Shown here piece after piece: positions 1 to 64,000 of a DNA stretch of 64,000 nt. Within the stretch, counting starts at the first letter, position 1; the number at the start of each line of letters is the position of its first letter. A program made the translations under genes and the position numbers. The notes below the pieces were generated by a model, which worked only from the letters and a program-made list of their open reading frames with translations, did not search any database and was not told the DNA's origin. Source of the stretch: Legionella beliardensis (lineage in GTDB: Bacteria > Pseudomonadota > Gammaproteobacteria > Legionellales > Legionellaceae); contig NZ_UGNV01000003.1 in assembly GCF_900452395.1 (NCBI RefSeq), positions 1-64,000 on the forward strand. The letters run 5' to 3'.

Positions 1-54
1 TTGCTATTAGTTGATTTAAATTTAATCAACTATACTCATTTTATAAATGAAGTG

Positions 55-963
55 ATGGAGAACATGGTGGTTTTTGAAGTTAAAGTTCCTGCAAAATGTA
101 TCTTAGCTGGAGAACATCTTATCCTTGAACGCGGGTATGCGATTGTTGCCCCGTTTAATCATTATCAACTCATATTGAGCTATGAAGCTAGTAAAATAAA
201 GACTATGCATACTATTTCGGCTGAGGGTAATAATTCCTATGGAATTATATTATGGCCTCTAATTGTCAGAGCTTATGAGTTATTACACAAAGATCCCAGC
301 ACCATTAAAGGTTTTTTTAATATTAAATCAACTATCCCACCTTGTTGTGGGTTGGGTTTTTCAGCTGCCCTTTGCGTTGCTATTACAAAATGGATTATCT
401 ATCAAAGTCTATTGCCGCGCTCGGAATTATTTCAATTTGCAGTACAACTTGAAGATTTATTTCATAAACCAAGTAGTGGGGTAGATATTGCAGGAGTAAC
501 TGCCAGGAATATAATCAGATATTCTTCTAATCATGAATTAAATGAAATAACCACTTGGCAACCTCTTTTTTATATTTCGTCTTCTAATGAAACTAGGATT
601 ACGAGTTCCTGTGTTAAAAAAGTTCAGCAATTAAAAAATGAAAATCCTATTAAGGCAGAAGTTATCTATGAGAAAATGTGGCAGGCAGTTAGTTTAATTA
701 ACACGGCTTTAGAAAAGAAAAATGATATAAGCTTGCATGTCTTAGCTCAAGGGCTGACAACAGCAAATGAATGTTATTATGAATGGGATTTAATATCGCC
801 TCAATTACATAACCACATTCAAAAATTAAAACAATTTGCTTTAGCTTGTAAGGTAGTGGGGGCCGGAATCGGAGGATGTGTCTTAAGTTTGTGGAAAAAA
901 CCTCCCCCAGCTAATTTCCCTATCAAATTAATTCCATTGACCATACATACAGAGAAAGTATAA
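55..963 (+). CDS. GHMP kinase, probably mevalonate kinase
   Basis: Likely phosphorylates mevalonate with ATP in the cytosolic mevalonate route to isoprenoids. Seen: an N-terminal VKVPAKCILAGEH, the start typical of mevalonate kinases; the glycine/serine loop PPCCGLGFSAAL (GHMP motif 2, with Phe-Ser where Ser-Ser is usual); and a C-terminal VVGAGIGGCVLSL (motif 3). About 300 residues is normal for the family. The frame is open to the window edge; ATG at 55 or 64 is preferred over upstream codons because the family begins just before the VPAK segment. Other genes of the pathway may lie left of the window. It could be another GHMP sugar or isoprenoid kinase. The RiPP-like cluster begins about 360 bp downstream; no functional link is evident. 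Confidence 0.8.
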   Translation: MENMVVFEVKVPAKCILAGEHLILERGYAIVAPFNHYQLILSYEASKIKTMHTISAEGNNSYGIILWPLIVRAYELLHKDPSTIKGFFNIKSTIPPCCGLGFSAALCVAITKWIIYQSLLPRSELFQFAVQLEDLFHKPSSGVDIAGVTARNIIRYSSNHELNEITTWQPLFYISSSNETRITSSCVKKVQQLKNENPIKAEVIYEKMWQAVSLINTALEKKNDISLHVLAQGLTTANECYYEWDLISPQLHNHIQKLKQFALACKVVGAGIGGCVLSLWKKPPPANFPIKLIPLTIHTEKV

Positions 964-1259
964 GCTTTATATTACCTATAGCCATACTACTGAATTAAGC
1001 GGCTATTAATGAGGTACATGAAATAAGCCTATTATTCAAATAAAAATTTGAAAATAGCGCTATTTTTATATCATCTTAACTTGCATGTAGAGCTATCTAA
1101 GAGCAACCCTTAGAGATTCGCTGTAACCAGCCCAATTTGTCAAAACTTTATAGGAACTTTTTCTTTTTTAACAATCAATTAAATAGTTTAAATAATGGTA
1201 ACAAAGAGACTGCTAATCAGGCTGAAGAATTAATCAGCAATTTTCCCAAGGATAATAAC

Positions 1260-1268
1260 TGCTATAAT
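1260..1268 (+). promoter_or_regulatory. Extended -10 promoter element before the candidate peptide gene
   Basis: TGCTATAAT matches an extended -10 (TGn plus a perfect TATAAT). Transcription would start near 1275, giving a leader of about 47 nt before the 1322 start codon. No good -35 hexamer is visible, which fits an extended -10 promoter. The 964-1259 gap otherwise holds no gene; a 16-bp AT-rich palindrome (AAAATAGCGCTATTTT) lies near 1052. The promoter is inferred only. Confidence 0.45.
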
Positions 1269-1321
1269 TATAAACAAGCAGATTAATATCTGCGACTTGT
1301 TAGTTTATTAGGAGTTTTATT

Positions 1322-1471
1322 ATGACTCAAAAAGCAAAGCAATCTAACCACGGCCAATCTAAAAAAAGACTTAACGCATCTCTCTCAGAGCAACGTTTAG
1401 CTTTTAAAGTTCCTTCTAATACTGTTAAAGATGGCGCAGACAAAATACCTACCGTCCAAGCACCAGCCTAA
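1322..1471 (+). CDS. Candidate RiPP precursor peptide, 49 residues
   Basis: Short peptide gene with AGGAG at 1310-1314 ahead of ATG. The product begins MTQKAKQSNHGQSKKRLNAS and ends KIPTVQAPA. It is basic and Gln/Ser-rich at the N-terminus and Pro/Val/Ala-rich at the C-terminus; it has no Cys, no membrane segment and no signal peptide. It sits 48 bp upstream of a peptide-modifying HExxH enzyme, followed by a methyltransferase and an exporter, which is the usual order of a RiPP operon. By inference it is the substrate. In related families hydroxylation falls on core residues; which residues would be modified here is unknown. It could instead be an unrelated small protein, but the ribosome-binding site and placement argue that it is translated. 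Confidence 0.65.
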   Translation: MTQKAKQSNHGQSKKRLNASLSEQRLAFKVPSNTVKDGADKIPTVQAPA

Positions 1472-1519
1472 TGGAAGCTGGAATTTAAATTACGGTTGTA
1501 ATCCTTAAAGGAATAAAAT

Positions 1520-2572
1520 GTGTCTACTAACCAAAAATTATTACGCACACTTCCAATAGAGCCTTTTATGGGTGAAACCCATGTAAAGGCTCTGCATTGT
1601 TATCTTAGAAAACGAACAAAGACGAGCTTTATGGAGCTTATTCTGGCAGCAGAAGAAGGGCTTACAGCAAATTTTGATGTTGTTATACAAAAGATAGACA
1701 GTTTGGATGTGAATAGGCGGTTGTCGCCACTACTCTATTTTTATTATTATTCCCTTCTGGAAGCGCTTTATAATCAAAATAAACGAGAGGTTGCTCGTTT
1801 ATGTCATTCATTAATTGAATTTGATAGTAATAATTTTTATACAAAACAATTATTACTTGATAATAATCAAATTAATCCCATTATCAAATACCAACAAAAT
1901 TATATTCAAACCTTATCTAATCGAATTGAAACCTTTGAGCCACTCTCACCCATTGAATTCGATTTAGCTAATAAACAAATTTCACAAGTTATTGATATTA
2001 TTGAAAAAACGAGTAAAAATTTGCATAGTGAGATTCAGGAAATTCTTGCTGTATTACATCTCTCAAAAGGAGTTTTTCTTGCCACAGCTGCAACAAGCTT
2101 AAAATATTTTGGCATGATTATCCTACGCTATAAAATGCTTCACTCAGCCCCACAGCAACTATTATATTTTTTTGACAGCATAGTACATGAAATATCCCAT
2201 GTTTTTTTAAATTTGTTAATGACCTTAGACCCAATAGTATTGAATTCTACTGAACTACATCACTCTCCGGCACGAAATGTTTTGCGACCTTTAAAGGGTA
2301 TCTTTCATGCGCATTTTGTCTTTTTTAGACTAATTGTTATGTATAAATTAGCAATAAATTATTTTATAGATGATGAAAGTAATAATTATGATAAAAATCA
2401 TGCAAATATAGCTATTCGAGACTTACCTTATATTTATCAAGACCGACTACAAGCATATCAAATTAAATTTAAACAAGGCGAAGAAATCCTTTTAAAGCAT
2501 GCAAAATTAACGAAATTTGGTAGAGCATTTTTATGCTCACTTAATCTGGAGAGCAAGGATGGCTTACTCTAA
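1520..2572 (+). CDS. HExxH-motif peptide-modifying enzyme (mod_HExxH/TIGR04267 type)
   Basis: Probable iron/2-oxoglutarate-type peptide hydroxylase acting on a ribosomal peptide. Seen: IVHEISHVFLNLL with HEISH at residues 223-227, followed by a HHSPARN segment, RPLKGIFHAH and FFRL. This order (HExxH, then a SPxR-like patch, then RPLxGxxH) is the signature of the HExxH family found in RiPP clusters. GTG at 1520 is chosen because AAAGGA lies just before it; the ATG two bases upstream is in another frame. It overlaps the next gene, implying one transcript. Chemistry is taken from studied family members; the residue modified here is unknown. Confidence 0.85.
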   Translation: MSTNQKLLRTLPIEPFMGETHVKALHCYLRKRTKTSFMELILAAEEGLTANFDVVIQKIDSLDVNRRLSPLLYFYYYSLLEALYNQNKREVARLCHSLIEFDSNNFYTKQLLLDNNQINPIIKYQQNYIQTLSNRIETFEPLSPIEFDLANKQISQVIDIIEKTSKNLHSEIQEILAVLHLSKGVFLATAATSLKYFGMIILRYKMLHSAPQQLLYFFDSIVHEISHVFLNLLMTLDPIVLNSTELHHSPARNVLRPLKGIFHAHFVFFRLIVMYKLAINYFIDDESNNYDKNHANIAIRDLPYIYQDRLQAYQIKFKQGEEILLKHAKLTKFGRAFLCSLNLESKDGLL

Positions 2573-3251
2573 ATTATCAATCCTTGAAAAAAAGCTTATT
2601 GAAAAAATAGTAAATTTAAAACCGAAAACACGTACTTTATTAGAAGTAGGTTGCGGCGATGGGAGGAAGTTAATTTATTTGCAAGCTAATTATCCCATCA
2701 AAGTTTCTGGTATTGATCTCTATGAGCCATATGTAGAAAAGCTACGTCAGCAAAATATTGATGCGAGCCTAGGCGATGCAAGGCATTTACCCTATGCTAA
2801 TGATAAGTTCAATTGGGTCTTAATTGCTAATTCGCTGCATCACATACCTGATCCGGAAAATGCATTATCAGAGGCTATCAGAGTTGCTAAAAACGGCGTC
2901 ATTGTTGTTGATCCTTGGTATGACAAAACAATTTATTCTCAACAACTTAGCGCTGAATTAGCAGCTTGGTGTAAAAAGCTGCATCAAAGCTTAGGTTATT
3001 TCCATCGAGAAGGGCTTAGTGCAGGTGAAATTATTAATGCAATTACCCGTGAAATTTCAAGCATTGAAATATACTATGAGCTTTTTATTAAAGAGTTAAA
3101 TCTTAAGGATTTTTTTAAAGTACAACAACAATATATAGCGCAGCTACAGGAAAATCATTATTTATTATGGGAATTAAACCAAATTAAAAGCCGAATCCAT
3201 GACAGTTTTATTAGTGAGCCAGGGCAAGTTATTGTCATTATTAGAAAATAA
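2559..3251 (+). CDS. Class I SAM-dependent methyltransferase
   Basis: Methyltransferase of the UbiE/type 11 kind. Seen: TLLEVGCGDGRKLIYL (motif I, SAM-binding glycines), GIDLYEPYVEKL (acidic end of strand 2), ASLGDARHLPYAND, and NWVLIANSLHHIPDPENAL (motif IV region). ATG at 2559 is preferred over an upstream TTG at 2517 because GGAG lies 8 nt before it; the gene then overlaps the HExxH gene by only 14 bp, suggesting translational coupling. By context it probably methylates the candidate peptide at 1322, but the substrate (N-terminus, side chain or a small molecule) cannot be read from sequence. Confidence 0.85.
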   Translation: MAYSKLSILEKKLIEKIVNLKPKTRTLLEVGCGDGRKLIYLQANYPIKVSGIDLYEPYVEKLRQQNIDASLGDARHLPYANDKFNWVLIANSLHHIPDPENALSEAIRVAKNGVIVVDPWYDKTIYSQQLSAELAAWCKKLHQSLGYFHREGLSAGEIINAITREISSIEIYYELFIKELNLKDFFKVQQQYIAQLQENHYLLWELNQIKSRIHDSFISEPGQVIVIIRK

Positions 3252-3284
3252 CTTATTTGTACATAATTATTAATATAAATTAAA

Positions 3285-4472
3285 ATGACTATCCTTACAT
3301 GGGCACCAAACAAATTAATTATCTTTGCTATTGCAAATGGGTTGGTTGCCCAATTTGCGATGGATATTTATATTCCCGCTATGCCTGCTATAGCTAAAGC
3401 TTTACACACGACAATTGACTATATTCAGCTTAGTTACTTCTATTTTATGTTAGGTTTTGGTTTATCTGTTTTTCTCTATGGATTTCTTAATAAAATAATA
3501 AATTATCGGTATATTTTTCTAATCTGTAATGGCGTATTTTTAATAGCTACTTTGTTGATTATTTTCTCTGCTGATATGGTTTATTTTTTAGCTCTGCGCT
3601 TCTTGCAAGGGATGGGCGCAGGATTTGGCTCTATGGCTATTATTATTACAATTATCTACCTTTTTTTTCCGCCCCGTAAATTAGGTATAATAATCTCTTA
3701 TAGCGTATTTTTTTTAACGCTTGCCAATATATTAGCGCCTGCAATAGGAGGTTATTTACAAGAACTTTATGGTTGGCAAAGTAGCTTCATATTTTTATTT
3801 ATATTATCTTTTTTACTATTAACCTCAGGCTATTGTTTCTTGCCAAAAATAATTACTCCCCCAAAAGTAAAAATTTCTTTTTATAGTAAAGTCAAAAATT
3901 TATTAGCAAATCAGCAATACATTACCCATGCGATATATGCGATTATTTGTGTGAATATTATTGTATGTTATTTAGTGATGAGTTCTTTTATCTTACAAAT
4001 GCACTTAGGCGCTTCTATTAAAGTCTCTGGCGCTATAGCATCTTTAATAAGTTTGTTATTTAGTATGGGCTCCTTATTAAATACCTTCATGCTTTCGAGG
4101 TATTTGCTAAAAACGACGATTTTTAGTGGCTTAATTATTAGCTTTCTAGGCATAGCTACCTTCTTAATTGCAGGTTACTTTACCGGTACGTCAATTTTCG
4201 CTTTCATTATACCTATATTTATTTCTTCATTAGGTTTAGGTATTTTATATCCTAATTTTGTTACCTGTGGATTCAAAGATTTTACGGGGTTTATTATAGA
4301 TGGTACTTCCTTGCTGAGCCTGATGAAAATTTTTACTATTTGTTTAATTACAGCTTTTATTGCATTCATTCCAGATAATTTTTTAACCTGTGCTTTATTA
4401 ACAGGGTTCCTGTTTAGTTTATTACTCGTATTAATTTTAATTTTAAATAGAGAATATTTAGTTAACTATTGA
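3285..4472 (+). CDS. MFS transporter, Bcr/CflA-like drug/peptide exporter
   Basis: Inner-membrane proton-driven exporter of the major facilitator superfamily. 395 residues with about 12 hydrophobic segments. RFLQGMGAG near residue 110 resembles the conserved motif on the fifth helix of drug-efflux members, and the N-terminal MDIYIPAMPAIAKAL is typical of the Bcr/CflA group. It starts 33 bp after the methyltransferase, so it is probably the last gene of the 1322-4472 operon and may export the modified peptide. A role in intrinsic drug efflux unrelated to the peptide is the alternative. Confidence 0.85.
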   Translation: MTILTWAPNKLIIFAIANGLVAQFAMDIYIPAMPAIAKALHTTIDYIQLSYFYFMLGFGLSVFLYGFLNKIINYRYIFLICNGVFLIATLLIIFSADMVYFLALRFLQGMGAGFGSMAIIITIIYLFFPPRKLGIIISYSVFFLTLANILAPAIGGYLQELYGWQSSFIFLFILSFLLLTSGYCFLPKIITPPKVKISFYSKVKNLLANQQYITHAIYAIICVNIIVCYLVMSSFILQMHLGASIKVSGAIASLISLLFSMGSLLNTFMLSRYLLKTTIFSGLIISFLGIATFLIAGYFTGTSIFAFIIPIFISSLGLGILYPNFVTCGFKDFTGFIIDGTSLLSLMKIFTICLITAFIAFIPDNFLTCALLTGFLFSLLLVLILILNREYLVNY

Positions 4473-4600
4473 AGAAATGATTTATTGCTTTGACTCAAAT
4501 CTTAAAAAAATTATTTATCAAGTCATTAACTAGAAAGTTAATTACCATTTAAGTCAAGTATTTAAGCAATATGTTTAAATATAGATTATAATAATAAGTT

Positions 4601-5692
4601 ATGATAAGATGTTATATTCAAGCAGTAATGCTTATTTTTTTATCGCAATTGACCTTTTCTACTGCTTTAGCGTTCGAAGAATATGCCCCACCTTCACTAG
4701 CAGATTATCTCCATTTGTCTCACTCAAAAGACCCAGTAGACGGAGGCTGGCTTCCTAATCTTACAGGCTTGCCAGATGAGGAGCAAATTAGTCTATTAAC
4801 TGATCGCGTGTTTTACCTTGTAATAAACGAAAAAGATAGCCAATGCTCGTCAATAAGTCCTAATCTTAGGTTATTGATTTTTCAACATTTTGTTATTCAT
4901 CAATACATGGCCAATGTCCAAAATATTTATTTTGATGAGCAAGCTGCGCATCAATGGGCACATGTTTTGGCGATGATTCTTAAAGAAAGTAGTGGTGATT
5001 CCACGAGTATTACCGATATGCAAGGTCATTCGCTTTCCACTTATAAGGCGCAAACTAACTTAGGCAACTGGAAGCAAATATTAAGGCTTGCCAAACAAAA
5101 ATATATTCATTTTAACTATCAAACTAACTTTGGTTTGACCCAAATTTCAGCCGATAGATTATTTGATGCATTTCATTTAGCACGTAATAAATTCTATGAT
5201 ACTGCTTTTTTAGAAGGAAAAGAAGGTGCTGCAACTCCGAGGAAGGTAGATTTAAATACCGCCATTGCTATCCGTAGACTAATTTGGTTTTATCAAGATT
5301 TTGCGCAAGGCAGAATATCACAAGCACATGGGCGCCTTTATCAAGATGATATTATGGATCCTCTGTTTTTCGCTCAATATGAAGCAGGTTTAGAAAAAGC
5401 AGTTATCTATTGTGGAACACGCTTTATGTTTCAAGAAAGCCAACAAAAAAAAGGCTTATTAAAAAAGGCTGTTGCCTCTATTGCTTATTGTAAGCTTGGC
5501 AATTCAAACATGGGATATGGGTTTCATGAAATAGATCAAGAATGCTTTGCCGAGTGGGTAACTTTATGCCCGGCTTTAAATATTGATATTGCGCTCCTTA
5601 CACCGCTTAGTTATTTTGCTACTCGAGGAGAAAAACCCGTTTGCAAAGAAACCTTTAAGCAGCTAATTAATGAGAACCCCGTTGATAAATAG
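4601..5692 (+). CDS. Exported protein with a transglycosylase-like (SLT) core
   Basis: A signal peptide is evident: a basic start, a hydrophobic run to about residue 22, then ALAFEE. The mature part has AMILKESSGDSTSITD, where Glu-Ser-Ser-Gly matches the catalytic Glu segment of soluble lytic transglycosylases, followed by YQTNFGLTQIS, comparable with the GLMQI segment of the fold. This suggests a periplasmic enzyme cutting peptidoglycan glycan strands. Several Cys residues in the second half may form disulfides. The similarity covers two motifs only, so the enzyme call is tentative. ATG at 4601 directly precedes the signal sequence. Confidence 0.55.
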   Translation: MIRCYIQAVMLIFLSQLTFSTALAFEEYAPPSLADYLHLSHSKDPVDGGWLPNLTGLPDEEQISLLTDRVFYLVINEKDSQCSSISPNLRLLIFQHFVIHQYMANVQNIYFDEQAAHQWAHVLAMILKESSGDSTSITDMQGHSLSTYKAQTNLGNWKQILRLAKQKYIHFNYQTNFGLTQISADRLFDAFHLARNKFYDTAFLEGKEGAATPRKVDLNTAIAIRRLIWFYQDFAQGRISQAHGRLYQDDIMDPLFFAQYEAGLEKAVIYCGTRFMFQESQQKKGLLKKAVASIAYCKLGNSNMGYGFHEIDQECFAEWVTLCPALNIDIALLTPLSYFATRGEKPVCKETFKQLINENPVDK

Positions 5693-5858
5693 TGGCCCTT
5701 ATACTAAGCGCATAGAATGCTTAAATCGCATTTATCCACATTGAAATATAAATTATTTTATACTTGCTTCCGATGAAATTAAGCCTTTACAACGTATTTT
5801 ATATAAAAAGACTACTTCTGCTTATTATGAACATAACTTGAATAGTATATTTTCAAGT

Positions 5859-6117
5859 TCAGAGCATACATGAAGGAACTCTAAATCTTTGCTGTAAATC
5901 TTTTAGCTCCTCAAGTAATTTTCTTGCTCTAATGGTTTATGTATAAAAATACTATTAAAGAAAAGCTCATTTAACCCAGTTAAAGAAACTCTAGCTTTTG
6001 GATCATACTGTAAAGAAGTTTCCTCGCTAGGATAGAATCAAAAAGATTTAAATACTTTTTTAACGGTGTTCCTATATGAGATCTATGTTTGAGAGTAAAA
6101 GCCTTAATTAAGGGGGA
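5859..6117 (-). pseudogene. Remnant of the C-terminal lobe of a protein kinase
   Basis: No intact frame, but joined frames on the minus strand read LFDSILARKLL, then QYDPKARVSLTGLNELFF, then LLEELKDLQQRF. The second piece matches subdomain XI of eukaryotic-type Ser/Thr kinases (the DPxxR...S segment followed by a hydrophobic helix). At least two frameshifts separate the pieces and no N-lobe is visible. It is probably the tail of a decayed kinase effector. The rest of the 5693-6263 gap shows nothing convincing. Confidence 0.55.
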
Positions 6118-6263
6118 ACCTTACCCTAAGAGAGGCGCTTAGTGGCTATAAAGCCCGCTTAGGAGAGATAGTTAAAGTGCCTGTGTTATTAACCAAAGTT
6201 AATTAGAGGCAGCAATCCTTAGCTTATTTTTTCTTTTTTTTAGACTGCACACTCCTATTACTT

Positions 6264-9191
6264 TTAAGCGTCAATTTTTTGCTGCATCTGATTATCTTCC
6301 AATTGATTAGCATAATTAATTAATAATTCTGCAACTTGTTTTTCTAATCCGGGTTCATAGATAGATGGCAGAGTTTGCCATCTATCGGCCTCTGCTAAAA
6401 TTGATTCTTTAGATGCATCTAAAACTTGAGTCAATTTTTCTTTATCCGATACTGAAATAGAGAAGTTTTTTATTGCCTTTACAACATGTGCTTTGTTGGG
6501 GGAATAAGGGTGTTCATTGGAATGATTGCTGCTAAAAAACGACAATGACTTATGTTCACTATAAACCTTAGGCAGTGGCATACTTTTAGATTTTATTACC
6601 CCCGCAAAATTAGTTAGAGCGTCTGCTACTTGTCCACCAATGCTTTGATCATAGAAGCTGCTTTCTGTCCAGGCAATAGCTTCTTTTTTTATCATGTTTA
6701 AAGGCTGCTCCAGCAATAAAACTAACTCTTGTTTATCGACATCACTAATGGGTAAGTTAAAAAATGTATTTATCGTTTGTTGTTTTACACAGCTCTTGGC
6801 AAGAGTATGTAAACTATTTGCTATTTGTTGGTTCAAATTTTTATCGTAAAAGGTATTTTTTTGCCATTGAAAAGACTCTTTATTGATTTCTTCAGCAGAT
6901 TGCCCAATTAATAAAGTTAATTCTTGCTTGTCTTCATAACTGATAGGAAAACTAAGTAAATTCATGACAGTTTGCTCTTCGAAACGGTCATAAGCATATT
7001 TTGTCAGGATTTTTGCCACGTCATTGCCAATCGTTAGCTCATAAAGATCACCTCTTAACCACTCAAGCGCTTCTTTATAAATGTCTTCACTAGGTTTCTC
7101 GAGCACGGCAATTAGATCTTCTTTATCTGACTCACTTAAAGGGAGGTTTAATAATATGCTTAAGGTCGATCGCCGCATGTCTATGTTAGCATTAGATACT
7201 TCTGTTGTTTCTGCTGTCTCTACAGCATAACTATCATAATCATCAGAAATATAGGCTGCAGAAATACCTGTTTGCAGGATGTTTTGAATACCTAAGGGCA
7301 CTAAATGGGTAGGTAAAATTTGCTGTAATGAATGTAAGGTTTCAGCAGGAAGAGTTTTAAAATAGTCTTCATCATTATCCGCAAGCGCTTTTGTGCACAA
7401 AGCAATCACATAGTCTTCATCAATACCCATTGAGGAGTCAATGTTAAATTGGTTTAATGATCTGCAGTCAACAAGGTGTGTAAATTTATCTTTTATCCAC
7501 TGAGACTCGCTCCCATTTTGCGCACAATACAAAAAAACCATTGAGAGTAATTTTTCTTGCATTAAAGGGTCTAAATTTTGCAAAATTGCATCAAGAAAGC
7601 GCTTCTCAGCATTGGGAATTAACTTAAGTAGTTTGTAGTTATTTTCATTGACAATATTTAAAAAGACTGTGGGGTCAAATTTTCTTTTTTCTAATAATTT
7701 ACTGAGTAATTCAGTTTTTTCAGTATAAATAAGATAATCAAAGAAATCCTGCTGGTGTTGTTGTAAAAAAGTACCTTCTATATCATCATTTAAATCAGAG
7801 AATAGAGCCTGAGAAGCTAAGGCAAAAAATTGATAAGAGGCGTTTTCTGCGATAAATTGTAATAAGCCATCATAGGCGTTATATTCTTGATAAATTTTAG
7901 TCGTAATTTGTTGCCATTGGCTCAGAAGAGTTGTTTGGCTTTCTTTAGTAATTTCAATCATTTTCTGTAACATTGCTTGATTGATGCCATCTTCCGTAAC
8001 AAGGTGGATACAGGCATCAAGGTAGTCATAAAGGGGTTGATGATTACTAAGTTGTTGAATGAATTGTAAAAATTGGGTATCAAAAAAATATCTTTTATTA
8101 TCGACCACATCAAAAAAAGGCAGGGCTAATGATGACATTACTTGGCCGATAGAGGTATCGCCCGCAGCACATGTTGTATGAGCTAGCGCGAATAAAGCAT
8201 CTATTTCCTCATTACTACAATCTATCATTTGCAGTATATCGATTTGTCGTGGCCCATCGCCTATTTTGCTAACCGATTCACTGCCATCACTGTTATGAAA
8301 AACAATTTGCCCGATTCCAGCCGCACTTAAGCTGGATAAATCCATGTCATTTAAAATAGCAGAATTTAACTTATTAGAGGTAATTAAGATATTTTTTTGC
8401 TCGGAAACATGGCTCAACCAGGTTAAATAGGCTTGTTTGGATAAATGGGTATGCAGATAACCTGTAGCAATAAAATAGTCTTGATTAAGTGCTTGCGTTA
8501 CGGTCTTTTTAATTAATGGGTTTTTAATATAGTGCTCAACGATATCTTTTTTAATTATAGTTTCGGATGCTAATCTTTCACTAAGTTGGCTTATCGTTGC
8601 ATTTAATTTTATTCCTGCTTCTTTATTGTTTTTATCAAGACCCATATAGACTAAACCTTGGGCATAGGGTTTAGTTTGCTGTGCAATAACACCAGGTCTA
8701 ATTTCCAAAAATGATAACCAATCTTGTTCAGTAAAAACCCCTTTAGCATCTAAAAATGAATTTTTTTCTTTAATTTGTAATCGAGCCGATATCTGTACCC
8801 TATAATCGGCGTGTTCTAATAGACCTTTTTGCTGTAAGAGGGTTAACGTATCTTGCCCTTTATTGGTTAATACTAATTCACCATTTTCAGCAAATTTATA
8901 GGGAATAATGTAATAATTTTTGGATTGCCCTATTTCCAAAATAGATGCCGCTTTATTCATATCGGAATCAAGAACAAAGGCGACTCGAGTAATATTAGTA
9001 TTGGGGATAGCTTCTAGGTAATCAGCAAAATCTTTTAAATGCACCAAATCCCCAATACCATCAGGTAGCACATGCGTACAAAGTACGAAATTAACGGGGG
9101 AATTTTGCGCAGCATTTAAAAATTCAGTTTTTTTATTTCGTAAAGACTCAAGGCTTTCTAAAAAATGATATAATTCTTTGCCGCTACCCAT
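6264..9191 (-). CDS. Large repeat-containing protein, possible GT-B-like effector
   Basis: 975 residues, not recognised by name. N-terminal half: NFVLCTHVLPDGIGDLVHLKDF resembles the first loop of GT-B glycosyltransferases, and AAGDTSIGQVMSSLALPFFDV near residue 350 resembles the donor-site loop seen in GT-B enzymes such as EarP; this is inference. C-terminal part (about 680-960) has four units of roughly 80 residues with the pattern N(L/F)P(L/I)S-x-x-DK(E/Q)(D/E)L and a later WxxxxxYD..I..QVA. No signal peptide or membrane segment. AGGA lies about 10 nt before the ATG. A truncated near copy of its first 88 codons is at 58940-59293. Probably a Dot/Icm-type effector. Confidence 0.6.
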   Translation of the reverse strand: MGSGKELYHFLESLESLRNKKTEFLNAAQNSPVNFVLCTHVLPDGIGDLVHLKDFADYLEAIPNTNITRVAFVLDSDMNKAASILEIGQSKNYYIIPYKFAENGELVLTNKGQDTLTLLQQKGLLEHADYRVQISARLQIKEKNSFLDAKGVFTEQDWLSFLEIRPGVIAQQTKPYAQGLVYMGLDKNNKEAGIKLNATISQLSERLASETIIKKDIVEHYIKNPLIKKTVTQALNQDYFIATGYLHTHLSKQAYLTWLSHVSEQKNILITSNKLNSAILNDMDLSSLSAAGIGQIVFHNSDGSESVSKIGDGPRQIDILQMIDCSNEEIDALFALAHTTCAAGDTSIGQVMSSLALPFFDVVDNKRYFFDTQFLQFIQQLSNHQPLYDYLDACIHLVTEDGINQAMLQKMIEITKESQTTLLSQWQQITTKIYQEYNAYDGLLQFIAENASYQFFALASQALFSDLNDDIEGTFLQQHQQDFFDYLIYTEKTELLSKLLEKRKFDPTVFLNIVNENNYKLLKLIPNAEKRFLDAILQNLDPLMQEKLLSMVFLYCAQNGSESQWIKDKFTHLVDCRSLNQFNIDSSMGIDEDYVIALCTKALADNDEDYFKTLPAETLHSLQQILPTHLVPLGIQNILQTGISAAYISDDYDSYAVETAETTEVSNANIDMRRSTLSILLNLPLSESDKEDLIAVLEKPSEDIYKEALEWLRGDLYELTIGNDVAKILTKYAYDRFEEQTVMNLLSFPISYEDKQELTLLIGQSAEEINKESFQWQKNTFYDKNLNQQIANSLHTLAKSCVKQQTINTFFNLPISDVDKQELVLLLEQPLNMIKKEAIAWTESSFYDQSIGGQVADALTNFAGVIKSKSMPLPKVYSEHKSLSFFSSNHSNEHPYSPNKAHVVKAIKNFSISVSDKEKLTQVLDASKESILAEADRWQTLPSIYEPGLEKQVAELLINYANQLEDNQMQQKIDA

Positions 9192-9437
9192 AATCAGTAT
9201 ATCCTATGTGAATAATTATTGATTTATATGATCAATAATAAACCGATATTAAAGTGTAGCACCTCAACCTGTATTTATAAAATTGAAGCAAATAAAATAA
9301 ATTAGCAGTGAATTACCAATATGATTTACTTGTGGGTAAGTTGTTTTAATCTTAAGTGATATTGTGAAAATTATTATAAACCAGTATAGCTAATATTGCT
9401 TTTTAACCATTGTTTTCTACTTTAAGTAGGCTTGTGT

Positions 9438-9884
9438 CTATTTCTGCTTTTTAAAATAAGTGCCATTAGCATACACATTATGACCAAAGCCGCAATCAAA
9501 ATCAGCTCCTTCTTGATTAATAGTTAACTTACCAGGTTTGATAAAAGTAATAGTAATTGTACAAGGTCCATATTCCGCGGAGGAATAAATGGCGGTATCC
9601 CCTTTAATGTTAGCTATTCCCGATAGCTCGCCTGTATTAGCTAGTAGTTCACCATTGGCCTCATAAGGATAGGTTAAGTTAAGAGAAATCTTAAGCTTTC
9701 CACCTCCTAAAGCCTGAATAGTCAATGTGTTTTCGACATCTTGATGTGGGGCGGGAAGGGGCTTAACGAACGTGCCATTGACTTCTTCTTTAGAAACACT
9801 AGCTCGGTGTAATTCAGTAAAGCCTAAAGTTGAATAGGTTATTAGTGCGGTTAATAGAGTATTTCTTATAATCTGCTTGTTCAT
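9438..9884 (-). CDS. Small secreted beta-rich protein
   Basis: 148 residues with an N-terminal signal peptide (basic MNKQIIR followed by a hydrophobic stretch to about residue 22). The mature part alternates polar and hydrophobic residues and is rich in Gly, Thr and Asn, as in small beta-barrel or beta-sandwich proteins. Two cysteines (in YGPCTIT and DFDCGFG) could form a disulfide in the periplasm. No catalytic motif. The family is not recognised; the export call is the only firm statement. Confidence 0.6.
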   Translation of the reverse strand: MNKQIIRNTLLTALITYSTLGFTELHRASVSKEEVNGTFVKPLPAPHQDVENTLTIQALGGGKLKISLNLTYPYEANGELLANTGELSGIANIKGDTAIYSSAEYGPCTITITFIKPGKLTINQEGADFDCGFGHNVYANGTYFKKQK

Positions 9885-10100
9885 AGGGGTAAGAATAATT
9901 TTTTCTACTAATAAGTTAGCATAAAGGTGTTTATAAAATCTAATTTAATGAACAAATGATTAAATACTAATTTTATTTAGAACAATAACTTACCTAAAAG
10001 ATTTGAGTTGGAATTTAATGCATAGTTAATTTTTCTGTTCAAATTGCTTCTATTTATGCTATAAAATCATATTTATGGTCAATTTGATTGTTGTCGTACT

Positions 10101-11177
10101 ATGTTAGAAATTACCGTTGCTGTTACTGATAGTCCTGAAGTAGGAAGTTTAAGTGCCCCTTCACTTAAAAAATCATTTGCTTCTGTAAATTTCCCTGTTG
10201 TCGATGCTGATTTCCGAGTCATGATGAGGGATATTCCCCAAGAGGTATTTAAAGAAGCATATAAAACGCCGGAAGGTCGTAAAAAGCTCTTTTTACATGC
10301 TAAATATATGGCTAATGAGATTCTTGATAAAGTTGATTGCTTGGCGTTATCAGGAAATGTCGCCATGATTGATCCCTCTTTATTTAACCAGCCACCTGAT
10401 AATAGTCATACTTATAATTTTGATTATTCACGAACAATTGCAGAGCTGGCTTTAATACATGTTGCAACACAACGAGGAATGCCCATAATGGGTGTTTGCG
10501 GCGGTTATGAAGCCATTGCTGTATACTATGACAGTACATTGAGATCACTCACCCCGGCTGAGTTAGATCAACAAGGTTATATGGCTTATGATAAAATTAT
10601 TTTCGAAACGCAATCTATTTTAGGCCAACTGTTTAAATCTAAAAATTTAGCCACGGTAGAAAGAAATTTTTTTGGTGCCCATAAGCAAATTATTGATGAG
10701 TTAAACCGGTCGTATTTAAAGGTTACAGGCAGAGCCAGTGATGGTAAATTAACTGAAGCAATTGAAGGAAACTATGGGGCGCCTTTAATAGGCATGCAAT
10801 TTCATCCGGAAGTTACCCTACATGGTGTATATCCTGATTCTAGCTATATGGGAGAGGAATCGGAAAAAAAAGTTTGCTTAGAATTATTTCGTTTTTTCCT
10901 TAAAGCCGCGCAAGCTTATAGCAATAAAAAAAGTGTTAATGAGGCGTTAAAAAAAACCATTGCAACATTGCCAGAAGTAATTCACCAAGAAGATAATAAA
11001 ACTAATATTAACAAAAGCGAGGTAAGTTACGTTAACGCTGAAGCTACAGTACAACATAATACACCATCTAAAACCCTTTTAAATAATCCAGCAATATTTT
11101 GGCAAGGAAAAAGGAGAACTCATTCAGAATCAGATCAGAAACAATGTCACCCAGTGGTACTAGCCAGCACCCTTTGA
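10101..11177 (+). CDS. Class I glutamine amidotransferase-like (C26) hydrolase with C-terminal tail
   Basis: Residues 1-265 form a class I GATase/peptidase C26 domain: nucleophile elbow GVCGGYE (Cys133) and GMQFHPEV (His235, Glu237) give the Cys-His-Glu triad. The family includes gamma-glutamyl-GABA and gamma-glutamyl-polyamine hydrolases, which release gamma-linked glutamate. The final 85 residues are not part of the domain; they are polar and end in a basic/serine-rich segment (KRRTHSESDQKQ), which may be a secretion tail. No synthetase partner is adjacent, so it probably acts as a stand-alone hydrolase. The substrate is unknown. Confidence 0.75.
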   Translation: MLEITVAVTDSPEVGSLSAPSLKKSFASVNFPVVDADFRVMMRDIPQEVFKEAYKTPEGRKKLFLHAKYMANEILDKVDCLALSGNVAMIDPSLFNQPPDNSHTYNFDYSRTIAELALIHVATQRGMPIMGVCGGYEAIAVYYDSTLRSLTPAELDQQGYMAYDKIIFETQSILGQLFKSKNLATVERNFFGAHKQIIDELNRSYLKVTGRASDGKLTEAIEGNYGAPLIGMQFHPEVTLHGVYPDSSYMGEESEKKVCLELFRFFLKAAQAYSNKKSVNEALKKTIATLPEVIHQEDNKTNINKSEVSYVNAEATVQHNTPSKTLLNNPAIFWQGKRRTHSESDQKQCHPVVLASTL

Positions 11178-11196
11178 CAATCGAAACCGGAGGCTT

Positions 11197-11685
11197 CTAA
11201 ATAGATATAACAGGGTCCATCTTAGTGTTAGGGGCCCAATTAATATCTTCTGGTTTTAGGATTAATGTTGGATGATTAATATTGAAATATTTGTCACCTG
11301 GTTTTGCTACTAAAGTCTCAAAATAATCTATAATATCCTCATCGTAATCATCAATATCACTTGAATTAGCACGTCTCTTAAACCACTTAAAATAGAAATT
11401 ACTCAAAACCTCTTCATCTACTACGTTTATAACCAGCGCTTTTGATTCATTTAAAGCTTTCTGACATAGATAATCAAGGCATTTACTTGCGAACCCTTGC
11501 CCTTGAAACTCCTCTTCTACCCCTATCCAAGCAAGGTCAATATCGCCATCTTTTCTATCTTTATAGACAGCATGCCCTACAACTACTCCTTTGTTTAAGA
11601 TTTTAATTTTACATTCATCTTTACTTAAAATTTCTTCAAATTCTAGGCTCTCTTTCTTAACATTTTTGCGGTTTTTATTAAACAT
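11197..11685 (-). CDS. GNAT-family N-acetyltransferase
   Basis: 162 residues. IDLAWIGVEEEFQGQGFASK contains the acetyl-CoA pyrophosphate-binding motif A (Q-G-Q-G-F-A), followed by the helix CLDYLCQKAL and a motif B-like LVINVV...FYFKWFKR segment. It transfers an acetyl group to an unknown amine. Convergent with the amidotransferase-like gene, with 19 bp between stops. The C-terminal acidic DDYDEDIIDYF insert is unusual. Confidence 0.75.
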   Translation of the reverse strand: MFNKNRKNVKKESLEFEEILSKDECKIKILNKGVVVGHAVYKDRKDGDIDLAWIGVEEEFQGQGFASKCLDYLCQKALNESKALVINVVDEEVLSNFYFKWFKRRANSSDIDDYDEDIIDYFETLVAKPGDKYFNINHPTLILKPEDINWAPNTKMDPVISI

Positions 11686-11850
11686 TTTATCTCAGATTTC
11701 ATTACCTATAGAATCAATTATAGTTTAATTAAAGACAAATTATTGCCAAAATTAAGCCTCACTTATCACTCACAGCTATTTATATTCAAATAGGAGTAAG
11801 TTGATTGTCCCTTATGTATAGAGCGTATAATTGAACTATCTGGTGGTTCT

Positions 11851-12009
11851 ATGGATATTGATTTGAGTCAAATATCAGGAAAAGCAAAACATATTAACAT
11901 TACTATGCCAGAACGTGTTTTAAGCCTCATCGATTTATATACCAACAATCGTGCAATAAAAAATCGTTCTTCTTTTGTAGCAGACGCTGAGTTATATGGA
12001 CAACCATAA
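11851..12009 (+). pseudogene. Remnant of a HicB-type antitoxin C-terminal domain
   Basis: 52-codon frame. KHINITMPERVLSLIDLYTN then NRSSFVADAE matches the ribbon-helix-helix tail of HicB antitoxins (INVTLPExLLxxID...NRSxFLAxAA). The usual N-terminal RNase H-like half is absent and no HicA toxin gene lies upstream, so this is a decayed module, although the short peptide could still be made. Confidence 0.55.
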
Positions 12010-12187
12010 ATAAGACAAACCAGTATTTGATTGCTTATTTATGACTTATTTTATAACTTATGTTATACCTAAAACCTATGTTGCTGGCTGTATTGCAAAA
12101 ATATAATCCTAGACTAGATCAACTTACTTGCAATTTTATAGAAAAGAAATAGTCATAAATTATATCTTTACTATTTAAGGATAAATA

Positions 12188-12949
12188 ATGAAAGATATAC
12201 CGCTTTGGGTTCATGCCTTTTTTTGGGGAAGCTTTACAGGTTTTGCTTTAGTTATTGGTGCTTTAGGTGGCTATTTTCTTCATATTTCGCAGCGTGTTGT
12301 TGCCGCAATTATGGCTTTTGGTAGTGGTGTTTTAATTTCTGCACTTTCTTTTGAATTAATGGATAGGGCTTATAATAAAGGTGGCTTTGACTCCACCACA
12401 ATTGGATTTTTAAGTGGTGCCTTAATTTATACAGTAGCTAACTGGTTTTTATGTGCACAGGGAGCAAAACATCGCAAACGCTCAGGACACCAACAATCAA
12501 CTGCACAAGACGCAGGTAGCGGTATGGCGATTGCAATTGGCTCTCTATTAGATGGGATTCCAGAATCCATTGTTATTGGCTTAAGTATGCTAAAGGGTGG
12601 CGCTGTTAGTCTCGTTGCGGTGATTGCGATTTTTTTATCTAATATCCCTGAAGGTTTATCAAGTGCAGCCGGTATGAAAAAGGCTGGCCGTAATGCTAAA
12701 TATATTTTTAGCATTTGGGGTAGTATTGCCCTGTTTTCTGGTGTTGCAGCTTTATTAGGGTATTCCGTTTTTCAGTATTTCTCATCTGAAGTTATTGCAG
12801 CTACCACAGCAATCGCTGCAGGCGCTATCTTAGCTATGTTAGTGGATACCATGATTCCAGAAGCCTTTGAGGTAGCACATAATTTTGCAGGATTTATTAC
12901 TGTAACAGGTTTTATGACGGCTTTTATTTTAAGTAAACTTAATCCGTAA
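12188..12949 (+). CDS. ZIP-family divalent metal transporter
   Basis: 253 residues with about eight membrane segments. The metal-site signatures of ZIP proteins are present: GSLLDGIPESIVIGLS (helix 4) and FLSNIPEGLSSA (helix 5), where an Asn-x-x-Pro-Glu-Gly core supplies ligands. A soluble loop with His/Gln residues (KHRKRSGHQQSTAQ) lies between the first and second halves. Imports zinc or iron across the inner membrane. Monocistronic; AAGGA precedes the ATG. No metal-regulator site was recognised. Confidence 0.85.
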   Translation: MKDIPLWVHAFFWGSFTGFALVIGALGGYFLHISQRVVAAIMAFGSGVLISALSFELMDRAYNKGGFDSTTIGFLSGALIYTVANWFLCAQGAKHRKRSGHQQSTAQDAGSGMAIAIGSLLDGIPESIVIGLSMLKGGAVSLVAVIAIFLSNIPEGLSSAAGMKKAGRNAKYIFSIWGSIALFSGVAALLGYSVFQYFSSEVIAATTAIAAGAILAMLVDTMIPEAFEVAHNFAGFITVTGFMTAFILSKLNP

Positions 12950-13156
12950 TTAGCACTTAGTTTAAATACCTTATTGAAAGGTGATGACTTTTTATCGTTC
13001 AACGCAATACTTTAAAGGTGGAGAATTTGCATATAACTATATAATTAATTTGCTAAATTAAATAACTTGCAGTGGTTCTGACTTCAACTAAGCCCCCAAA
13101 CTTATTAATGAATTACTTTAACAAGTGTGCTTAAATTTAGTTAAGTTTAATAACTT

Positions 13157-13177
13157 TATATGTCAATTTGACATATA
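13157..13177. promoter_or_regulatory. HigBA operator palindrome
   Basis: Two 10-bp arms (TATATGTCAA and TTGACATATA) around one central base form a perfect dyad. It overlaps a TATAAT -10 hexamer at 13174-13179, about 30 bp before the toxin gene, so the antitoxin could block RNA polymerase directly. The transcript leader would be very short. Confidence 0.7.
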
Positions 13178-13208
13178 ATCTGATTAGCTAGTATTGGGTG
13201 AAACTATT

Positions 13209-13517
13209 TTGCGTATTATTTCTAAGAAAAAACTTCGCGATTACTATCTAAGTAACGTGCAAGCCGAAATCCCACTAACAGAGCGGTATTACAAAATGCT
13301 AGACGCAAAGGCCGCTAACATTTTTGAATTAAGGCAAGTTTTCAATAGTGTTGACTCGGTCTATGGCTACACTGTATTTAATGTTGGTGGTAATAATTAT
13401 CGTTTGATTACTGCAATTCACTATAACACCCAAACTTGTTATGTTAGAACAATTTGGACGCATGCTGAGTATGATAAGTCCATTAATAAGGACAAATTAA
13501 AGCGAGGTGATTTATGA
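13209..13517 (+). CDS. higB: HigB-type mRNA interferase toxin
   Basis: Ribosome-dependent mRNA-cutting toxin of the HigB (PF09907) family. About 103 residues; the start RIISKKKLRDYY and the C-terminal YNTQTCYVRTIWTHAEYDK are hallmark segments. TTG at 13209 is preferred to TTG at 13194 because family members begin Met-(Arg)-Ile-Ile-Ser-(Lys/Arg)-Lys and GGGTG precedes it. The toxin comes first and overlaps the antitoxin start by 4 bp (ATGA), the usual HigBA order. The module looks intact. Confidence 0.85.
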   Translation: MRIISKKKLRDYYLSNVQAEIPLTERYYKMLDAKAANIFELRQVFNSVDSVYGYTVFNVGGNNYRLITAIHYNTQTCYVRTIWTHAEYDKSINKDKLKRGDL

Positions 13518-13942
13518 CGGCACTGTCTATTGACTACGTTGATCAGAAAACTAAACACAAATTTCATTTACCGTTAGCTGTGTTTAAAAAACCAGTTACT
13601 GATAAAGAGTATGCGCACCTTGAAAAGGTTTTAGATAAATTAATTGATGAAGTTCGTGATGATGAAAATCATCCTTTGGCTTTAGCAATGCAAATTATTG
13701 GCGATAATTTAGAGCAATATGACAATGAGCATTTTCCTTTAATCGGTGAAAACATAACTAATGTTGCCATGGTAAACTATTTAATGACGATTTATCAGCT
13801 GCAGCAAAAAGATCTTGCTCCTATATTTGGTGGCCAGGCGAATGTCTCTAAATTCCTTAAAGGTGAGCGAAATTTAGGAAAAAATCATATAGTAGGACTA
13901 AAAAAGAAATTTAAAATTAGTGCCGACTTTTTTCTAAAGTAG
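13514..13942 (+). CDS. higA: HigA-type antitoxin
   Basis: 142-residue antitoxin partner of the preceding toxin. The N-terminal part is acidic. The C-terminal part has an XRE-like helix-turn-helix: QLQQKDLAPIFGGQANVSKFLKGERN, in which recognition-helix residues follow the turn, then LKKKFKISADFFL. It neutralises HigB and should bind the dyad at 13157-13177. Translation is coupled to the toxin by an ATGA overlap. Confidence 0.85.
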   Translation: MTALSIDYVDQKTKHKFHLPLAVFKKPVTDKEYAHLEKVLDKLIDEVRDDENHPLALAMQIIGDNLEQYDNEHFPLIGENITNVAMVNYLMTIYQLQQKDLAPIFGGQANVSKFLKGERNLGKNHIVGLKKKFKISADFFLK

Positions 13943-14202
13943 AAACCAAAAATTAATTTAATCGCATAGATATGCTAAACACCTGCTAAAAGTATAAAAT
14001 TTACTATTTTAATTAATGGCTTAGCCTAAATAAGCTAATTATCCTTCATGAAACATCTATAATTATAAGAGGAATAGGAAGAAAACATACTCATACTTGC
14101 CCCATACGTTATTGCTTGAAGCTTAGACGCAAAACAAGATAATGGTAAGGGAAATAACAAAGCATCCTAATGGTGTTAAACATTTAAAACACGGAGGTCG
14201 TT

Positions 14203-15741
14203 ATGAATGTTAATTTAGGAAGCGCAGATGCAGCGGTTGGCATTTCATTTAGTGTAATCACTGATTTTTTACGTGAATTAACCCGGCTTGGCCGACTACC
14301 CGAGCGCCTAGAATTTGACCGAGATATTGGCGGGCAACCTTCGCATGTGCTTGTGCAGCTTGATCCATTTGAGTTTGCAATGATCACTCAGGGGCCGGAT
14401 TCACCACGGAGTATATTGCGTATTTCGGGAACAATTGAGATAAGGCCCGCAACCGACCCCAATGCCCCCCCATTGACCCTCCCGCTGGAAGCAGCAGCAA
14501 AATTAACCGTTATCTTAGTAAATACCGCGTCAGTTGCCGAAGTCGGTTTTCGCTATGATGGTCTTGATGGCACACCCTCACCTGCCGAAATCGCAACAGA
14601 TATTGACAATTTTATGACGAGTGCCGAGATACAGGACGTTCTTACAAATACCCGGCTACCCATCGCAGATAGCCTTGTTCAAGGTTTGAATAACACAAGA
14701 TTTATCGATCCAAATACCAAACCTCAAGACTCAGAGTGGAATGTAGCGATTACCTTAACACCAGCTGGTTCGGACACAGTCGATGCCTTTGTTGTATCCG
14801 CAAGCCCACCAGACACAACGGCGACCTTAATCATAACTGAAAGTTTTGTTATTCCACGGACGGGACTTGCTGTGGCATACAATAGAAATTTCCTAGACAT
14901 GGTTTTGGAGCGGGGCGCGGCTGCGAAAGTAGGCCAGGTCATTGATGGCGCAAAAGTTACCGCGCTATCCATGTCAATGGCCGATAGCGGCATACAAATC
15001 ACAGGCCATGTAGTTCGCGATATCGATACACCTATTATCGATATTGCGCCTGATGTTGATATCGACTTCAATGGCATCGCTATTCCGCAGCTAATTCGAG
15101 GCACCATAGGTATGACGATGGATACATCAGGTCTTGATGTTGATGTGGATGACAGTGATGAGATTTTTTACGGAGCTCTTAAATGGGTCTTAACCGTTGG
15201 CGCTTCAGCACTGCTGTTCACAGGCGTTGGCAGCTTAACCGCCTTAGGCATCTTTTTGTGGGTAACGCTTGTGCAAAAAGTTTGGAATGGTGCGGTGGAA
15301 CTGGATAATGCACCGAATATTCTTAGAGATAGCTTAGGAACAGGTCTAGGCGCGCAGCTTAGCTTACTTGCCGAATCGTTAGATGATTCAACGCCTGCTG
15401 GTGAACTAAAGGTTGATGGCACACCTGATTCTGCTTTAGTAGTAGATGGCAACATGGTCCTCTTTGCTCAAGTTATTATTACGTCGATGATGGCCAGAAT
15501 GCGGTCAGCTGAATACTCTCATCATTTACGCCGTTTTGTAGTTTTTGAACTTGAAGACCGGCGAAAATTCCGTGCCCAAGAATTATCCAGGTTAATGAAA
15601 GAAGGCAAGATCATTGTGCCAGGCTTTCATCAGGTTAATGGAAAATATGTAAGATCGGATCATGATGACTTAGAAGCTAATAATTTGCTCAAGATCTTTA
15701 AGTCCAATGAGACGCAGGAAGTTGTAGTAAAAAATCGTTAG
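14203..15741 (+). CDS. Unknown GC-richer protein, probably horizontally acquired
   Basis: 512 residues, family not recognised. The gene is visibly richer in G+C than its neighbours and uses GCC, ACC, GGC and CGG codons that are rare around it. It has a strong GGAGG site 6-7 nt before the ATG and its own terminator. The first 320 residues are beta-rich with repeated DVDIDF and TSGLDVDVDD segments, reminiscent of repeated amphipathic strands. Residues about 326-370 contain two hydrophobic segments (VLTVGASALLFTGVGSL and ALGIFLWVTLVQ), followed by a charged C-terminus. No signal peptide. A membrane-inserting or lipid-associated role is possible but is only a guess. Confidence 0.5.
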   Translation: MNVNLGSADAAVGISFSVITDFLRELTRLGRLPERLEFDRDIGGQPSHVLVQLDPFEFAMITQGPDSPRSILRISGTIEIRPATDPNAPPLTLPLEAAAKLTVILVNTASVAEVGFRYDGLDGTPSPAEIATDIDNFMTSAEIQDVLTNTRLPIADSLVQGLNNTRFIDPNTKPQDSEWNVAITLTPAGSDTVDAFVVSASPPDTTATLIITESFVIPRTGLAVAYNRNFLDMVLERGAAAKVGQVIDGAKVTALSMSMADSGIQITGHVVRDIDTPIIDIAPDVDIDFNGIAIPQLIRGTIGMTMDTSGLDVDVDDSDEIFYGALKWVLTVGASALLFTGVGSLTALGIFLWVTLVQKVWNGAVELDNAPNILRDSLGTGLGAQLSLLAESLDDSTPAGELKVDGTPDSALVVDGNMVLFAQVIITSMMARMRSAEYSHHLRRFVVFELEDRRKFRAQELSRLMKEGKIIVPGFHQVNGKYVRSDHDDLEANNLLKIFKSNETQEVVVKNR

Positions 15742-15753
15742 GGTTTGTTTGCT

Positions 15754-15788
15754 AATTGGCCCTGAGCGGAGGGCCAATTGGCTTTTTT
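15754..15788 (+). terminator. Rho-independent terminator
   Basis: Ten-bp perfect stem (AATTGGCCCT and AGGGCCAATT) with a six-base loop, followed by GGC and a T run at 15783-15788. It starts 13 bp after the stop of the GC-richer gene. It is one of the few classical terminators visible in the window. Confidence 0.85.
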
Positions 15789-15841
15789 CTAGTTTAGTGT
15801 ATACCTATTATCTCCCTTCAGAAATCTACACCAAGCTAGAC

Positions 15842-17224
15842 CTACCAAGTCCATCTACTCTCATTACTCTCAGATTCCTGCTCTAAGTTAATCAACGTGG
15901 TTGACTGTTTCGTGTTTACGATATCCATATCGGCTGATGAGTCAATAACGGAAGAAATAGTAGGCTGTTTATCAGTCTTTCTACGCTTAACCTGCTGCTC
16001 ATCAAAAAACTTGGTAGGGGCAGAATGTTTTCTAGTCATTTTATTTTCAGAAAATAAATTATTTCTGGTCAATAAACCTCCTGCAGTTATTTCTGACTCA
16101 ATGAAGCTTGTCTGATTGGCCGTATTACTAGTAGCAGTAGTTTCTGCCATATCAATACACAATGAATCAAGAACCGGAATAACATTTTCTTCAACATGCT
16201 CATCAAAAGTTTTAGCTGTACTGATAAGTTGCTCTGGTTGATGTCTAGAAGCCAAATAGTTATCTAGTATATTTTTTTTGACCAATAAATTTTTTGGCGG
16301 TGCCTCTAAGCCCGTGAAGCTTGAACTTTTTTTGGTATGATTAACCATAAGACTCGAATTAATCTTATAAGTGGCTACATCGATATTGACCGTCGACGAT
16401 TCAAAACGCACAATAGGTAAATTATTCCCCTTCCCCTCAATGATATTATGTCCTACATAAGTAATCACACCATCAGAATTTGTTTTTGCTAAAAATGGTT
16501 CTTTTTTTCCGCCACGTGCCCAAGTGGCATATTTTTTTTCTTCTTTAGTTAGTTGGAGATTACCTTGCTCTATCCGCTCTATAAGGACAAAATTATCAAA
16601 TGGCATGTCCGCATGCACCACATTAAATGGATCTATACCAGCAACATGAATAATATAAGGTAAATTACTCATGTATTCCTCTATTCTTTTAATATTACTT
16701 TGCTCACCATATTCAATATAGTCTTTATGAACCGTGATGCGATTATGTCGCAGCTCATAGCAAAATAAGTCCACCAGCCATAGTCTATGATTTTCCAAAT
16801 GAAATTTAATTTCTTCATAGTCTTCTTCATGCTCATTATTCTCATAAGCATTAAAATCAGCAAATAAACTTTTTAAGGAGTAATTTTCTCCTTTTAAGAA
16901 ATTTTTAAACCGTGAGCTTTTAAATAAATGACTTTTTCTTAAAGCCAATGCTTCTAAGCAATTAATGGTATCTAAACATTGATCCTCATGATTTCCTCTA
17001 ATGGAAAAAACCCTATCTCCATTTTTTAAAATCAACTTTATTACGCCTAAACTATCGTGACCTCTGTCCGTTAAGTCACCAACGATAAACAACCTATCCC
17101 CTTTTTGTAGCTGCTTCATTACGTGCTCTAAACAACCTCTATTGCCATGAACATCGCCAATTACTGAATCGCTACCTTTCTTGTTTTCATTTAAATATAA
17201 AATATCTTGTCCCACAACGAACAC
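15842..17224 (-). CDS. PP1-like metallophosphatase with long polar tail
   Basis: Serine/threonine-type phosphoprotein phosphatase of the calcineurin-like fold. The three metal-site motifs are intact near the N-terminus: GDVHG (23-27), GDLTDRG (49-55) and GNHE (77-80). Later His residues in HVAGIDPFNVVHADMPFDN and YVGHNIIEGKG complete the usual set. The final 160 residues are Ser/Thr/Glu-rich and low in complexity, with a basic cluster QQVKRRKTDKQ resembling a nuclear localisation signal. A PP1-like core plus a disordered tail fits a translocated effector acting on host phosphoproteins. A role in the bacterium is the alternative. No close gene partner. Confidence 0.8.
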   Translation of the reverse strand: MFVVGQDILYLNENKKGSDSVIGDVHGNRGCLEHVMKQLQKGDRLFIVGDLTDRGHDSLGVIKLILKNGDRVFSIRGNHEDQCLDTINCLEALALRKSHLFKSSRFKNFLKGENYSLKSLFADFNAYENNEHEEDYEEIKFHLENHRLWLVDLFCYELRHNRITVHKDYIEYGEQSNIKRIEEYMSNLPYIIHVAGIDPFNVVHADMPFDNFVLIERIEQGNLQLTKEEKKYATWARGGKKEPFLAKTNSDGVITYVGHNIIEGKGNNLPIVRFESSTVNIDVATYKINSSLMVNHTKKSSSFTGLEAPPKNLLVKKNILDNYLASRHQPEQLISTAKTFDEHVEENVIPVLDSLCIDMAETTATSNTANQTSFIESEITAGGLLTRNNLFSENKMTRKHSAPTKFFDEQQVKRRKTDKQPTISSVIDSSADMDIVNTKQSTTLINLEQESESNESRWTW

Positions 17225-17583
17225 CTCTAATTAATTTTTAAGTCATTTATCGTTTGTTCAATTCCCGCTTGGCTTTAGTCTCTATTAGCTTTAACCACCT
17301 CACTTTTTGTATAAAATACAAACATATAAAAATAAATTTTGCCTGAAAGTATCATTTTAATCTTAAGCAATTATTAAATTGTCCTTAATTTAATAAAAAA
17401 GTATTTTTAATAGACAAAGGTAGTTAAAAAAATCAAAGGTGAAGATAACTTATTGCAGTTAAAGGTATTTTATAGAATTAAATTGGCGGAGGAATTATAA
17501 ATTCTATTAGATTATTGGCCATTGAAAGCTATATTTTTTTAGGCATAATTAAGTAATAAGTTCTAAATATTAAACAAATACGC
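17225..17583. other. Intergenic region between divergent genes
   Basis: 359 bp, strongly AT-rich, between the divergently transcribed phosphatase and acetyltransferase genes. It must hold both promoters. No open frame, hairpin or repeat was found here. Confidence 0.5.
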
Positions 17584-18162
17584 ATGATTTTATCCGATAG
17601 ACTTATTATACGTCCGCCAACATTTGGCGATGCAAAGCCGCTTCATGATGCGATTAATTACTCTTTACCTGAGCTGATTAAATGGATGCCCTGGGCTTTT
17701 AACCCAAATTTAAAAACGACTGAAGCATTTATAGCAAGAGGCATTGAGCAGTGGAGTAGCAACACACAAACTGAATTTCCTCTCATTATTCAGTTGAAAT
17801 CTTCCAACCAGCTAATTGGCGCTAGTGGTTTTAATGAAAATAGCAGACTCGAAGTACCTATGTTTGAGATAGGGTATTGGATTGCTACTAAATTTTCAGG
17901 TCATGGCTACGCCACGGAAGCAGTGAATGCGATTACTCAACTTGCTTTTGATCGCTATCAAGCAGCTCGAGTACAAATATGTGCTCAAGTTGATAATATT
18001 AAAAGCACTGCTTTAGCAAGGCGCTGTGGTTATAAGGAAGAAGCTGTATTGAAAAACTTCAGAATTGATTGCCAAACTCGCAAACCTTGTGATGAAGCTA
18101 TTTACGCCTGCTTTAGTAAAGAACAGTTAGCGTTTCGAACGCCCATAGAATATTTAGGTTAG
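17584..18162 (+). CDS. RimJ/RimL-like GNAT acetyltransferase
   Basis: 192 residues of the ribosomal-protein-type N-acetyltransferase group. It begins LSDRLIIRPPTFGDAKPL, the usual first strand; EIGYWIATKFSGHGYATEAV is motif A (the Gly-His-Gly-Tyr-Ala acetyl-CoA loop); VQICAQVDNIKSTALARRCGY is the classical motif B, with Asn, Ser and Arg that position the thiol. It acetylates an unknown protein N-terminus or small amine. Single gene. Confidence 0.85.
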   Translation: MILSDRLIIRPPTFGDAKPLHDAINYSLPELIKWMPWAFNPNLKTTEAFIARGIEQWSSNTQTEFPLIIQLKSSNQLIGASGFNENSRLEVPMFEIGYWIATKFSGHGYATEAVNAITQLAFDRYQAARVQICAQVDNIKSTALARRCGYKEEAVLKNFRIDCQTRKPCDEAIYACFSKEQLAFRTPIEYLG

Positions 18163-18235
18163 AAAAGAATAACGTCAATGGCATTCGTTACGCCAACAAG
18201 AATTACGTTTTTTATAAATACTGGTTTACTGAAAA

Positions 18236-18406
18236 TTACTTCGCTTTTATTAGCGTATTATACATTAAAAAAGAGCTGACAATAAAAAAATAAATACCCA
18301 CTATCCAAACTCCAATTAAAGGGTCAAGAAGAAAGCCTAAAAAGCCGAGTGCGAAGAAAACTGTTTGAATGACGATAACTAATAAAAACGCCTTAAATTT
18401 TGTCAT
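18236..18406 (-). CDS. Small two-helix membrane protein
   Basis: 56-residue frame. After MTKFK there are two hydrophobic stretches (about residues 6-27 and 31-49) separated by DP, then a basic end TLIKAK. AAAGGA and AGG lie 11-20 nt upstream of the ATG. Not recognised; the consistent membrane character and ribosome-binding site support coding. Confidence 0.45.
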   Translation of the reverse strand: MTKFKAFLLVIVIQTVFFALGFLGFLLDPLIGVWIVGIYFFIVSSFLMYNTLIKAK

Positions 18407-18438
18407 GTAATAAGCCTAATTCCTTTAGTAGTTAAACT

Positions 18439-18758
18439 GGCTCCGTTGCAAAAACGACCACTAGATTATAATTAATATCTTACCAGAAGGCACTAATGGA
18501 ATAACAAAATGCGCTCAACAAAACCCACCGCATTTAAATGGCGTCATTTTCATGGTGAAGTGATGCTGCAATGTGTACGGTGGTATTGTAAATACAGCAT
18601 GAGTTATCGAGATTTAGAGGAAATGATGGTTGCACGCGGTCTAGAAATAAATCACACCCATGAGTATCGTTGGATTCAGCATTATACTCCTGAATTAAAA
18701 AAATGACTGGGCTGGTATAAGATAAATGTTTTAAATTTAATCTTTTTGCAACGGAGCC
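18439..18758. mobile_element. IS6-family remnant bounded by inverted repeats
   Basis: A 16-bp perfect terminal inverted repeat (GGCTCCGTTGCAAAAA) marks both ends of a 320-bp relic. No clear 8-bp target duplication is visible. The interior holds only the first 65 codons of the transposase, so it cannot move unaided, although its ends could be used in trans. Related ends occur at 57322-57714. Confidence 0.8.
18509..18706 (+). pseudogene. IS6-family transposase, N-terminal fragment
   Basis: FKWRHFHGEVMLQCVRWYCK and YSMSYRDLEEMMVARGLEI match the N-terminal helix-turn-helix region of IS6 (IS26-like) transposases. The frame stops at TGA where the intact protein would continue LGWYK, and the DDE catalytic domain is missing. 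Confidence 0.8.
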
Positions 18759-19002
18759 ACAAGTTGCCATTAGCTCTCTGATGTCACAATAACTTAGGTT
18801 AACGATGATAAAAGCAATGACTGATACCTCTAAAGGATAACGTAATATGTTAGGACAATTTTTTATCATCTTTAATACTCTGAAATTGAACTAGTTTATT
18901 ATGGGCTGGTTAAATTAAATCTGAATATTTTATGCAAATATTGTGTTATTTTTGAATAAATATTATAATTATTTTTCATTTTTAGTATTTTATTGAGAAA
19001 TA

Positions 19003-19704
19003 ATGCCCAAATCTAAAAAACTTAAAAGCCCAGAAGAATTGCTTAGACGTGCTGCAGCTTACGGAAAATTGGATGAAGTTAGAGCATTATTAGGGGAAGC
19101 GACAATGGGCATCAATTTAAACGAGTCTGGATATGTCCATCGATTAAGGCCTTCTCGTTTTTTTCCGTGTGCTAAAATAAATCCCCCATATACAGCATTG
19201 TTACATGCTTTATATAAAGGAAGCCATGCTCGCAATGGGGAGCCTTACATTGATATAGCGTGTTTGTTAATCCATTCGGGCGCAGATGTAACTATTCCTA
19301 TGCTTAAAAATAACCGTACTGCTCTACATTATGCTTTACTATTTGATAATTGCAGTAGCGATAAAATAGAAGCTTTAATTGCTTTACTTTTAGCAAAAGG
19401 AGCTAACAAAGATGCTGAAGCTTTCTTTAACTTCGGAGATACTCTTTATAGTGTCGATAGCTATACACCGCGAGATTTTATAAACGAAAGACCAAACTTA
19501 GAGGCACTTTTTAAGCAAGATGATTTAGACCGTGCTCTTAAAGAGCCTCGGTTGCGTATAAATGAAGAGCGCAAATTAGGAGTTGCAAATGAAGTTCCTT
19601 CATTAAAAGATATAACTACTTTCTTTATTAGAACAAATAAATTAAATATAGCCCAAAAAGAAATACCTCAAGAACTGAAAGAATATATGGCAAATTATCG
19701 ATAA
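19003..19704 (+). CDS. Ankyrin-repeat protein
   Basis: 233 residues with about three ankyrin units: LLRRAAAYGKLDEVRALLGE; IDIACLLIHSGADVTIPM; and NNRTALHYALL...LIALLLAKGANKDAE, each with the TALHYA or LLxxGAN signature. The basic PKSKKLKS start and the lack of a signal peptide fit a cytosolic or translocated protein. Ankyrin repeats bind partner proteins; the partner is unknown. The C-terminal 70 residues are charged and not repeat-like. Probable effector. Confidence 0.75.
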   Translation: MPKSKKLKSPEELLRRAAAYGKLDEVRALLGEATMGINLNESGYVHRLRPSRFFPCAKINPPYTALLHALYKGSHARNGEPYIDIACLLIHSGADVTIPMLKNNRTALHYALLFDNCSSDKIEALIALLLAKGANKDAEAFFNFGDTLYSVDSYTPRDFINERPNLEALFKQDDLDRALKEPRLRINEERKLGVANEVPSLKDITTFFIRTNKLNIAQKEIPQELKEYMANYR

Positions 19705-20067
19705 TCGCTTTGTATTTCGAAAGATTATGGAGCATCTCATCTAAACTTTCAAAATTGATTAGCCTTATAACTTATAATTTGTCCATTAGTGTAGAAAATG
19801 TGTTTTAAATCCTGAGGGTAGGTTATGAATACTTAGCTCAAAAATTTATAGGCTAAAAAACATTAATCTGATTACATTTTAATTCGCTCACAACCACGGC
19901 GTTAAAAGACTTGATTAACTAACCCCAGAAGTTGCATTATTAAGCTGCATGATATACTAAGAACAATTATGGATATTAATTTATCCAAGGATAAATACTA
20001 TTTAAATTAGTATAGGTAAGCGGGGTCTAGACTAAAGCCCCAATATGCAACAAAAAAGGTATAGTTG
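19705..20067. other. Intergenic region, no gene seen
   Basis: About 360 bp with no supported open frame. A GGGG...CCCC pairing near 20020-20042 could form a short hairpin just before the VF530-like gene. Confidence 0.4.
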
Positions 20068-20316
20068 ATGGCCAGAAATTCTAACGATCCACTGCATGGC
20101 ATTACCTTAGAAGCCATCTTAAAGAGTTTGTTAATTTGTTATGGCTGGAAAGGCTTGGCCGAGAGAGTCAAGATTAATTGTTTTTATTCGAACCCCAGCA
20201 TCAATTCAAGCCTTAAATTCCTGCGCAAAACACCATGGGCAAGGATTAAAATTGAAACCCTTTATCTTGATTACTTAAAAAATAAAGATTGCGACAACTC
20301 ATTGTTACTGGAGTAA
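20068..20316 (+). CDS. VF530-like small DNA-binding protein (DUF2132)
   Basis: 82 residues. [21 protein letters not shown], then [20 protein letters not shown] and [15 protein letters not shown], are the conserved blocks of the VF530/DUF2132 family, whose Vibrio fischeri member has a structure suggesting double-stranded DNA binding. ATG at 20068 follows an in-frame TTG. The following S4 gene begins 9 bp later, so the two are probably co-transcribed. Confidence 0.8.
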
Positions 20317-20324
20317 TAAATAAT

Positions 20325-20543
20325 ATGAAAGATGTTTTCATTAATAAAGAACACGTTGAACTCTTTAAAATTCTTAAATTTGAAGGTATCGCCTCCAGTG
20401 GAGCAGAAGCTAAGGATATGATAGCTGCGGGCAATGTATTGGTAAATGGCATAATAGAAAAACAAAAAAGAAAAAAAATGGTTGCGGGCGATACGATTGA
20501 ATTGAATGGTGAGCTCTTTCTACTAAAGTTGGGTGCTAATTAA
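20325..20543 (+). CDS. S4-domain RNA-binding protein (YbcJ-like)
   Basis: 72 residues forming a single S4 fold: VELFKILKFEGIASSGAEAK, DMIAAGNVLVNG, then a basic QKRKKM and GDTIELNG. This is the RNA-binding module of ribosomal protein S4 and the YbcJ/RlbA stand-alone proteins. ATG at 20325 is chosen because GGAG lies 11 nt upstream; a longer frame from an upstream codon would overlap the previous gene. Confidence 0.8.
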   Translation: MKDVFINKEHVELFKILKFEGIASSGAEAKDMIAAGNVLVNGIIEKQKRKKMVAGDTIELNGELFLLKLGAN

Positions 20544-20657
20544 TATTTTTCTATACATAGGTTCTAGGTTGTCAATAAACAAATAAACCTTATTGAAGTG
20601 TATTATGTCGGAACGCATGAAAAGCCCATACTGAAGCTATTGCTATGGTTACCTGGC

Positions 20658-20948
20658 ATGGAGAATATAGTAGGAGTTATTAAGAAATATAAAGTTAAAG
20701 AAGGAAATAAAAATAATTTCTCTATTGATGATGTTTTTGGCGAACTTATTGATGAGCATGGTGAGCCTGGGCTTTTGCTAAAAGGGTTAAGGCATCGAGA
20801 GGGCTTAAGTCAAATTAAATTTGCTAAATTACTAAATATTTCCCAAACTAATTTATCTGCTATGGAAAATGGTAGACGTGCTATTGGTAAAGAATTTGCT
20901 AAACGAATAGGTGAGCAATTTAATATGGATTACCGAAGTTTTTTATAA
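20658..20948 (+). CDS. XRE-family transcription regulator, possible orphan antitoxin
   Basis: 96 residues. The C-terminal half carries an XRE helix-turn-helix: GLSQIKFAKLLNISQTNLSA with MENGRRAIGKEFAKRI after it. The N-terminal part (VFGELIDEHGEPGLLLKGLR) resembles antitoxins paired with RelE-like toxins, but no toxin frame lies beside it. ATG at 20658 is one candidate; the frame extends upstream to a GTG at 20598. Confidence 0.7.
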   Translation: MENIVGVIKKYKVKEGNKNNFSIDDVFGELIDEHGEPGLLLKGLRHREGLSQIKFAKLLNISQTNLSAMENGRRAIGKEFAKRIGEQFNMDYRSFL

Positions 20949-21009
20949 TTTTACAAGAAAGTGCTAGTAAGAAATTGCTTTGATAAGATTTTCGTATGAC
21001 TCATAACTC

Positions 21010-21043
21010 AATAAGTCTAATGACTGGGCTAAGTAGACTTATT
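21010..21043. repeat. Intergenic hairpin, TAAGTCTR family
   Basis: Perfect 10-bp stem (AATAAGTCTA and TAGACTTATT) with a 14-base loop ending in GGGCTAAG. One of five similar palindromes between genes at 21-32 kb. It lies 62 bp after the XRE gene. No T run follows, so it is not a classical terminator. The rest of the 20949-21338 gap shows no gene. Confidence 0.6.
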
Positions 21044-21338
21044 GTTAGAATAGCTTCAAGAAAATATATTTTTAGCAACACTAATAAGTGTCCCAAAAAT
21101 GCATATTACTTGTTTATTAAAAATAATTAAAGCAACCTGAACTTTTACTATTCAGATAAATTTGGAAAACTAAAGAAGACCTCGAATCAATGACAATTGA
21201 TGATTTTTGGGAAGCGGGTGTTTCAAGCGCAATATATGATAGGGATTTGTAATAAAAACGCTCCTTGGGATATGCGACTCCCAACGATAAAGGATAAAAT
21301 TTGCTTTTTAGCCAAAAGAATTTGATTGGGACTACTAA

Positions 21339-21818
21339 ATGAAAAATGTAATAAATTACTTAAAACAGAATCATTTGATACTTTCTACTGCAGAATCCTG
21401 TACTGCAGGGCAAGTGTTAGCGATTTTAGCAAATTTTGAAGGCTGTGGTGAATGCATTGATGTAGGCTACGTTGTCTATTCAGAATCAGCAAAAAAAGAT
21501 ATTTTAAAGGTTAAGCAAAATACCATTGAGCGATATACGTTAACAAGTGAACAAGTTGCCCGAGAGATGGCATGTGGCGCTTTTTATAAGAGTAGGGCTA
21601 ATGTGGTGCTCGCTACTACAGGCTTAACTGGGGAGAAGCCAATGGATGGTATAAAGCCTGGCACTATATGCTTTGCCTGGGGGTTTAAAGGGCCTAAAAC
21701 AAACGATATTATACTCTTTAGTGAGACTAAAATTTTTGAAGGCGAGCGTGCTAAGATTCAAACATTAGCAGCAGAACATGCTTTACTTGCCATACCGTCA
21801 TTGCATAAAACTGTGTAG
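21339..21818 (+). CDS. pncC: Nicotinamide-nucleotide amidohydrolase (CinA C-terminal family)
   Basis: Converts nicotinamide mononucleotide (NMN) to nicotinate mononucleotide plus ammonia, recycling NMN into NAD synthesis. 159 residues, the usual length for the stand-alone enzyme. ILSTAESCTAGQVL carries the active-site Ser/Cys segment, VGYVVYSESAKKDIL the conserved Tyr and Lys, and ATTGLTGEKP...KPGTICFAW the substrate loop. NAD synthase follows 11 bp downstream, so the pair forms an operon for the deamido route. Confidence 0.85.
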   Translation: MKNVINYLKQNHLILSTAESCTAGQVLAILANFEGCGECIDVGYVVYSESAKKDILKVKQNTIERYTLTSEQVAREMACGAFYKSRANVVLATTGLTGEKPMDGIKPGTICFAWGFKGPKTNDIILFSETKIFEGERAKIQTLAAEHALLAIPSLHKTV

Positions 21819-21829
21819 AGGTAAAACCC

Positions 21830-22663
21830 ATGCAAAGTGAACAAATTAATTATGAAGAACAAAAGCTTATTATACAGAAACTTAACGTGAGCAGTCAGTT
21901 TGAGGCGGAACAAGAAACTCAAAAGCGGGTTGAATTTATCAAAACACAGATCTTATTAACTAAGCGCTCAACACTGGTATTAGGTATCAGTGGTGGTATT
22001 GATTCGACGGTTGCTGGGCGCTTAGCACAGCTTGCTGTAGAAAGTTTACGCCAGCAAGGAGAAAACGCACAATTTATTGCAATGCGCCTACCTTATGGCA
22101 TTCAAAAGGACGAAGCAGATGCCCAGCAAGCGATAGAGTTTATTAACCCAGATACTATTTATACTGTGAATATCAAGCCTGCCTGTGACGCAATGTTAGC
22201 TAGCTTACTATCTAGTGGTATTCATTTTCGCGATGAAGCACAACAAGACTTTGTTATGGGTAATATTAAAGCGCGGCAACGAATGATTAGCCAATATGCA
22301 GTAGCTGGCGCCACGGATGGTTTAGTCATTGGCACAGACCAAGCTGCTGAAGCACTGATGGGATTTTTTACTAAATACGGTGATGGTGCATGTGATATAG
22401 CCCCATTAGAAGGTTTAACTAAACGACGTGTGCGTAAAATTGCTATGTATCTTAACGCACCTAATTATTTGACTAATAAAGTCCCAACTGCTGATCTTGA
22501 GGATTTATCGCCGCTTAAACCTGATGAAGTAGCGTTTGGTATTTCCTATAATGACATCGATGATTTTTTAGAAGGTAAAATCGTTCCTGAATCAGTTTAT
22601 AAAATTATTTATGCTGCTTTTAAGGCAACAACGCATAAACGTAACCTTCCAGTAACGCCCTAA
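21830..22663 (+). CDS. nadE: Ammonia-dependent NAD(+) synthase
   Basis: Adenylates and amidates nicotinate adenine dinucleotide to NAD with ATP and ammonia. 277 residues, as for E. coli NadE. LVLGISGGIDSTVAGRLAQL contains the PP-loop SGGIDS (54-59); GNIKARQRM, GTDQAAEALMGFFTKYGDG and PLEGLTKRRVR are conserved NadE blocks. No glutaminase domain, so free ammonia is used; PncC just upstream releases ammonia and makes a precursor of the substrate. Confidence 0.93.
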   Translation: MQSEQINYEEQKLIIQKLNVSSQFEAEQETQKRVEFIKTQILLTKRSTLVLGISGGIDSTVAGRLAQLAVESLRQQGENAQFIAMRLPYGIQKDEADAQQAIEFINPDTIYTVNIKPACDAMLASLLSSGIHFRDEAQQDFVMGNIKARQRMISQYAVAGATDGLVIGTDQAAEALMGFFTKYGDGACDIAPLEGLTKRRVRKIAMYLNAPNYLTNKVPTADLEDLSPLKPDEVAFGISYNDIDDFLEGKIVPESVYKIIYAAFKATTHKRNLPVTP

Positions 22664-22776
22664 GCTTAGCTAACAAGCTAGGCTATTCTAAAAAACAATT
22701 TGTAAGGCTTTGTTTGCAGGATTTATTGGATAGAGAACATCTGGGATTAACGGTTGAAATTGAAGGTGCCGCTTAA
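22664..22776 (+). pseudogene. C-terminal fragment of an XRE antitoxin
   Basis: Directly after the nadE stop, the frame reads NKLGYSKKQFVRLCLQDLL then a polar end VEIEGAA and a stop. This matches the end of the intact antitoxin at 56187-56486 (KLGYSDKQFVRLALQDSL...VEISAA). The DNA-binding half is missing. A second relic of the same family lies at 61679-61747. Confidence 0.65.
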
Positions 22777-22860
22777 TCAATTAAAAATTTTTTAAGTAAA
22801 TAGATGATGAAGACAGAGCAGTTACATTAGCTAGTTGAATCCGGGTAAGCTATAAAGATG

Positions 22861-22892
22861 TTAAGTCTGCTTAATTTTATTACCAGACTTAA
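22861..22892. repeat. Intergenic hairpin, TAAGTCTG family
   Basis: Perfect 9-bp stem TTAAGTCTG and CAGACTTAA with a loop of about 14 AT-rich bases. Same family as the palindromes at 21010, 29470, 31228 and 32221. Confidence 0.6.
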
Positions 22893-23465
22893 TAGTTAGA
22901 ATTTTTAATGGTCAAGAAATGGTCGCAAATACTAGCTTTGGGCATTAGATTAAAAATGAAGTGTTCAGCATGTGCTTTCTTTAATGAGTAAATTTCGAAA
23001 TATCTTTACTACCTCTGTACAAAGATTCTCAACTTTAGCATTTGTTCAAACGCAGCAAATTTGAGATAAGAATATTATTGCTCCTAACTTAAAGTCGAAG
23101 GAGCACCCTTCAAAATACAAATTAACTTATTCTTGCTTTACTTGTTTAATTATACACCGTAAACAACCAGATTAACTAAAGCAATGTTTAACCACTCATC
23201 AGGCACTTTAATTTATCTCTTACATAGATGTCTTAACCTACATAATACAACATTTTTGAGGGAACCATTCATCAGCGCCAGCCAATTGTTTCAAGATTTT
23301 CTTGCACTAAAACCATTATTATTGATTGATACATATACATATTTTATAATATTCGCGCCTTAAAAGCATGGTATTTAACGCTCGCTTATAGGGCTTTTTG
23401 GATAATTTCAGACATGTTCTTTTTTAAATTAATGTGCTAAGAAAGAAATTTTTAATGAGGTTAAA
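22893..23465. other. Long intergenic region, no supported gene
   Basis: About 570 bp. It contains a 26-codon frame near 22986 and short pairings around 23080-23115 (GCTCC with GGAGC, GAAGG with CCTTC), none convincing. Probably decayed sequence plus the promoter of the next gene. Confidence 0.4.
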
Positions 23466-24329
23466 GTGATAAGCAAAAAAGTAGTAACATCGCCTTTAAA
23501 GTGGGTAAAAGAGGAGGATTTTAGAGATCGACCGAGTCAAATTTTTATTAACCTAAAAAATGGTTTTAAAATCCAAAGACAAGCAGTATATATAAATAGT
23601 TTAGTCAAATACCGGCAAGAAATTTATGTTCAAGCGTACGAAGGAACTGATGAACTATGTATAACTTTTATTGTTAATGATACTAAAATGACTCGGGAAT
23701 TAAAAAAAGAATGCGAAGCTTTAAGTCTAGATATTCGAATTGAGGATGGAGGTTATACTCAAGATATTTTTTTTAACTCGTCTGACAAACATATTCTGAC
23801 ATCGTTTATACTTGCAATTGATAAGGTCAATCCTCTTGTGGAAATAAAAGAAGAAATTTTACAAATAGTTAATTTTGAATTGATTTTCCCTACACCGCCA
23901 AAGCTAAAAGATATAACTGCTAGTTATGTGATGAAAAATAAGATAACCTTTTTTAGAGAACTTATCGAAGCACCAGAATCTATCTTGCAACAATACCCAG
24001 CATTGGACACTAATCCTAAAAATATATTTTTATTGAATATGCGTACAATAGTAAAGGATTTTCGTGACTTATTTTGCAAAGATAATGATGAAGAAGGGCT
24101 TGATTTTTTAAAGAAAATAGAAATAGCACTAAAAGATGAAAACCCTTGTATAGCAGTGGAAACAGTTATTCAAGGTATAACTGAAAAACACAGGGTGTTT
24201 ATATATGGTCTGAAAACAAATGTGATTGGCGCCTTAGCACAATATAATGAAGACAATAAGCGTTTAAATGACATTATTTCTGAAGATAGTGAAGTGGTAG
24301 ATCAGACAAACTCTTTTACTAGACTATAA
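23466..24329 (+). CDS. Hypothetical cytosolic protein
   Basis: 287 residues, family not recognised. GTG start with GAGG 6 nt before it. The first 130 residues are alpha/beta (QIFINLKNGF, LCITFIVNDTKM, LDIRIEDGGY); the rest is mostly helical and acidic, ending in DIISEDSEVVDQTNSF. No signal peptide, membrane segment or catalytic motif. The acidic tail is of the kind seen in translocated proteins, but this is weak evidence. Confidence 0.6.
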   Translation: MISKKVVTSPLKWVKEEDFRDRPSQIFINLKNGFKIQRQAVYINSLVKYRQEIYVQAYEGTDELCITFIVNDTKMTRELKKECEALSLDIRIEDGGYTQDIFFNSSDKHILTSFILAIDKVNPLVEIKEEILQIVNFELIFPTPPKLKDITASYVMKNKITFFRELIEAPESILQQYPALDTNPKNIFLLNMRTIVKDFRDLFCKDNDEEGLDFLKKIEIALKDENPCIAVETVIQGITEKHRVFIYGLKTNVIGALAQYNEDNKRLNDIISEDSEVVDQTNSFTRL

Positions 24330-24608
24330 AAGGAAGAACCTAGAAAAGATACATTTAACCTAGTTCATCCTATTCGTTAAACTTTCATTAAAGACAAATA
24401 ATATTATTCCTAAGCGCCAAGAGACGTTTTAGAAGATAAGTTATTCGCTAATAAATACTGAAATTTTGCTAAGTGAATAATATTCCATGCCATTGGCCTC
24501 ACCTTCTCTAAAAGGAATGTCTCAAAAACACAAGAGATAGTATTACAGAAAATTGGAATGCACTGCTTTAGCTCTTTATAATAATGTTTTTATTTTTTGG
24601 TAAAGATT

Positions 24609-25031
24609 ATGTTTAATGACATTTTTATTGATGAGACAGAAAATTTAGCAATTAACTCTGTAATAAAAAAGGGGATAATGGACTATAATGCCCCATTTTT
24701 TGGTTCGAACCCTTCACGACCTTTCACCATTTATATTAAAGATCCTAAATCAGAGGTTATTGCAGGTCTAGAAGGGTTTTACAAAGGAAAATATGTACGT
24801 GTTAATTTATTTTGGGTTCACGAAGAATTTCGTCAGCAAGGGTTAGGTAAAAAATTGATTTTGAAACTCGAAGAATTCAGTAAAAAAAAGGGATGTTGCT
24901 ATATTCAACTGGATACCTTTGACTTTCAAGCGCGACCTTTTTATGAAAAATTAGGATTTGAATGTATTGGTACTATATCTAGATGGGTTGAAGATAGAGA
25001 TTGTCACTTCATGAGAAGAACCATACCTTAA
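24609..25031 (+). CDS. GNAT-family N-acetyltransferase
   Basis: 140 residues. VNLFWVHEEFRQQGLGKKLI is motif A (Arg-Gln-Gln-Gly-Leu-Gly), and YIQLDTFDFQARPFYEKLGF is motif B with the C-terminal Phe-Tyr-Glu-Lys-Leu-Gly-Phe that closes the GNAT fold. ATG at 24609 is chosen over an upstream TTG. It acetylates an unknown small molecule or protein. Confidence 0.85.
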   Translation: MFNDIFIDETENLAINSVIKKGIMDYNAPFFGSNPSRPFTIYIKDPKSEVIAGLEGFYKGKYVRVNLFWVHEEFRQQGLGKKLILKLEEFSKKKGCCYIQLDTFDFQARPFYEKLGFECIGTISRWVEDRDCHFMRRTIP

Positions 25032-25234
25032 TTGATAGGCGCTCTGATTAATGAATCCATCTATATTTATAATAGCAAAAAAAAATATCCAATGTCGGTA
25101 ATTTAATTTGGCCGTTTATAAGAAAAAAACAATAGAATGGCTAGATGTCCCAAAAACACATGCTTTAAGACTTTCAATATCATTGAGCTAGTTAAGCTTG
25201 TTTTTTGTATAATAAACAAAAATTTTTTCATTTA

Positions 25235-26262
25235 ATGAAACATATGGCTTTTCCAGAATGGAACTTCAATAATTTAATTAATTCTATACAGGCAACCCAT
25301 ATAGAGTTATCTGCTCAAGCAAGCAAAGCCGTTAATCATTGCCTTACTGCTAGAAATTGGTTAATTGGTTATTATATTTCCGAGTATGAGCTTAAAGGAG
25401 AGGACAGGGTAGGGGGCAGGTTATGGTAAAAAATTACTGCCAAGGCTGGCGCATTAATTAGAGAAGCTGCAAGTTAGCAATTGTAATAAGCGCCAACTCT
25501 ATGATTATGTAAAATTTTATCGCTGCTATTCGCAAATCGCGCCGACACTGTCGGCACAATTTAATACTCTTCCTGCCTCTCCGATTAATCAAGCTGAAAT
25601 AAAAATGCCGACAGCGTCGGCACAATTTGAGCTTCCACCAGAGACCCTCTTTAATAGTTTATCTTATAGCCTGTACTTTGAGAGAATAGGTCTTTCCAAT
25701 AATAAAAAAAATTATTTGAATTAGCGCACACCTTTGAATTAAATAAAGAAAATAACCTAACGGTTCGTGATCCTTATATTTTTGAATTCCTTGGTTTAAC
25801 CTCCCAAGAGGTTATGAGTGAATCTCATTTAGAGGCACAATTAATAGAGAAAATAGAGCATTTTTTACTTGAATTAGGCCATGGTTTCTGCTTTGAAGCA
25901 CGGCAGAAAAGAATTTTAATTGGCGGTGAACATTTTTTGTTGATTTAGTTTTTTATAATCGCTTACTGAAATGTCATGTTCTAGTTGAGTTAAAACTTGA
26001 AAAGTTTACTCACGAAAATATAGGCCAATTAAATACGTATGTTAGTTGGTACAAACAAAATATGATGAGTGAAGGCGATAACCCACCCGTTAGAATTTTA
26101 CTATGTACCGATAAGAATCATGCGTTAGCGGAGTATTATGCGCTAGCAGGCATGGATAATCGGTTATTTGTTTCTAAGTACTTATTAGGGCTTCCTAAAA
26201 AAGAAGAAATACAAAAATTTATTGAAAAGCAAATTCCTGAAGTAAATGGAAGTAAAGAGTAA
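25235..26262 (+). pseudogene. Broken DUF1016 (YhcG-like) PD-(D/E)XK nuclease
   Basis: The N-terminal part NSIQATHIELSAQASKAVNHCL and WLIGYYISEYE is the DUF1016 N-terminal domain. The C-terminal part, in other frames, has DPYIFEFLGL, then the nuclease core FFVDLVFYNRLLKCHVLVELK with Asp and Glu-x-Lys, and PPVRILLCTDKNHALAEYYAL. Stops and frameshifts near 25429, 25720 and 25945 separate the pieces. Family members are implicated in DNA metabolism and defence; this copy is dead. Two copies of a 15-bp palindrome (GCCGACA..GTCGGC) followed by ACAATTT lie inside it at 25541 and 25607. Confidence 0.8.
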
Positions 26263-26414
26263 GCAAATTTAAGCTTATTAAACCATCTATAAAAAGCTAT
26301 TAAAGTCGATAATTATTTATCTTGGCATTTTTTAAATGTCCCAAAACCCATAATATTGATCGAGAGCTTATTATCTTAGTATGATTAATACTATTAAATC
26401 GTACTCATGTTGAA

Positions 26415-27402
26415 ATGACAAATCATTTGGATATTATTAACTGGGCAACAGATTATTTAACTTTTAAAGGTTACTTTTTGATAAAGCAACCTGAGATAAT
26501 TCAAGAAACTCCTTGGTCTAATGTTATTTGCTTAACTACTTCACATGGCGACGTGTATTTAAAACAACCAGCGAAATTACTAGCTAATGAGGCTAGCATT
26601 ATTGAACTTCTGGCCAATCAATGTAAAGCAAGTGTGCCTAACATTATTGCCAACAATTCTGATTTACATTGTTTTCTCATGGAAGATGCTGGGCTGACCT
26701 TGCGCAACTATATAAACGAAGAATGTAAAACGGAATTATTATGTAAAGCAATTAAGCACTTCACTGCATTTCAACGTTCAACTGAAGACAACATTAAATC
26801 GTTGTTCAGACTCAATGTTCCAGATTGGCGATTAAAGCAGATACCTCATTTATATAGAAAAATAATCAATGATAAAAAATTTTTAAAAGCTGATGGTATG
26901 GAAGATAAGGAACTAGATAAATTAAATTATTTGAGTCCGCTTATAACAGAACAGGTATATGAGTTATCTCAATATGGTATCTGTGAAGCAGTAGTCCAGC
27001 CTGATTTCAACACGAATAATATTTTAATTAATCCTGAAACACAGCAATTTACAATGATTGACGTAGGAGAGCTAGCTATTTCACATCCCTTTTTTTCTTT
27101 ACATAATTTTTTATATCAAGCCACTATACATCATAGTGTAAAAGAGCAAGATTATGTATGGAATGAAATGTTAAATGCCTGTATTGAAAGTTGGCTAAAT
27201 TTGGGGCCAAAAGATAAATTATTGCAAGGATATGAGCTCTCCAGAAAATTATGGCCTATATATGCTGCTTGTGCTACTTATCACTTTATGCATTGTTGTT
27301 GATATTCAGGCTTTAAATTCTTGGTATGCCAATAAACCTAATCTTTTAGCTCGTAACTTTAGAGATTACCTTGCTTCAATGCATAGTTCCAAATTCCTAT
27401 AA
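26415..27402 (+). pseudogene. Aminoglycoside phosphotransferase-like kinase, 3' frameshift
   Basis: The fold of APH/choline kinases is recognisable: GDVYLKQPAKLLANEASII (the ATP-site Lys and Glu), VVQPDFNTNNILIN (a variant of the catalytic HGDxxxxN loop with Gln-Pro-Asp) and TMIDVGE (the metal-binding Asp). The first frame ends at 27302 after CATYHFMHCC, but the +1 frame continues DIQALNSWYANKPNLLA to a stop at 27402, so one base was gained or lost near 27296. Whether the 295-residue product works is unclear. The HGD-to-QPD change would be unusual for an active kinase. Confidence 0.65.
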
Positions 27403-27467
27403 TCTTACTAAGTTGAACTAATGAAGAAAAATAGTTCCAAAACCCCGTGTTAGCAGAATTAATTAGG

Positions 27468-27764
27468 TTAGTTATTAAGCGCTTTCATTACAGCAGCAGG
27501 ATCTTTAGCAATTACTGTCAAGTATGCGCGAGCTGGACCTTCAGGATGACGCTCACCGCGTTCCCATTTCTCCAATGTACGTATGCTAAAACCAAATGTA
27601 TCTGCAAACTCTTGCCGGGTCATATGCAAATTATCTCGAATTAAAACTACATTGACTCCGTCAGGAATTTTTACAACATGGCCTCTGGCTTTAGATTGAT
27701 CGCCTTTAGCATATTCTAAGGCCTCAGTCGCTCCCTGAAGTATGCTTTTACCTAGATCAGACAT
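27468..27764 (-). CDS. HigA-2/YgjM-type antitoxin
   Basis: 99-residue antitoxin. GATEALEYAKGDQSKARGH is the N-terminal toxin-binding part. VVLIRDNLHMTRQEFADTF and FSIRTLEKWERGERHPEGPA form the helix-turn-helix typical of HigA-2-like antitoxins, which bind their own promoter. ATG at 27764 corresponds to MSDLGK, the family start. The toxin gene lies upstream on the same strand but is frameshifted, so this antitoxin may now be an orphan. A decayed copy is at 48092-48340. Confidence 0.85.
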   Translation of the reverse strand: MSDLGKSILQGATEALEYAKGDQSKARGHVVKIPDGVNVVLIRDNLHMTRQEFADTFGFSIRTLEKWERGERHPEGPARAYLTVIAKDPAAVMKALNN

Positions 27765-27792
27765 TATTATCACCTCTGTAAAAATCGACAAG

Positions 27793-28121
27793 TTATTTGA
27801 CAACTGTCTTTAATTCATTCCGCTCACCTTGAGAAATATTTTCCCGTGTAGACTTTGAATATACAGTAAATAAAAAAAGCGGCATATTATCGCTATAGTA
27901 AAAATAAATTACTACTCGTAAGCCACTACTTTTACCTTTGGTTGGATCGGTAGCCCATCCTACTTTTCTTAGCCCCCGGTACCTGTTATTAAATCATCCG
28001 AGCAGGGATTAGCTAGAATGTAATTTATAAATTCACGTCGATTTTCATCAGACATAAATTTTTCAGCCTGCTTAATAAACTCGGCTGTTTCTACAATAGT
28101 TATTAATTTATTAGTATTCAT
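27793..28121 (-). pseudogene. RelE/HigB-2-type toxin, frameshifted
   Basis: Joined frames read TAEFIKQAEKFMSDENRREF, then LANPCSDDLITGTGG, then RKVGWATDPTKGKSSGLRVV, IYFYYSDNMPLFLFTVY and a C-terminal QGERNELKTVV. This is the RelE/StbE-like fold of HigB-2 toxins. The break is around 27975 in a C-rich stretch (AGCCCCCGG), where one base has been gained or lost. The toxin is probably inactive, leaving the antitoxin at 27468. Confidence 0.75.
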
Positions 28122-28132
28122 TAGATAATTTT

Positions 28133-28169
28133 AACCCCAACGGGGCTTAATTTCAACCCCATTGGGGCT
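28133..28169. promoter_or_regulatory. Tandem palindromic operators upstream of the HigB-2-like module
   Basis: Two copies of AACCCCnnnGGGGCT start exactly 22 bp apart (28133 and 28155), two helical turns. They lie just upstream of the minus-strand toxin start at 28121. Each is itself a palindrome, a good fit for cooperative binding of two antitoxin dimers on one DNA face. Confidence 0.6.
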
Positions 28170-28357
28170 GTATTTTAAATATTCTTGATAATCTCCCAAA
28201 AATCCATGATCATAAATATCAAAGTATTCAAAAAATTAAGCATATTCAACCAAGCAAAAAAAATTAAGTATTTATGAAAAATAATCTTAATGGACAATTT
28301 TAATTCTTAATATTTCTAGTATTATGATATAAATTCACTACTCAGTCTTAGGTACTA

Positions 28358-29422
28358 ATGATGCAGGGAAAAAGAATAGAAGAGTTATCAGAAATAGATT
28401 CAGGAGAGTTGTGCGATACATTATTTTTTCAAGGTAATGGTTCTTCTCAAACTCAAGTACTTAAGTATGTAGGCAATCAAAAAGTTAATGCGACAACTGG
28501 CGAAACAATGTGGTGTACGGGACGAAATAATCTCTCGCCGCTACATGTGATTTATAGAGTGCATTTGGGTGTTGAGATTGCCGATGTTAATTTGGCTCCT
28601 TTTGACTCCTATTTGTCCTATCTTAATCCTATTAAAACAATAGGTTCAGCTATAACATGGGGAGCTAATCGGTATAATGGGTTTCACTTTACAACTAGTA
28701 TCCCGAAAACAGAGTCAGTAGTATTTCACGCTCCAATTCTTTCACAAGTGAGTATTGGCCAGGAAACAGATATACAATCACATAGAAAGAAATATGATTC
28801 CTGGCTAGTTAGTAAAGATAAAACAAATGGACTTATTTTATGGGGGGTCTCTCGCGGTACTGCTGCAACATTCTGTGCTTTTGCAAAAGAAAAATATCCC
28901 GAAGTAAAACTAGTTGTCTTAGAGGGTGCAGTTGATTCAGTACAAAATGTTATACCTGCAAGGGTAGCAAATACAATTCCAGTAGATTTTATTTCAAAAA
29001 AAATTTCGAATGCTATAACTTTAGGTTTTTCTTTTTTTAAAAAATATAACCTGATGCAGTACGATCCAGAAGGACCGTCACCGTTAAAAAGTGTTGAAGA
29101 ATTCCCTGAAGAAATTCCAGTTGTCTTTATTACTTCAAAAAAAGATACAGTAGTTACCTGCCAAAATACAAGAAATATTGCTCAAGCATTGGCAGATAAA
29201 GGTAAAAATGATGTGTATCTTTTAGAACTTGAACATTCTAGCCATCCTAATTATATGTTTGATGACGTTAATGATCGTAATAATTATGAAGCTTTTATCC
29301 ATGCTATTTATAAAAAATATAATTTAAAATATAACCCTGATTTGGCTCGAAAAGGAGAAAACCTTGTTCAGGATTGCATATTGCATGAGTTAAATCCTGC
29401 TAACATAATGAATTATTGTTAA
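28358..29422 (+). CDS. Alpha/beta-hydrolase-fold protein
   Basis: 354 residues. LILWGVSRGTAATFCAF is a nucleophile elbow (G-x-S-x-G, Ser165); VVFITSKKDTVVT offers Asp263 and LLELEHSSHPNYM His293 or His296, in the order of the canonical triad. LAPFDSYLSYL precedes the core. No signal peptide, so it is cytosolic or translocated. Substrate unknown (esterase, lipase or peptidase). Adjacent genes are unrelated; a TAAGTCTG hairpin follows 48 bp downstream. Confidence 0.7.
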   Translation: MMQGKRIEELSEIDSGELCDTLFFQGNGSSQTQVLKYVGNQKVNATTGETMWCTGRNNLSPLHVIYRVHLGVEIADVNLAPFDSYLSYLNPIKTIGSAITWGANRYNGFHFTTSIPKTESVVFHAPILSQVSIGQETDIQSHRKKYDSWLVSKDKTNGLILWGVSRGTAATFCAFAKEKYPEVKLVVLEGAVDSVQNVIPARVANTIPVDFISKKISNAITLGFSFFKKYNLMQYDPEGPSPLKSVEEFPEEIPVVFITSKKDTVVTCQNTRNIAQALADKGKNDVYLLELEHSSHPNYMFDDVNDRNNYEAFIHAIYKKYNLKYNPDLARKGENLVQDCILHELNPANIMNYC

Positions 29423-29469
29423 TTGACGATTTAATTTAAATCTAGCGAAGGTAAGGGTTGTAATAGTAT

Positions 29470-29499
29470 TAAGTCTGATTACTACATTAACCAGACTTA
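29470..29499. repeat. Intergenic hairpin, TAAGTCTG family
   Basis: Perfect 8-bp stem TAAGTCTG and CAGACTTA with a 14-base loop ATTACTACATTAAC, between the convergent hydrolase and ankyrin genes. Confidence 0.6.
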
Positions 29500-29517
29500 T
29501 CATAGGAAGCTGATTAA

Positions 29518-30744
29518 TTAAGAAATAATGCAACTATCCATTTTATCATGCATATTATCCGCCTCATCTCGCGAAGCTATTAGGTTAGCTTCTTTTTCTT
29601 CAGCTTCATAAATTTGGCTGTTATTAATAAATTGCATAAACCATTGTTCCATTTGTTGATATTTTTGTAATTCATCCTCGTTGGAAAATTCATGCTGGGC
29701 TTTAAATCTTTCTAGAATATCTTCAATAATTGGCTTAGCAAAAGCAATTGCTTGCCCGCGTCTTGTAAAATAATCTATATTTTCTTTTAAAAAATCGATA
29801 ATACTTTTATTAGTGTAATTTTGGCGCATTGAAAAATCAAAGCCAAGTTCAACTAATTTTTTATACGTTAGCTCCGTATGGCGATTTGCAGGAAGTGTTA
29901 ATAGTCCTTCCATAGCACCTAGCAGGTAGCCACTTATTGTAGATAAACTGTACCCAGAAGTTGTCTTTGAAGTATTTTCATACATGGATTTTTCTAAATC
30001 GAAAATAAGCTGCAAAAGCTCGACATCATTGTAAAGAGTGGCCGCTCTGAGTAAAGAATTATGAGGGCTGTTTACCTTTTCTATTTCTGCTTGACACTCA
30101 TTGATAAGAAATAGGGCAATCTCCTTATAACCTTGCCTTAAAGCCTTATCAAGTACAAACCTTTTTTCTTTAACCTGCTCTTTAGCAAAGTTAAATAAAT
30201 ATAATGCTACGTTTGGTTTATGATTTTCCAGAGCTAGTATGCAAGGCAAACCGTTACGACATTCCTCTTCTCTCTCATCGTTATTGGCACCATACTGTAA
30301 TAGCTCTTTGACAAAGAGGGTATCGTCTGTTTCACCTTTTAAACAATAAAAAGCTAATGGCGAGTATTTATCCTGATTTTTAGCATTAATAGTTGTTTTA
30401 TCAAAAAATTCATACGTTACCAAACACCTTAGTAACTGCGTATTACCTGACTTGGCTGCAAAATGAATGGGTTTATTTCCATAGCTATTGTCTTGATTAA
30501 TTAACTGCTGGGATTCAGGCTGAGCCAATATCAATTCAAGCATTTTTGCATTATTGGATAATGTAGCCAGATGAATTAAATTATATTTATGCCTGGCAGT
30601 ATGATAGAGCTCTTCACGTGAACTCATTTTTTCTAGATAACTAGCTACCGCCCTTTCATAGCCTTTATAGACCATATAAGATAACAACGTATGACCTTCT
30701 TCACTACTATGCACATAAGGAGATTCTTTATCTTTATTTTCCAT
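29518..30744 (-). CDS. Ankyrin-repeat protein (3' part of a split F-box-ankyrin gene)
   Basis: 408 residues from ATG at 30744, with at least five ankyrin units: GHTLLSYMVYKGYERAVASY, NLIHLATLSNNAKMLELILA, NKPIHFAAKSGNTQLLRCLV, YSPLAFYCLKGETDDTLFV and a further unit around NSLLRAATLYNDVELLQLIF. No ribosome-binding site precedes this ATG. The same frame is open upstream to a TGA at 30853-30855 and, beyond it, to an F-box-like start at 30978. It is therefore probably the main body of a 486-codon gene cut by a nonsense mutation. The Legionella F-box/ankyrin protein AnkB has the same domain order. Confidence 0.75.
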   Translation of the reverse strand: MENKDKESPYVHSSEEGHTLLSYMVYKGYERAVASYLEKMSSREELYHTARHKYNLIHLATLSNNAKMLELILAQPESQQLINQDNSYGNKPIHFAAKSGNTQLLRCLVTYEFFDKTTINAKNQDKYSPLAFYCLKGETDDTLFVKELLQYGANNDEREEECRNGLPCILALENHKPNVALYLFNFAKEQVKEKRFVLDKALRQGYKEIALFLINECQAEIEKVNSPHNSLLRAATLYNDVELLQLIFDLEKSMYENTSKTTSGYSLSTISGYLLGAMEGLLTLPANRHTELTYKKLVELGFDFSMRQNYTNKSIIDFLKENIDYFTRRGQAIAFAKPIIEDILERFKAQHEFSNEDELQKYQQMEQWFMQFINNSQIYEAEEKEANLIASRDEADNMHDKMDSCIIS

Positions 30745-30852
30745 ATAGTCTTTAAAGACTTTAAGAACATCTCTTACTTTTTGTTCAGTAATCTTTGCCT
30801 GTACTCTATCAGCAAAGATTATGTGTCTATTTTCTATATAATGAGAATACGT

Positions 30853-30978
30853 TCATTGACTAGTCTGTAAAAAGTTCATTAGTAACTTATCATTATCAAT
30901 AAGTTGGATAATTCTAATTTGCACTTCTGCCGGTAATTGGATAAACGCAGAATAATCGAATGCTAATTTCTCTTCCAT
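30853..30978 (-). pseudogene. F-box-like N-terminal fragment ahead of the ankyrin frame
   Basis: 41 codons, then TGA. FIQLPAEVQIRIIQLIDNDK and LLMNFLQTSQ follow the F-box pattern (LPxE...II..L....LL...). The fragment is exactly in frame with the ankyrin frame: 30978 and 30744 differ by 78 codons, and the intervening codons are open apart from this TGA. Undoing the TGA would restore an F-box plus ankyrin protein. Confidence 0.65.
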
Positions 30979-31062
30979 TATTTACACTATTTGAAAAATA
31001 AGTCGCAAATATATCTTATTGATCTATTTCAAGTCAATAAAGTATAGGGTAGATTAACAACC

Positions 31063-31230
31063 ATGCTTAATTTGGATATTAATTTCTGTACCCAATCGCA
31101 ATTCATGATGTCAAATTTAAAAGATTATTCAGAAGGCGCGCTTAATGCTAATGGAAGTACTGATATCCAAAATAAGCATCCCTTAGTGATAGTCCTAATA
31201 CTTTCTTTACTAGTTATTAAGATAAAATAA
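31063..31230 (+). CDS. Possible small tail-anchored peptide
   Basis: 55-codon frame: a polar N-terminus and a hydrophobic C-terminus HPLVIVLILSLLVIKIK that could insert in a membrane. No clear ribosome-binding site. It may be a gene relic. Weak support. Confidence 0.3.
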   Translation: MLNLDINFCTQSQFMMSNLKDYSEGALNANGSTDIQNKHPLVIVLILSLLVIKIK

Positions 31231-31272
31231 GCCTGACTTTCCTATCTCTGATTACTGCGCTAGTCAGACCTA
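31228..31272. repeat. Intergenic hairpin, TAAGYCTG family (imperfect)
   Basis: Arms TAAGCCTGAC and GTCAGACCTA pair with two G-U or mismatched positions around a 25-base loop that ends GCGCTA. The right arm and its flank resemble those at 21034 and 32243. Confidence 0.45.
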
Positions 31273-31385
31273 ATATTTTCATCTCATACGCGGATTCAAT
31301 AAGCCAAAGCAACTGACATTTATCATTATTTTTATAAATGATAATTTCAGGAATAAAAAATTACGAGAAAATATGAAAAATAAAA

Positions 31386-31410
31386 GGTACATAAATTTGA
31401 TTTATGTACC
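31386..31410. promoter_or_regulatory. Operator dyad of the Gp49-like TA module
   Basis: Perfect 11-bp arms GGTACATAAAT and ATTTATGTACC around TTG. The right half overlaps a -35-like TTGATT (31397); TACAAT at 31419-31424 fits a -10 at 16-bp spacing. Transcription would begin at or next to the ATG at 31430, so the toxin message may be leaderless. A half-site GGTAC recurs at 31417. Confidence 0.65.
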
Positions 31411-31429
31411 AAATATGGTACAATTAAAC

Positions 31430-31771
31430 ATGAAAATAATTACTGTTAATTTTTATAAATCAGCCCAAGGCAGGGAGCTAGTCAGAGACTGGCTAAAAGA
31501 GCTTTCTAAAGAGAATAAAGTGATTATTGGTCAAGATATTAAAACAGTAGAGTTTGGATGGCCTTTAGGCATGCCTTTAGTCCGAAAACTCGATAAACAT
31601 TTATGGGAAGTTCGCTGCCAGTTAATGAATAAAGAAATTGCCCGAATTCTATTTACTGTAAAAGGTGAAACAATGGTGCTCTTACATGGGTTTATTAAAA
31701 AAACCCAAAAGACACCCAGTAGCGATTTAGACATTGCCAAAGAAAGACGCGATCGCGTTTTAAGTGGCTAG
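31430..31771 (+). CDS. RelE/Gp49-like (DUF891) toxin
   Basis: 113 residues. YKSAQGRELVRDWLKELSKE, then GQDIKTVEFGWPLGMPLVRK, LWEVRCQL, IARILFTV and LLHGFIKKTQKTPSSDLDIA are the conserved blocks of phage-derived Gp49-like HigB toxins. ATG at 31430 matches the family start (MKIITVNFY); the longer upstream frame runs through the operator. The antitoxin gene begins 12 bp after the stop. Confidence 0.88.
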   Translation: MKIITVNFYKSAQGRELVRDWLKELSKENKVIIGQDIKTVEFGWPLGMPLVRKLDKHLWEVRCQLMNKEIARILFTVKGETMVLLHGFIKKTQKTPSSDLDIAKERRDRVLSG

Positions 31772-31783
31772 GAGAAAATACGC

Positions 31784-32065
31784 ATGAATCAATATATCGG
31801 TAGCTCTTTTGATGAATTCTTAGACGAGGAAGGTTTATTAACAGAAACCAGTGCTGAAGCATTAAAGCGCGTTATTGTCTGGCAGATTAAAAATTATTTA
31901 GAGGATCATCAAATAACGAAGCAGACTTTTGCTAAACGTATGAAAACAAGTCGCTCCCAACTCGATAGACTGCTTGATCCTACGCAAACTAATATTAGTT
32001 TAAAAGCCCTGATTAGCACTGCTAAAGCAATGGGAAAACATGTAGAAGTTCGTTTTACGGATTAA
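31784..32065 (+). CDS. XRE-type antitoxin of the Gp49-like toxin
   Basis: 93 residues. The N-terminal SSFDEFLDEEGLL is a typical antitoxin start; ITKQTFAKRMKTSRSQLDRL and LDPTQTNISLKALISTAKAM form the helix-turn-helix. It should bind the dyad at 31386-31410 and neutralise the toxin. The module appears intact. Confidence 0.88.
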   Translation: MNQYIGSSFDEFLDEEGLLTETSAEALKRVIVWQIKNYLEDHQITKQTFAKRMKTSRSQLDRLLDPTQTNISLKALISTAKAMGKHVEVRFTD

Positions 32066-32220
32066 TCTTAAAAACAAGATAAAACAATTAATAGCTATAG
32101 CTAATACAAAGTATAAACGTAGAAATTAATAACATCTGGATTGGCTAAAATTTGAATAATATTTCTAAAATAGATGCTCCCCTATACAGCTTATATCTGA
32201 ATCTAGTTCCAACTCTATTA

Positions 32221-32252
32221 TTAAGCCTGATAAAGGTGCTAATCAGACTTAA
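32221..32252. repeat. Intergenic hairpin, TTAAGYCTGA family
   Basis: Arms TTAAGCCTGA and TCAGACTTAA (one G-U pair) around a 12-base loop TAAAGGTGCTAA. Lies 155 bp after the antitoxin gene. Member of the family at 21010-32252. Confidence 0.6.
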
Positions 32253-32331
32253 GAGTTTAGTATTTAGAAATTTATTGTACCAAATAATGAGTTAGGTTAA
32301 GTTAATGTAATTACTTACATCTAGTTGTCTA

Positions 32332-33483
32332 ATGAAAAAAATAAACATAATATTTTTTTATGCAGCATTTCTTCCTTTTCATGTATTTGCTTCACAACTT
32401 ACTCAAGAAAAATTGCAGTCCTTAGATAAATTTGTACAACAATCCATGCATAAGTATCATGTTCCAGCTGTAAGCTTAAGCCTTATTGAGAATGGTAAAA
32501 TAGTTTATACTCATGCTTATTCAGCCCAAGCCAACATTAAAGTTACCCCCCAAACCCTTTTTCAATCTGCTTCTGTAGGAAAAAGTGTTGCAGCTTATGG
32601 TGCCTTACTTTTAGTAGATAAAGGAAAATTAAAACTCGATAAAAATATCAATAATTACTTAACATCTTGGAAAATTCCAGAATCGCCTTATACAGAAAAA
32701 ATTCCTGTTACATTAAGAACCATATTATCTATGACTTCCGGCTTATCAGTACCAGGTTTTATTGGCCAGTCAGTCAATTCGCCTCTACCAACATTAGGTG
32801 AAATTTTAAGAGGTCACCCTCCCGCAGAAAACCCACCAGTCGAAGTTAAGTTTATACCTGGATCAAAATACTATTACTCTGGTGGCTCCTATGAAGTACT
32901 TGAGCAGCTCATCGAAGATGTGACTAACTTATCCTTTAGTAACTACATGCAGAATTTTGTATTAAATCCTCTTAAAATGAGTCACAGTCGTTTTATTGCT
33001 ATTCTACCTAAAAATCTTTGGACTGAAGCTGTTTCAGGCTATTTAAAAGATGAAATAATGATCAAAGGAAGATGGAATATTATTCCAGCTCTAGGTGCTG
33101 GTGGTATGTGGACAACACCTACAGACTTAGCAATGTTTACTATAGAGGTGATTAAATCTTTTCATGGTGAAGGCAAACTTTCAAAAGAACTTGCACAAGC
33201 CATGTTAACATGTCAGAAAAATACTGATTTTGGTTTGGGATTTGTCATTGATGGTTGTGAAAATACCTTAAACTTCCGAAAAGAAGGACACAATATTGGA
33301 TTTTATAATTGGCTAATAGCTTTTCCTTATACTAAACAAGGCCTAGTTATTATGACAAACTCTGAAAATGGTACACCCTTAATAAAAGATGTGGTTGCCG
33401 AAGTTTCTGCTTTACTTAATTGGCCAACGCATTATCCTATTGTAGATGAATCTCAGTCTATTCCAGCAACTAATTGCTCTTAA
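32332..33483 (+). CDS. Exported serine hydrolase, beta-lactamase/PBP-like fold
   Basis: 383 residues. Signal peptide of about 20 residues (KKINIIFFYAAFLPFHVFA). Active-site SVGK (Ser81-Lys84) is the SxxK motif; YYSGGSYEVLEQLIE carries the YSG variant of the Tyr-x-Asn motif; GHNIGFYNWLI is the third motif (HxG in place of KTG). This is the class C beta-lactamase/esterase EstB/D-aminopeptidase group of the periplasm. Substrate not predictable; true penicillin resistance is not implied. Confidence 0.85.
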   Translation: MKKINIIFFYAAFLPFHVFASQLTQEKLQSLDKFVQQSMHKYHVPAVSLSLIENGKIVYTHAYSAQANIKVTPQTLFQSASVGKSVAAYGALLLVDKGKLKLDKNINNYLTSWKIPESPYTEKIPVTLRTILSMTSGLSVPGFIGQSVNSPLPTLGEILRGHPPAENPPVEVKFIPGSKYYYSGGSYEVLEQLIEDVTNLSFSNYMQNFVLNPLKMSHSRFIAILPKNLWTEAVSGYLKDEIMIKGRWNIIPALGAGGMWTTPTDLAMFTIEVIKSFHGEGKLSKELAQAMLTCQKNTDFGLGFVIDGCENTLNFRKEGHNIGFYNWLIAFPYTKQGLVIMTNSENGTPLIKDVVAEVSALLNWPTHYPIVDESQSIPATNCS

Positions 33484-34128
33484 TATCTCAGCTAGTAAAA
33501 TTTCTATAGCCTTGTTATAAGTCTGATTTGTTGGATACGACAGCAAGATACAGTTGCCTTAACGTTAGTAATTAGGATCATTAAATATAATTTAAAATCA
33601 ATGAAATACATATTAATTGATCCGAATCATAAATTGAATATTAACTCATAATTCCATGCGTAGAAAATTTTCTAATTTCAAAAATTAAAGCTGCCTTGAG
33701 TATATTTATATTAATCAAGGTGTTTAAAGCAAGACTAGTCAATGCTAAAATAGGCTTTATTTTGTTATCTTTACGCAAGCCTAAACAATGGTTTGATTTA
33801 ATAATCATGACGCTTTTTCTTTTGAGCGGTAACGAATGCAGACACGCGAAGAAGAATATTAACGATCTTTCTATTATCATTAATTATGAAAGGCTTTGAG
33901 CCAGACATTTATATACATTGCATATGGGCAGAAAATCGCAGGCCTTAAACTCTAACAACCCTAATTAATGCAAATAAGATTAAAAAGGTTTTTGTATATT
34001 CCCTGAAATTCGAACTGAAGATTACAAAAAATTAATTGAAAGGCAACATATTTATTACAACTTAATCGAAGGCGAATATGCCAAAAAAATCATGTAATAA
34101 AGTTAAATGAATAAATTAAGGTTTTCAC
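33484..34128. other. Intergenic region with a C-terminal gene relic
   Basis: About 645 bp. ATAAGTCTGAT near 33517 is a half of the hairpin family. Around 33998-34096 a plus-strand frame reads FPEIRTEDYKKLIERQHIYY and ends EYAKKIM stop with no start: probably the tail of a lost gene of unknown family. Overlapping short frames at 33641-33899 on both strands are not convincing. Confidence 0.4.
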
Positions 34129-35736
34129 ATGTTAGAAGTAAGAAGCATCGGTATGGATTTTGGAAAAAAATCCCTATTCCAAAATGTTGATTTAATTTTA
34201 TTACCAACCAAGCGATATGGCATAGTTGGTGCAAATGGAACAGGCAAATCCACGTTTTTAAAGATTTTAGCAGGTGAAGAATCCCCAACCAATGGTACTA
34301 TTGAAAAGGCAAAGAGTCTTAAAGTTGGAATATTAAAACAAGATCACTTTCGATATGAAGACGATTCGCTTCTAGATGTAGTAATTCAAGGAAATGCAAA
34401 CCTATGGAATGCACTCTCTGAAAAAAATAAAATCTATGCAAGTGAGCACTTTACTGAAGAAGATGGCTATCGTGTAGGTGAACTTGAAGAACTTATTATG
34501 CAACAAGGTGGCTATGAGGCAGAATCCACCGCAAAAGCTTTATTACTGGGTTTAGGCATCGCTGAAAAATTCCATAAGGGCCCCCTAAGCGCCTTATCTG
34601 GCGGTTATAAGCTTCGTGTTTTGCTGGCGCAAGTTTTATATCAAAATCCAGAAATCATGTTGCTTGATGAACCCACCAATCACTTAGATATTTTATCGAT
34701 AACCTGGCTTGAGCAATTCTTAAAAACGTCGTTTACAGGACTGCTCATTTTCATTTCACATGATCGCGGTTTCCTGAACAACGTGTCGACTAATATTTTA
34801 GATATTGATTACGATACTATTCAAAATTACTCAGGAGATTATGATCAATTTATTGTCGCCAAAAAAGAACGTCTTATTCTGAAACAAAGTGAATTAAAAA
34901 ACCAACAAAGGAAAATTGATGAAATGCAAACCTTTGTAGATCGATTTGGCGCGAAGGCAAGTAAGGCTGCTCAAGCAGCTTCTCGCCAAAAAATGATAGA
35001 CCGCATTGAATTAGTTGAAATAAAAGACTCTAATATTTTTAAACCGTATTTTAATTTTCAGCAAAAAAAATCCGCTGGTAAATCGATTATTAAGGTTGAG
35101 AATATTCATAAGCAATTCCATGAAAAAATTGTTTTAAAAGAGGTTGAGTTTAGTATTAACCGTGGCGACAAATGCGCTATTATTGGTCCCAACGGCATTG
35201 GTAAATCAACATTATTAAAAGTTTTATTACATGAAACTCAACCAGATAAGGGCTGTTTTGAATGGAGCGAGAGCGTTAATATCGGGTATTTTTCGCAAGA
35301 TTACCACCTGCAGTTGGATCCGAGGCAAACTGTATTGCAGTGGATGGAGGATCAAGTTGTCGCTACATCTCAAGAAATTAGAAAAGTACTAGGTCAAGTT
35401 TTATTTCGCGGCTCAGACGTTGATAAGAAGATTGGCTTACTAAGCGGAGGTGAATCAGCAAGATTAGTGATGGCCAAACTAATTTTAGAAAAACATAACG
35501 TTCTAATTCTTGATGAGCCAACTAACCATCTTGATCTTGAATCCATTGATGCCTTAGTAGAGTCTATCCAAATTTTTCCAGGAACTGTTTTATTCGTAAG
35601 CCATAATCGCCATTTTATTGATAGCATCTCAACTCGTATTTTAGTCTTAACTGAGCGATACGGTGCTCAAAATTACCTAGGAAATTATAACGATTACCTT
35701 GATCAGTTTGGCACAGACTATCTCGCAACTGCTTAA
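34129..35736 (+). CDS. ABC-F ATPase, YbiT-like
   Basis: 535 residues with two ATP-binding cassettes and no membrane domain. First cassette: GANGTGKST (Walker A), LSGGYKLRVLLAQ (signature), MLLDEPTNHLDI (Walker B). Second: GPNGIGKST, LSGGESARLVMAK, LILDEPTNHLDL. The charged linker KNQQRKIDEMQTFVDRFGAK lies between them. ABC-F proteins bind the ribosomal E site and relieve stalling; length and sequence fit the YbiT branch. Single gene, likely a core function. Nothing links it to antibiotic protection. Confidence 0.93.
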   Translation: MLEVRSIGMDFGKKSLFQNVDLILLPTKRYGIVGANGTGKSTFLKILAGEESPTNGTIEKAKSLKVGILKQDHFRYEDDSLLDVVIQGNANLWNALSEKNKIYASEHFTEEDGYRVGELEELIMQQGGYEAESTAKALLLGLGIAEKFHKGPLSALSGGYKLRVLLAQVLYQNPEIMLLDEPTNHLDILSITWLEQFLKTSFTGLLIFISHDRGFLNNVSTNILDIDYDTIQNYSGDYDQFIVAKKERLILKQSELKNQQRKIDEMQTFVDRFGAKASKAAQAASRQKMIDRIELVEIKDSNIFKPYFNFQQKKSAGKSIIKVENIHKQFHEKIVLKEVEFSINRGDKCAIIGPNGIGKSTLLKVLLHETQPDKGCFEWSESVNIGYFSQDYHLQLDPRQTVLQWMEDQVVATSQEIRKVLGQVLFRGSDVDKKIGLLSGGESARLVMAKLILEKHNVLILDEPTNHLDLESIDALVESIQIFPGTVLFVSHNRHFIDSISTRILVLTERYGAQNYLGNYNDYLDQFGTDYLATA

Positions 35737-36087
35737 ATTGTGCTTTATTTATATCGATTTAAATTTTTTAAGGGGATTTATATTTAGGAAAGTGCAGCTA
35801 CGTTAACGAGTAGAATTCGCGCCCCGGCTAATAAATCAAGTCTGATAGCTTAGATAACCGGTATTGATTATTTTTCATCTTTATTGACCTGCCAATCACA
35901 AATACGCAATTGGTCTGCGCTAACGTACAACAAATACGAAAGCAATGATTAGGGAGTGAAGAATTAAGTAAGTTTAGATAAGTAGAAGCAAAGCGAGCAC
36001 ACCTTTCGCATGGTAAACCTATGCCCTTTTATTCCTTTACCCATAAGCACTTCTTAAATTTTTAATTAATAATTTGGCCTAAAAGTG

Positions 36088-36206
36088 CGGTGAATACCTG
36101 GTGAAGTAGCATGGTGAAATAAAAAATCGGCTACTCCCTACCCTGTATGGCTTCTAGCGCATCGCTTTTTTATCTTCACCAGACACTTCATCAAGGCTTC
36201 ACCACA
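36088..36206. repeat. Long imperfect inverted repeat with GGTGAA boxes
   Basis: The left arm (about 36088-36118) has three GGTGAA boxes about 11-13 bp apart. The right arm (about 36175-36206) has TTCACC, ACTTCATC and TTCACC, and read on the other strand aligns with the left arm over about 30 bp (GGTGAA..C.TG.TGAAGT...TGGTGAA). The arms are about 60 bp apart. It lies just downstream of a small ribbon-helix-helix operon, so it may be a relaxosome (oriT) or regulator site. The 35737-36087 stretch before it has no gene. Confidence 0.5.
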
Positions 36207-36223
36207 AAAATGACGTGTTATGA

Positions 36224-36349
36224 CTAGTTTTCATAAGAACTATGTTTAATCTCACGGTATTTGTTAGCTACTGTAAGTTGTAATTTTTCTAAATCGTCTC
36301 GATTTAACTTTAACAATTCAATGGATATATTTTTAATTAATGCATTCAT
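36224..36349 (-). CDS. 41-residue protein coupled to the RHH gene
   Basis: The frame begins MNALIKNISIELLKLNRDDL and ends KHSSYEN. Its ATG overlaps the stop of the ribbon-helix-helix gene as ATGA, the classic coupling arrangement. Predicted as one or two helices. Not recognised; the overlap is the main evidence that it is translated. Confidence 0.5.
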   Translation of the reverse strand: MNALIKNISIELLKLNRDDLEKLQLTVANKYREIKHSSYEN

Positions 36350-36543
36350 TTGAATAATAAGTTGATGGCAATATTTTCAATGGCCTTCGTTTCTTTAGAA
36401 TGCCCTTCTTCACTAAAAAAATGATAAAGTCCAACTTGAATTAATTGATTGATAGTATTTGACAGGGAATCATTATTTTTAATTGCCGGTGCTGATAGAC
36501 GACTATGTACCTTATCAGGCAATGAAATTGTTAAACGCGCCAT
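36346..36543 (-). CDS. Ribbon-helix-helix DNA-binding protein
   Basis: 65 residues beginning MARLTISLPDKVHSRLSAPA, the short beta strand and first helix of CopG/MobC-like RHH proteins, followed by SLSNTINQLIQVGLYHFF, the second helix. AGGAG precedes the ATG. Such proteins act as plasmid copy-number repressors, antitoxins or relaxosome accessory factors. Its place in a small operon next to an inverted repeat and a par/rep region favours a plasmid-transfer or maintenance role. Confidence 0.7.
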   Translation of the reverse strand: MARLTISLPDKVHSRLSAPAIKNNDSLSNTINQLIQVGLYHFFSEEGHSKETKAIENIAINLLFK

Positions 36544-36558
36544 TAAAAAACTCCTACT

Positions 36559-36768
36559 TTATAGTTCTAGTTCTTTAATAAAATCCTTGTTTACCTCACT
36601 TGCACCTCTTTTAATTAAAAGCGAATCATGACTCCTTTCTGAACGCTTGCAATCGGATAATTTTAACGATTCTAGTTCAATTTTCTTATTAATAACGGCT
36701 TGCAGAGAATGCTCATTCTTGCCATGAAACCGTTGCTCATGGTGCATTAATTGCGTGCTAGCGGTCAT
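36559..36768 (-). CDS. Small charged protein upstream of the RHH gene
   Basis: 69 residues, rich in Lys, Glu, Ser and His (LMHHEQRFHGKNEHSL, then a helical KKIELESLKLSDCKRSERSH). Its start codon overlaps the stop of an upstream frame as ATGA and its stop is 15 bp before the RHH gene, so it appears to be the middle gene of a compact operon. Family not recognised. Confidence 0.45.
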   Translation of the reverse strand: MTASTQLMHHEQRFHGKNEHSLQAVINKKIELESLKLSDCKRSERSHDSLLIKRGASEVNKDFIKELEL

Positions 36769-36971
36769 ATTAAGGGCTGCTGATTTTTCAGCAATATTTT
36801 GTTTATCGCGCTAATGAGTTTTTCTTTGTAGTTGGTAAGCAAATTGTAATGAAGAAGAATTAATACCTGTAGGTTTTGGCATTTACTTGATAGAGCTAAT
36901 AAACCTTTTGTTAAACTTGAAGTTATTAATGATAAGAGAAATAATCTCTCTTGCTCTTCAGCGTTTAAGAT
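36765..36971 (-). pseudogene. 5'-truncated gene upstream of the small operon
   Basis: An open frame of 68 codons without a start codon: LNAEEQERLFLLSLITSSLT, then ILLHYNLLTNYKEKLISAI and NKILLKNQQPLI stop. It ends in an ATGA overlap with the next gene, which suggests it was once the first gene of the operon. Unknown family, mostly helical. The 36972-37146 stretch shows nothing else. Confidence 0.35.
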
Positions 36972-37146
36972 TTAGAACGCATATTAATTGACAAGTATTA
37001 TCTCCTATCTCATATTTAATTTAAATTTAGGAATTAAAGTTATTTTTTTATAGTGTTTTTGCTCCTCGCCTATTCTTTTTGAAAGAAATAGATCAGATAG
37101 TTTGTGAAGACAGAGTTTACTTTTTCATTCTATTAGGCAATAAGAC

Positions 37147-37719
37147 TTAACTTTCTCGTATTTTACGAGCCTGCTCTATGATTCGGCTTGATAGAGTAAA
37201 TTTCCACTTAGAATGTCTTCCTTTAGTAGCCCTAAAATCATCGAATACCTTTTTCTCTTTTAAACGAACACAAGTAGTTTTTATAGAGCCCATTGTAACT
37301 CCGACTATTTCACTGAATTCTCTTTTTTCAATGAAACCAGTAGAATCTGAGTTCGTAATTAGACAGCGTCTTAATATTTCATCAACAATTAATTTAGAGT
37401 TTCCGACCAAATCAATATAGTTAAATACAGGCTTTAATTTTCTCCCTACTCTGAAATTTTCATTATTAATGGGATGAATTATTTTTTGATCTAAGGATAA
37501 TTTCTTAGATCTTTTTGGTTTTTCAATATTACGCGAGGAGTTTTTTTTCTTTTTCTCACTTACAGTAGTAACTTTATTAACCTTTTCAATGTGATAAGGT
37601 CTAGGTGAATTTTTATCTCGTGTATATTCTTCAATAGATAAAGTAGAGGCTTTAAGCCTAGTAGGTTCTAAGCCTTTCTCGCGCTGCTTTTTTAATATAT
37701 CCTCTATCTTCATTCCCAT
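37147..37719 (-). CDS. Probable centromere-binding (ParB-like) partner of ParA
   Basis: 190 residues. The first 90 are basic and low in complexity (KKKKNSSRN, KPKRSKK); the C-terminal 100 look like a winged helix-turn-helix (LIVDEILRRCLITNSDSTGF, EIVGVTMGSIKTTCVRLKEK, RATKGRHSKWKFTLS). It follows parA by 17 bp on the same strand with AGGA before the ATG. No canonical ParB motif is seen, so the role is inferred from position. The repeat array at 38916-39882 is a natural candidate for its binding site. Confidence 0.6.
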   Translation of the reverse strand: MGMKIEDILKKQREKGLEPTRLKASTLSIEEYTRDKNSPRPYHIEKVNKVTTVSEKKKKNSSRNIEKPKRSKKLSLDQKIIHPINNENFRVGRKLKPVFNYIDLVGNSKLIVDEILRRCLITNSDSTGFIEKREFSEIVGVTMGSIKTTCVRLKEKKVFDDFRATKGRHSKWKFTLSSRIIEQARKIRES

Positions 37720-37736
37720 GGGTTCCTAGTATATTA

Positions 37737-38744
37737 TTAAACAGCAGCAGCTTCTTTCTTCGATACTTCATTTTTTTTAGTTTTAGTCTCTAACCACGAA
37801 CTAATTCCGGTAATTTCTGAGATTAAACTCCAACAATCTTCTTTTGCAGTAGAATTTTTTAGATCAAATATATATTCACCATCAGCCTTAGTATTTTTAA
37901 AAGCGGTATTAGTTCTAACTACTATAGGTAATAAATTCTCTCTGAGTTCGTCCCTATTAGCTACTTCTCCCATAATAGTTAAGCTTAATTTCTCCCGCGC
38001 ATCATATTTATTAAAAATAATTTTATAATCTATTTCTATATTAAAATCTTTGAAAGACTCTTGAATTTGAATAATCTCTGATACAGACATTATTACCCCA
38101 TCAAAAGAATCAATATCTGCATTTAAAGGGATTAGATTGGTAGTTGCATAGCATGCTGCACAAGAAGTTATCTTATTTATTGAAGGTGGACAATCTAAAA
38201 TTATAAGATCGTAATTTTTTTCTAGTTCTGAAAATAAATTTTTAAAATATCCAGCAGCATTGATTGTTTGCGAGCCAAGAACCTGTTCTACTTGTGAATT
38301 ATCTAAAGAAGAGGGTAATAAATGAAGATAAGGGGTAACCTCTTTAATAATCTCACGTAGCTTTTTTTGTTTATTTAACACGTGCACTATAACAGGTTGT
38401 CCATGTTTCTTCATATTAAATGATTGAGTTAAATTTGCCTGCATGTCTAAATCTACAGCTAAAACACGAAAGCCCAATCTGCTAGCGCCTTCAGCTATTG
38501 CTGTAGCTAGTGAGGTTTTTCCAATTCCGCCCTTCATTCCAAAAATATTTATTATTGTTGGCCGTTTATTAGGTTTAAAATTAAATCCCCTTAATTCTAA
38601 AATTTCTCTAGCTGTTGACGCAGGTAAAACTTTTCTATTTGCTATAGGAATAACTTCTAAATCATTATCTTTAATTAATTTATAGATTAGATGTGGTGAA
38701 ACATTAATTATTGCAGAAAAATCCCTAGCGCTTATTGTTTTCAT
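37737..38744 (-). CDS. parA: ParA partition ATPase with N-terminal helix-turn-helix
   Basis: 335 residues. Residues 1-55 form a MerR/Xis-like helix-turn-helix (ISARDFSAIINVSPHLIYKL). The ATPase has the deviant Walker A FGMKGGIGKTSLA (71-77), LAVDLDMQANLTQS (A-prime) and DLIILDCPPSINKI (Walker B). The N-terminal DNA-binding domain is typical of type Ia plasmid ParA, which both moves plasmid copies over the nucleoid and represses its own promoter. It is transcribed away from the repeat array, with the ParB-like gene behind it. Confidence 0.9.
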   Translation of the reverse strand: MKTISARDFSAIINVSPHLIYKLIKDNDLEVIPIANRKVLPASTAREILELRGFNFKPNKRPTIINIFGMKGGIGKTSLATAIAEGASRLGFRVLAVDLDMQANLTQSFNMKKHGQPVIVHVLNKQKKLREIIKEVTPYLHLLPSSLDNSQVEQVLGSQTINAAGYFKNLFSELEKNYDLIILDCPPSINKITSCAACYATTNLIPLNADIDSFDGVIMSVSEIIQIQESFKDFNIEIDYKIIFNKYDAREKLSLTIMGEVANRDELRENLLPIVVRTNTAFKNTKADGEYIFDLKNSTAKEDCWSLISEITGISSWLETKTKKNEVSKKEAAAV

Positions 38745-38915
38745 TATTATTCTCAGAATTATTCTTAATATTAAAATTAAACCCCAACCCGCCCTTTGTC
38801 AACGAAAAAAGGTTAATTTAATAAAAAACGTTAAATTATTTAATTTATGTACTGTAAAAGAAAATTTCAAAGTTTAATAAAATTTAAAAAAATTAAATTT
38901 TTTTTCATAAAATAA

Positions 38916-39882
38916 TGTGTCTCTTATTTTTGTAAATATTAATAAATTAATGTGTCTCTTATTATATAGCTGGTATTTCATTAATGTGTCTCTTATATTT
39001 TACTTAGAAGACTTATTAATGTGTCTCTTATATTACCTTATCCATAATATTAGTGTGTCTCTTTATAATAAAAAATTATTTAGTTAATACCTGCTTAACA
39101 GTTTAAGATAATTACAATTAGTGTGTCTCTTATCTAAACTTAAAAAATTATTTATTGTGTCTCTTATCTAAATTTATTATTTAGTACTTACTGTGTCTCT
39201 TTATTTAATTTAAATTCAATAATTACCGTGTCTCTTATTTTATTCCTGAATACTATAAAATTGTGTCCCTTATATTTTTAATAACAATTAAACTACTGTG
39301 TCCCTTATAAATATTTATATTATAATTACTGTGTCTCTTATTAAATTTTTATTTTAGTAATATAAAGGACTTTATAAGATAATTTAAAAATTAATAATCA
39401 AGGACTTAATTAACTTTTACAATGCATTATTTGTTTTATTTTAAAACTAGATAAATTAAATATCATAATTGTTACAATAATTACTGTGTCTTTGATAAAT
39501 AATTTATAAAACTAATTACTGTGTCTCTGATAAATAATTTACGAAAACAATTAGTGTGTCTCTTATTCTTTATTAATAAATAATTATTATTGTGTCTCTT
39601 ATTGTAAGGCATATTTAGTTTAAAAATGTGTCTCTTATCAAAAATATTAATTAGAAATTAATGTGTCTCTTATAGATACTTTATAAAATAATAAATGTGT
39701 CTCTTATAAAGCAAGGGAGAAATAGCAAGTGTGTCTCTTATAAAAAACTTATAAAAAAATTACTGTGTCTCTTATGAAATCGACTAGAGTTTAATAACTG
39801 TGTCTCTTATTTTATTAAAAAATAATAATTAATGTGTCTTTTATCGAAACGTCTGTAAATGAATTTTTGTGTCTCCTTTTAT
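38916..39882. repeat. Array of 24 phased 12-bp repeats (iterons or centromere)
   Basis: The unit TGTGTCTCTTAT occurs 24 times in one orientation, with small variants (CCCTTAT, CTTTGAT, CTCTTTAT). Twelve copies fill 38916-39341 and twelve 39485-39882. Start-to-start distances are almost all 34-36 bp; one is 68 (a lost copy). Spacers of about 22-24 bp are nearly pure A/T and all different. The 143-bp gap between the blocks is very AT-rich and holds two AAGGACTT copies. It lies between divergent parA and rep, so it could be the partition site, the replication iterons, or both. It is not a CRISPR. Confidence 0.9.
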
Positions 39883-40057
39883 AAAAAAACCATTAATATC
39901 AATAAGATTAAAGGTTTGACAAATCAAAATTAGGCTATATTATCTACATTAAATAGTAATTTAATTACAGGCTTTCGGAAAAAATTTTTACTGAGAATAA
40001 CTGACTTAGTATAAGAGGCGATTGATATGAAAAGATAACAGGATAAAGAAAAAACAG

Positions 40058-40089
40058 AGTTCTGAAGAGTTGGCAGACCCTTCAGAACT
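40058..40089. other. Hairpin upstream of the Rep-like gene
   Basis: Ten-bp perfect stem AGTTCTGAAG and CTTCAGAACT with a 12-base loop. It lies about 130 bp before the start codon at 40221. It may be a terminator for a leader transcript or a control structure in the rep message. No strong T run follows. Confidence 0.45.
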
Positions 40090-40220
40090 TTAATATCTAA
40101 GCTCGGAACGCAAGCTAAGTTAAATTAAAAACTAAATAAGTTTTTATTTAATTTTTAAACAATCATTTTTTATTTTAGCTACGTTCCCAAAAAAAAACAA
40201 CAAAGATAAGGAAATTATCT

Positions 40221-41483
40221 ATGGGGAACGTTTGTGCAATTTTCCATGAAAGGTTCGATTTGCTGCGGGCTTTAACCAGCTGTCCTAAAAAAGCTTATTT
40301 GCTCGACCAATTTATTTTCTGGTGGCAAAACTCCAAATTTAGGTTAAAGGACTCGGATGCTATTTGGTTTATGCGGCCTTATGAAGACATAGCCTTAGCA
40401 GTAGGGATTGGCTTAAGCACGTTAAAAAAATACATCAAAGAGTTTGTTGATTTAGGGCTCATTGAACGACGCAGCACCTTTTGTGCTAAAAATAAAAATA
40501 ACAACCCTAACGAGTTTGAGGTTAAGAAAAGAACCTACATTCGCATTACCGATAAACTGCTTGGGCTAATCAAACAAAATTCAAACGTCAAAGGATTAAC
40601 AAGTCAGCCTGCACAAGAGGGCAATCAGTTAGCACCAAGCTCACAATTAAAACAAATCGAGACGATCGAAAAGTCAAAATCGATACCTTCCATATATAAA
40701 GATAGAAATTATAATACTTTTACTAATACTATTAGTGAAGCAAATAATGTTAATTTTGGTAAAGAAAGCCATATTAAAAGCCCTAATCAAGTTTTTACAA
40801 ACGATTTTAAATGTGAAAAAGAATTAGAAGCCATCATTACTAGAGAGGCTACAAATCAAATTAAAGGCATGCTGTTTAATATTCAACACCAACACCACCT
40901 TTTAATCTCAGATCCCGAGCAGCTCTTTGCAGAAATCGTTTTTGCCGTAACTGATTCTCATCAATTTAAGCATTGTGAAAGTTTTAAGCATAAGCTAAAT
41001 GCCATCTCGCTTACTCTGCGCAGTAAGCGATGGTCCACACCGAAAGGGTTTTACAACCATTCTTGCCTCGGGCAACTTTTTAAAGAGAAAAAAGAGGTAA
41101 AAACACGTAAGAGGCAAGAAGAAAAACTAGAACGTGAACTGCTAGGGATTACCAATCCGCAAAAGATAGCTGAAATTAAAGCACGCCTTGCATGTAGCGA
41201 GGAACATGAAATGCGATTTAATGTGCCAGAACAGGCCATAACAGGGTGCTCAACGCCTATAGCCAATGAATTAGTCGATAAATTAAGACAAATAAATCAT
41301 GAGATTCATTCCGAAGGCTGTTATCTGCAGATGATGGAAAAAGATTATCATGCCGGGTTGCCGCATGCCAGTAAAGCGCTGATAGATAATAGCGCAATTA
41401 AACTGGCTCGTCTTTATGAGGAGCAGGCGGAGATTGAAAAGAAATTAGCGACCCCTACTCAAGACATAAATTTATGTGCTTAG
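40221..41483 (+). CDS. Probable plasmid replication initiator
   Basis: 420 residues. The N-terminal domain (ALTSCPKKAYLLDQFIFWWQ, then YEDIALAVGIGLSTLKKYIK and EFVDLGLIERRSTF) is a winged helix-turn-helix of the sort found in plasmid Rep and DnaD/DnaA-like N-terminal domains. The middle is polar, and the C-terminal half is helical and charged (KTRKRQEEKLERELLGI), perhaps a coiled coil. AAGGA lies 9 nt before the ATG. Position between the iteron-like array and two DnaA boxes supports a Rep role; family membership is not certain. It could be a transcription regulator. Confidence 0.65.
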   Translation: MGNVCAIFHERFDLLRALTSCPKKAYLLDQFIFWWQNSKFRLKDSDAIWFMRPYEDIALAVGIGLSTLKKYIKEFVDLGLIERRSTFCAKNKNNNPNEFEVKKRTYIRITDKLLGLIKQNSNVKGLTSQPAQEGNQLAPSSQLKQIETIEKSKSIPSIYKDRNYNTFTNTISEANNVNFGKESHIKSPNQVFTNDFKCEKELEAIITREATNQIKGMLFNIQHQHHLLISDPEQLFAEIVFAVTDSHQFKHCESFKHKLNAISLTLRSKRWSTPKGFYNHSCLGQLFKEKKEVKTRKRQEEKLERELLGITNPQKIAEIKARLACSEEHEMRFNVPEQAITGCSTPIANELVDKLRQINHEIHSEGCYLQMMEKDYHAGLPHASKALIDNSAIKLARLYEEQAEIEKKLATPTQDINLCA

Positions 41484-41496
41484 CGCGACCCCAAGG

Positions 41497-41519
41497 TTAT
41501 GCACAATTTCTGTGGATAA
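41497..41519. promoter_or_regulatory. Two convergent consensus DnaA boxes (possible oriV)
   Basis: TTATGCACA (41497-41505) and TGTGGATAA (41511-41519, the complement of TTATCCACA) both match TTATNCACA exactly and face each other across 5 bp. They begin 14 bp after the rep stop. Paired DnaA boxes beside a rep gene are characteristic of plasmid origins. Confidence 0.6.
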
Positions 41520-41692
41520 GGTTGTGTAGTATTTCTAAAGGTGTAGGTAGACACTTTGTTAATGAAAGGTTAATGCCTTACGTTAGATAATAACTAAGCT
41601 GCTTATAAAGCAGGCATGACTTTTAGCACATTAACTAATTTGCTACTATTTATTAATTCAGGATGAGCAATTTATAAATGAGCCAAAAATTG

Positions 41693-42255
41693 CTAGCTAA
41701 CTAGCTTAAGCACTTTATTAGAGCGAATCTCAATAAATTGAGTTTGCGGATAGGTATTTTTTAAGCAATGTAAAATCGCATCAACGCGTCGTCCAAAACC
41801 TCACATGTACTTTAAAAGCGACCAGCTTACTTTTTCAGGGCAGTTATTGGCGCGATCAGCAATGCGTTTATCTTTAAAAAGAAGTCTTTCAAAGACCCGC
41901 CAATCAATAACAACAATAGCGAGGATAGTTAAAATAAATACAAATATTTGCTCGTTCAAAGACCCGCCAATCAATAACAACAATAGCGAGGATAGTTAAA
42001 ATAAATACAAATATTTGCTCGTTGATAGCACATTTTAAAGAATTTAGTTGAGTTGCCATCAATAATCCATTGTTACTGATTAACAAGCGCCTGTTGAATA
42101 GTCAGAAATTCTTGATAATCACGCTCTACCCAGTAATCTGTAAAAAAACACTTGGCCAAATGATAAAGGGGAAGTTTCGTCTGTCGATGCAGTTCATAAG
42201 CAAAGGTAGATTTGTCAATCCCACGGCATCCCATAATCATAATACGGTGGGTCAT
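41693..42255 (-). pseudogene. P-loop kinase of the FlaR/adenylate-kinase-like type, decayed
   Basis: The first 60 codons from 42255 read THRIMIMGCRGIDKSTFAYE (Walker A, with Asp in place of the usual Ser/Gly before Lys), then LPLYHLAKCFFTDYWVERDY. After a stop the frame continues QWIIDGNSTKFFKMCYQRAN. Further pieces (RIADRANNCPEKVSW, YPQTQFIEIRSNKVLKLVS) complete a nucleotide-kinase-like protein. Several stops and a 67-bp internal tandem duplication disrupt it. The original function was probably a small P-loop kinase sometimes annotated as a DNA topology modulation protein. Confidence 0.7.
41888..42022. repeat. 67-bp perfect tandem duplication
   Basis: The block beginning TTCAAAGACCCGCCAATC at 41888 is repeated without change from 41955. 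It lies inside the kinase pseudogene and duplicates the ICIYFNYPRYCCY segment. Because 67 is not a multiple of three, it also shifts the frame. Confidence 0.85.
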
Positions 42256-42647
42256 AAATTTTTTTTAAAAGATTAATGCTTAATTTTAACTTATCTAAAA
42301 ACAGCCATAAACTCATGTTACAACAACGACTTTAAAGTAATGAGTAGGAAAAATAAGATGAACGGCCGATTAATTTAGACATGGCTTTAATATATACCGC
42401 TTACTCAATAAGGATTGGCGACCGCAATGAAAGCCCACAAGTATAATGGCCCTAACACACTCTAAAGCGTATAAATCCATTTCTCTGTGTAAAAAACCAA
42501 ATCGTTATTGAACGTTATTAGTAACTGATTTTATGTCACATAAAAAAATAAAATAAATAGTTACCTGATGCTAATTAAATAGCCAGTCGTTTAAGATTAT
42601 TTGAATTTTTTAAAGGTATTTAAAGAGCTAATTCTTCATATCTTGAG

Positions 42648-42673
42648 GGATATTAACAGGGCTGTTAATATCC
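42648..42673. promoter_or_regulatory. 26-bp perfect palindrome, likely operator
   Basis: Twelve-bp arms GGATATTAACAG and CTGTTAATATCC around GG. It ends 40 bp before the GTG of the 102-residue gene. The size and symmetry suggest a repressor site. The remaining 42256-42647 stretch has no gene. Confidence 0.55.
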
Positions 42674-42712
42674 AACTAAATTTTCGCTACTTATAAAGTT
42701 AAGGAATGAGTT

Positions 42713-43021
42713 GTGCCTGTGCCTAAAAAAAATTTGACTTTCTTTTCATCGGAACCTCCAGTAGCTAACTCAGCGCCTAAAGACTTAAAAGTAAAATTTA
42801 AAGATAGAGATGGAGTCGAAAAAGCTGGATTATATAAATCCAGCGCTTACCAACGACTCATAGCTCAATATTCCATCTTAAGCTCCTATGTTCTTGGCAA
42901 AGAAGCGACAGAGCGCCTCGTTTATAACGAAGGGATGGAAATGATTGTACTTCATTCTGCTACTGATCCAGTTTCGCAAGAAGAGCAAGAGGCTTGCTCT
43001 TTGGGAGGACTGCGAAAATGA
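42713..43021 (+). CDS. Hypothetical protein, 102 residues
   Basis: GTG start with AAGGA 7 nt upstream. The basic and polar N-terminus (PVPKKNLTFFSSEPP) is followed by VKFKDRDGVEKAGLYKSSAY, QRLIAQYSILSSYVLGKEAT and an acidic end. No family recognised. The last codon overlaps a 29-codon frame as ATGA. A perfect palindrome lies just upstream, so it may be autoregulated. Confidence 0.5.
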   Translation: MPVPKKNLTFFSSEPPVANSAPKDLKVKFKDRDGVEKAGLYKSSAYQRLIAQYSILSSYVLGKEATERLVYNEGMEMIVLHSATDPVSQEEQEACSLGGLRK

Positions 43022-43107
43022 AAATCAATCTTTTAGGATCTGTTTTGGAAAGCTTAGAATTTTTTTGTAAACCTAACTGTAGGCTTTTATTAAAGGCATT
43101 AGATTGA
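43018..43107 (+). CDS. Possible coupled 29-residue peptide
   Basis: The frame MKINLLGSVLESLEFFCKPN then CRLLLKALD starts at an ATGA overlap with the preceding gene. It may be a real small peptide or the tail of a frameshifted gene. Weak support. Confidence 0.28.
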   Translation: MKINLLGSVLESLEFFCKPNCRLLLKALD

Positions 43108-43198
43108 AAGTGAATATATTAACATCATTAATAAGCAATTCAATTACAAGTACTATAATTTAAAACATAAAGAAGCATTAAATTGAGGTAGGCAAAAA

Positions 43199-44182
43199 AT
43201 GTTTTATGCAATTATAAGAATTAGCCAAGTAATTGATATTAGTAAGTTAGAAGAACTAGTTGTTTCAAAAGCAATAAATCATTGTACAGGGATCACATTT
43301 GTAGACTCTTTAGAAGAGCTAAAGAAAGCAGCTTTGAAATTAATTCCTATAGCATCATCTACATTTGTTGCCTGTACTACTGAAACCAAAAAATCTCCTC
43401 TACATATTATTATGTATACAGATGCTAATAACTTGATACGAGATAGAGAGTTTGAATGGGTAGATTGTCCGGATAAATTAATTTTATCTATGGAAACTCA
43501 GGGTATAAAAGAGGAAATATACGCAAGGACCAATTGGGTTTTAAATAAAGGAGCATCTATATTTTTTGGTAAAAATTCTAAAGAGCATTCATCTTTAGCC
43601 TTTAATCAACTAGATTTATCAGAATGCATAGAAACAGATAAATTTTTTTGTTCAGGTGACATATTCTATCAAGATCTGAATTATTACCATCAGCCACGTG
43701 TTTTTGACTGCGCAGATACTTCCATGAAAATGTTAATAGATTATCACCTTTTAAAGTGCGACGAGCTAAATTACAACATTTGTGTTGAATTACGCAAGGA
43801 ACTAAAATTCAATTATGATAATAGAAAAATTAAGTTATTTTCAGGGAAAAATTCTACAGATTTAACAAAATATAGTGATTTTTTAAAAGATATTAATTTA
43901 AAAAAAATTATTAAAGAGGTGCTGCCCGGCCATCTTGCTTATTATCTATATAACTTCGGTCCTTTAATTATTAGAACTGATGAAATCGGAGGGCATATGA
44001 TGGTAGTTAAGGGAATAGTAAAGAATCAAGTTTTAATTGATGATCCCTGGGCTGGCTCGAATATCTTTGTTAAATTCAACGACTTTAATAACAAATGGGA
44101 TGGTACAATTATTTATTTTTCAGCTGGATATAGCAAAAATATTGAAAAACGAAATGAGCAAAAAATTAGTCCTCTCCCATAG
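43199..44182 (+). CDS. Papain-fold cysteine peptidase-like protein
   Basis: 327 residues. HQPRVFDCADTSMKML places Gln165 six residues before Cys171, the spacing of the oxyanion Gln and catalytic Cys in papain. TDEIGGHMMVVKGI gives His266 and VLIDDPWAG gives Asp281/282, completing the triad in the usual order. The first 140 residues are a separate alpha/beta region. No signal peptide, so it is cytosolic or translocated. It resembles the papain-like C39/C70 groups in motif layout; substrate unknown. Probable effector. Confidence 0.6.
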   Translation: MFYAIIRISQVIDISKLEELVVSKAINHCTGITFVDSLEELKKAALKLIPIASSTFVACTTETKKSPLHIIMYTDANNLIRDREFEWVDCPDKLILSMETQGIKEEIYARTNWVLNKGASIFFGKNSKEHSSLAFNQLDLSECIETDKFFCSGDIFYQDLNYYHQPRVFDCADTSMKMLIDYHLLKCDELNYNICVELRKELKFNYDNRKIKLFSGKNSTDLTKYSDFLKDINLKKIIKEVLPGHLAYYLYNFGPLIIRTDEIGGHMMVVKGIVKNQVLIDDPWAGSNIFVKFNDFNNKWDGTIIYFSAGYSKNIEKRNEQKISPLP

Positions 44183-44775
44183 ATAACTTTACTAAAGCTT
44201 ATTAGAAAATTTACTCTAATAATAACTTAGCCAAATGATCCTTAGCTGTTTTGTGCTAGTGGCCACTAAAGGTGGGTGATTTTTAATATTTTAACAAGGA
44301 AATTTGAATCCTATAGGCTTAATAACTTTTAATCTGGTTCCGAAAATTATAGTTTCAGAGCCTTGGAAATCCAGGATGTGTTTAGCGGTTTAAAACATAC
44401 TAATTCATTCTTTTAGTTATTTCTTAGAGATTTAAGAAATTGCACTGATGGACCACTACACTAAAAAAATAATTAAGTTTGGGAAATTATGCAAAATTAA
44501 AGAACGAAGGCTCTTTATAATAACTTCTCTCCTAAAGAAAATATAAGATTAAGGTTAAAATTAATTATCACAGTAAAATTTATATAGTACATAGGGTCAT
44601 TTTTAATAATAAATATGAGCATTACTTGGCTTTGACCTGTAAAAGGGCTTATGAGGCAGCTAAACAAAAGAGGTAAGGCATTTAATGAGTTACCTAACAT
44701 ATTAAATGTTCATTTCCCAAAATAATATGTTAATGACATTTATTAACCTAATAAATTAAAATGTAAATAGATTAA
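44183..44775. other. Intergenic region, no supported gene
   Basis: About 590 bp, AT-rich, with short frames on both strands but no ribosome-binding site or recognisable motif. A 61-codon minus-strand frame near 44515-44700 has no support. Confidence 0.4.
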
Positions 44776-45320
44776 CTATTTGATATGTAAGTAACGATAT
44801 AAAGTAAGCTTAGAAATATTAAGAACTTTGCAAATATCAGCAATTAATAAAGCTTTATCTTGATGAATGCGTTTGGCCGCTTGAATTTTGTCGACATCTA
44901 CCTCGGGCGACCGCCTTTTCTGCTACGTGCACGCGCAGCTTGCACGCTTGCATGAGTTCGTTCTTGAATAAACCGCCTCTCAAACTGGGCCATGGATGAA
45001 AAAATATAAAGACCTAATTCACCAGAAGCAATAGTGATATTGATGCGTTATTACAAAGAAATTTAAATTCCACACCTTTTTCTAGTAACGTTTCAATAAG
45101 CGAAACTATCGAGCGGCCCAAGCAGTCAAGACGCCAGGCAACTAAGACATCTCAATCTGACAAATTTATAAACATTGGGTTAACACAGATCGATCAGTTT
45201 TAGAGGCTAAAACTTTATTTTTATAGATCTGGTTTTTCTGGTGGCTTGCTTTTAAGAGTAGCCACTTTTAAGTTTAAATTTTGTTCAATGGTACTAGCAT
45301 GGGCATAGCCAATTAATCGC
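44776..45320 (-). pseudogene. Serine recombinase (resolvase/invertase), decayed
   Basis: Joined frames read IGYAHASTIEQNLNLKVATL (start of the resolvase domain with the catalytic Ser in AxS), LPGVLTAWAARS (variant of the conserved WRLDRLGRS segment), AQFERRFIQERTHA-like and AARARSRRGRP-like pieces, then KIQAAKRIHQDKALLIADIC and KVLNISKLTLYRYLHIK (C-terminal helix-turn-helix). Many stops and shifts interrupt it. It is a relic of a Tn3-type or plasmid resolvase. Confidence 0.75.
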
Positions 45321-45459
45321 GATATCTATTTTATCAATAATTGTTATTTTTAATGAGTTTATAATAATTTGATTATTATATGAGTTTTGAGAAATTTAGC
45401 CTTGCTAGAAAGTGTTTCTGAGTAAGGATTTTGGTGAGGAAGAGTGGGGCATGTGAATA

Positions 45460-45487
45460 GTCTCAAGAAAGGGTCGTTTCTTGAGAC
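45460..45487. terminator. Perfect 11-bp hairpin downstream of the DUF885 gene
   Basis: GTCTCAAGAAA and TTTCTTGAGAC enclose GGGTCG, followed on the plus strand by GTTTTAATT. It lies 64 bp beyond the stop of the minus-strand DUF885 gene and could stop transcription from either side. Half copies (GGTCGTTTCTTGAGAC and variants) recur near 50772, 53372 and 56648. Confidence 0.5.
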
Positions 45488-45550
45488 GTTTTAATTAAAT
45501 TTATGATAATAATCTCACTAGCCCTTCCTAAAAAGAACTTAATATTTAAG

Positions 45551-47362
45551 TTAACTAATTAGCGGTGAAGTAGTATAGAGTTTATCTTCACAATTTTCTT
45601 TTATGATTGGATTTGTATTGGCTAAAAATAGGTACCGATTATCAATATGGTTGGTTTTATTCTGATTAGTTGGCGGCTCTTTAGATTGCTGTGTAAGGTG
45701 TTTTTTTTCTTCTGTAATCCAACATTCAATTTGATCTTTTAGCATAGGAAGTGTCACTACACCATTTTTTAAAACTTGATTATGAAATTCTCGGATATTA
45801 AAAGCTTCTTTAAGCTGCTCTTTTGCTAAATCCCTTAACTTTTCAATCTCAAATTTACCTAACATATAGGAGGTGGCCTGCCCAGGCAGCATAATATATC
45901 TATCTACTTCTGCTCCAATAAGCACATCAGAGAGTGTGGTATGCTGTTTAATGTATAAAATAGCTACTTCCCTAGTCCAATGCATTACATGAATACCAGT
46001 ATCAACTACCAAACGTGCTGCACGTAGTGCTTCGTTAGCTAATAAACCCAAACGAGAAATATCATCAATAAATAGACCCATTTCATCTGCCAATCGCTCT
46101 ACATAAAGTGCCCAGCCTTCACCATACCCGCTGTTCCATAAATATTGATTTAATTCAGGCATTCTTTTATCTTCGACTTGCAAGGCCATTTGAAAATGAT
46201 GGCCCGGAATTAACTCATGAAATAGCGTAGATTCTTGGTCAATTCGATTTATTTTATTAGGCTCGTAAGTATTAATATAAAAAACGCCTGGCTCTTTACC
46301 ATCTTTACTTGGTGGCCTATACTCGCCTGGGGCGCCAGTTTGTGCCTTATAAAGTGGGTAAGGGCGAATGACACCTTCGGATTTAGGCATCATATCAAAC
46401 CAAGCAGATACCTTCTCCTTGACTCTATTAAGCGCTGACAGGTTGTAATCTAATATCTCTTGCTCAGTGGAAAAGGTATTTTTAGGGTCATTTATGACTG
46501 CTTGAAAAATTTCAAACATAGTACCGTATTTACCAATTCTAGAACCAATATCTTTCGCTTCTTTTTCTAACTTCTCCATATAATTTAAGCCCAGCTCATG
46601 TATTTGTTGAAAGCTAATATCTAGCGTAGCTTCCTGCTTGACCTTTACTTGGTAGGCTTTTTCTCCTGGAGGTAGAGCAGAAATACCAATTTCAGTTCTG
46701 GCAATGGGCAAATATTCATTTCGTAGAAAGTTATTAAATTGTTGTAAGGCAGGGTTAATTACCAAGTAAATTAGCCCCTTTATTTTTCTTTTAAACGCCT
46801 CATTATTACTGCGATCAGCCATAGAATAAAAAGGAGATTTTTCAATTTCTTCAGTAATAATAAGCTTAACTTGATTTATTACTCTTTTAACGGCTGGCTT
46901 AGGTGCAGTAAAACCTTGCCTAACACCTTCCTGTAAGTTAGCAATTTGAGTCTTGACAACTTCTGAGAAATTACGCCAACGATTTAAAGCGTTAGTTTGG
47001 TGATCTTCTGTTTCGACTGGCTGAAGCTCTGCGACATCAGTCATAAGAACATGCCAACCATCTAGTGGATTTACGTCCCAAAGGTATGTCTTACAAATAC
47101 GACTGTCTTTTTTTGCTGCTAAATTTTCTTTTAATAGAGAGTAGGTTACCTGTTCTTCATTATTTAATTGGTTAACATCTATTTGATTAAGAGCCAATAA
47201 AACACGCTCTTCTTCTTGTTCCCACTGCAAAATGCCGGTAAGTGAAAAATCACAAAAGCTATCAAGCACCGCATCAGCTCGATAGTTCAAAAGTGCTTGC
47301 TCAGGAAAATGCCTGAAATAATTTGCCTCATATTCTTTAATAAGTGTAGAAAATAATGTCAT
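45551..47362 (-). CDS. DUF885-family metallopeptidase-like protein
   Basis: About 603 residues. TLFHELIPGHHFQMALQ is the HExxxGHH-like signature of DUF885, followed by YLWNSGYGEGWALYVERLAD with the conserved Glu-Gly-Trp; HVMHWTREVAILYI and LPGQATSYMLGKFEI are further family blocks. Probably a zinc-dependent carboxypeptidase-like enzyme. ATG at 47362 is preferred because AAGGA lies 8-9 nt before it; an upstream ATG at 47461 would add a 33-residue Cys-containing extension without support. No signal peptide from the preferred start. Confidence 0.85.
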   Translation of the reverse strand: MTLFSTLIKEYEANYFRHFPEQALLNYRADAVLDSFCDFSLTGILQWEQEEERVLLALNQIDVNQLNNEEQVTYSLLKENLAAKKDSRICKTYLWDVNPLDGWHVLMTDVAELQPVETEDHQTNALNRWRNFSEVVKTQIANLQEGVRQGFTAPKPAVKRVINQVKLIITEEIEKSPFYSMADRSNNEAFKRKIKGLIYLVINPALQQFNNFLRNEYLPIARTEIGISALPPGEKAYQVKVKQEATLDISFQQIHELGLNYMEKLEKEAKDIGSRIGKYGTMFEIFQAVINDPKNTFSTEQEILDYNLSALNRVKEKVSAWFDMMPKSEGVIRPYPLYKAQTGAPGEYRPPSKDGKEPGVFYINTYEPNKINRIDQESTLFHELIPGHHFQMALQVEDKRMPELNQYLWNSGYGEGWALYVERLADEMGLFIDDISRLGLLANEALRAARLVVDTGIHVMHWTREVAILYIKQHTTLSDVLIGAEVDRYIMLPGQATSYMLGKFEIEKLRDLAKEQLKEAFNIREFHNQVLKNGVVTLPMLKDQIECWITEEKKHLTQQSKEPPTNQNKTNHIDNRYLFLANTNPIIKENCEDKLYTTSPLIS

Positions 47363-47694
47363 TAGTTTTTCCTTTGAGCAATTACCACAGCTACTTAGCT
47401 TATATATACCTATTCCGATATTTTGACCTTGCAAGTACCAATAGGTGGTTTTAGTAATCACTGATTAGTTTTTTATTATTCCCGATAAATTAAACAGAAG
47501 TTCAAATTAGCCAGGCTTAATGGGATAAAAATCCACTAATTTCAAATCAAATTTATATTCGCTTCAACAGTGTGAGTTAATTCATTACATTGAGTTATCT
47601 GAAAGACAAATTGAAAATTATTCTCTTTTAGTGAATCATAATTTAATACTTTTTTAATCATTTTTAATAAAATCTTTTTATTCGGCTTTTTACA

Positions 47695-47994
47695 TTAAGT
47701 CGTACTTTTTGCAATTTTTTTCCATTCTTTAAGCGCCAAAGAATGTAGCTCATCAATATCAATTTTTACAGACTTAAAAGTAGAAGGCAAATGATGCTCA
47801 ACTATTTTAGTCAATTCAATATCATCAAGTAATTCTATCATGCGCTCATAAATTTCTATGGGTATTAGATAAGCAGCTGCTGTATTGTGATTCAATATTG
47901 CTATGGGTTGTCCATGTGAGCCGTTGATAACTTTAGTTGGATTTTTCTTAAATTCACTAATACTTGTAACCTGCGTAGCATACAAAATTTGCAT
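47695..47994 (-). CDS. Phd/YefM (StbD-like) antitoxin, orphan
   Basis: 99 residues beginning MQILYATQVTSISEFKKNPT, then GQPIAILNHNTAAAYLIPIE and YERMIELLDDIELTKIVE, the conserved order of StbD/RelB-type Phd-fold antitoxins. The acidic C-terminus DIDELHSLALKEW would contact a toxin. No StbE/RelE toxin gene follows, so it is an orphan. ATG at 47994 fits the family start. Confidence 0.82.
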   Translation of the reverse strand: MQILYATQVTSISEFKKNPTKVINGSHGQPIAILNHNTAAAYLIPIEIYERMIELLDDIELTKIVEHHLPSTFKSVKIDIDELHSLALKEWKKIAKSTT

Positions 47995-48091
47995 GATTTG
48001 TACTAAATAAAGCGCTTTTTTATGAACCAATTATAGTGCTTTATTTACAGAGTTGATAATAATATCTGATTTAGGCAAAAATATACTTTAG

Positions 48092-48340
48092 GGAGCGACT
48101 GAGGCATTAGAATATGCTAAAGGCAATTAATCTAAAGCCAGAGCCCATTCTTTAAAAATTCCTAACGGAGTCAATGTGGTTTTAATTAGAGATAATTTGC
48201 ATATGACCCGGCAAGAATTTGCAGATACATTTGATTTTAGTATACGTACATTGGAGAAATGGGAACGCAGGGAGCGTCATCCTGAAGGTCCAGCTCGCGC
48301 CTACTTAACAGTAATTACTAAAGACCCTGCTGCTTATTGA
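48092..48340 (+). pseudogene. Decayed copy of the HigA-2-type antitoxin
   Basis: GATEALEYAKGN stop, then KIPNGVNVVLIRDNLHMTRQ, EFADTFDFSIRTLEKWERRE and RHPEGPARAYLTVITKDPAA, in one frame. This is a near copy of the antitoxin at 27468-27764, and the homology runs on past the gene (GCGCTTAATAACTAAC). The start is missing and a TAA interrupts the linker. It is in the opposite orientation to the 27468 copy. Confidence 0.8.
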
Positions 48341-48902
48341 AAGCGCTTAATAACTAACTTAATTGATTTTGCTAACATGTGTTTTGGGGACTCTACACTG
48401 CTTTTCCAAAATACTGATATCAAGTAGCTAATGCTGCTGATACATGCTCCAGATCTTTATTTATTGCGTAGAATTGCTTTGGCAGGACCTGTTGGCTCTC
48501 TTTTTCAACTCCTGAATTGAACTCAATCTTCCAAACCAAGGCGACGCTCTATTTCTTCCATTGTTAATCTTGGATTTTTTTCTTCAAGGCGTGTTAGTCA
48601 GTTTAATGAGATTATGATGTAAACACCAGGAGACTTTTAATGTATTTGGTGAGGCTGTTCGCTTACAAGAGCACCAATTAGCCCACACCCCAGACCAATC
48701 GTCTTTATCTTTTCTTTCATGATGAAAACCGGTTTAAGTACAAGCTTAAAGAGAGACAAACCATACAAGCGCCCGATGATAAGCTTTTTTATTATTTGAA
48801 ACCGGGTGGAGAATTCCAATTTAATAAATATAATTTATTGATTGATTATATTTAATTCAATATGTTATTATATTGCACAGTATATTAAATTGAGTGCTTA
48901 AA
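48341..48902. other. Intergenic region with unidentified relics
   Basis: About 560 bp. A minus-strand frame near 48538-48600 reads TRLEEKNPRLTMEEIERRLG without start or recognisable family. The last 80 bp before the next gene are AT-rich and should hold its promoter. Confidence 0.35.
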
Positions 48903-50540
48903 ATGCAAGAAAATTTCTCGAAATTAGAATTAATAAGCTTTTGTAAGATTCATAAAGCTATTAGAGAAACTAATTCTATAAAAAATGCCGCGTTAAAATT
49001 AAACGTAGACCCGAATATTTTATCAGATTACATAAGAGAAATTGCTAAAAAAAATTTTGGCTTAGCCTATCAAAAATTACGAACTTTCAAAGAGCAGGAG
49101 CTAGAGCACTACCTGGGCCCTATATATAGAAAATGTTGGATAATACATGAAAATGGAATAAATTATGAAAATGAGCCTTTATATTCAACGACTCAGCCAT
49201 TATCAGTTTTAACCCAAAATTATACTGATGTGGTTGATATATTAGACCATTTCATAGATACCTATACTTCAGCATCAGTAATAGGTAATAGTCATGAGGA
49301 TAAAGGTAACAATGAGTCCACAAAGCTTCCGCAAGAATATCCTTTTAACGAGATTCATAAAGCTATTAAGAATACTCCTTCTGTATCAAAAGCGGCATTA
49401 AAATTAAATGTAGCCTATAGCACCTTATCAGACTATCTAAAAAAAATTGCTAAAATAAATCCTGATTTAACTCATAAAAACTTACAAACATATAAAGAGA
49501 ATGAATTAGTACACAACCTTGGTTTTAAGTATAGACAATGCTGGATAATACATAAAAACGCTATAACTTATGCAAATACCGAGCTACAAATAACGCATCA
49601 GTCATCATCTACCGTAGCCTATAATCATACTGATGTAGATGGTACTTTAGACCAACTTATGGCCACCTATACAGTTGATAATAGTAATAACAAACCTAGA
49701 AAATATCCGCGCGAGTGTGCCTTTAATGAGATTCATAAAGCTATTATAAAGTCTAGTTCTTTAGACCAGGCTGCCTTAGACTTAAATGTAGCCTACAGCA
49801 CCTTAGCAGATTATCTAAAAAAAATTGCCAAAATAAATCCTGACTTAACTTACAAAAACTTAAAAAAATATGAAGAGTATGAGTTAGAAAATCAACTTGG
49901 TCCTAAATATAGGCAGTGTTGGATAATACATCGCAACACTATTACTTATAAAAATCCGGACTTGCATACAACAACTCTACCATCTGCAATTTTAAATGAG
50001 GATCACATTGATGTGAATGACACATTAGATCAATTCCTAAATGACTATGCTTTGCCATTTACAAGTACTGATGAAAGTCTTAAAGATACTGTTGTACAAA
50101 CGGATAATCTTGTAAACGTAGTAGAGAACTTATCTGAACTAATGAATATATACGAGTTATTACCACCTATCGTGGACGATAATGAAGAACTCGATTCTTT
50201 ACTAGAGGGACTGCAAAATTTCGAAGAAGACTCTGTGTCATCTTTATCGCATTCCGTAACCACTAGCTACGCAAATAACCAAACAAATAAAAGATTAATA
50301 GAGCAGGGGATGACTAATCATATCGACTCTAACTTACTTCAAGAAGTTGCAGTATGCCCAACTTCTCTACCTGATCAACGCATCCCTGATAGCGCTGACG
50401 AGCATCCCGAAAAAAGAGTTAGGCTTTCAGTATTAGCAACTCATAGTTTATTTAATAATTCTCAATTATCGTCAGATGAAAAAAAGAATTCTAATTGCAA
50501 ACAGATAGAAAAAGCTTCTAGAAGTAATAATCATTCATAA
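48903..50540 (+). CDS. Protein with three Pipsqueak-like HTH repeats, candidate nucleomodulin
   Basis: 545 residues. Three modules of about 130 residues begin near 13, 148 and 274. Each has FNEIHKAI, then a helix-turn-helix (SVSKAALKLNVAYSTLSDYL in module 2), then a conserved Leu/Lys helix, (G/E)xKYRxCWIIHxNxITY and a D-V-x-x-(I/T)LD-(H/Q) closing segment. The helix-turn-helix follows the eukaryotic Pipsqueak pattern (S...AA...V..STL.DYL). The last 180 residues are acidic and Ser-rich with a basic HPEKRVRLS patch. It fits a DNA-binding effector that enters the host nucleus, by inference. ATG at 48903 is preferred to GTG at 48894. No operon partner. Confidence 0.6.
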   Translation: MQENFSKLELISFCKIHKAIRETNSIKNAALKLNVDPNILSDYIREIAKKNFGLAYQKLRTFKEQELEHYLGPIYRKCWIIHENGINYENEPLYSTTQPLSVLTQNYTDVVDILDHFIDTYTSASVIGNSHEDKGNNESTKLPQEYPFNEIHKAIKNTPSVSKAALKLNVAYSTLSDYLKKIAKINPDLTHKNLQTYKENELVHNLGFKYRQCWIIHKNAITYANTELQITHQSSSTVAYNHTDVDGTLDQLMATYTVDNSNNKPRKYPRECAFNEIHKAIIKSSSLDQAALDLNVAYSTLADYLKKIAKINPDLTYKNLKKYEEYELENQLGPKYRQCWIIHRNTITYKNPDLHTTTLPSAILNEDHIDVNDTLDQFLNDYALPFTSTDESLKDTVVQTDNLVNVVENLSELMNIYELLPPIVDDNEELDSLLEGLQNFEEDSVSSLSHSVTTSYANNQTNKRLIEQGMTNHIDSNLLQEVAVCPTSLPDQRIPDSADEHPEKRVRLSVLATHSLFNNSQLSSDEKKNSNCKQIEKASRSNNHS

Positions 50541-50875
50541 GACCATAATTTAATAGTGATATAAGCAGTTTCCATGGACTGAAGAATTAATAAGCCGTTT
50601 GAGCTTGCTATGGCGAGTTTCTAAGCGGTTATTACGCTTTAATTTGCTGGTGCTTAACTCGCTTAGATAGATTCCTTCCTGTTTCAATTCTTTTAGGTAA
50701 TTTTACTATGCAATTTACTTAAAATAAGTAACAGGAAATTGATATCTTAATAGGGTGAAATTTACCAAAGAAGGTCCTTTCTTGAGGCTTGCTCATAAAT
50801 GAAAAAACGGAATAATTAATTTTAAAAAAGGCATAAAACCACTAGAATGCCTATTTTTATCATTTAAAGAGCACG
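50541..50875. other. Intergenic region with a short relic frame
   Basis: 335 bp. A minus-strand frame at about 50550-50706 without a start reads YLKELKQEGIYLSELSTSKL then a basic RNNRLETRHSKLKRL, perhaps the tail of a lost gene. A partial copy of the TTTCTTGAG hairpin element lies near 50772. Confidence 0.35.
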
Positions 50876-53299
50876 ATGCGTTCTTCATTTAACTTTTTTG
50901 CCCACCTACCCGCTGATCCACCCTTACTTTTAATTTACTCAATACTGCCTGCCCAAGAGTTATATTTAAAGTGTCGCCTGCTAGATAAGCAACAGTCATT
51001 TCTCGCAACGCTTGCCTTATTGGAAAAGCAAGAGCAGGTGGCGGTTGTTTATCAACAACGATTACTCATGGATTTATTACAGTCGCAAACGCATCCGATA
51101 ATAACCACTGTTACTTTTTCAGCAGTCGCCCATAATCGTCTGTTAAATGCCTTATGGATGCTTATGAAAAATCCTTTCTGGGAACTGACAAGTAAACTCG
51201 CTGTCATACAACTAGTAGGTCAATTGAAAGGGCAAGCGTTTGTGTTAGCCAATAGCATGCTCGATGAGATTGAGACTAAATTAAGTAGCGAGCATTCCAA
51301 GGAAATTTGTCAAGGACTTCAATTATTAACTGTCTTGCTGCCTGGCTTTATTGCAACTGCCAAATTTGGTGCGCTGCTGCCAGCCGTGCAGGAGAAATTA
51401 GCGGATAATGATTGGGAGGTACGGGAAGCGGCGCTCAGGTGTTTAGCCCTACTTATTCCGTGCCTGTCGCCTAGGGAGGTGAGTGTGCTGCTGCCCGACG
51501 TGCAGTTGAAATTAGCGAATAATGATTGGAATGTCCGAGAAGCGGCGCTTAGGTGTTTAGCCCTACTTATCCCACACTTATCACCGAGCGAGGTGAGTGC
51601 ACTGCTACCCGACGTGCAGTTGAAATTAGCGGATAATATCTGGCAGGTACGAAAAGTGGCGCTCAATTGTTTAGCCCTACTTATCCCGCGCCTGTCACCT
51701 TGGGAGATGAGTGCGCTGCTGTCCGACGTGCAGGTGAAATTAGCGGATAATATTTGGTATGTCCGAGAAGCGGCGCTCAATTGTCTAGCCCTACTTATTC
51801 CGTGCCTGTCACCCAGCGAGGTGAGTGCGCTACTATCCGACGTGCAAGTGAAATTAGCAGATAATGATTGGAATGTCCGAGAAGCGGCGCTCAATTGTTT
51901 AGCCCCATTTATCCCGCGCCTGCCACCGCGAGAGGTGAGTGCGCTGCTACCCAATGTGCAGGTGAAATTAGCGGATGATATCTGGAAGGTACGGGAGGCG
52001 GCGCTCAGGTGTTTAGCCCTACTTATCCCGCGCCTGTCACCGCGAGAGGTGAGTGCGCTGCTGTCCGACGTGCAGGTGAAATTAGCGAATAATGATTTGG
52101 ATATACGAAAAGCGGCGCTCAATTGTTTAGCCCTACTTATCCCACACTTATCACCTAGTGAGGTGAATGCGCTGCTACCTGACGTGCAGGTGAAATTAGC
52201 GGATGATATCTGGAAGGTACGAAAAGCGGCGCTCAATTGTTTAGCCCTACTTATCCCGTGCCTGTCACCGCGAGAGGTGAGTGCGCTGCTGTCCGACGTG
52301 CAGGTGAAATTAGCGAATAATATCTGGGAGGTACGAGAAGCGGCGCTCAATTGTTTAGCCCTACTTATCCCGCGCCTGTCACCGCGAGAGGTAAGTGCGC
52401 TGCTGTCCGACGTGCAGGTGAAATTAGCGAATAGTATCTGGGAGGTACGAGAAGCGGCGCTCAATTGTTTAGCCCTACTTATTCCGCGCCTGTCACCGCG
52501 AGAGGTGAGTGCGCTGCTACCTGACGTGCAGGTGAAATTAGCGGATCATGATTGGAGGAGAAAACAAGCGGCGATCAGGTGTTTAGCCCTACTTATTCCG
52601 TGCCTGTCACCGAGAGAGGTAGGTGCGCTGCTACCCGACGTGCAGGTGAAATTAGCAGATCATGGTTGGGAGGTACGAGAAGTGGCGCTCAATTGTTTAG
52701 CCCTACTTATCCCGTGCCTGTCACCCAGCGAGGTGAGTGCGCTACTACCCGACATGCAGGTGAAATTAGCGGATCATGATTTGGCAGTACGAAAAGCGGC
52801 GCTCAGGTGTTTAGTCCTACTTATCCCGCGCCTGCCACCCAAGGAGGTGAGTGCGCTGCTATCCGACGTGCAGATGAAATTAGCGGACAACGATTTGAGG
52901 GTAGGACAAGCGGCGCTCAACTGTTTATCTGTCCTTATCCCCCGGATGTCACCAAGCGAGGTAAGGCAGTTGCTTCCAGTGATTAAGGAAAGATTGACAG
53001 ATACCAACACCGCTATTTATGAAGCGGCTGGTCTGTGTTTAATTACCCTAGTTCCTAAGCTCACTTATGCTGAGCAACATAAATTTATCAGGGAAGAGGG
53101 AGTGTCTTTAGTGAATACTTATCCTAAGTTATTTTATCAATTGATTAATGGGTTAATCAGCCAAGCTAGGAAAAAGGACAGGTTACAGCTTTTACAATTG
53201 GCATCAGAAAGTGACCTGTTTCTGCAAACCTTTGTAACCAATTATAAGATGTTGTTAATCGAACAATTACCTTCTACTAACTTACAGTCTAATCCTTAA
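50876..53299 (+). CDS. HEAT-repeat protein with F-box-like N-terminus
   Basis: 807 residues. Residues 8-45 (FAHLPADPPLLLIYSILPAQ, ELYLKCRLLDKQ) follow the F-box pattern of a Leu-Pro start, an Ile...Leu core and a Cys-Arg-Leu end. About 166-735 hold 15 tandem 38-residue HEAT-like units (A-L-L-P-D-V-Q-x-K-L-A-D ... V-R-E-A-A-L-x-C-L-A-L-L-I-P ... S-P-x-E-V-S), the last one diverged. Such solenoids bind partner proteins, so an adaptor that recruits a host target to a ubiquitin ligase is possible. The repeats are GC-richer than the surroundings. No signal peptide. Confidence 0.75.
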   Translation: MRSSFNFFAHLPADPPLLLIYSILPAQELYLKCRLLDKQQSFLATLALLEKQEQVAVVYQQRLLMDLLQSQTHPIITTVTFSAVAHNRLLNALWMLMKNPFWELTSKLAVIQLVGQLKGQAFVLANSMLDEIETKLSSEHSKEICQGLQLLTVLLPGFIATAKFGALLPAVQEKLADNDWEVREAALRCLALLIPCLSPREVSVLLPDVQLKLANNDWNVREAALRCLALLIPHLSPSEVSALLPDVQLKLADNIWQVRKVALNCLALLIPRLSPWEMSALLSDVQVKLADNIWYVREAALNCLALLIPCLSPSEVSALLSDVQVKLADNDWNVREAALNCLAPFIPRLPPREVSALLPNVQVKLADDIWKVREAALRCLALLIPRLSPREVSALLSDVQVKLANNDLDIRKAALNCLALLIPHLSPSEVNALLPDVQVKLADDIWKVRKAALNCLALLIPCLSPREVSALLSDVQVKLANNIWEVREAALNCLALLIPRLSPREVSALLSDVQVKLANSIWEVREAALNCLALLIPRLSPREVSALLPDVQVKLADHDWRRKQAAIRCLALLIPCLSPREVGALLPDVQVKLADHGWEVREVALNCLALLIPCLSPSEVSALLPDMQVKLADHDLAVRKAALRCLVLLIPRLPPKEVSALLSDVQMKLADNDLRVGQAALNCLSVLIPRMSPSEVRQLLPVIKERLTDTNTAIYEAAGLCLITLVPKLTYAEQHKFIREEGVSLVNTYPKLFYQLINGLISQARKKDRLQLLQLASESDLFLQTFVTNYKMLLIEQLPSTNLQSNP
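51371..53080. repeat. 15 tandem 114-bp repeats encoding HEAT units
   Basis: Near-identical 114-bp units (38 codons), e.g. GTGCAGGTGAAATTAGCG and TGTTTAGCCCTACTTATCCC recurring in every copy. Similarity at synonymous sites suggests recent expansion or gene conversion. The strong repetition also leaves a 381-codon shadow frame on the other strand. Confidence 0.9.
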
Positions 53300-53419
53300 G
53301 TTAAGCACTTATTGAATTGGCACCTAATTTCTTAAGCCTAACTTTGCAAATTAGACGCTCAATCTTAAATAAGGTCGTTTCTTGAGACTATCTATAACTA
53401 CATAAGTAATTTCTTTATA

Positions 53420-55375
53420 TTAGAGCTTGGAAGTATTAGTTTGTAAAACTGTTTGAGAATTATTGGCTTGAATTTTAGGTTTACTATATATACCCAAACC
53501 CCTAACTGATATTTCGGGCTTGCTTAAGAAAATGTTTTTATACTCTTTATAGTTGGGAATTTTTACAAATGCTTCCCAGTCACAAGTATGGAGATTTCTA
53601 TCTAATTTTGAAATTGCTTCCATATCTTCTTCATTGAGAACAAGATCACATGCTTTTAAATTTTCAGTTAAATGCTCTTTGGAAGTTTTAACAATGACAA
53701 TCATGTTTTGCTGCATAGTCCAAGCTAAAATAACTTGAAAAATTGTCACATTGTATTTTTTTGCAATTTCTTTTAATGTGAGGTTCTGTAGTAAGTCATC
53801 CGCTTTGCCTTTGCCAAATGGCCGGTATGGCATGATTGTTATATTATTTTTTTGACAAAAGGTGACAGTATCTTTTTGCTGACAATAAGGACTGATTTCA
53901 ATAGAATTATAAGTAATATGTTTAAGATATTTGTTGTCTAATCGTTTTAAATCGTTCGTAGTGAAGTTGCTTACACCAATATGTTTAATTAGGCCTGATT
54001 TTTTTAGTTTAATTAATTCATCAAAAATTTCGGTTGCTTTATCATGCAGTAATAAAGCAGGACTATGTAACATTAAAGTATCAATATAGTTTGTATTTAA
54101 GTCACACAAAATTTCTTTAAGAATTGAATGAACAGAAAATTTATGATTAATTAAATCAACATCATTAATTTTTGTACAGATATCAAATTCCTCCCGCTTT
54201 ACATGTTCTTGAACAATCGCATCGCCTAGCAATTTATTCGTTTTATAAGCGGTAGCAAGATCAAAGCGTCTATAGCCAGCTCTAATGGCTTCAACTATGT
54301 CTTCCACATTAGAAATGCCTAAGGTTCCAGCGCAAATATTATTTTTTAATCGAAAGTTTATATTTTGATGCATTATATAATTATCTTGTATTTTTTTATT
54401 TTTAGTTACTACCGTAACATAAATACTTTGTTCACTGTCTTTAGCCTTTAGGGGATGAAATAGATCATTCACCTGTAATACTGTAACAGGGTGAAAATCA
54501 GCTTGTGTTAACATACGGGGTTTATCAAGTTTACTTTTATTTTCAGAGGCAAATTTATTTTTAAGAGTTTCAAAATAAGTTTCTTGCGGCTGTGCCAGTA
54601 TAGCATCTAAATGATTAAACATATGATTTGTTGCAGTATAGGAAAGGTCTGGATAAAGTAGATATTTTTTATCATCGAAAGGAACAAATTTGTGTGGCAA
54701 TGTTATGCTGCCAGATTTAAGTTTAGGAGATAAACCGCCTACCATACTATATGAAAATAAAATATCTGCTTGTTTATAGATAGGGTCGATAAGCTCTTCA
54801 GCATAGCCTCGGCGGAAGTGGATGACGACATTAAGCCTAGGGGCTTTTATGCAATCAATTTCTCTGACTATTTTTCCTATCTTATCTTGTGTTTCTTTAT
54901 AAAAAAACTCATATTGCTCAGGAACACATTCTGTCAGTAAGCGTGCAATAAGTTTGTTTATAGTAATAGCACTAGAAGAACGATGTACGTGAATAACAAA
55001 ATTTAATGGTTGCTCAAAGGGTTTACCAGTAATTTTATGACCTTGCTCTACACAGTATTTAACTGTCAGTAAGGTAGCTAAATTAACATCCATTTCATTA
55101 TAGGTGTTAATAGCCATTTCCTTTAGCGAATACCCAGCTATTTCACTATTCTTATTAAGCTCAGCAAGCGTGTTGCCGTCAATTAAAGATCTATCCATAA
55201 TAAAAGCAAGGTTAAACCATAATGCTGATTTATTAATTGCTTTGGCAGGTTTTCCGGCTTCAATATTAAAGACATCAACCTTGCCAATTTGATGTAATTT
55301 TTCTAATGGAAAAGTTGAATTAGACTTTGGTAATTGCTGAAAAAGGTTTGCAAAGGGGTGCACTTTATTCTTCAT
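53420..55375 (-). CDS. Aldo/keto reductase fused to an unknown N-terminal domain
   Basis: About 651 residues. The C-terminal 290 residues are a complete AKR barrel: RRFDLATAYKTNKLLGDAI (catalytic Asp and Tyr), FDICTKIND (Lys), TLMLHSPAL (His), IGVSNFTTNDLKRL, QVILAWTMQQNMIVIVKTSK (NADPH-site). The first 340 residues are unrelated; they have NFVIHVHRSSSAITINKLIA, LNVVIHFRRGYAEELIDPI and ADILFSYSMVGGLSPKLKSG, reminiscent of a second Rossmann-like enzyme but not assigned. ATG at 55375 has GGGAA about 10 nt upstream and overlaps the small gene before it; ATG at 55402 is the alternative. The fusion is unusual. Confidence 0.75.
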   Translation of the reverse strand: MKNKVHPFANLFQQLPKSNSTFPLEKLHQIGKVDVFNIEAGKPAKAINKSALWFNLAFIMDRSLIDGNTLAELNKNSEIAGYSLKEMAINTYNEMDVNLATLLTVKYCVEQGHKITGKPFEQPLNFVIHVHRSSSAITINKLIARLLTECVPEQYEFFYKETQDKIGKIVREIDCIKAPRLNVVIHFRRGYAEELIDPIYKQADILFSYSMVGGLSPKLKSGSITLPHKFVPFDDKKYLLYPDLSYTATNHMFNHLDAILAQPQETYFETLKNKFASENKSKLDKPRMLTQADFHPVTVLQVNDLFHPLKAKDSEQSIYVTVVTKNKKIQDNYIMHQNINFRLKNNICAGTLGISNVEDIVEAIRAGYRRFDLATAYKTNKLLGDAIVQEHVKREEFDICTKINDVDLINHKFSVHSILKEILCDLNTNYIDTLMLHSPALLLHDKATEIFDELIKLKKSGLIKHIGVSNFTTNDLKRLDNKYLKHITYNSIEISPYCQQKDTVTFCQKNNITIMPYRPFGKGKADDLLQNLTLKEIAKKYNVTIFQVILAWTMQQNMIVIVKTSKEHLTENLKACDLVLNEEDMEAISKLDRNLHTCDWEAFVKIPNYKEYKNIFLSKPEISVRGLGIYSKPKIQANNSQTVLQTNTSKL

Positions 55376-55559
55376 AGATGAATTTCCCAAAATAATCTGC
55401 ATTATAGTGTTGTGAGAGATTAATATTTTTATAGGATTTGACTAAATTTTGGCTACTTATAATATGATGTTCATGTCTGATATTTAAGATAGGATGAGTA
55501 CGCTCTGTGTTAGAATCCATATGAATATTTTTTATCAATACCTTTGGATAACTAAACAT
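55365..55559 (-). CDS. Small protein overlapping the AKR fusion gene
   Basis: 64 residues, His/Asn-rich (MDSNTERTHPILNIRHEHHI). GGAG lies 8 nt before the ATG, and its stop overlaps the preferred AKR start by 11 bp, as in coupled genes. Unknown family. It may be a leader peptide or the 5' remnant of a longer fusion. Confidence 0.4.
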   Translation of the reverse strand: MFSYPKVLIKNIHMDSNTERTHPILNIRHEHHIISSQNLVKSYKNINLSQHYNADYFGKFIYEE

Positions 55560-55852
55560 TGGCTTTTCTCCATTGCTAGATTTTCAATGAGCTTTCTGTT
55601 CAAACAAGCCTCATATCATATGGCTATTTTTAGCTTTATAAATTTAGCTTATGAAATGACTGTGTGAGTTTATTTAATTAGGGATTTGGAGACAAGCAAT
55701 AATTAAGACGCTGTATAATATTGATAAATTGAATACTATTTTTTAATTAAATTACTATTTAAATAGTTGATCTCTGCTAGCTTAGTAAGGTTTCAAAAAA
55801 TGTTTATTTTTTAGACCTATATATTAAATGTCTCAAGTTATATTTACTGGAT

Positions 55853-55875
55853 TTTTACACTTATTTTGTGTAAAA
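55853..55875. promoter_or_regulatory. Operator dyad of the RelE/HTH module
   Basis: TTTTACAC and GTGTAAAA, 7 bp apart, 35 bp before the toxin start. Likely binding site of the antitoxin at 56187. The rest of 55560-55909 holds no gene. Confidence 0.5.
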
Positions 55876-55909
55876 TGAAATTATTTATACAAATATAAGA
55901 CTAGTTGCG

Positions 55910-56197
55910 TTGAAAGCGTTAAGTATTGTAGAGCTTTCTAAACGAGCTCAAAAAGATTTAGAAAAAATACCAGAACATATAAAAACTAAACTGTTAGTTT
56001 GGATCGATTCGGTAGAACAATTGGGTGTTTATCAAGTTCGAAAAATTTCAGGTTATCATGATGAGCCCTTAAAAGGTAACCGAGTAGGCCAACGCTCTAT
56101 ACGTCTTTCTAAAGGTTATCGGGCTATCTATACAATGACATCAAATGGCTGTATGGAGCTTATTACAATCGAAGAGGTAAATAAACATGACTATTAA
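55910..56197 (+). CDS. RelE/HigB-family toxin
   Basis: 95 residues. IVELSKRAQKDLEKIPEHIK, YQVRKISGYHDEPLKGNRVG, RSIRLSKGYRAIYTM and ELITIEEVNKHDY show the RelE fold, with basic residues on the last strands and a C-terminal His-Asp-Tyr. TTG start at 55910. It overlaps the antitoxin gene by 11 bp. The module looks intact. Confidence 0.85.
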   Translation: MKALSIVELSKRAQKDLEKIPEHIKTKLLVWIDSVEQLGVYQVRKISGYHDEPLKGNRVGQRSIRLSKGYRAIYTMTSNGCMELITIEEVNKHDY

Positions 56198-56486
56198 TGC
56201 ACGGGAGTATTTAGAAAAACAAGTAGGCCCTTTAAGTTTGGGTAAAACCCTTCGAGCTATTCGATTAGGTGAAGAAGAGAGCCAAACTCATTTTGCTAAA
56301 AGATTGGGAATTTCTGTTCAATACCTTTGTGATTTAGAACATGATCGGAAAATAGTGAGTGCTAAGAAAGCGAAATTGTTTGCAGATAAGCTTGGCTATT
56401 CTGATAAGCAATTTGTTCGGCTTGCCTTACAAGACTCATTAAATCAATATAATATACCTATGCATGTTGAAATTTCTGCTGCTTAA
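56187..56486 (+). CDS. XRE antitoxin of the RelE-like toxin
   Basis: 99 residues. GKTLRAIRLGEEESQTHFAK then RLGISVQYLCDLEHDRKIVS is the helix-turn-helix; KKAKLFADKLGYSDKQFVRL then the C-terminal VEISAA contacts the toxin. C-terminal relics of the same family are at 22664-22776 and 61679-61747. Confidence 0.87.
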   Translation: MTINAREYLEKQVGPLSLGKTLRAIRLGEEESQTHFAKRLGISVQYLCDLEHDRKIVSAKKAKLFADKLGYSDKQFVRLALQDSLNQYNIPMHVEISAA

Positions 56487-56731
56487 ATGATTTCATGTAA
56501 ATTACATATTTCTTTTGAATATTAATTTCCATTGGGCCTTGCTATTGTCTTAAATAAACTTAAAAAGATTGTTTTTATAAGTTCTGAAAGATAGTCAAGA
56601 CACCCTTCTGATGCTATACCAAATCTCTAGATTGCTCTGGTCTCAGCAAGGGTCGTTTTCTAAAGCAGCATGCTTTGACTATTTATCCTACCTATAGCAG
56701 CATCGATAGTATGATTTATTGGGGAATAAAT

Positions 56732-56956
56732 ATGAGTTCTCAAAAATTATCAATTTCACTACCTAAATTTCAATGTGAATTTATTGAGTATTATCAAATA
56801 GCACATGAATTTAAAACAAGATCAGATGTAATCAAAGAAGCGCTATATTTGTTACAGCAAAAAGAGCTTGAGTCTTATTATAAAGAAGCCAGCCAAGAAA
56901 TTCAGGAAGATTTCGAACATACTGCATTAGATGGTTTAGAAGAAAATGAAACGTGA
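56732..56956 (+). CDS. ParD/CopG-type antitoxin of a MazF-like module
   Basis: 74 residues. KLSISLPKFQCEFIEYYQIA, then KTRSDVIKEALYLLQQKELE, are the ribbon-helix-helix; the acidic tail (EIQEDFEHTALDGLEENET) would bind the toxin. ATG at 56732 has GGGG 7 nt before it and is preferred to the upstream start of the frame at 56675. It overlaps the toxin start by 11 bp. Confidence 0.82.
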   Translation: MSSQKLSISLPKFQCEFIEYYQIAHEFKTRSDVIKEALYLLQQKELESYYKEASQEIQEDFEHTALDGLEENET

Positions 56957-57288
56957 TGAAATATATTATGCAGATCTAGCTCCAACCATTGGTGCTGAGG
57001 CTCAAAAAAAGGCCGGTTTTAATTATTAGTAATAATGCAAATAATAATGCTGCGAAGGCAATCACTATTATTTCAATTACGTCAAATATAACAAAAGTTT
57101 ACCCTTTCGAAGTATTACTTGAAAAAAGCTTAACGGGCTTAGCAAAAGATTCTAAAGCGCAATGCCATCAAATTAGAACTATCTCCAAATTAAGAATTTC
57201 TAACATCAAGCCGCCAGGAATGATTAATGAAAAAATAATGAACAATATAGTGGCAGCTTTAAAACTTCATCTAGATATAGTAGTTTAA
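56946..57288 (+). pseudogene. MazF/PemK-type toxin, frameshifted in an A-run
   Basis: MKRDEIYYADLAPTIGAEAQ is a typical MazF start. The frame ends early at GFNY, but the next frame continues RPVLIISNNANNNAAKAITI, ...VYPFEVLLEKSLTGLAKDSK and CHQIRTISKLRISN to a stop at 57288. A run of seven A at 57004-57010 has probably lost one base; restoring it gives AQKKRPVLIIS. The toxin is off in this sequence, unless slippage restores it. Confidence 0.8.
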
Positions 57289-57321
57289 ATAGTCCAAATA
57301 AGCCGTTAAATGACTATAAAA

Positions 57322-57486
57322 AGGCAGTGTTGCAAAAACTACTACAGGAGTTGCATACATATAGACTCAGGGCATCTTAAGTAAATATGAAATAACTGGT
57401 TGATAAATGAGATTTCATTTTGCTTTCCAACCATCCGTTTATTAAATTGTTCTTTTTTGAACATACGCATGATTTCAAGCCTTTAT
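57322..57486 (-). mobile_element. IS6-family transposase, C-terminal remnant with terminal repeat
   Basis: The minus-strand frame reads LEIMRMFKKEQFNKRMVGKQ then NEISFINQLFHIYLR, the C-terminus of IS6-type transposases (EIMxMxKKxQF...FINxLF). GGCAGTGTTGCAAAAAC at 57322 is a degenerate terminal repeat of the same family as the 18439 element. The catalytic part is lost. Confidence 0.65.
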
Positions 57487-57550
57487 CGAATTGGTATTAT
57501 CTAAGCTGTTTTAATGTTATAAATTATAATTTGTTTTGAGGGTTTTTATA

Positions 57551-57714
57551 GGAACTGTTGCAAAGAATTTCACACCTTTTAAAGGTAGATTTTGAACTAA
57601 AATTTAATATTTTTTATTTGCCTAATTGGTAAAACAAGAAACTTAGATTTATTTATCTTTAAGTAAATGAAAAATATTTTTGATTTTATAAAATTCAATT
57701 TTTTGCAACAGAGC
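57551..57714. mobile_element. 164-bp mini-element with IS6-like inverted ends
   Basis: The ends GGAACTGTTGCAAAGAA and TTTTTTGCAACAGAGCC are inverted repeats matching at 14 of 17 positions and resemble the IS6-type ends at 18439-18758. The interior has no gene, as in a MITE or deletion derivative. It borders the GC-richer metalloprotease-like gene. Confidence 0.6.
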
Positions 57715-57752
57715 CCTTGAATCACCATTCAGGTAAAAATCTAACCAGAGCC

Positions 57753-58667
57753 TTACCCTCTAGACCTTTCTTCGTACTGTGTTTTTTCCAATTCATTGAA
57801 TGCGTCAAGAAGGTCTTGAGAATCGGTCTCTCGGGCTAGTTTTGGTAGATCCAGTCTCAGGCCTAAGCCAGTGAGATACTGACTTGCGAGAGTACCCATG
57901 TCTGCAGTTTTGACGACACCGCTGGTTAAAACTTCCATCACATAGTTACCAAAGAGAAAGGCTTCATACTCATGATTTAATGTTAAAAAATCACAGAAAG
58001 AGATTTTAAGTTCTTGATCAAAAACCTGTTTTTGAGCAAGGAATCCTGATTGATATGCTGTTGCATCGACAGAACCTATACCGCTAAAGCCTATCTGAAA
58101 CTGATAAGAGTGGCGTGTTTCATGAATCAAAAAGAGAAGCGCAGCATGAGGATTTGCATCCGCAAATAGTTTCACAGGATTTAATATGACTTTGCCAGTT
58201 CCTGGTTGGGTCGGATCGAACTGAAAGAATGTCGACTTCCGGGCGGAGTTATCTAAGAGCAGCTCTGGAGCGGGCATTCCCGAGGCCATTACTTGTAAAG
58301 TAAAGATGCGATTCATCACTTGAATGCGCTCTAATTCACTAAGCTGTGGAAAATTCACCACCAGTTCCGCCAGTCCTGGTTCGCTTCGAATGGCAGAAAT
58401 CAAAGCATCTCCTTGAGCATAAGTAGTTAGCAAAGATTCTTCGAGAAAATTTCTAGACTCAAAATGTAACACTGAGGCACCAGGAAAAAGGTTCTGAAAA
58501 GATGAGTTGGCAAAGAACGTTGGATCCAGTGGTTCGGGTGATACTGCTGAATAATATTTGTAGAAACTACCAGCAGTCATTTCCCTGCTATACTGTGCCG
58601 CATGAGCGCTAGCAGTAATAAAGATTCCCAACGTAAATGATAAGATCAATAGTCCTATTTGCCTCAT
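57753..58667 (-). CDS. Secreted HExxH metallopeptidase-like protein
   Basis: 304 residues. Signal peptide: RQIGLLILSFTLGIFITASA followed by HAAQ. LLFLIHETRHSYQFQIGF contains HETRH, a zinc HExxH site, and a downstream FLTLNHEYEAFLFGN offers Glu/His ligands. It probably acts in the periplasm or outside the cell. It is GC-richer than its neighbours and has IS6-like ends just beyond its 3' end, both signs of transfer. The 58668-58939 stretch upstream has no convincing gene. Confidence 0.7.
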   Translation of the reverse strand: MRQIGLLILSFTLGIFITASAHAAQYSREMTAGSFYKYYSAVSPEPLDPTFFANSSFQNLFPGASVLHFESRNFLEESLLTTYAQGDALISAIRSEPGLAELVVNFPQLSELERIQVMNRIFTLQVMASGMPAPELLLDNSARKSTFFQFDPTQPGTGKVILNPVKLFADANPHAALLFLIHETRHSYQFQIGFSGIGSVDATAYQSGFLAQKQVFDQELKISFCDFLTLNHEYEAFLFGNYVMEVLTSGVVKTADMGTLASQYLTGLGLRLDLPKLARETDSQDLLDAFNELEKTQYEERSRG

Positions 58668-58939
58668 AAATTATCCTCCTGATGTGTAGTAGTCTGGCGA
58701 TTTCAAATCTTACAGAATTGTCTGTCAGTTTAGGTTTAGTTAAGCGATTTTCTATCCAGAACTGTTTATTACCGATTAAGGTTTGTATTAGAGTTTGAAG
58801 ACACTCTCTAAAGGTTGTAAAGTTTAAGAAAGTCAATTTAATAGATGGATGATTAGCAGTCAATCTGAAAAGGAATTTATTAAGCAATTGTTTGACATTT
58901 ATGCTTAAGAACTATAGCAAATTTAATTTTTTGAATAAC

Positions 58940-59293
58940 TTATATTTTTTGCACTAGAACCATATTTAATAAAAGCAATAGCCTGAAAAAGTTAACTGAG
59001 CAAAGAAATTTATCATAAAATATGATAAGAGTAATTTCCAGAATAGATGCCGCTTTATTCATATTGGAATCAAGAACAAAGGCAACTCGAGTAATATTAG
59101 TATTAGGAATAGCTTCCAGGTAATCAGCAAAATCTTTTAAATGCACCAAATCCACAATACCATCAGGCAGCACATGCGTACAAAGTACGAAATTAATGGG
59201 GGAATTTTGCTCAGCATTTAAGAATTCAGTTTTTTTATTTCGTAAAGACTCAAGGCTTTTTAAAAAATGAGGTAATTCTTTGCCGTTAATCAT
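58940..59293 (-). pseudogene. Truncated copy of the 975-residue gene
   Basis: Its first 88 codons are almost identical to those of the gene at 6264-9191 (KTEFLNAEQNSPINFVLCTH and HLKDFADYLEAIPNTNITRV), then the frame degenerates to LIIFYDKFLCSVNFF. The upstream DNA also matches: AATATGATTTACTTGT at about 59581 and about 9328. It is therefore a duplicated segment, not convergent similarity. Only about 9 % of the parent's length remains. Confidence 0.8.
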
Positions 59294-59654
59294 AATTCCT
59301 AAATTTAGATAGTTTTTCCCTGATGACCTTAGGATAGCGATCCTTTAATCACAATTGATTGTTAATCTGCTAAGTCAATAGCTAGCAAAAAGCACGAAAA
59401 AAATCATTTAAAAACAAGAATAAAATATATCATTTTTATATGTAATTTTTTTTTGCCAAAATTTATAATTTTTAACCTTAAAAAGTCTATCTAAAAAATC
59501 CAGTTAACTAGGCGTGGATATAATTCATGATTTGATAAAAAAATTCGGCTTAAATTTAATAGTTAATTAATGAGTTAGTAATATGATTTACTTGTATGTA
59601 ATTTGTTTTGATTTTAAGTGATGTGCAAATAAATAAATTATTTTGGAGGTGGTT
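59294..59654. other. Intergenic region between divergent genes
   Basis: About 360 bp, very AT-rich. It contains the block shared with the region upstream of the 975-residue gene (around 59580-59625). No gene seen. Confidence 0.45.
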
Positions 59655-59966
59655 ATGTCTAGTAAAGAAGAAAAAGATGAAGAAATGAGAAGAAATCAGC
59701 AAGAGTATGCAGAGTTTTTAATAAGGTTTATTAAGGATTTAATGGATTTATTGGCTACTCTAGATGTGAGAAGCACGCCGCAACCAGAGCAGAGTAAAAA
59801 ACAAGAAGAATCTAGCCGCAATCTACTTAGTATGTCTGAGATGCCTACCGACTCTGTTTGTCCTAATGATTTTAACTTAGATAATTTGGATATAGAAAAT
59901 GAGATAAATAATCCAGTAGAGAATGAACTAGCCAGTAGTGAAAATTCTTTAAGATTTACTCATTAA
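59655..59966 (+). CDS. Small acidic protein next to a papain-like gene
   Basis: 103 residues with GGAGG 5-6 nt before the ATG. The N-terminal helix (KEEKDEEMRRNQQEYAEFLI, then RFIKDLMDLLATL) is amphipathic and may form a coiled coil; the rest is Ser/Asn/Glu-rich and disordered. The next gene starts 28 bp later, so the two are probably co-transcribed; a chaperone or partner role is possible but unproven. Confidence 0.55.
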   Translation: MSSKEEKDEEMRRNQQEYAEFLIRFIKDLMDLLATLDVRSTPQPEQSKKQEESSRNLLSMSEMPTDSVCPNDFNLDNLDIENEINNPVENELASSENSLRFTH

Positions 59967-59994
59967 AAAGAGTATACCTAAGTAGGAGTATTTT

Positions 59995-61071
59995 ATGATT
60001 TCATATATTGAAAATGGGGATATTTTAATAGCCATGGATTCACCTATTGCGTCCACTATGAATCAAAATCAAGCAATAGCCCATCTTATTCAAACAGCTG
60101 ATCATGGTATGATTTACAGACGAGGAGATAAAGGACATGTTATTTATCATGCTGCTTTAGGTGAACATCAGAGCGGGGTTCGTGGCCATTTATTTTCTAA
60201 AGTAATTAAAGACAGTGAACTCGGGGATTGTTATGTGTTACGCTTTAAAGATGAAAAGCTAGCCTCAGCCTTAGCTGATGTTGTAGAGCGCCTTAATCCA
60301 AAATTAAGTCAAGAAGCATTGAGTAAGCTTCCTAAAAAAGATGGTGTAATCACTTTACCTACGCCTTTTGCAAATTTTTTTGAGCGTAACCAAGATACTT
60401 CTGAGCGAGTTCGTTTACATGAGTTATTTAGAGCTTTTCGTGCCCATATGCGTAGCCACGATGAACAACAACCTGAAAAACGCTCTTTAAGTAAAAACAA
60501 AGGTATTTCTTGTTCGAATTTTGTAGCTTACGCAGTGAAAATAGCTATTATAGACAGAGTATTCCCACAAGGGGTTCCAGACAGTTTACTGTCATATTAT
60601 GAAGTTGATTATATAGCAAGGAAAGGTTATCAAGATAATCCTATCAAAAAACTATCAGATTTGGATAAGAGTTTTTTTGAGGAGTTTTCAGCGTTGGTTC
60701 TTAAGGAATTAAATCAATCTGAAGATATACCTTCGGAAATAAAAATGGATTTATATGATTTTTTATGTTTACCAGTTAAAGGATATAATATCAGTGCATT
60801 TTATTCTAATTTAACAAAGTTTCCTAAACTTTATTCCGAGCAAGGGTATTTATTAATACAACAAGAGGTGGATAATCACGGGAAAGAAACTCTTACTCCT
60901 GCTGCTGTAAGCTTAGAAGGATTAAAAATTATTTCCAAGCATTATGAAGAGGCCGGTCAAGATATTGCTCCAATAAAATTAACTAAAGAGTTTTTGAGCC
61001 AAATTGAGCCCTTGAGTGCCGATCCTGAAAAATCAGAGATATATTCAAATTATACAGGACCTTCAATTTAA
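59995..61071 (+). CDS. Permuted papain-fold (NlpC/P60-YiiX-like) protein
   Basis: 358 residues. ENGDILIAMDSP is the usual opening of permuted papain-fold hydrolases, GDKGHVIYHAALGEH supplies a catalytic His (48), and GISCSNFVAYAVK a Cys (173). In the YiiX/LRAT-like class the His precedes the Cys, as here. Such enzymes cut or transfer acyl or peptide groups. No signal peptide. The C-terminal 120 residues are helical and ungrouped. GTAGGAG-like sequence precedes the ATG. Probable effector; substrate unknown. Confidence 0.55.
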   Translation: MISYIENGDILIAMDSPIASTMNQNQAIAHLIQTADHGMIYRRGDKGHVIYHAALGEHQSGVRGHLFSKVIKDSELGDCYVLRFKDEKLASALADVVERLNPKLSQEALSKLPKKDGVITLPTPFANFFERNQDTSERVRLHELFRAFRAHMRSHDEQQPEKRSLSKNKGISCSNFVAYAVKIAIIDRVFPQGVPDSLLSYYEVDYIARKGYQDNPIKKLSDLDKSFFEEFSALVLKELNQSEDIPSEIKMDLYDFLCLPVKGYNISAFYSNLTKFPKLYSEQGYLLIQQEVDNHGKETLTPAAVSLEGLKIISKHYEEAGQDIAPIKLTKEFLSQIEPLSADPEKSEIYSNYTGPSI

Positions 61072-61351
61072 CTGTGTTAGTTGATCTAGTGTAATAGTTT
61101 CGTTTTTAGACATTCTAACAACGATTGTCGTATCAATTTATTAAGAATACACAAATTTGTTGGTAAGATTTAGTGAAGCAAGAAGGCTTAGATTTGTCAG
61201 TTAGGATAGAGAATGAGGCTTAAATGTTGAAGGTGGAGTATGAATTATTAGCATCAAAGTTAATGTGCTAAATTATTAAGGTATTTATTAGTCAACCTAT
61301 TTTATGAAGCAGGTGAATCTTTATGTTTAATATTATTTGCAATAAAGCCAG

Positions 61352-61522
61352 CTAGGTTTGTGTTGGAAATCTTCTAGATGGTGATTCTTGGGTATCAGGC
61401 GATATAATATTTTGATTATTGTAGGCCTTTTCCATTATCTTTATTAGTTCTTTTTGAATGTCTTTTGGCTTATTGGAGGTGAGATAAATAACGCTCACAT
61501 TCGTATTGTAATTGCGCTTAAT
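61352..61522 (-). pseudogene. Unidentified gene tail
   Basis: Minus-strand frame without a start codon: KRNYNTNVSVIYLTSNKPKD, then IQKELIKIMEKAYNNQNIIS and a stop. It reads like real protein but the family is unknown. The flanking 61072-61351 stretch has no gene. Confidence 0.35.
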
Positions 61523-61678
61523 TTACTGCGGGCAGAAAGTGTTTCAATAGTTTAATTGCTTAACTATACTACTAAATTCTAATTCATATTAATTATGTTA
61601 ATATCACAAGTCCAATGATTATCGTAGGCGCTTCATTAGCCCAAGAATGGCAACTAAGTTATTAATAAACTAATTTTT

Positions 61679-61747
61679 TCTAAAAATCAGTTTGTTCGGC
61701 TTTGTCTATAGGATTTATTGAATCGAGAAGCCCTGGAATTGAAGTAA
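61679..61747 (+). pseudogene. C-terminal relic of an XRE antitoxin
   Basis: SKNQFVRLCL stop DLLNREALELK matches the end of the antitoxin at 56187-56486 and the relic at 22664-22776. An internal TAG shows it is dead. Confidence 0.6.
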
Positions 61748-61808
61748 AAAAATAGCGTTTCTTCAATTTTGGGACCTCGCTAGTCGTAACAGGCACTGTT
61801 TCTTTAAA

Positions 61809-61873
61809 GCTCTGTTACTGCAATGATAGCGTTTTAAATATAAACTCATCCTTATTCCTTTCGGTAACAGAGC
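61809..61873. repeat. Inverted repeat GCTCTGTTAC / GTAACAGAGC
   Basis: Two perfect 10-bp arms 45 bp apart, AT-rich between. It may be a small insertion remnant or a regulatory dyad about 100 bp before the YopJ-like gene. Confidence 0.4.
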
Positions 61874-61976
61874 AACTAAGACAATTCGATACTAATCTTT
61901 AGTATTTTATAATAATATGACTATATAATGAGCAATACAAATATGGTAGTTATATAATTAAAACAAGGTGATCTGT

Positions 61977-62852
61977 ATGTTTTCATCGAATGAATATGTA
62001 TGCGCTAATATATCGCGCTCGTCTGACTATACTTTTATTTCTGCTTTTATCTTAACTATGTTAAAAGAAAAAAGCCAAGAAGACTCAAACAGAGAATCCT
62101 CAAAAAGTTTAAATAATGCTTATGCTTTATCAGCACAGGAAATCAAATTATTTTTTTTGAAAAAGAACAATGATTGCCATGTAATAACAGGGGATTTTGA
62201 GCAGTTAGTTAAGCAAATAGTGACATTATTAAAAAACAGTAAAGAACAAATGCCTTGTCGAATACAAATAGCCTATAAGCGAACTGATATAGATTTTGAA
62301 ACTGGGGAAGAATATCAGCACTGGTCTAGCATGGATGTTTCTGTAACTACAGATAAAATAGGTATCCTATATTTAGATTCGGCGGGAGATCCCAGTAATA
62401 TTGAAATAGCTATTGAAATAGCTCAATCTCTTGAAAATGCAGAACTGACTATTTGTGATGATTTTTCACCAAAATACAAGCCATCTGCAATGCAAAAAGA
62501 TGGAGAAAGTTGTAGCATATTTATAGCAGATTTAATATTACAAATGAAAAAAATTAATGACTTACATGAAAGAATTGCCTTACATCGTATTTTTAATGAA
62601 AAAGAAAATTACTATGATTTAGATCCGCGTAAATTACCGCCAATTCTACTCAGAAATGCGCAATCAATAACTTTTTTAACACAGTGTATTAATGAAAATG
62701 AAGAATGCGCAACTTATCGAGTGAGTAATAAGGGCGAATTATTAATGGAGTATGTAGCAAGACATACTATTTTCTGTCCTTTAGTTAACAAAGAGGTTAA
62801 CGCAGCGATTCAGGCTAAACAAATAGCGTTTGCTCGTAAGGTGAGAATCTGA
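61977..62852 (+). CDS. YopJ-like (clan CE) acetyltransferase/protease candidate effector
   Basis: 291 residues. HWSSMDVSV gives His115, ILYLDSAGDPSN Asp134 and MQKDGESCSIFIADLIL Gln173 and Cys179. The spacings His-Asp 19 and His-Cys 64 match YopJ (His109, Glu128, Cys172) and the Asp variant PopP2. YopJ-family enzymes acetylate Ser/Thr/Lys of host kinases after injection. ATG at 61977 is preferred to GTG at 61968 because AAGGTGAT lies just before it. No signal peptide. Fold similarity is inferred from motif spacing, not alignment; a Ulp1-like protease is the alternative. Confidence 0.65.
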   Translation: MFSSNEYVCANISRSSDYTFISAFILTMLKEKSQEDSNRESSKSLNNAYALSAQEIKLFFLKKNNDCHVITGDFEQLVKQIVTLLKNSKEQMPCRIQIAYKRTDIDFETGEEYQHWSSMDVSVTTDKIGILYLDSAGDPSNIEIAIEIAQSLENAELTICDDFSPKYKPSAMQKDGESCSIFIADLILQMKKINDLHERIALHRIFNEKENYYDLDPRKLPPILLRNAQSITFLTQCINENEECATYRVSNKGELLMEYVARHTIFCPLVNKEVNAAIQAKQIAFARKVRI

Positions 62853-63048
62853 TGTTGCTAATAGGCTATGCGCTTTTTTATAATCTATTTGTTATTTTAA
62901 TTGCTTTTTTGACTAAATCTTAGGTTTTTTTCAAGCCATTTTAAATCTAACTAAAATTTAAATACCCTTTAAACTAGTTTTTATACAAGAGCTAAATACA
63001 CAATTTTATAAAAAAAAGTATTAAATCCTCATTGTAATAGGAGCTTTC

Positions 63049-64000
63049 ATGCAATTAAGTATTGATGGTAAAACCCTTCTTAAAGTTAAGGAGCGCCATA
63101 TTGTCGGCGGTACTTATCAAATTCCTGCTGGGGTTAATACCATTGGTTTTGGTGCATTTTTTGAACTTAAGAGCTTACAAGCGCTAACGCTTCCGGCTAG
63201 CATCAAAGCTATTGGGGAAACGGCATTTTTTGGTTGTACTAACTTACAAGCGATAGACATTCCTGATGGAGTTACGACTATCGGCTATTTAACATTCACT
63301 GGATGTAGAGGCTTAAAAACGCTAACGCTTCCTACTAGTATCACCTCAATTAGTAAATATGCCTTTGCTGCCTGTGACAATTTATATATTATAATTGCTA
63401 GTGATGATAAGGCTGAGGTAGCCCGAGTGACTGCCTTATTACCTAAAGCGTTAAGAAGCAAAGTTATCACTCAAAGTTGGCTCAATGAGATTATTCGCTT
63501 TCAGGAACAGCAACTGACGAGACTCCTCCATACGCCCCAAACCAATCGGCTCTATAGTTTCTTTAATTATACATCTCGTTGCGTTTCTATGGTGAGCATT
63601 AGTGTTAAAAATGAGCAAGATGTAGAAGAAACTCAAGTAAAACGGTGTACTAAGCTGCCTAGCGATATTTTCTTACATCTCAATAGACTAGCAAGCAATG
63701 ATAATCCTTATTACCAGCGAGCATGCATTGTCATTAGGCGTGAACCCTTACCCCGAACAACAGAGGCGTTTAAACGTTATAAAGAACGTATAGGTGGGCT
63801 AATCCAACAGCTTATTGACCAGGCCATTAAGCAGGCACGGCAGTTTAGTGTGTCTATCGCAGCTCAAAAAAAGGATGGTTATGAAAAGGCTTTTCACCAA
63901 GCGCATACTAAAAGGATGTGTAAAGAATATTTTCAATTTTTTAGAAAGACAACTATTAAAGGTAGTGAAAGTTTATCTGACATTTTAGCCCATGCAGCTG
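63049..64000 (+). CDS. BspA-type leucine-rich-repeat protein (runs off the window)
   Basis: Partial; 317 codons to the edge with no stop. AGGAG lies 5 nt before the ATG. Residues 1-115 hold about four LRR_5/BspA-like units: YQIPAGVNTIGFGAFFELKS, LQALTLPASIKAIGETAFFG, LQAIDIPDGVTTIGYLTFTG and LKTLTLPTSITSISKYAFAA. The rest is helical and basic (KRYKERIGGLIQQLIDQAIK). No signal peptide, unlike most BspA proteins, so a cytosolic or translocated role is likelier than surface adhesion. Confidence 0.75.
   Translation, partial: MQLSIDGKTLLKVKERHIVGGTYQIPAGVNTIGFGAFFELKSLQALTLPASIKAIGETAFFGCTNLQAIDIPDGVTTIGYLTFTGCRGLKTLTLPTSITSISKYAFAACDNLYIIIASDDKAEVARVTALLPKALRSKVITQSWLNEIIRFQEQQLTRLLHTPQTNRLYSFFNYTSRCVSMVSISVKNEQDVEETQVKRCTKLPSDIFLHLNRLASNDNPYYQRACIVIRREPLPRTTEAFKRYKERIGGLIQQLIDQAIKQARQFSVSIAAQKKDGYEKAFHQAHTKRMCKEYFQFFRKTTIKGSESLSDILAHAA

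What the first reader, a model, noticed from the sequence alone, without database searches (positions are those of the whole stretch)
1260..4472. Compact RiPP-like cluster: peptide, HExxH modifier, methyltransferase, exporter
A 49-codon gene with its own ribosome-binding site lies directly before an enzyme bearing the HExxH plus RPLxGxxH signature of RiPP-associated peptide hydroxylases. A methyltransferase overlapping that gene and an MFS exporter follow. The four-gene order is that of a minimal peptide natural-product operon, and the peptide has no cysteine, so it is not a lanthipeptide or sactipeptide precursor. I know of no described product with this gene set from Legionella-like bacteria.
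Basis: partly seen in the sequence, partly recalled or inferred. Interest (0 to 1): 0.9.

Follow-up and report, generated by a model that had tools for sequence, protein, structure and literature searches.

The report
Small peptide-modifying gene cassette in Legionella kin
A bacterium of the Legionella family carries a compact four-gene cassette that most likely makes, oxidises, methylates and exports a small ribosomal peptide; the chemistry is inferred, not yet shown.

The parts
1263..1268 (+). TATAAT, probable -10 box of the cassette promoter
   Evidence: Invariant in the 4-copy DNA alignment and at -59 to -61 from the peptide start in 4 of 4 copies; a consensus match only
1322..1471 (+). 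Precursor peptide gene, 49 aa; conserved C-terminal half FKVPSNTVKDGADKIPTVQAPA
   Evidence: Conserved in 4 genomes (5 copies), dN/dS 0.083, RBS AGGAG
1520..2572 (+). aKG-HExxH-type peptide oxygenase, 350 aa, GTG start
2559..3251 (+). Class I SAM methyltransferase, 230 aa, overlaps the HExxH gene by 14 bases
   Evidence: Methyltransf_11 62 bits; strong homologues in 4 of 143 family genomes, all beside the HExxH gene; best PDB sequence match LahSB 6uak, SAM domain only
3285..4472 (+). MFS transporter, 395 aa, probable exporter of the product
   Evidence: MFS_1 106.8 bits; TIGR00710 Bcr/CflA 102 bits, below its cut-off of 200.9; strong homologues in the same 4 of 143 genomes

Best explanation
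A compact RiPP cassette. SHOWN by sequence and model: a conserved ribosomal peptide gene, an enzyme with the fold and motif of the alpha-ketoglutarate/Fe-dependent HExxH oxygenases, a cassette-specific class I methyltransferase and a cassette-specific MFS transporter. INFERRED: the HExxH enzyme recognises the conserved F-x-x-[VI]-P-x-x-x-V region of the peptide and oxidises the conserved C-terminal part V-x-D-G-x-D-x-x-x-T-V-Q-A-P-A. The favoured sites are residues already known as targets of this enzyme family: Asp37/Asp40 or Gln46 (beta-hydroxylation), or Ala47 directly after Gln46 (alpha-hydroxylation with oxidative cleavage, which would leave a Gln-amide). The methyltransferase then methylates an oxygen of the peptide (the C-terminal carboxylate, the Asp of the invariant Asp-Gly, or a new hydroxyl), and the MFS protein exports the trimmed small product. 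The protease that removes the rest of the peptide is not in the cassette.
For: Peptide under purifying selection with the C-terminal 23 residues frozen between the same-genus pair. A conserved peptide next to the HExxH gene in 11 of 11 class I and class II loci; I named the classes after seeing the peptides, and the enzyme tree then showed each class as one group (support 96/96 and 100/99). Strong methyltransferase and MFS matches confined to the same 4 of 143 genomes: methyltransferase E 1.9e-153 to 7.2e-60, next best 3.5e-12; MFS 2.9e-244 to 4.3e-62, next best 4.2e-30. Fold and sequence of ChlH. Literature on relatives: ChlBH on Asp/His and PosC/PflC on Gln plus cleavage at the Ala after Gln (PMC12636437: abstract, outline and sections 4, 6, 11, 13); PesO on Pro, with the list of known targets His, Asp, Phe, Gln (PMC13060819 passages). 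A biphenomycin cluster pairs an aKG-HExxH hydroxylase with an MFS transporter (PMC12707348 passages). In class I all 5 peptides hold D-G and T-V-Q; 0 of 7 class II peptides hold D-G or V-Q-[AT], and no relative of the cassette's methyltransferase lies in the 13-kb stretches around the class II loci.
Against: No chemistry was or could be shown. Six more HExxH loci of the family have no conserved peptide that I could find, so the enzyme family alone does not imply a peptide substrate. In the whole-genome search the peptide itself is strong only in the same-genus pair (E 1.9e-27 and 6.1e-20); at the other two class I loci it is weak (about 0.04), and one match elsewhere scores better (G131:C24, 0.021), so its homology there rests on position and. 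One of the two L. nautarum peptides ends T-V-Q-T-A-A, so Ala47 and Pro48 are not invariant. The methyltransferase's match to the peptide methyltransferase LahSB covers only the generic SAM-binding domain. The exporter gene is inverted in 2 of 4 copies. Peptide profiles of class I and II align at the expected place but not significantly (hhalign probability 0.8%, E 0.07). No protease or recognition-element gene was recognised in the cassette.
Confidence: 0.8

Rival explanations
1. The HExxH protein works as a zinc-type peptidase that cuts the small peptide (a peptide-plus-peptidase pair), rather than as an oxygenase.
Confidence: 0.08
2. The peptide is an unrelated small protein or a regulatory leader peptide that merely precedes the enzyme operon.
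For: Peptide N-termini differ strongly between the two class I pairs; a 20-66 base gap separates the peptide and the enzyme gene in class I; six other HExxH loci lack a conserved peptide.
Against: Own RBS and protein-level constraint; tandem duplication of the peptide alone in L. nautarum; a peptide at the same place in 7 of 7 class II loci, which stand in at least four different gene surroundings (L021-L023, L024-L025, L026, L027; judged by eye).
Confidence: 0.1
3. The methyltransferase makes an aspartimide/isoaspartate at the invariant Asp-Gly, as PIMT-type enzymes do in imiditides, and the HExxH enzyme hydroxylates elsewhere.
For: D-G invariant in 5 of 5 class I peptides and absent from 7 of 7 class II peptides, whose 13-kb surroundings hold no relative of this methyltransferase; the characterised graspimiditides all have Gly after the methylated Asp (PMC13001092 passages).
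Against: The methyltransferase hits Methyltransf_11-type families; no PIMT/PCMT family is among its 11 Pfam hits, and the WXXXGXP motif of RiPP PIMTs is not in the translated sequence (by eye).
Confidence: 0.15
4. The methyltransferase and the transporter belong to a separate small-molecule detoxification pair that has become linked by chance.
For: Such families are common in these genomes (matches at E <= 0.001 in 110 of 143 genomes for the methyltransferase, and 137 of 143 for the MFS protein); the transporter gene is inverted in 2 of 4 copies.
Against: The cassette-specific forms occur only beside this HExxH gene, in 4 of 4 cases, in three different gene surroundings (window; L018; L019 and L020; by eye).
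Confidence: 0.07

Closest known systems
ChlH / ChlBH HExxH domain (PDB 8s5f), aKG-dependent beta-hydroxylase of cyclophane RiPPs
   Different: [quoted passage not shown] here the enzyme stands alone and no radical SAM gene is in the cassette
pfl/pos clusters of Pseudomonas (PflC, PosC)
   Same: A precursor peptide, a stand-alone HEXXH enzyme and transporters; a Gln followed by Ala near the peptide's C-terminus (4 of 5 class I peptides)
   Different: The Pseudomonas cluster has a nitrile-hydratase-like leader, an acetyltransferase, an MNIO-nitroreductase fusion and QQQQ-ARMD (PMC12636437 section 6); here a 46-49 aa peptide without ARMD, plus a methyltransferase and an MFS protein
Nitrilobacillin (pes) and biphenomycin (bip/bpm) clusters
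   Same: An aKG-HExxH hydroxylase tailors a ribosomal peptide; the bip cluster also has an MFS transporter
   Different: There it works beside MNIO, rSAM or Asn-synthetase-like enzymes; here it is the only recognised oxidising enzyme
LahSB C-terminal carboxyl methyltransferase (PDB 6uak)
   Same: Best solved-structure sequence match of the methyltransferase (E 4e-11 with profile A4; E 1.2e-10 with P0003)
   Different: Match limited to the SAM domain (residues 18-118); the conserved C-terminal half (WCKxLHQxLGxxHR) is unmatched
Imiditides / pamtides (PIMT-modified RiPPs)
   Same: Short precursor next to a methyltransferase; a conserved Asp-Gly as at the characterised graspimiditide sites
   Different: The methyltransferase is not of the PIMT family

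Membership tests
aKG-HExxH-type peptide beta-hydroxylase (TIGR04267) | Score above the curated family cut-off | tested here: met
   54.6 bits vs cut-off 40; match covers profile positions 52-125 of 177
aKG-HExxH-type peptide beta-hydroxylase (TIGR04267) | HExxH and downstream RP motif | tested here: met
   H223, E224, H227, R256, P257 invariant in 16 of 16 aligned relatives; truncated L033 was left out of the alignment
aKG-HExxH-type peptide beta-hydroxylase (TIGR04267) | Fold of the ChlH HExxH domain | tested here: met
   [not shown]
aKG-HExxH-type peptide beta-hydroxylase (TIGR04267) | Fe(II)/2-oxoglutarate-dependent oxidation of a peptide | not testable with these tools
   Needs a biochemical assay
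RiPP biosynthetic cluster | Genetically encoded, conserved precursor beside modifying enzymes | tested here: met
   4 of 4 class I loci (5 peptides), 7 of 7 class II loci; not found at 6 class III loci
RiPP biosynthetic cluster | Leader/core division with a removal site | tested here: inconclusive
   The N-terminal 26 residues vary and the C-terminal 23 are fixed between window and L018; no recognised leader family (no hit at E <= 1 for P0001 in Pfam or NCBIfam); no protease gene recognised in the cassette
PosC/PflC-type oxidative amidation | Ala (or Gly) directly after Gln near the C-terminus | tested here: inconclusive
   Q-A in 4 of 5 class I peptides, Q-T in one; no ARMD motif. Ala to Val, Ser or Gln abolished cleavage in PosA; Gly gave partial cleavage (PMC12636437 section 11)
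LahSB-type C-terminal carboxyl methyltransferase | Similarity over the whole enzyme | tested here: inconclusive
   Only the SAM domain matches; a structure prediction could not be queued
PIMT-type aspartimide-forming methyltransferase (imiditides, pamtides) | Homology to PIMT | tested here: not met
   No PIMT/PCMT family among the 11 Pfam hits at E <= 1
Bcr/CflA efflux transporter (TIGR00710) | Score above the curated cut-off | tested here: not met
   102 bits vs 200.9; MFS_1 membership is met (106.8 vs 33.4)

The most novel reading that the evidence does not exclude
Legionella-family bacteria hold an unreported RiPP class whose defining enzyme is the stand-alone aKG-HExxH oxygenase. It comes as a two-gene minimal form (class II) and a four-gene form (class I). 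In class I the enzyme oxidises the conserved Q-A junction and releases a small Gln-amide peptide, which the cassette's own methyltransferase finishes (perhaps at the invariant Asp-Gly) and the MFS protein exports.
Probability: 0.2. Interest if true: 0.72.

Novelty: new variant of a known kind. Interest (0 to 1): 0.52.

Why it matters
In the papers seen here, aKG-HExxH enzymes work beside other oxidising enzymes in larger clusters; PMC13060819 (passages) counts them among enzyme families not regarded as class-defining and says their reactions cannot yet be predicted. A cassette in which this enzyme is the only recognised oxidising enzyme on a peptide of 46-61 residues would be a clean system for learning its substrate rules, and the class I/class II pair offers a natural comparison with and without the methyltransferase. 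It would also add a peptide product to a bacterial family whose small-molecule repertoire is, to my knowledge (recalled), thinly described.

Tried and rejected
Whether the 49-codon frame is a chance ORF: rejected. PIMT-type imiditide membership: not met, kept as a mechanistic rival only. Lanthipeptide or sactipeptide: no cysteine in the window copy and no synthetase among the family hits of the four genes. Plasmid records: one distant hit (Pantoea agglomerans, 28.7% over 35% of the query). Class-wide samples: HExxH profile A1 matched 7 of 369 genomes including the window's own; methyltransferase profile A4 matched 2 of 369 at E <= 1e-15, the second (G145) over the SAM domain only. Homology of class I and II peptides: suggestive, not significant. 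A structure model of the methyltransferase was wanted but never queued. In the VIA-align list no other oxygenase family stood out; absence there proves nothing. The PDB profile search also listed 7 unrelated sequences at E 0.007-0.11. The Nat Chem 2024 paper on ChlBH is not held and is known here only through other papers' text. Partial or stop-bearing HExxH pieces in G052, G068, G047, G136 and G127 were not used; L033 (G052, 134 aa) was dropped from the alignment and the tree. For the class II peptide of L025 I took an inner ATG (57 aa) rather than the longest frame (69 aa), to match its relatives.
Full report
WHAT IS THERE. The window is G000:C3:1-64000, the first 64 kb of a 79,330-base contig of a 3.54 Mb, 6-contig genome. 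At 1322-1471 lies a 49-codon frame with AGGAG 5' of its ATG. It is followed by the HExxH gene (1520-2572), a methyltransferase gene that overlaps it by 14 bases (2559-3251) and an MFS gene (3285-4472), all on the + strand.

THE PEPTIDE IS A GENE. blastp of the frame against all frames of 25 aa or more in the neighbourhoods of the HExxH relatives finds it in three other genomes: L018 (E 4.6e-24), L020 (5.0e-6) and L019 (5.8e-6), each time just before the HExxH gene. L019 has two tandem copies. Against L018, dN/dS is 0.083 (9 non-synonymous differences over 111.8 sites, 18 synonymous over 32.2). The change is one-sided: residues 1-26 hold all 9 altered codons (8 substitutions and one deletion), whereas residues 27-49 have none, yet 10 codons there changed synonymously. 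Invariant across the five class I peptides are M1, F28, P31, V35, D37, G38, D40, T44, V45, Q46 and A49. A TATAAT box stands at -59 to -61 in 4 of 4 copies.

THREE KINDS OF HExxH LOCI IN THE FAMILY. With P0002, 16 of 143 family genomes have a match (17 loci); with profile A2, 20 of 143, some of these partial. Class I (4 loci: the window, L018, L019, L020) has peptide, HExxH, methyltransferase and MFS. Class II (7 loci: L021-L027) has a 57-61 aa peptide of another sequence family directly 5' of the HExxH gene (gap -1 to 8 bases). No relative of the cassette's methyltransferase or MFS protein was found in the 13-kb stretches there, and the long-frame neighbours vary except among near relatives (by eye). 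Class III (6 loci: L028-L033, one truncated) showed no conserved small peptide: the only matches among small frames within 3 kb were frames opposite or inside conserved longer genes (judged by position). That test compares loci with each other, so it has power for L028, L031 and L032 and little for L029, L030 and L033. Over the whole chain class III is 18-24% identical to the window protein (five rows) and class II 22-26%, so class II is not much closer by that measure. In the tree, class I (96/96) and class II (100/99) are each one group and 4 of 5 class III rows stand apart (100/100), while L030, a long branch, is unsure. I named the classes from the neighbourhoods before building the tree. 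G104 carries one locus of class I and one of class II.

THE CASSETTE IS A UNIT. In the same 143 genomes the methyltransferase has four strong matches (E 1.9e-153, 1.1e-123, 1.8e-64, 7.2e-60), all at the class I loci; the next is 3.5e-12, and 110 genomes have some match at E <= 0.001. The MFS protein likewise (2.9e-244, 1.1e-155, 5.5e-63, 4.3e-62; next 4.2e-30; 137 genomes with some match). The peptide is less clear by whole-genome search: E 1.9e-27 and 6.1e-20 for the same-genus pair, about 0.04 at the other two class I loci, and 8 matches elsewhere at 0.021 to 0.87, one of them better than those two; there the case rests on position and. Gene surroundings differ between the window, L018 and the L019/L020 pair (by eye), so the four genes travel or persist together. 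In L019 and L020 the MFS gene is convergent to the others, so co-transcription is not general.

HOW IT MOST LIKELY WORKS. Enzymes of this family are reported to hydroxylate Asp and His (ChlBH), Gln (PosC/PflC, also Asn in variants), Pro (PesO) and Phe; PosC also removes a C-terminal tetrapeptide by oxidation at the Ala that follows Gln, leaving an amide, while Val, Ser or Gln at that place is not cleaved (PMC12636437 abstract and sections 4, 6, 11, 13; PMC13060819 passages). The class I peptides end in T-V-Q-A-P-A in 4 of 5 cases and T-V-Q-T-A-A in one, so both Gln oxidation and cleavage at Ala are open; D37 and D40 are invariant too. The methyltransferase's best solved relative is LahSB, which methylates the C-terminal carboxylate of peptides (PMC11285071 passages), but the match is confined to the SAM domain. 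D-G is present in 5 of 5 class I peptides and in 0 of 7 class II peptides, which keeps an aspartimide-type reaction in play, although the enzyme is not of the PIMT family. Export by the MFS protein is inferred; a biphenomycin cluster offers a precedent (PMC12707348 passages). All chemistry here is inference.

WHAT IS NEW. In the papers seen, HExxH enzymes work beside rSAM, MNIO or other enzymes. Here the HExxH enzyme is the only recognised oxidising enzyme, and in class II the only neighbour of the peptide that I saw conserved in all 7 loci. On print: the search listings (long lists were cut, for example 20 of 996) and the passages opened showed no such cluster from Legionella; 'Legionella' does not occur in the main text of four of the HExxH papers (PMC12636437, PMC13060819, PMC12257519, PMC7726476). 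They did show a graspetide cluster of L. pneumophila (PMC9576775, one passage) and bufferin genes (PMC12452194 passages). The library lacks most subscription journals. I file it as a new variant of a known kind.

Noticed in passing
window 37737-38744, 37147-37719 and 64-963; C3 74141-79185 (L034): Contig C3 may be a circular plasmid: a ParA-like ATPase gene lies mid-contig (AAA_31), and genes that look by eye like prenyl synthase, HMG-CoA synthase, HMG-CoA reductase and UPP synthase (not run against families) end the contig, while a mevalonate-kinase-like gene starts it (TIGR00549 108.7 bits, below its cut-off of 163.05). No end overlap was found. The genome has a second, 39% identical copy on contig C1 and a 51-residue piece on C5.
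   Followed up: partly
window 50876-53299 (+): 807-aa HEAT-repeat protein with GC 48.5% against 34% for the window, and a long antisense frame that repeats itself.
   Followed up: no
L021-L027 (class II loci): Two-gene unit of a 57-61 aa peptide (KFFKNIPEGLLQDTLPTMR-like) plus HExxH enzyme; possibly a minimal system.
   Followed up: partly
L066 5482-5685, L067 5351-5500, L069 about 5057-5296, L070 (reverse-complemented) 5796-5927, L071 4342-4452: In 5 of 7 HExxH loci fetched from other Gammaproteobacteria a small frame with an LDxxKLLGF-like start lies before the enzyme gene (seen by eye); the one in L069 repeats GAKIGKAP. L068 is cut by the contig end; in L072 I saw none of this kind.
   Followed up: no
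window 1278-1293: Inverted repeat GCAGATATTAATCTGC (minus-strand reading) between the -10 box and the RBS of the peptide gene; an operator or a weak terminator (3 terminator-like sites in the region against a mean of 1.7, sd 1.5, in shuffles).
   Followed up: no
L028, L031, L032: Class III HExxH genes follow a permease-like gene (by eye) in all three loci, without a conserved peptide; a different role is possible.
   Followed up: no
L053 (G068) and L052 (G052): Partial HExxH pieces, one with a stop inside the match; probably decayed copies; only described.
   Followed up: no
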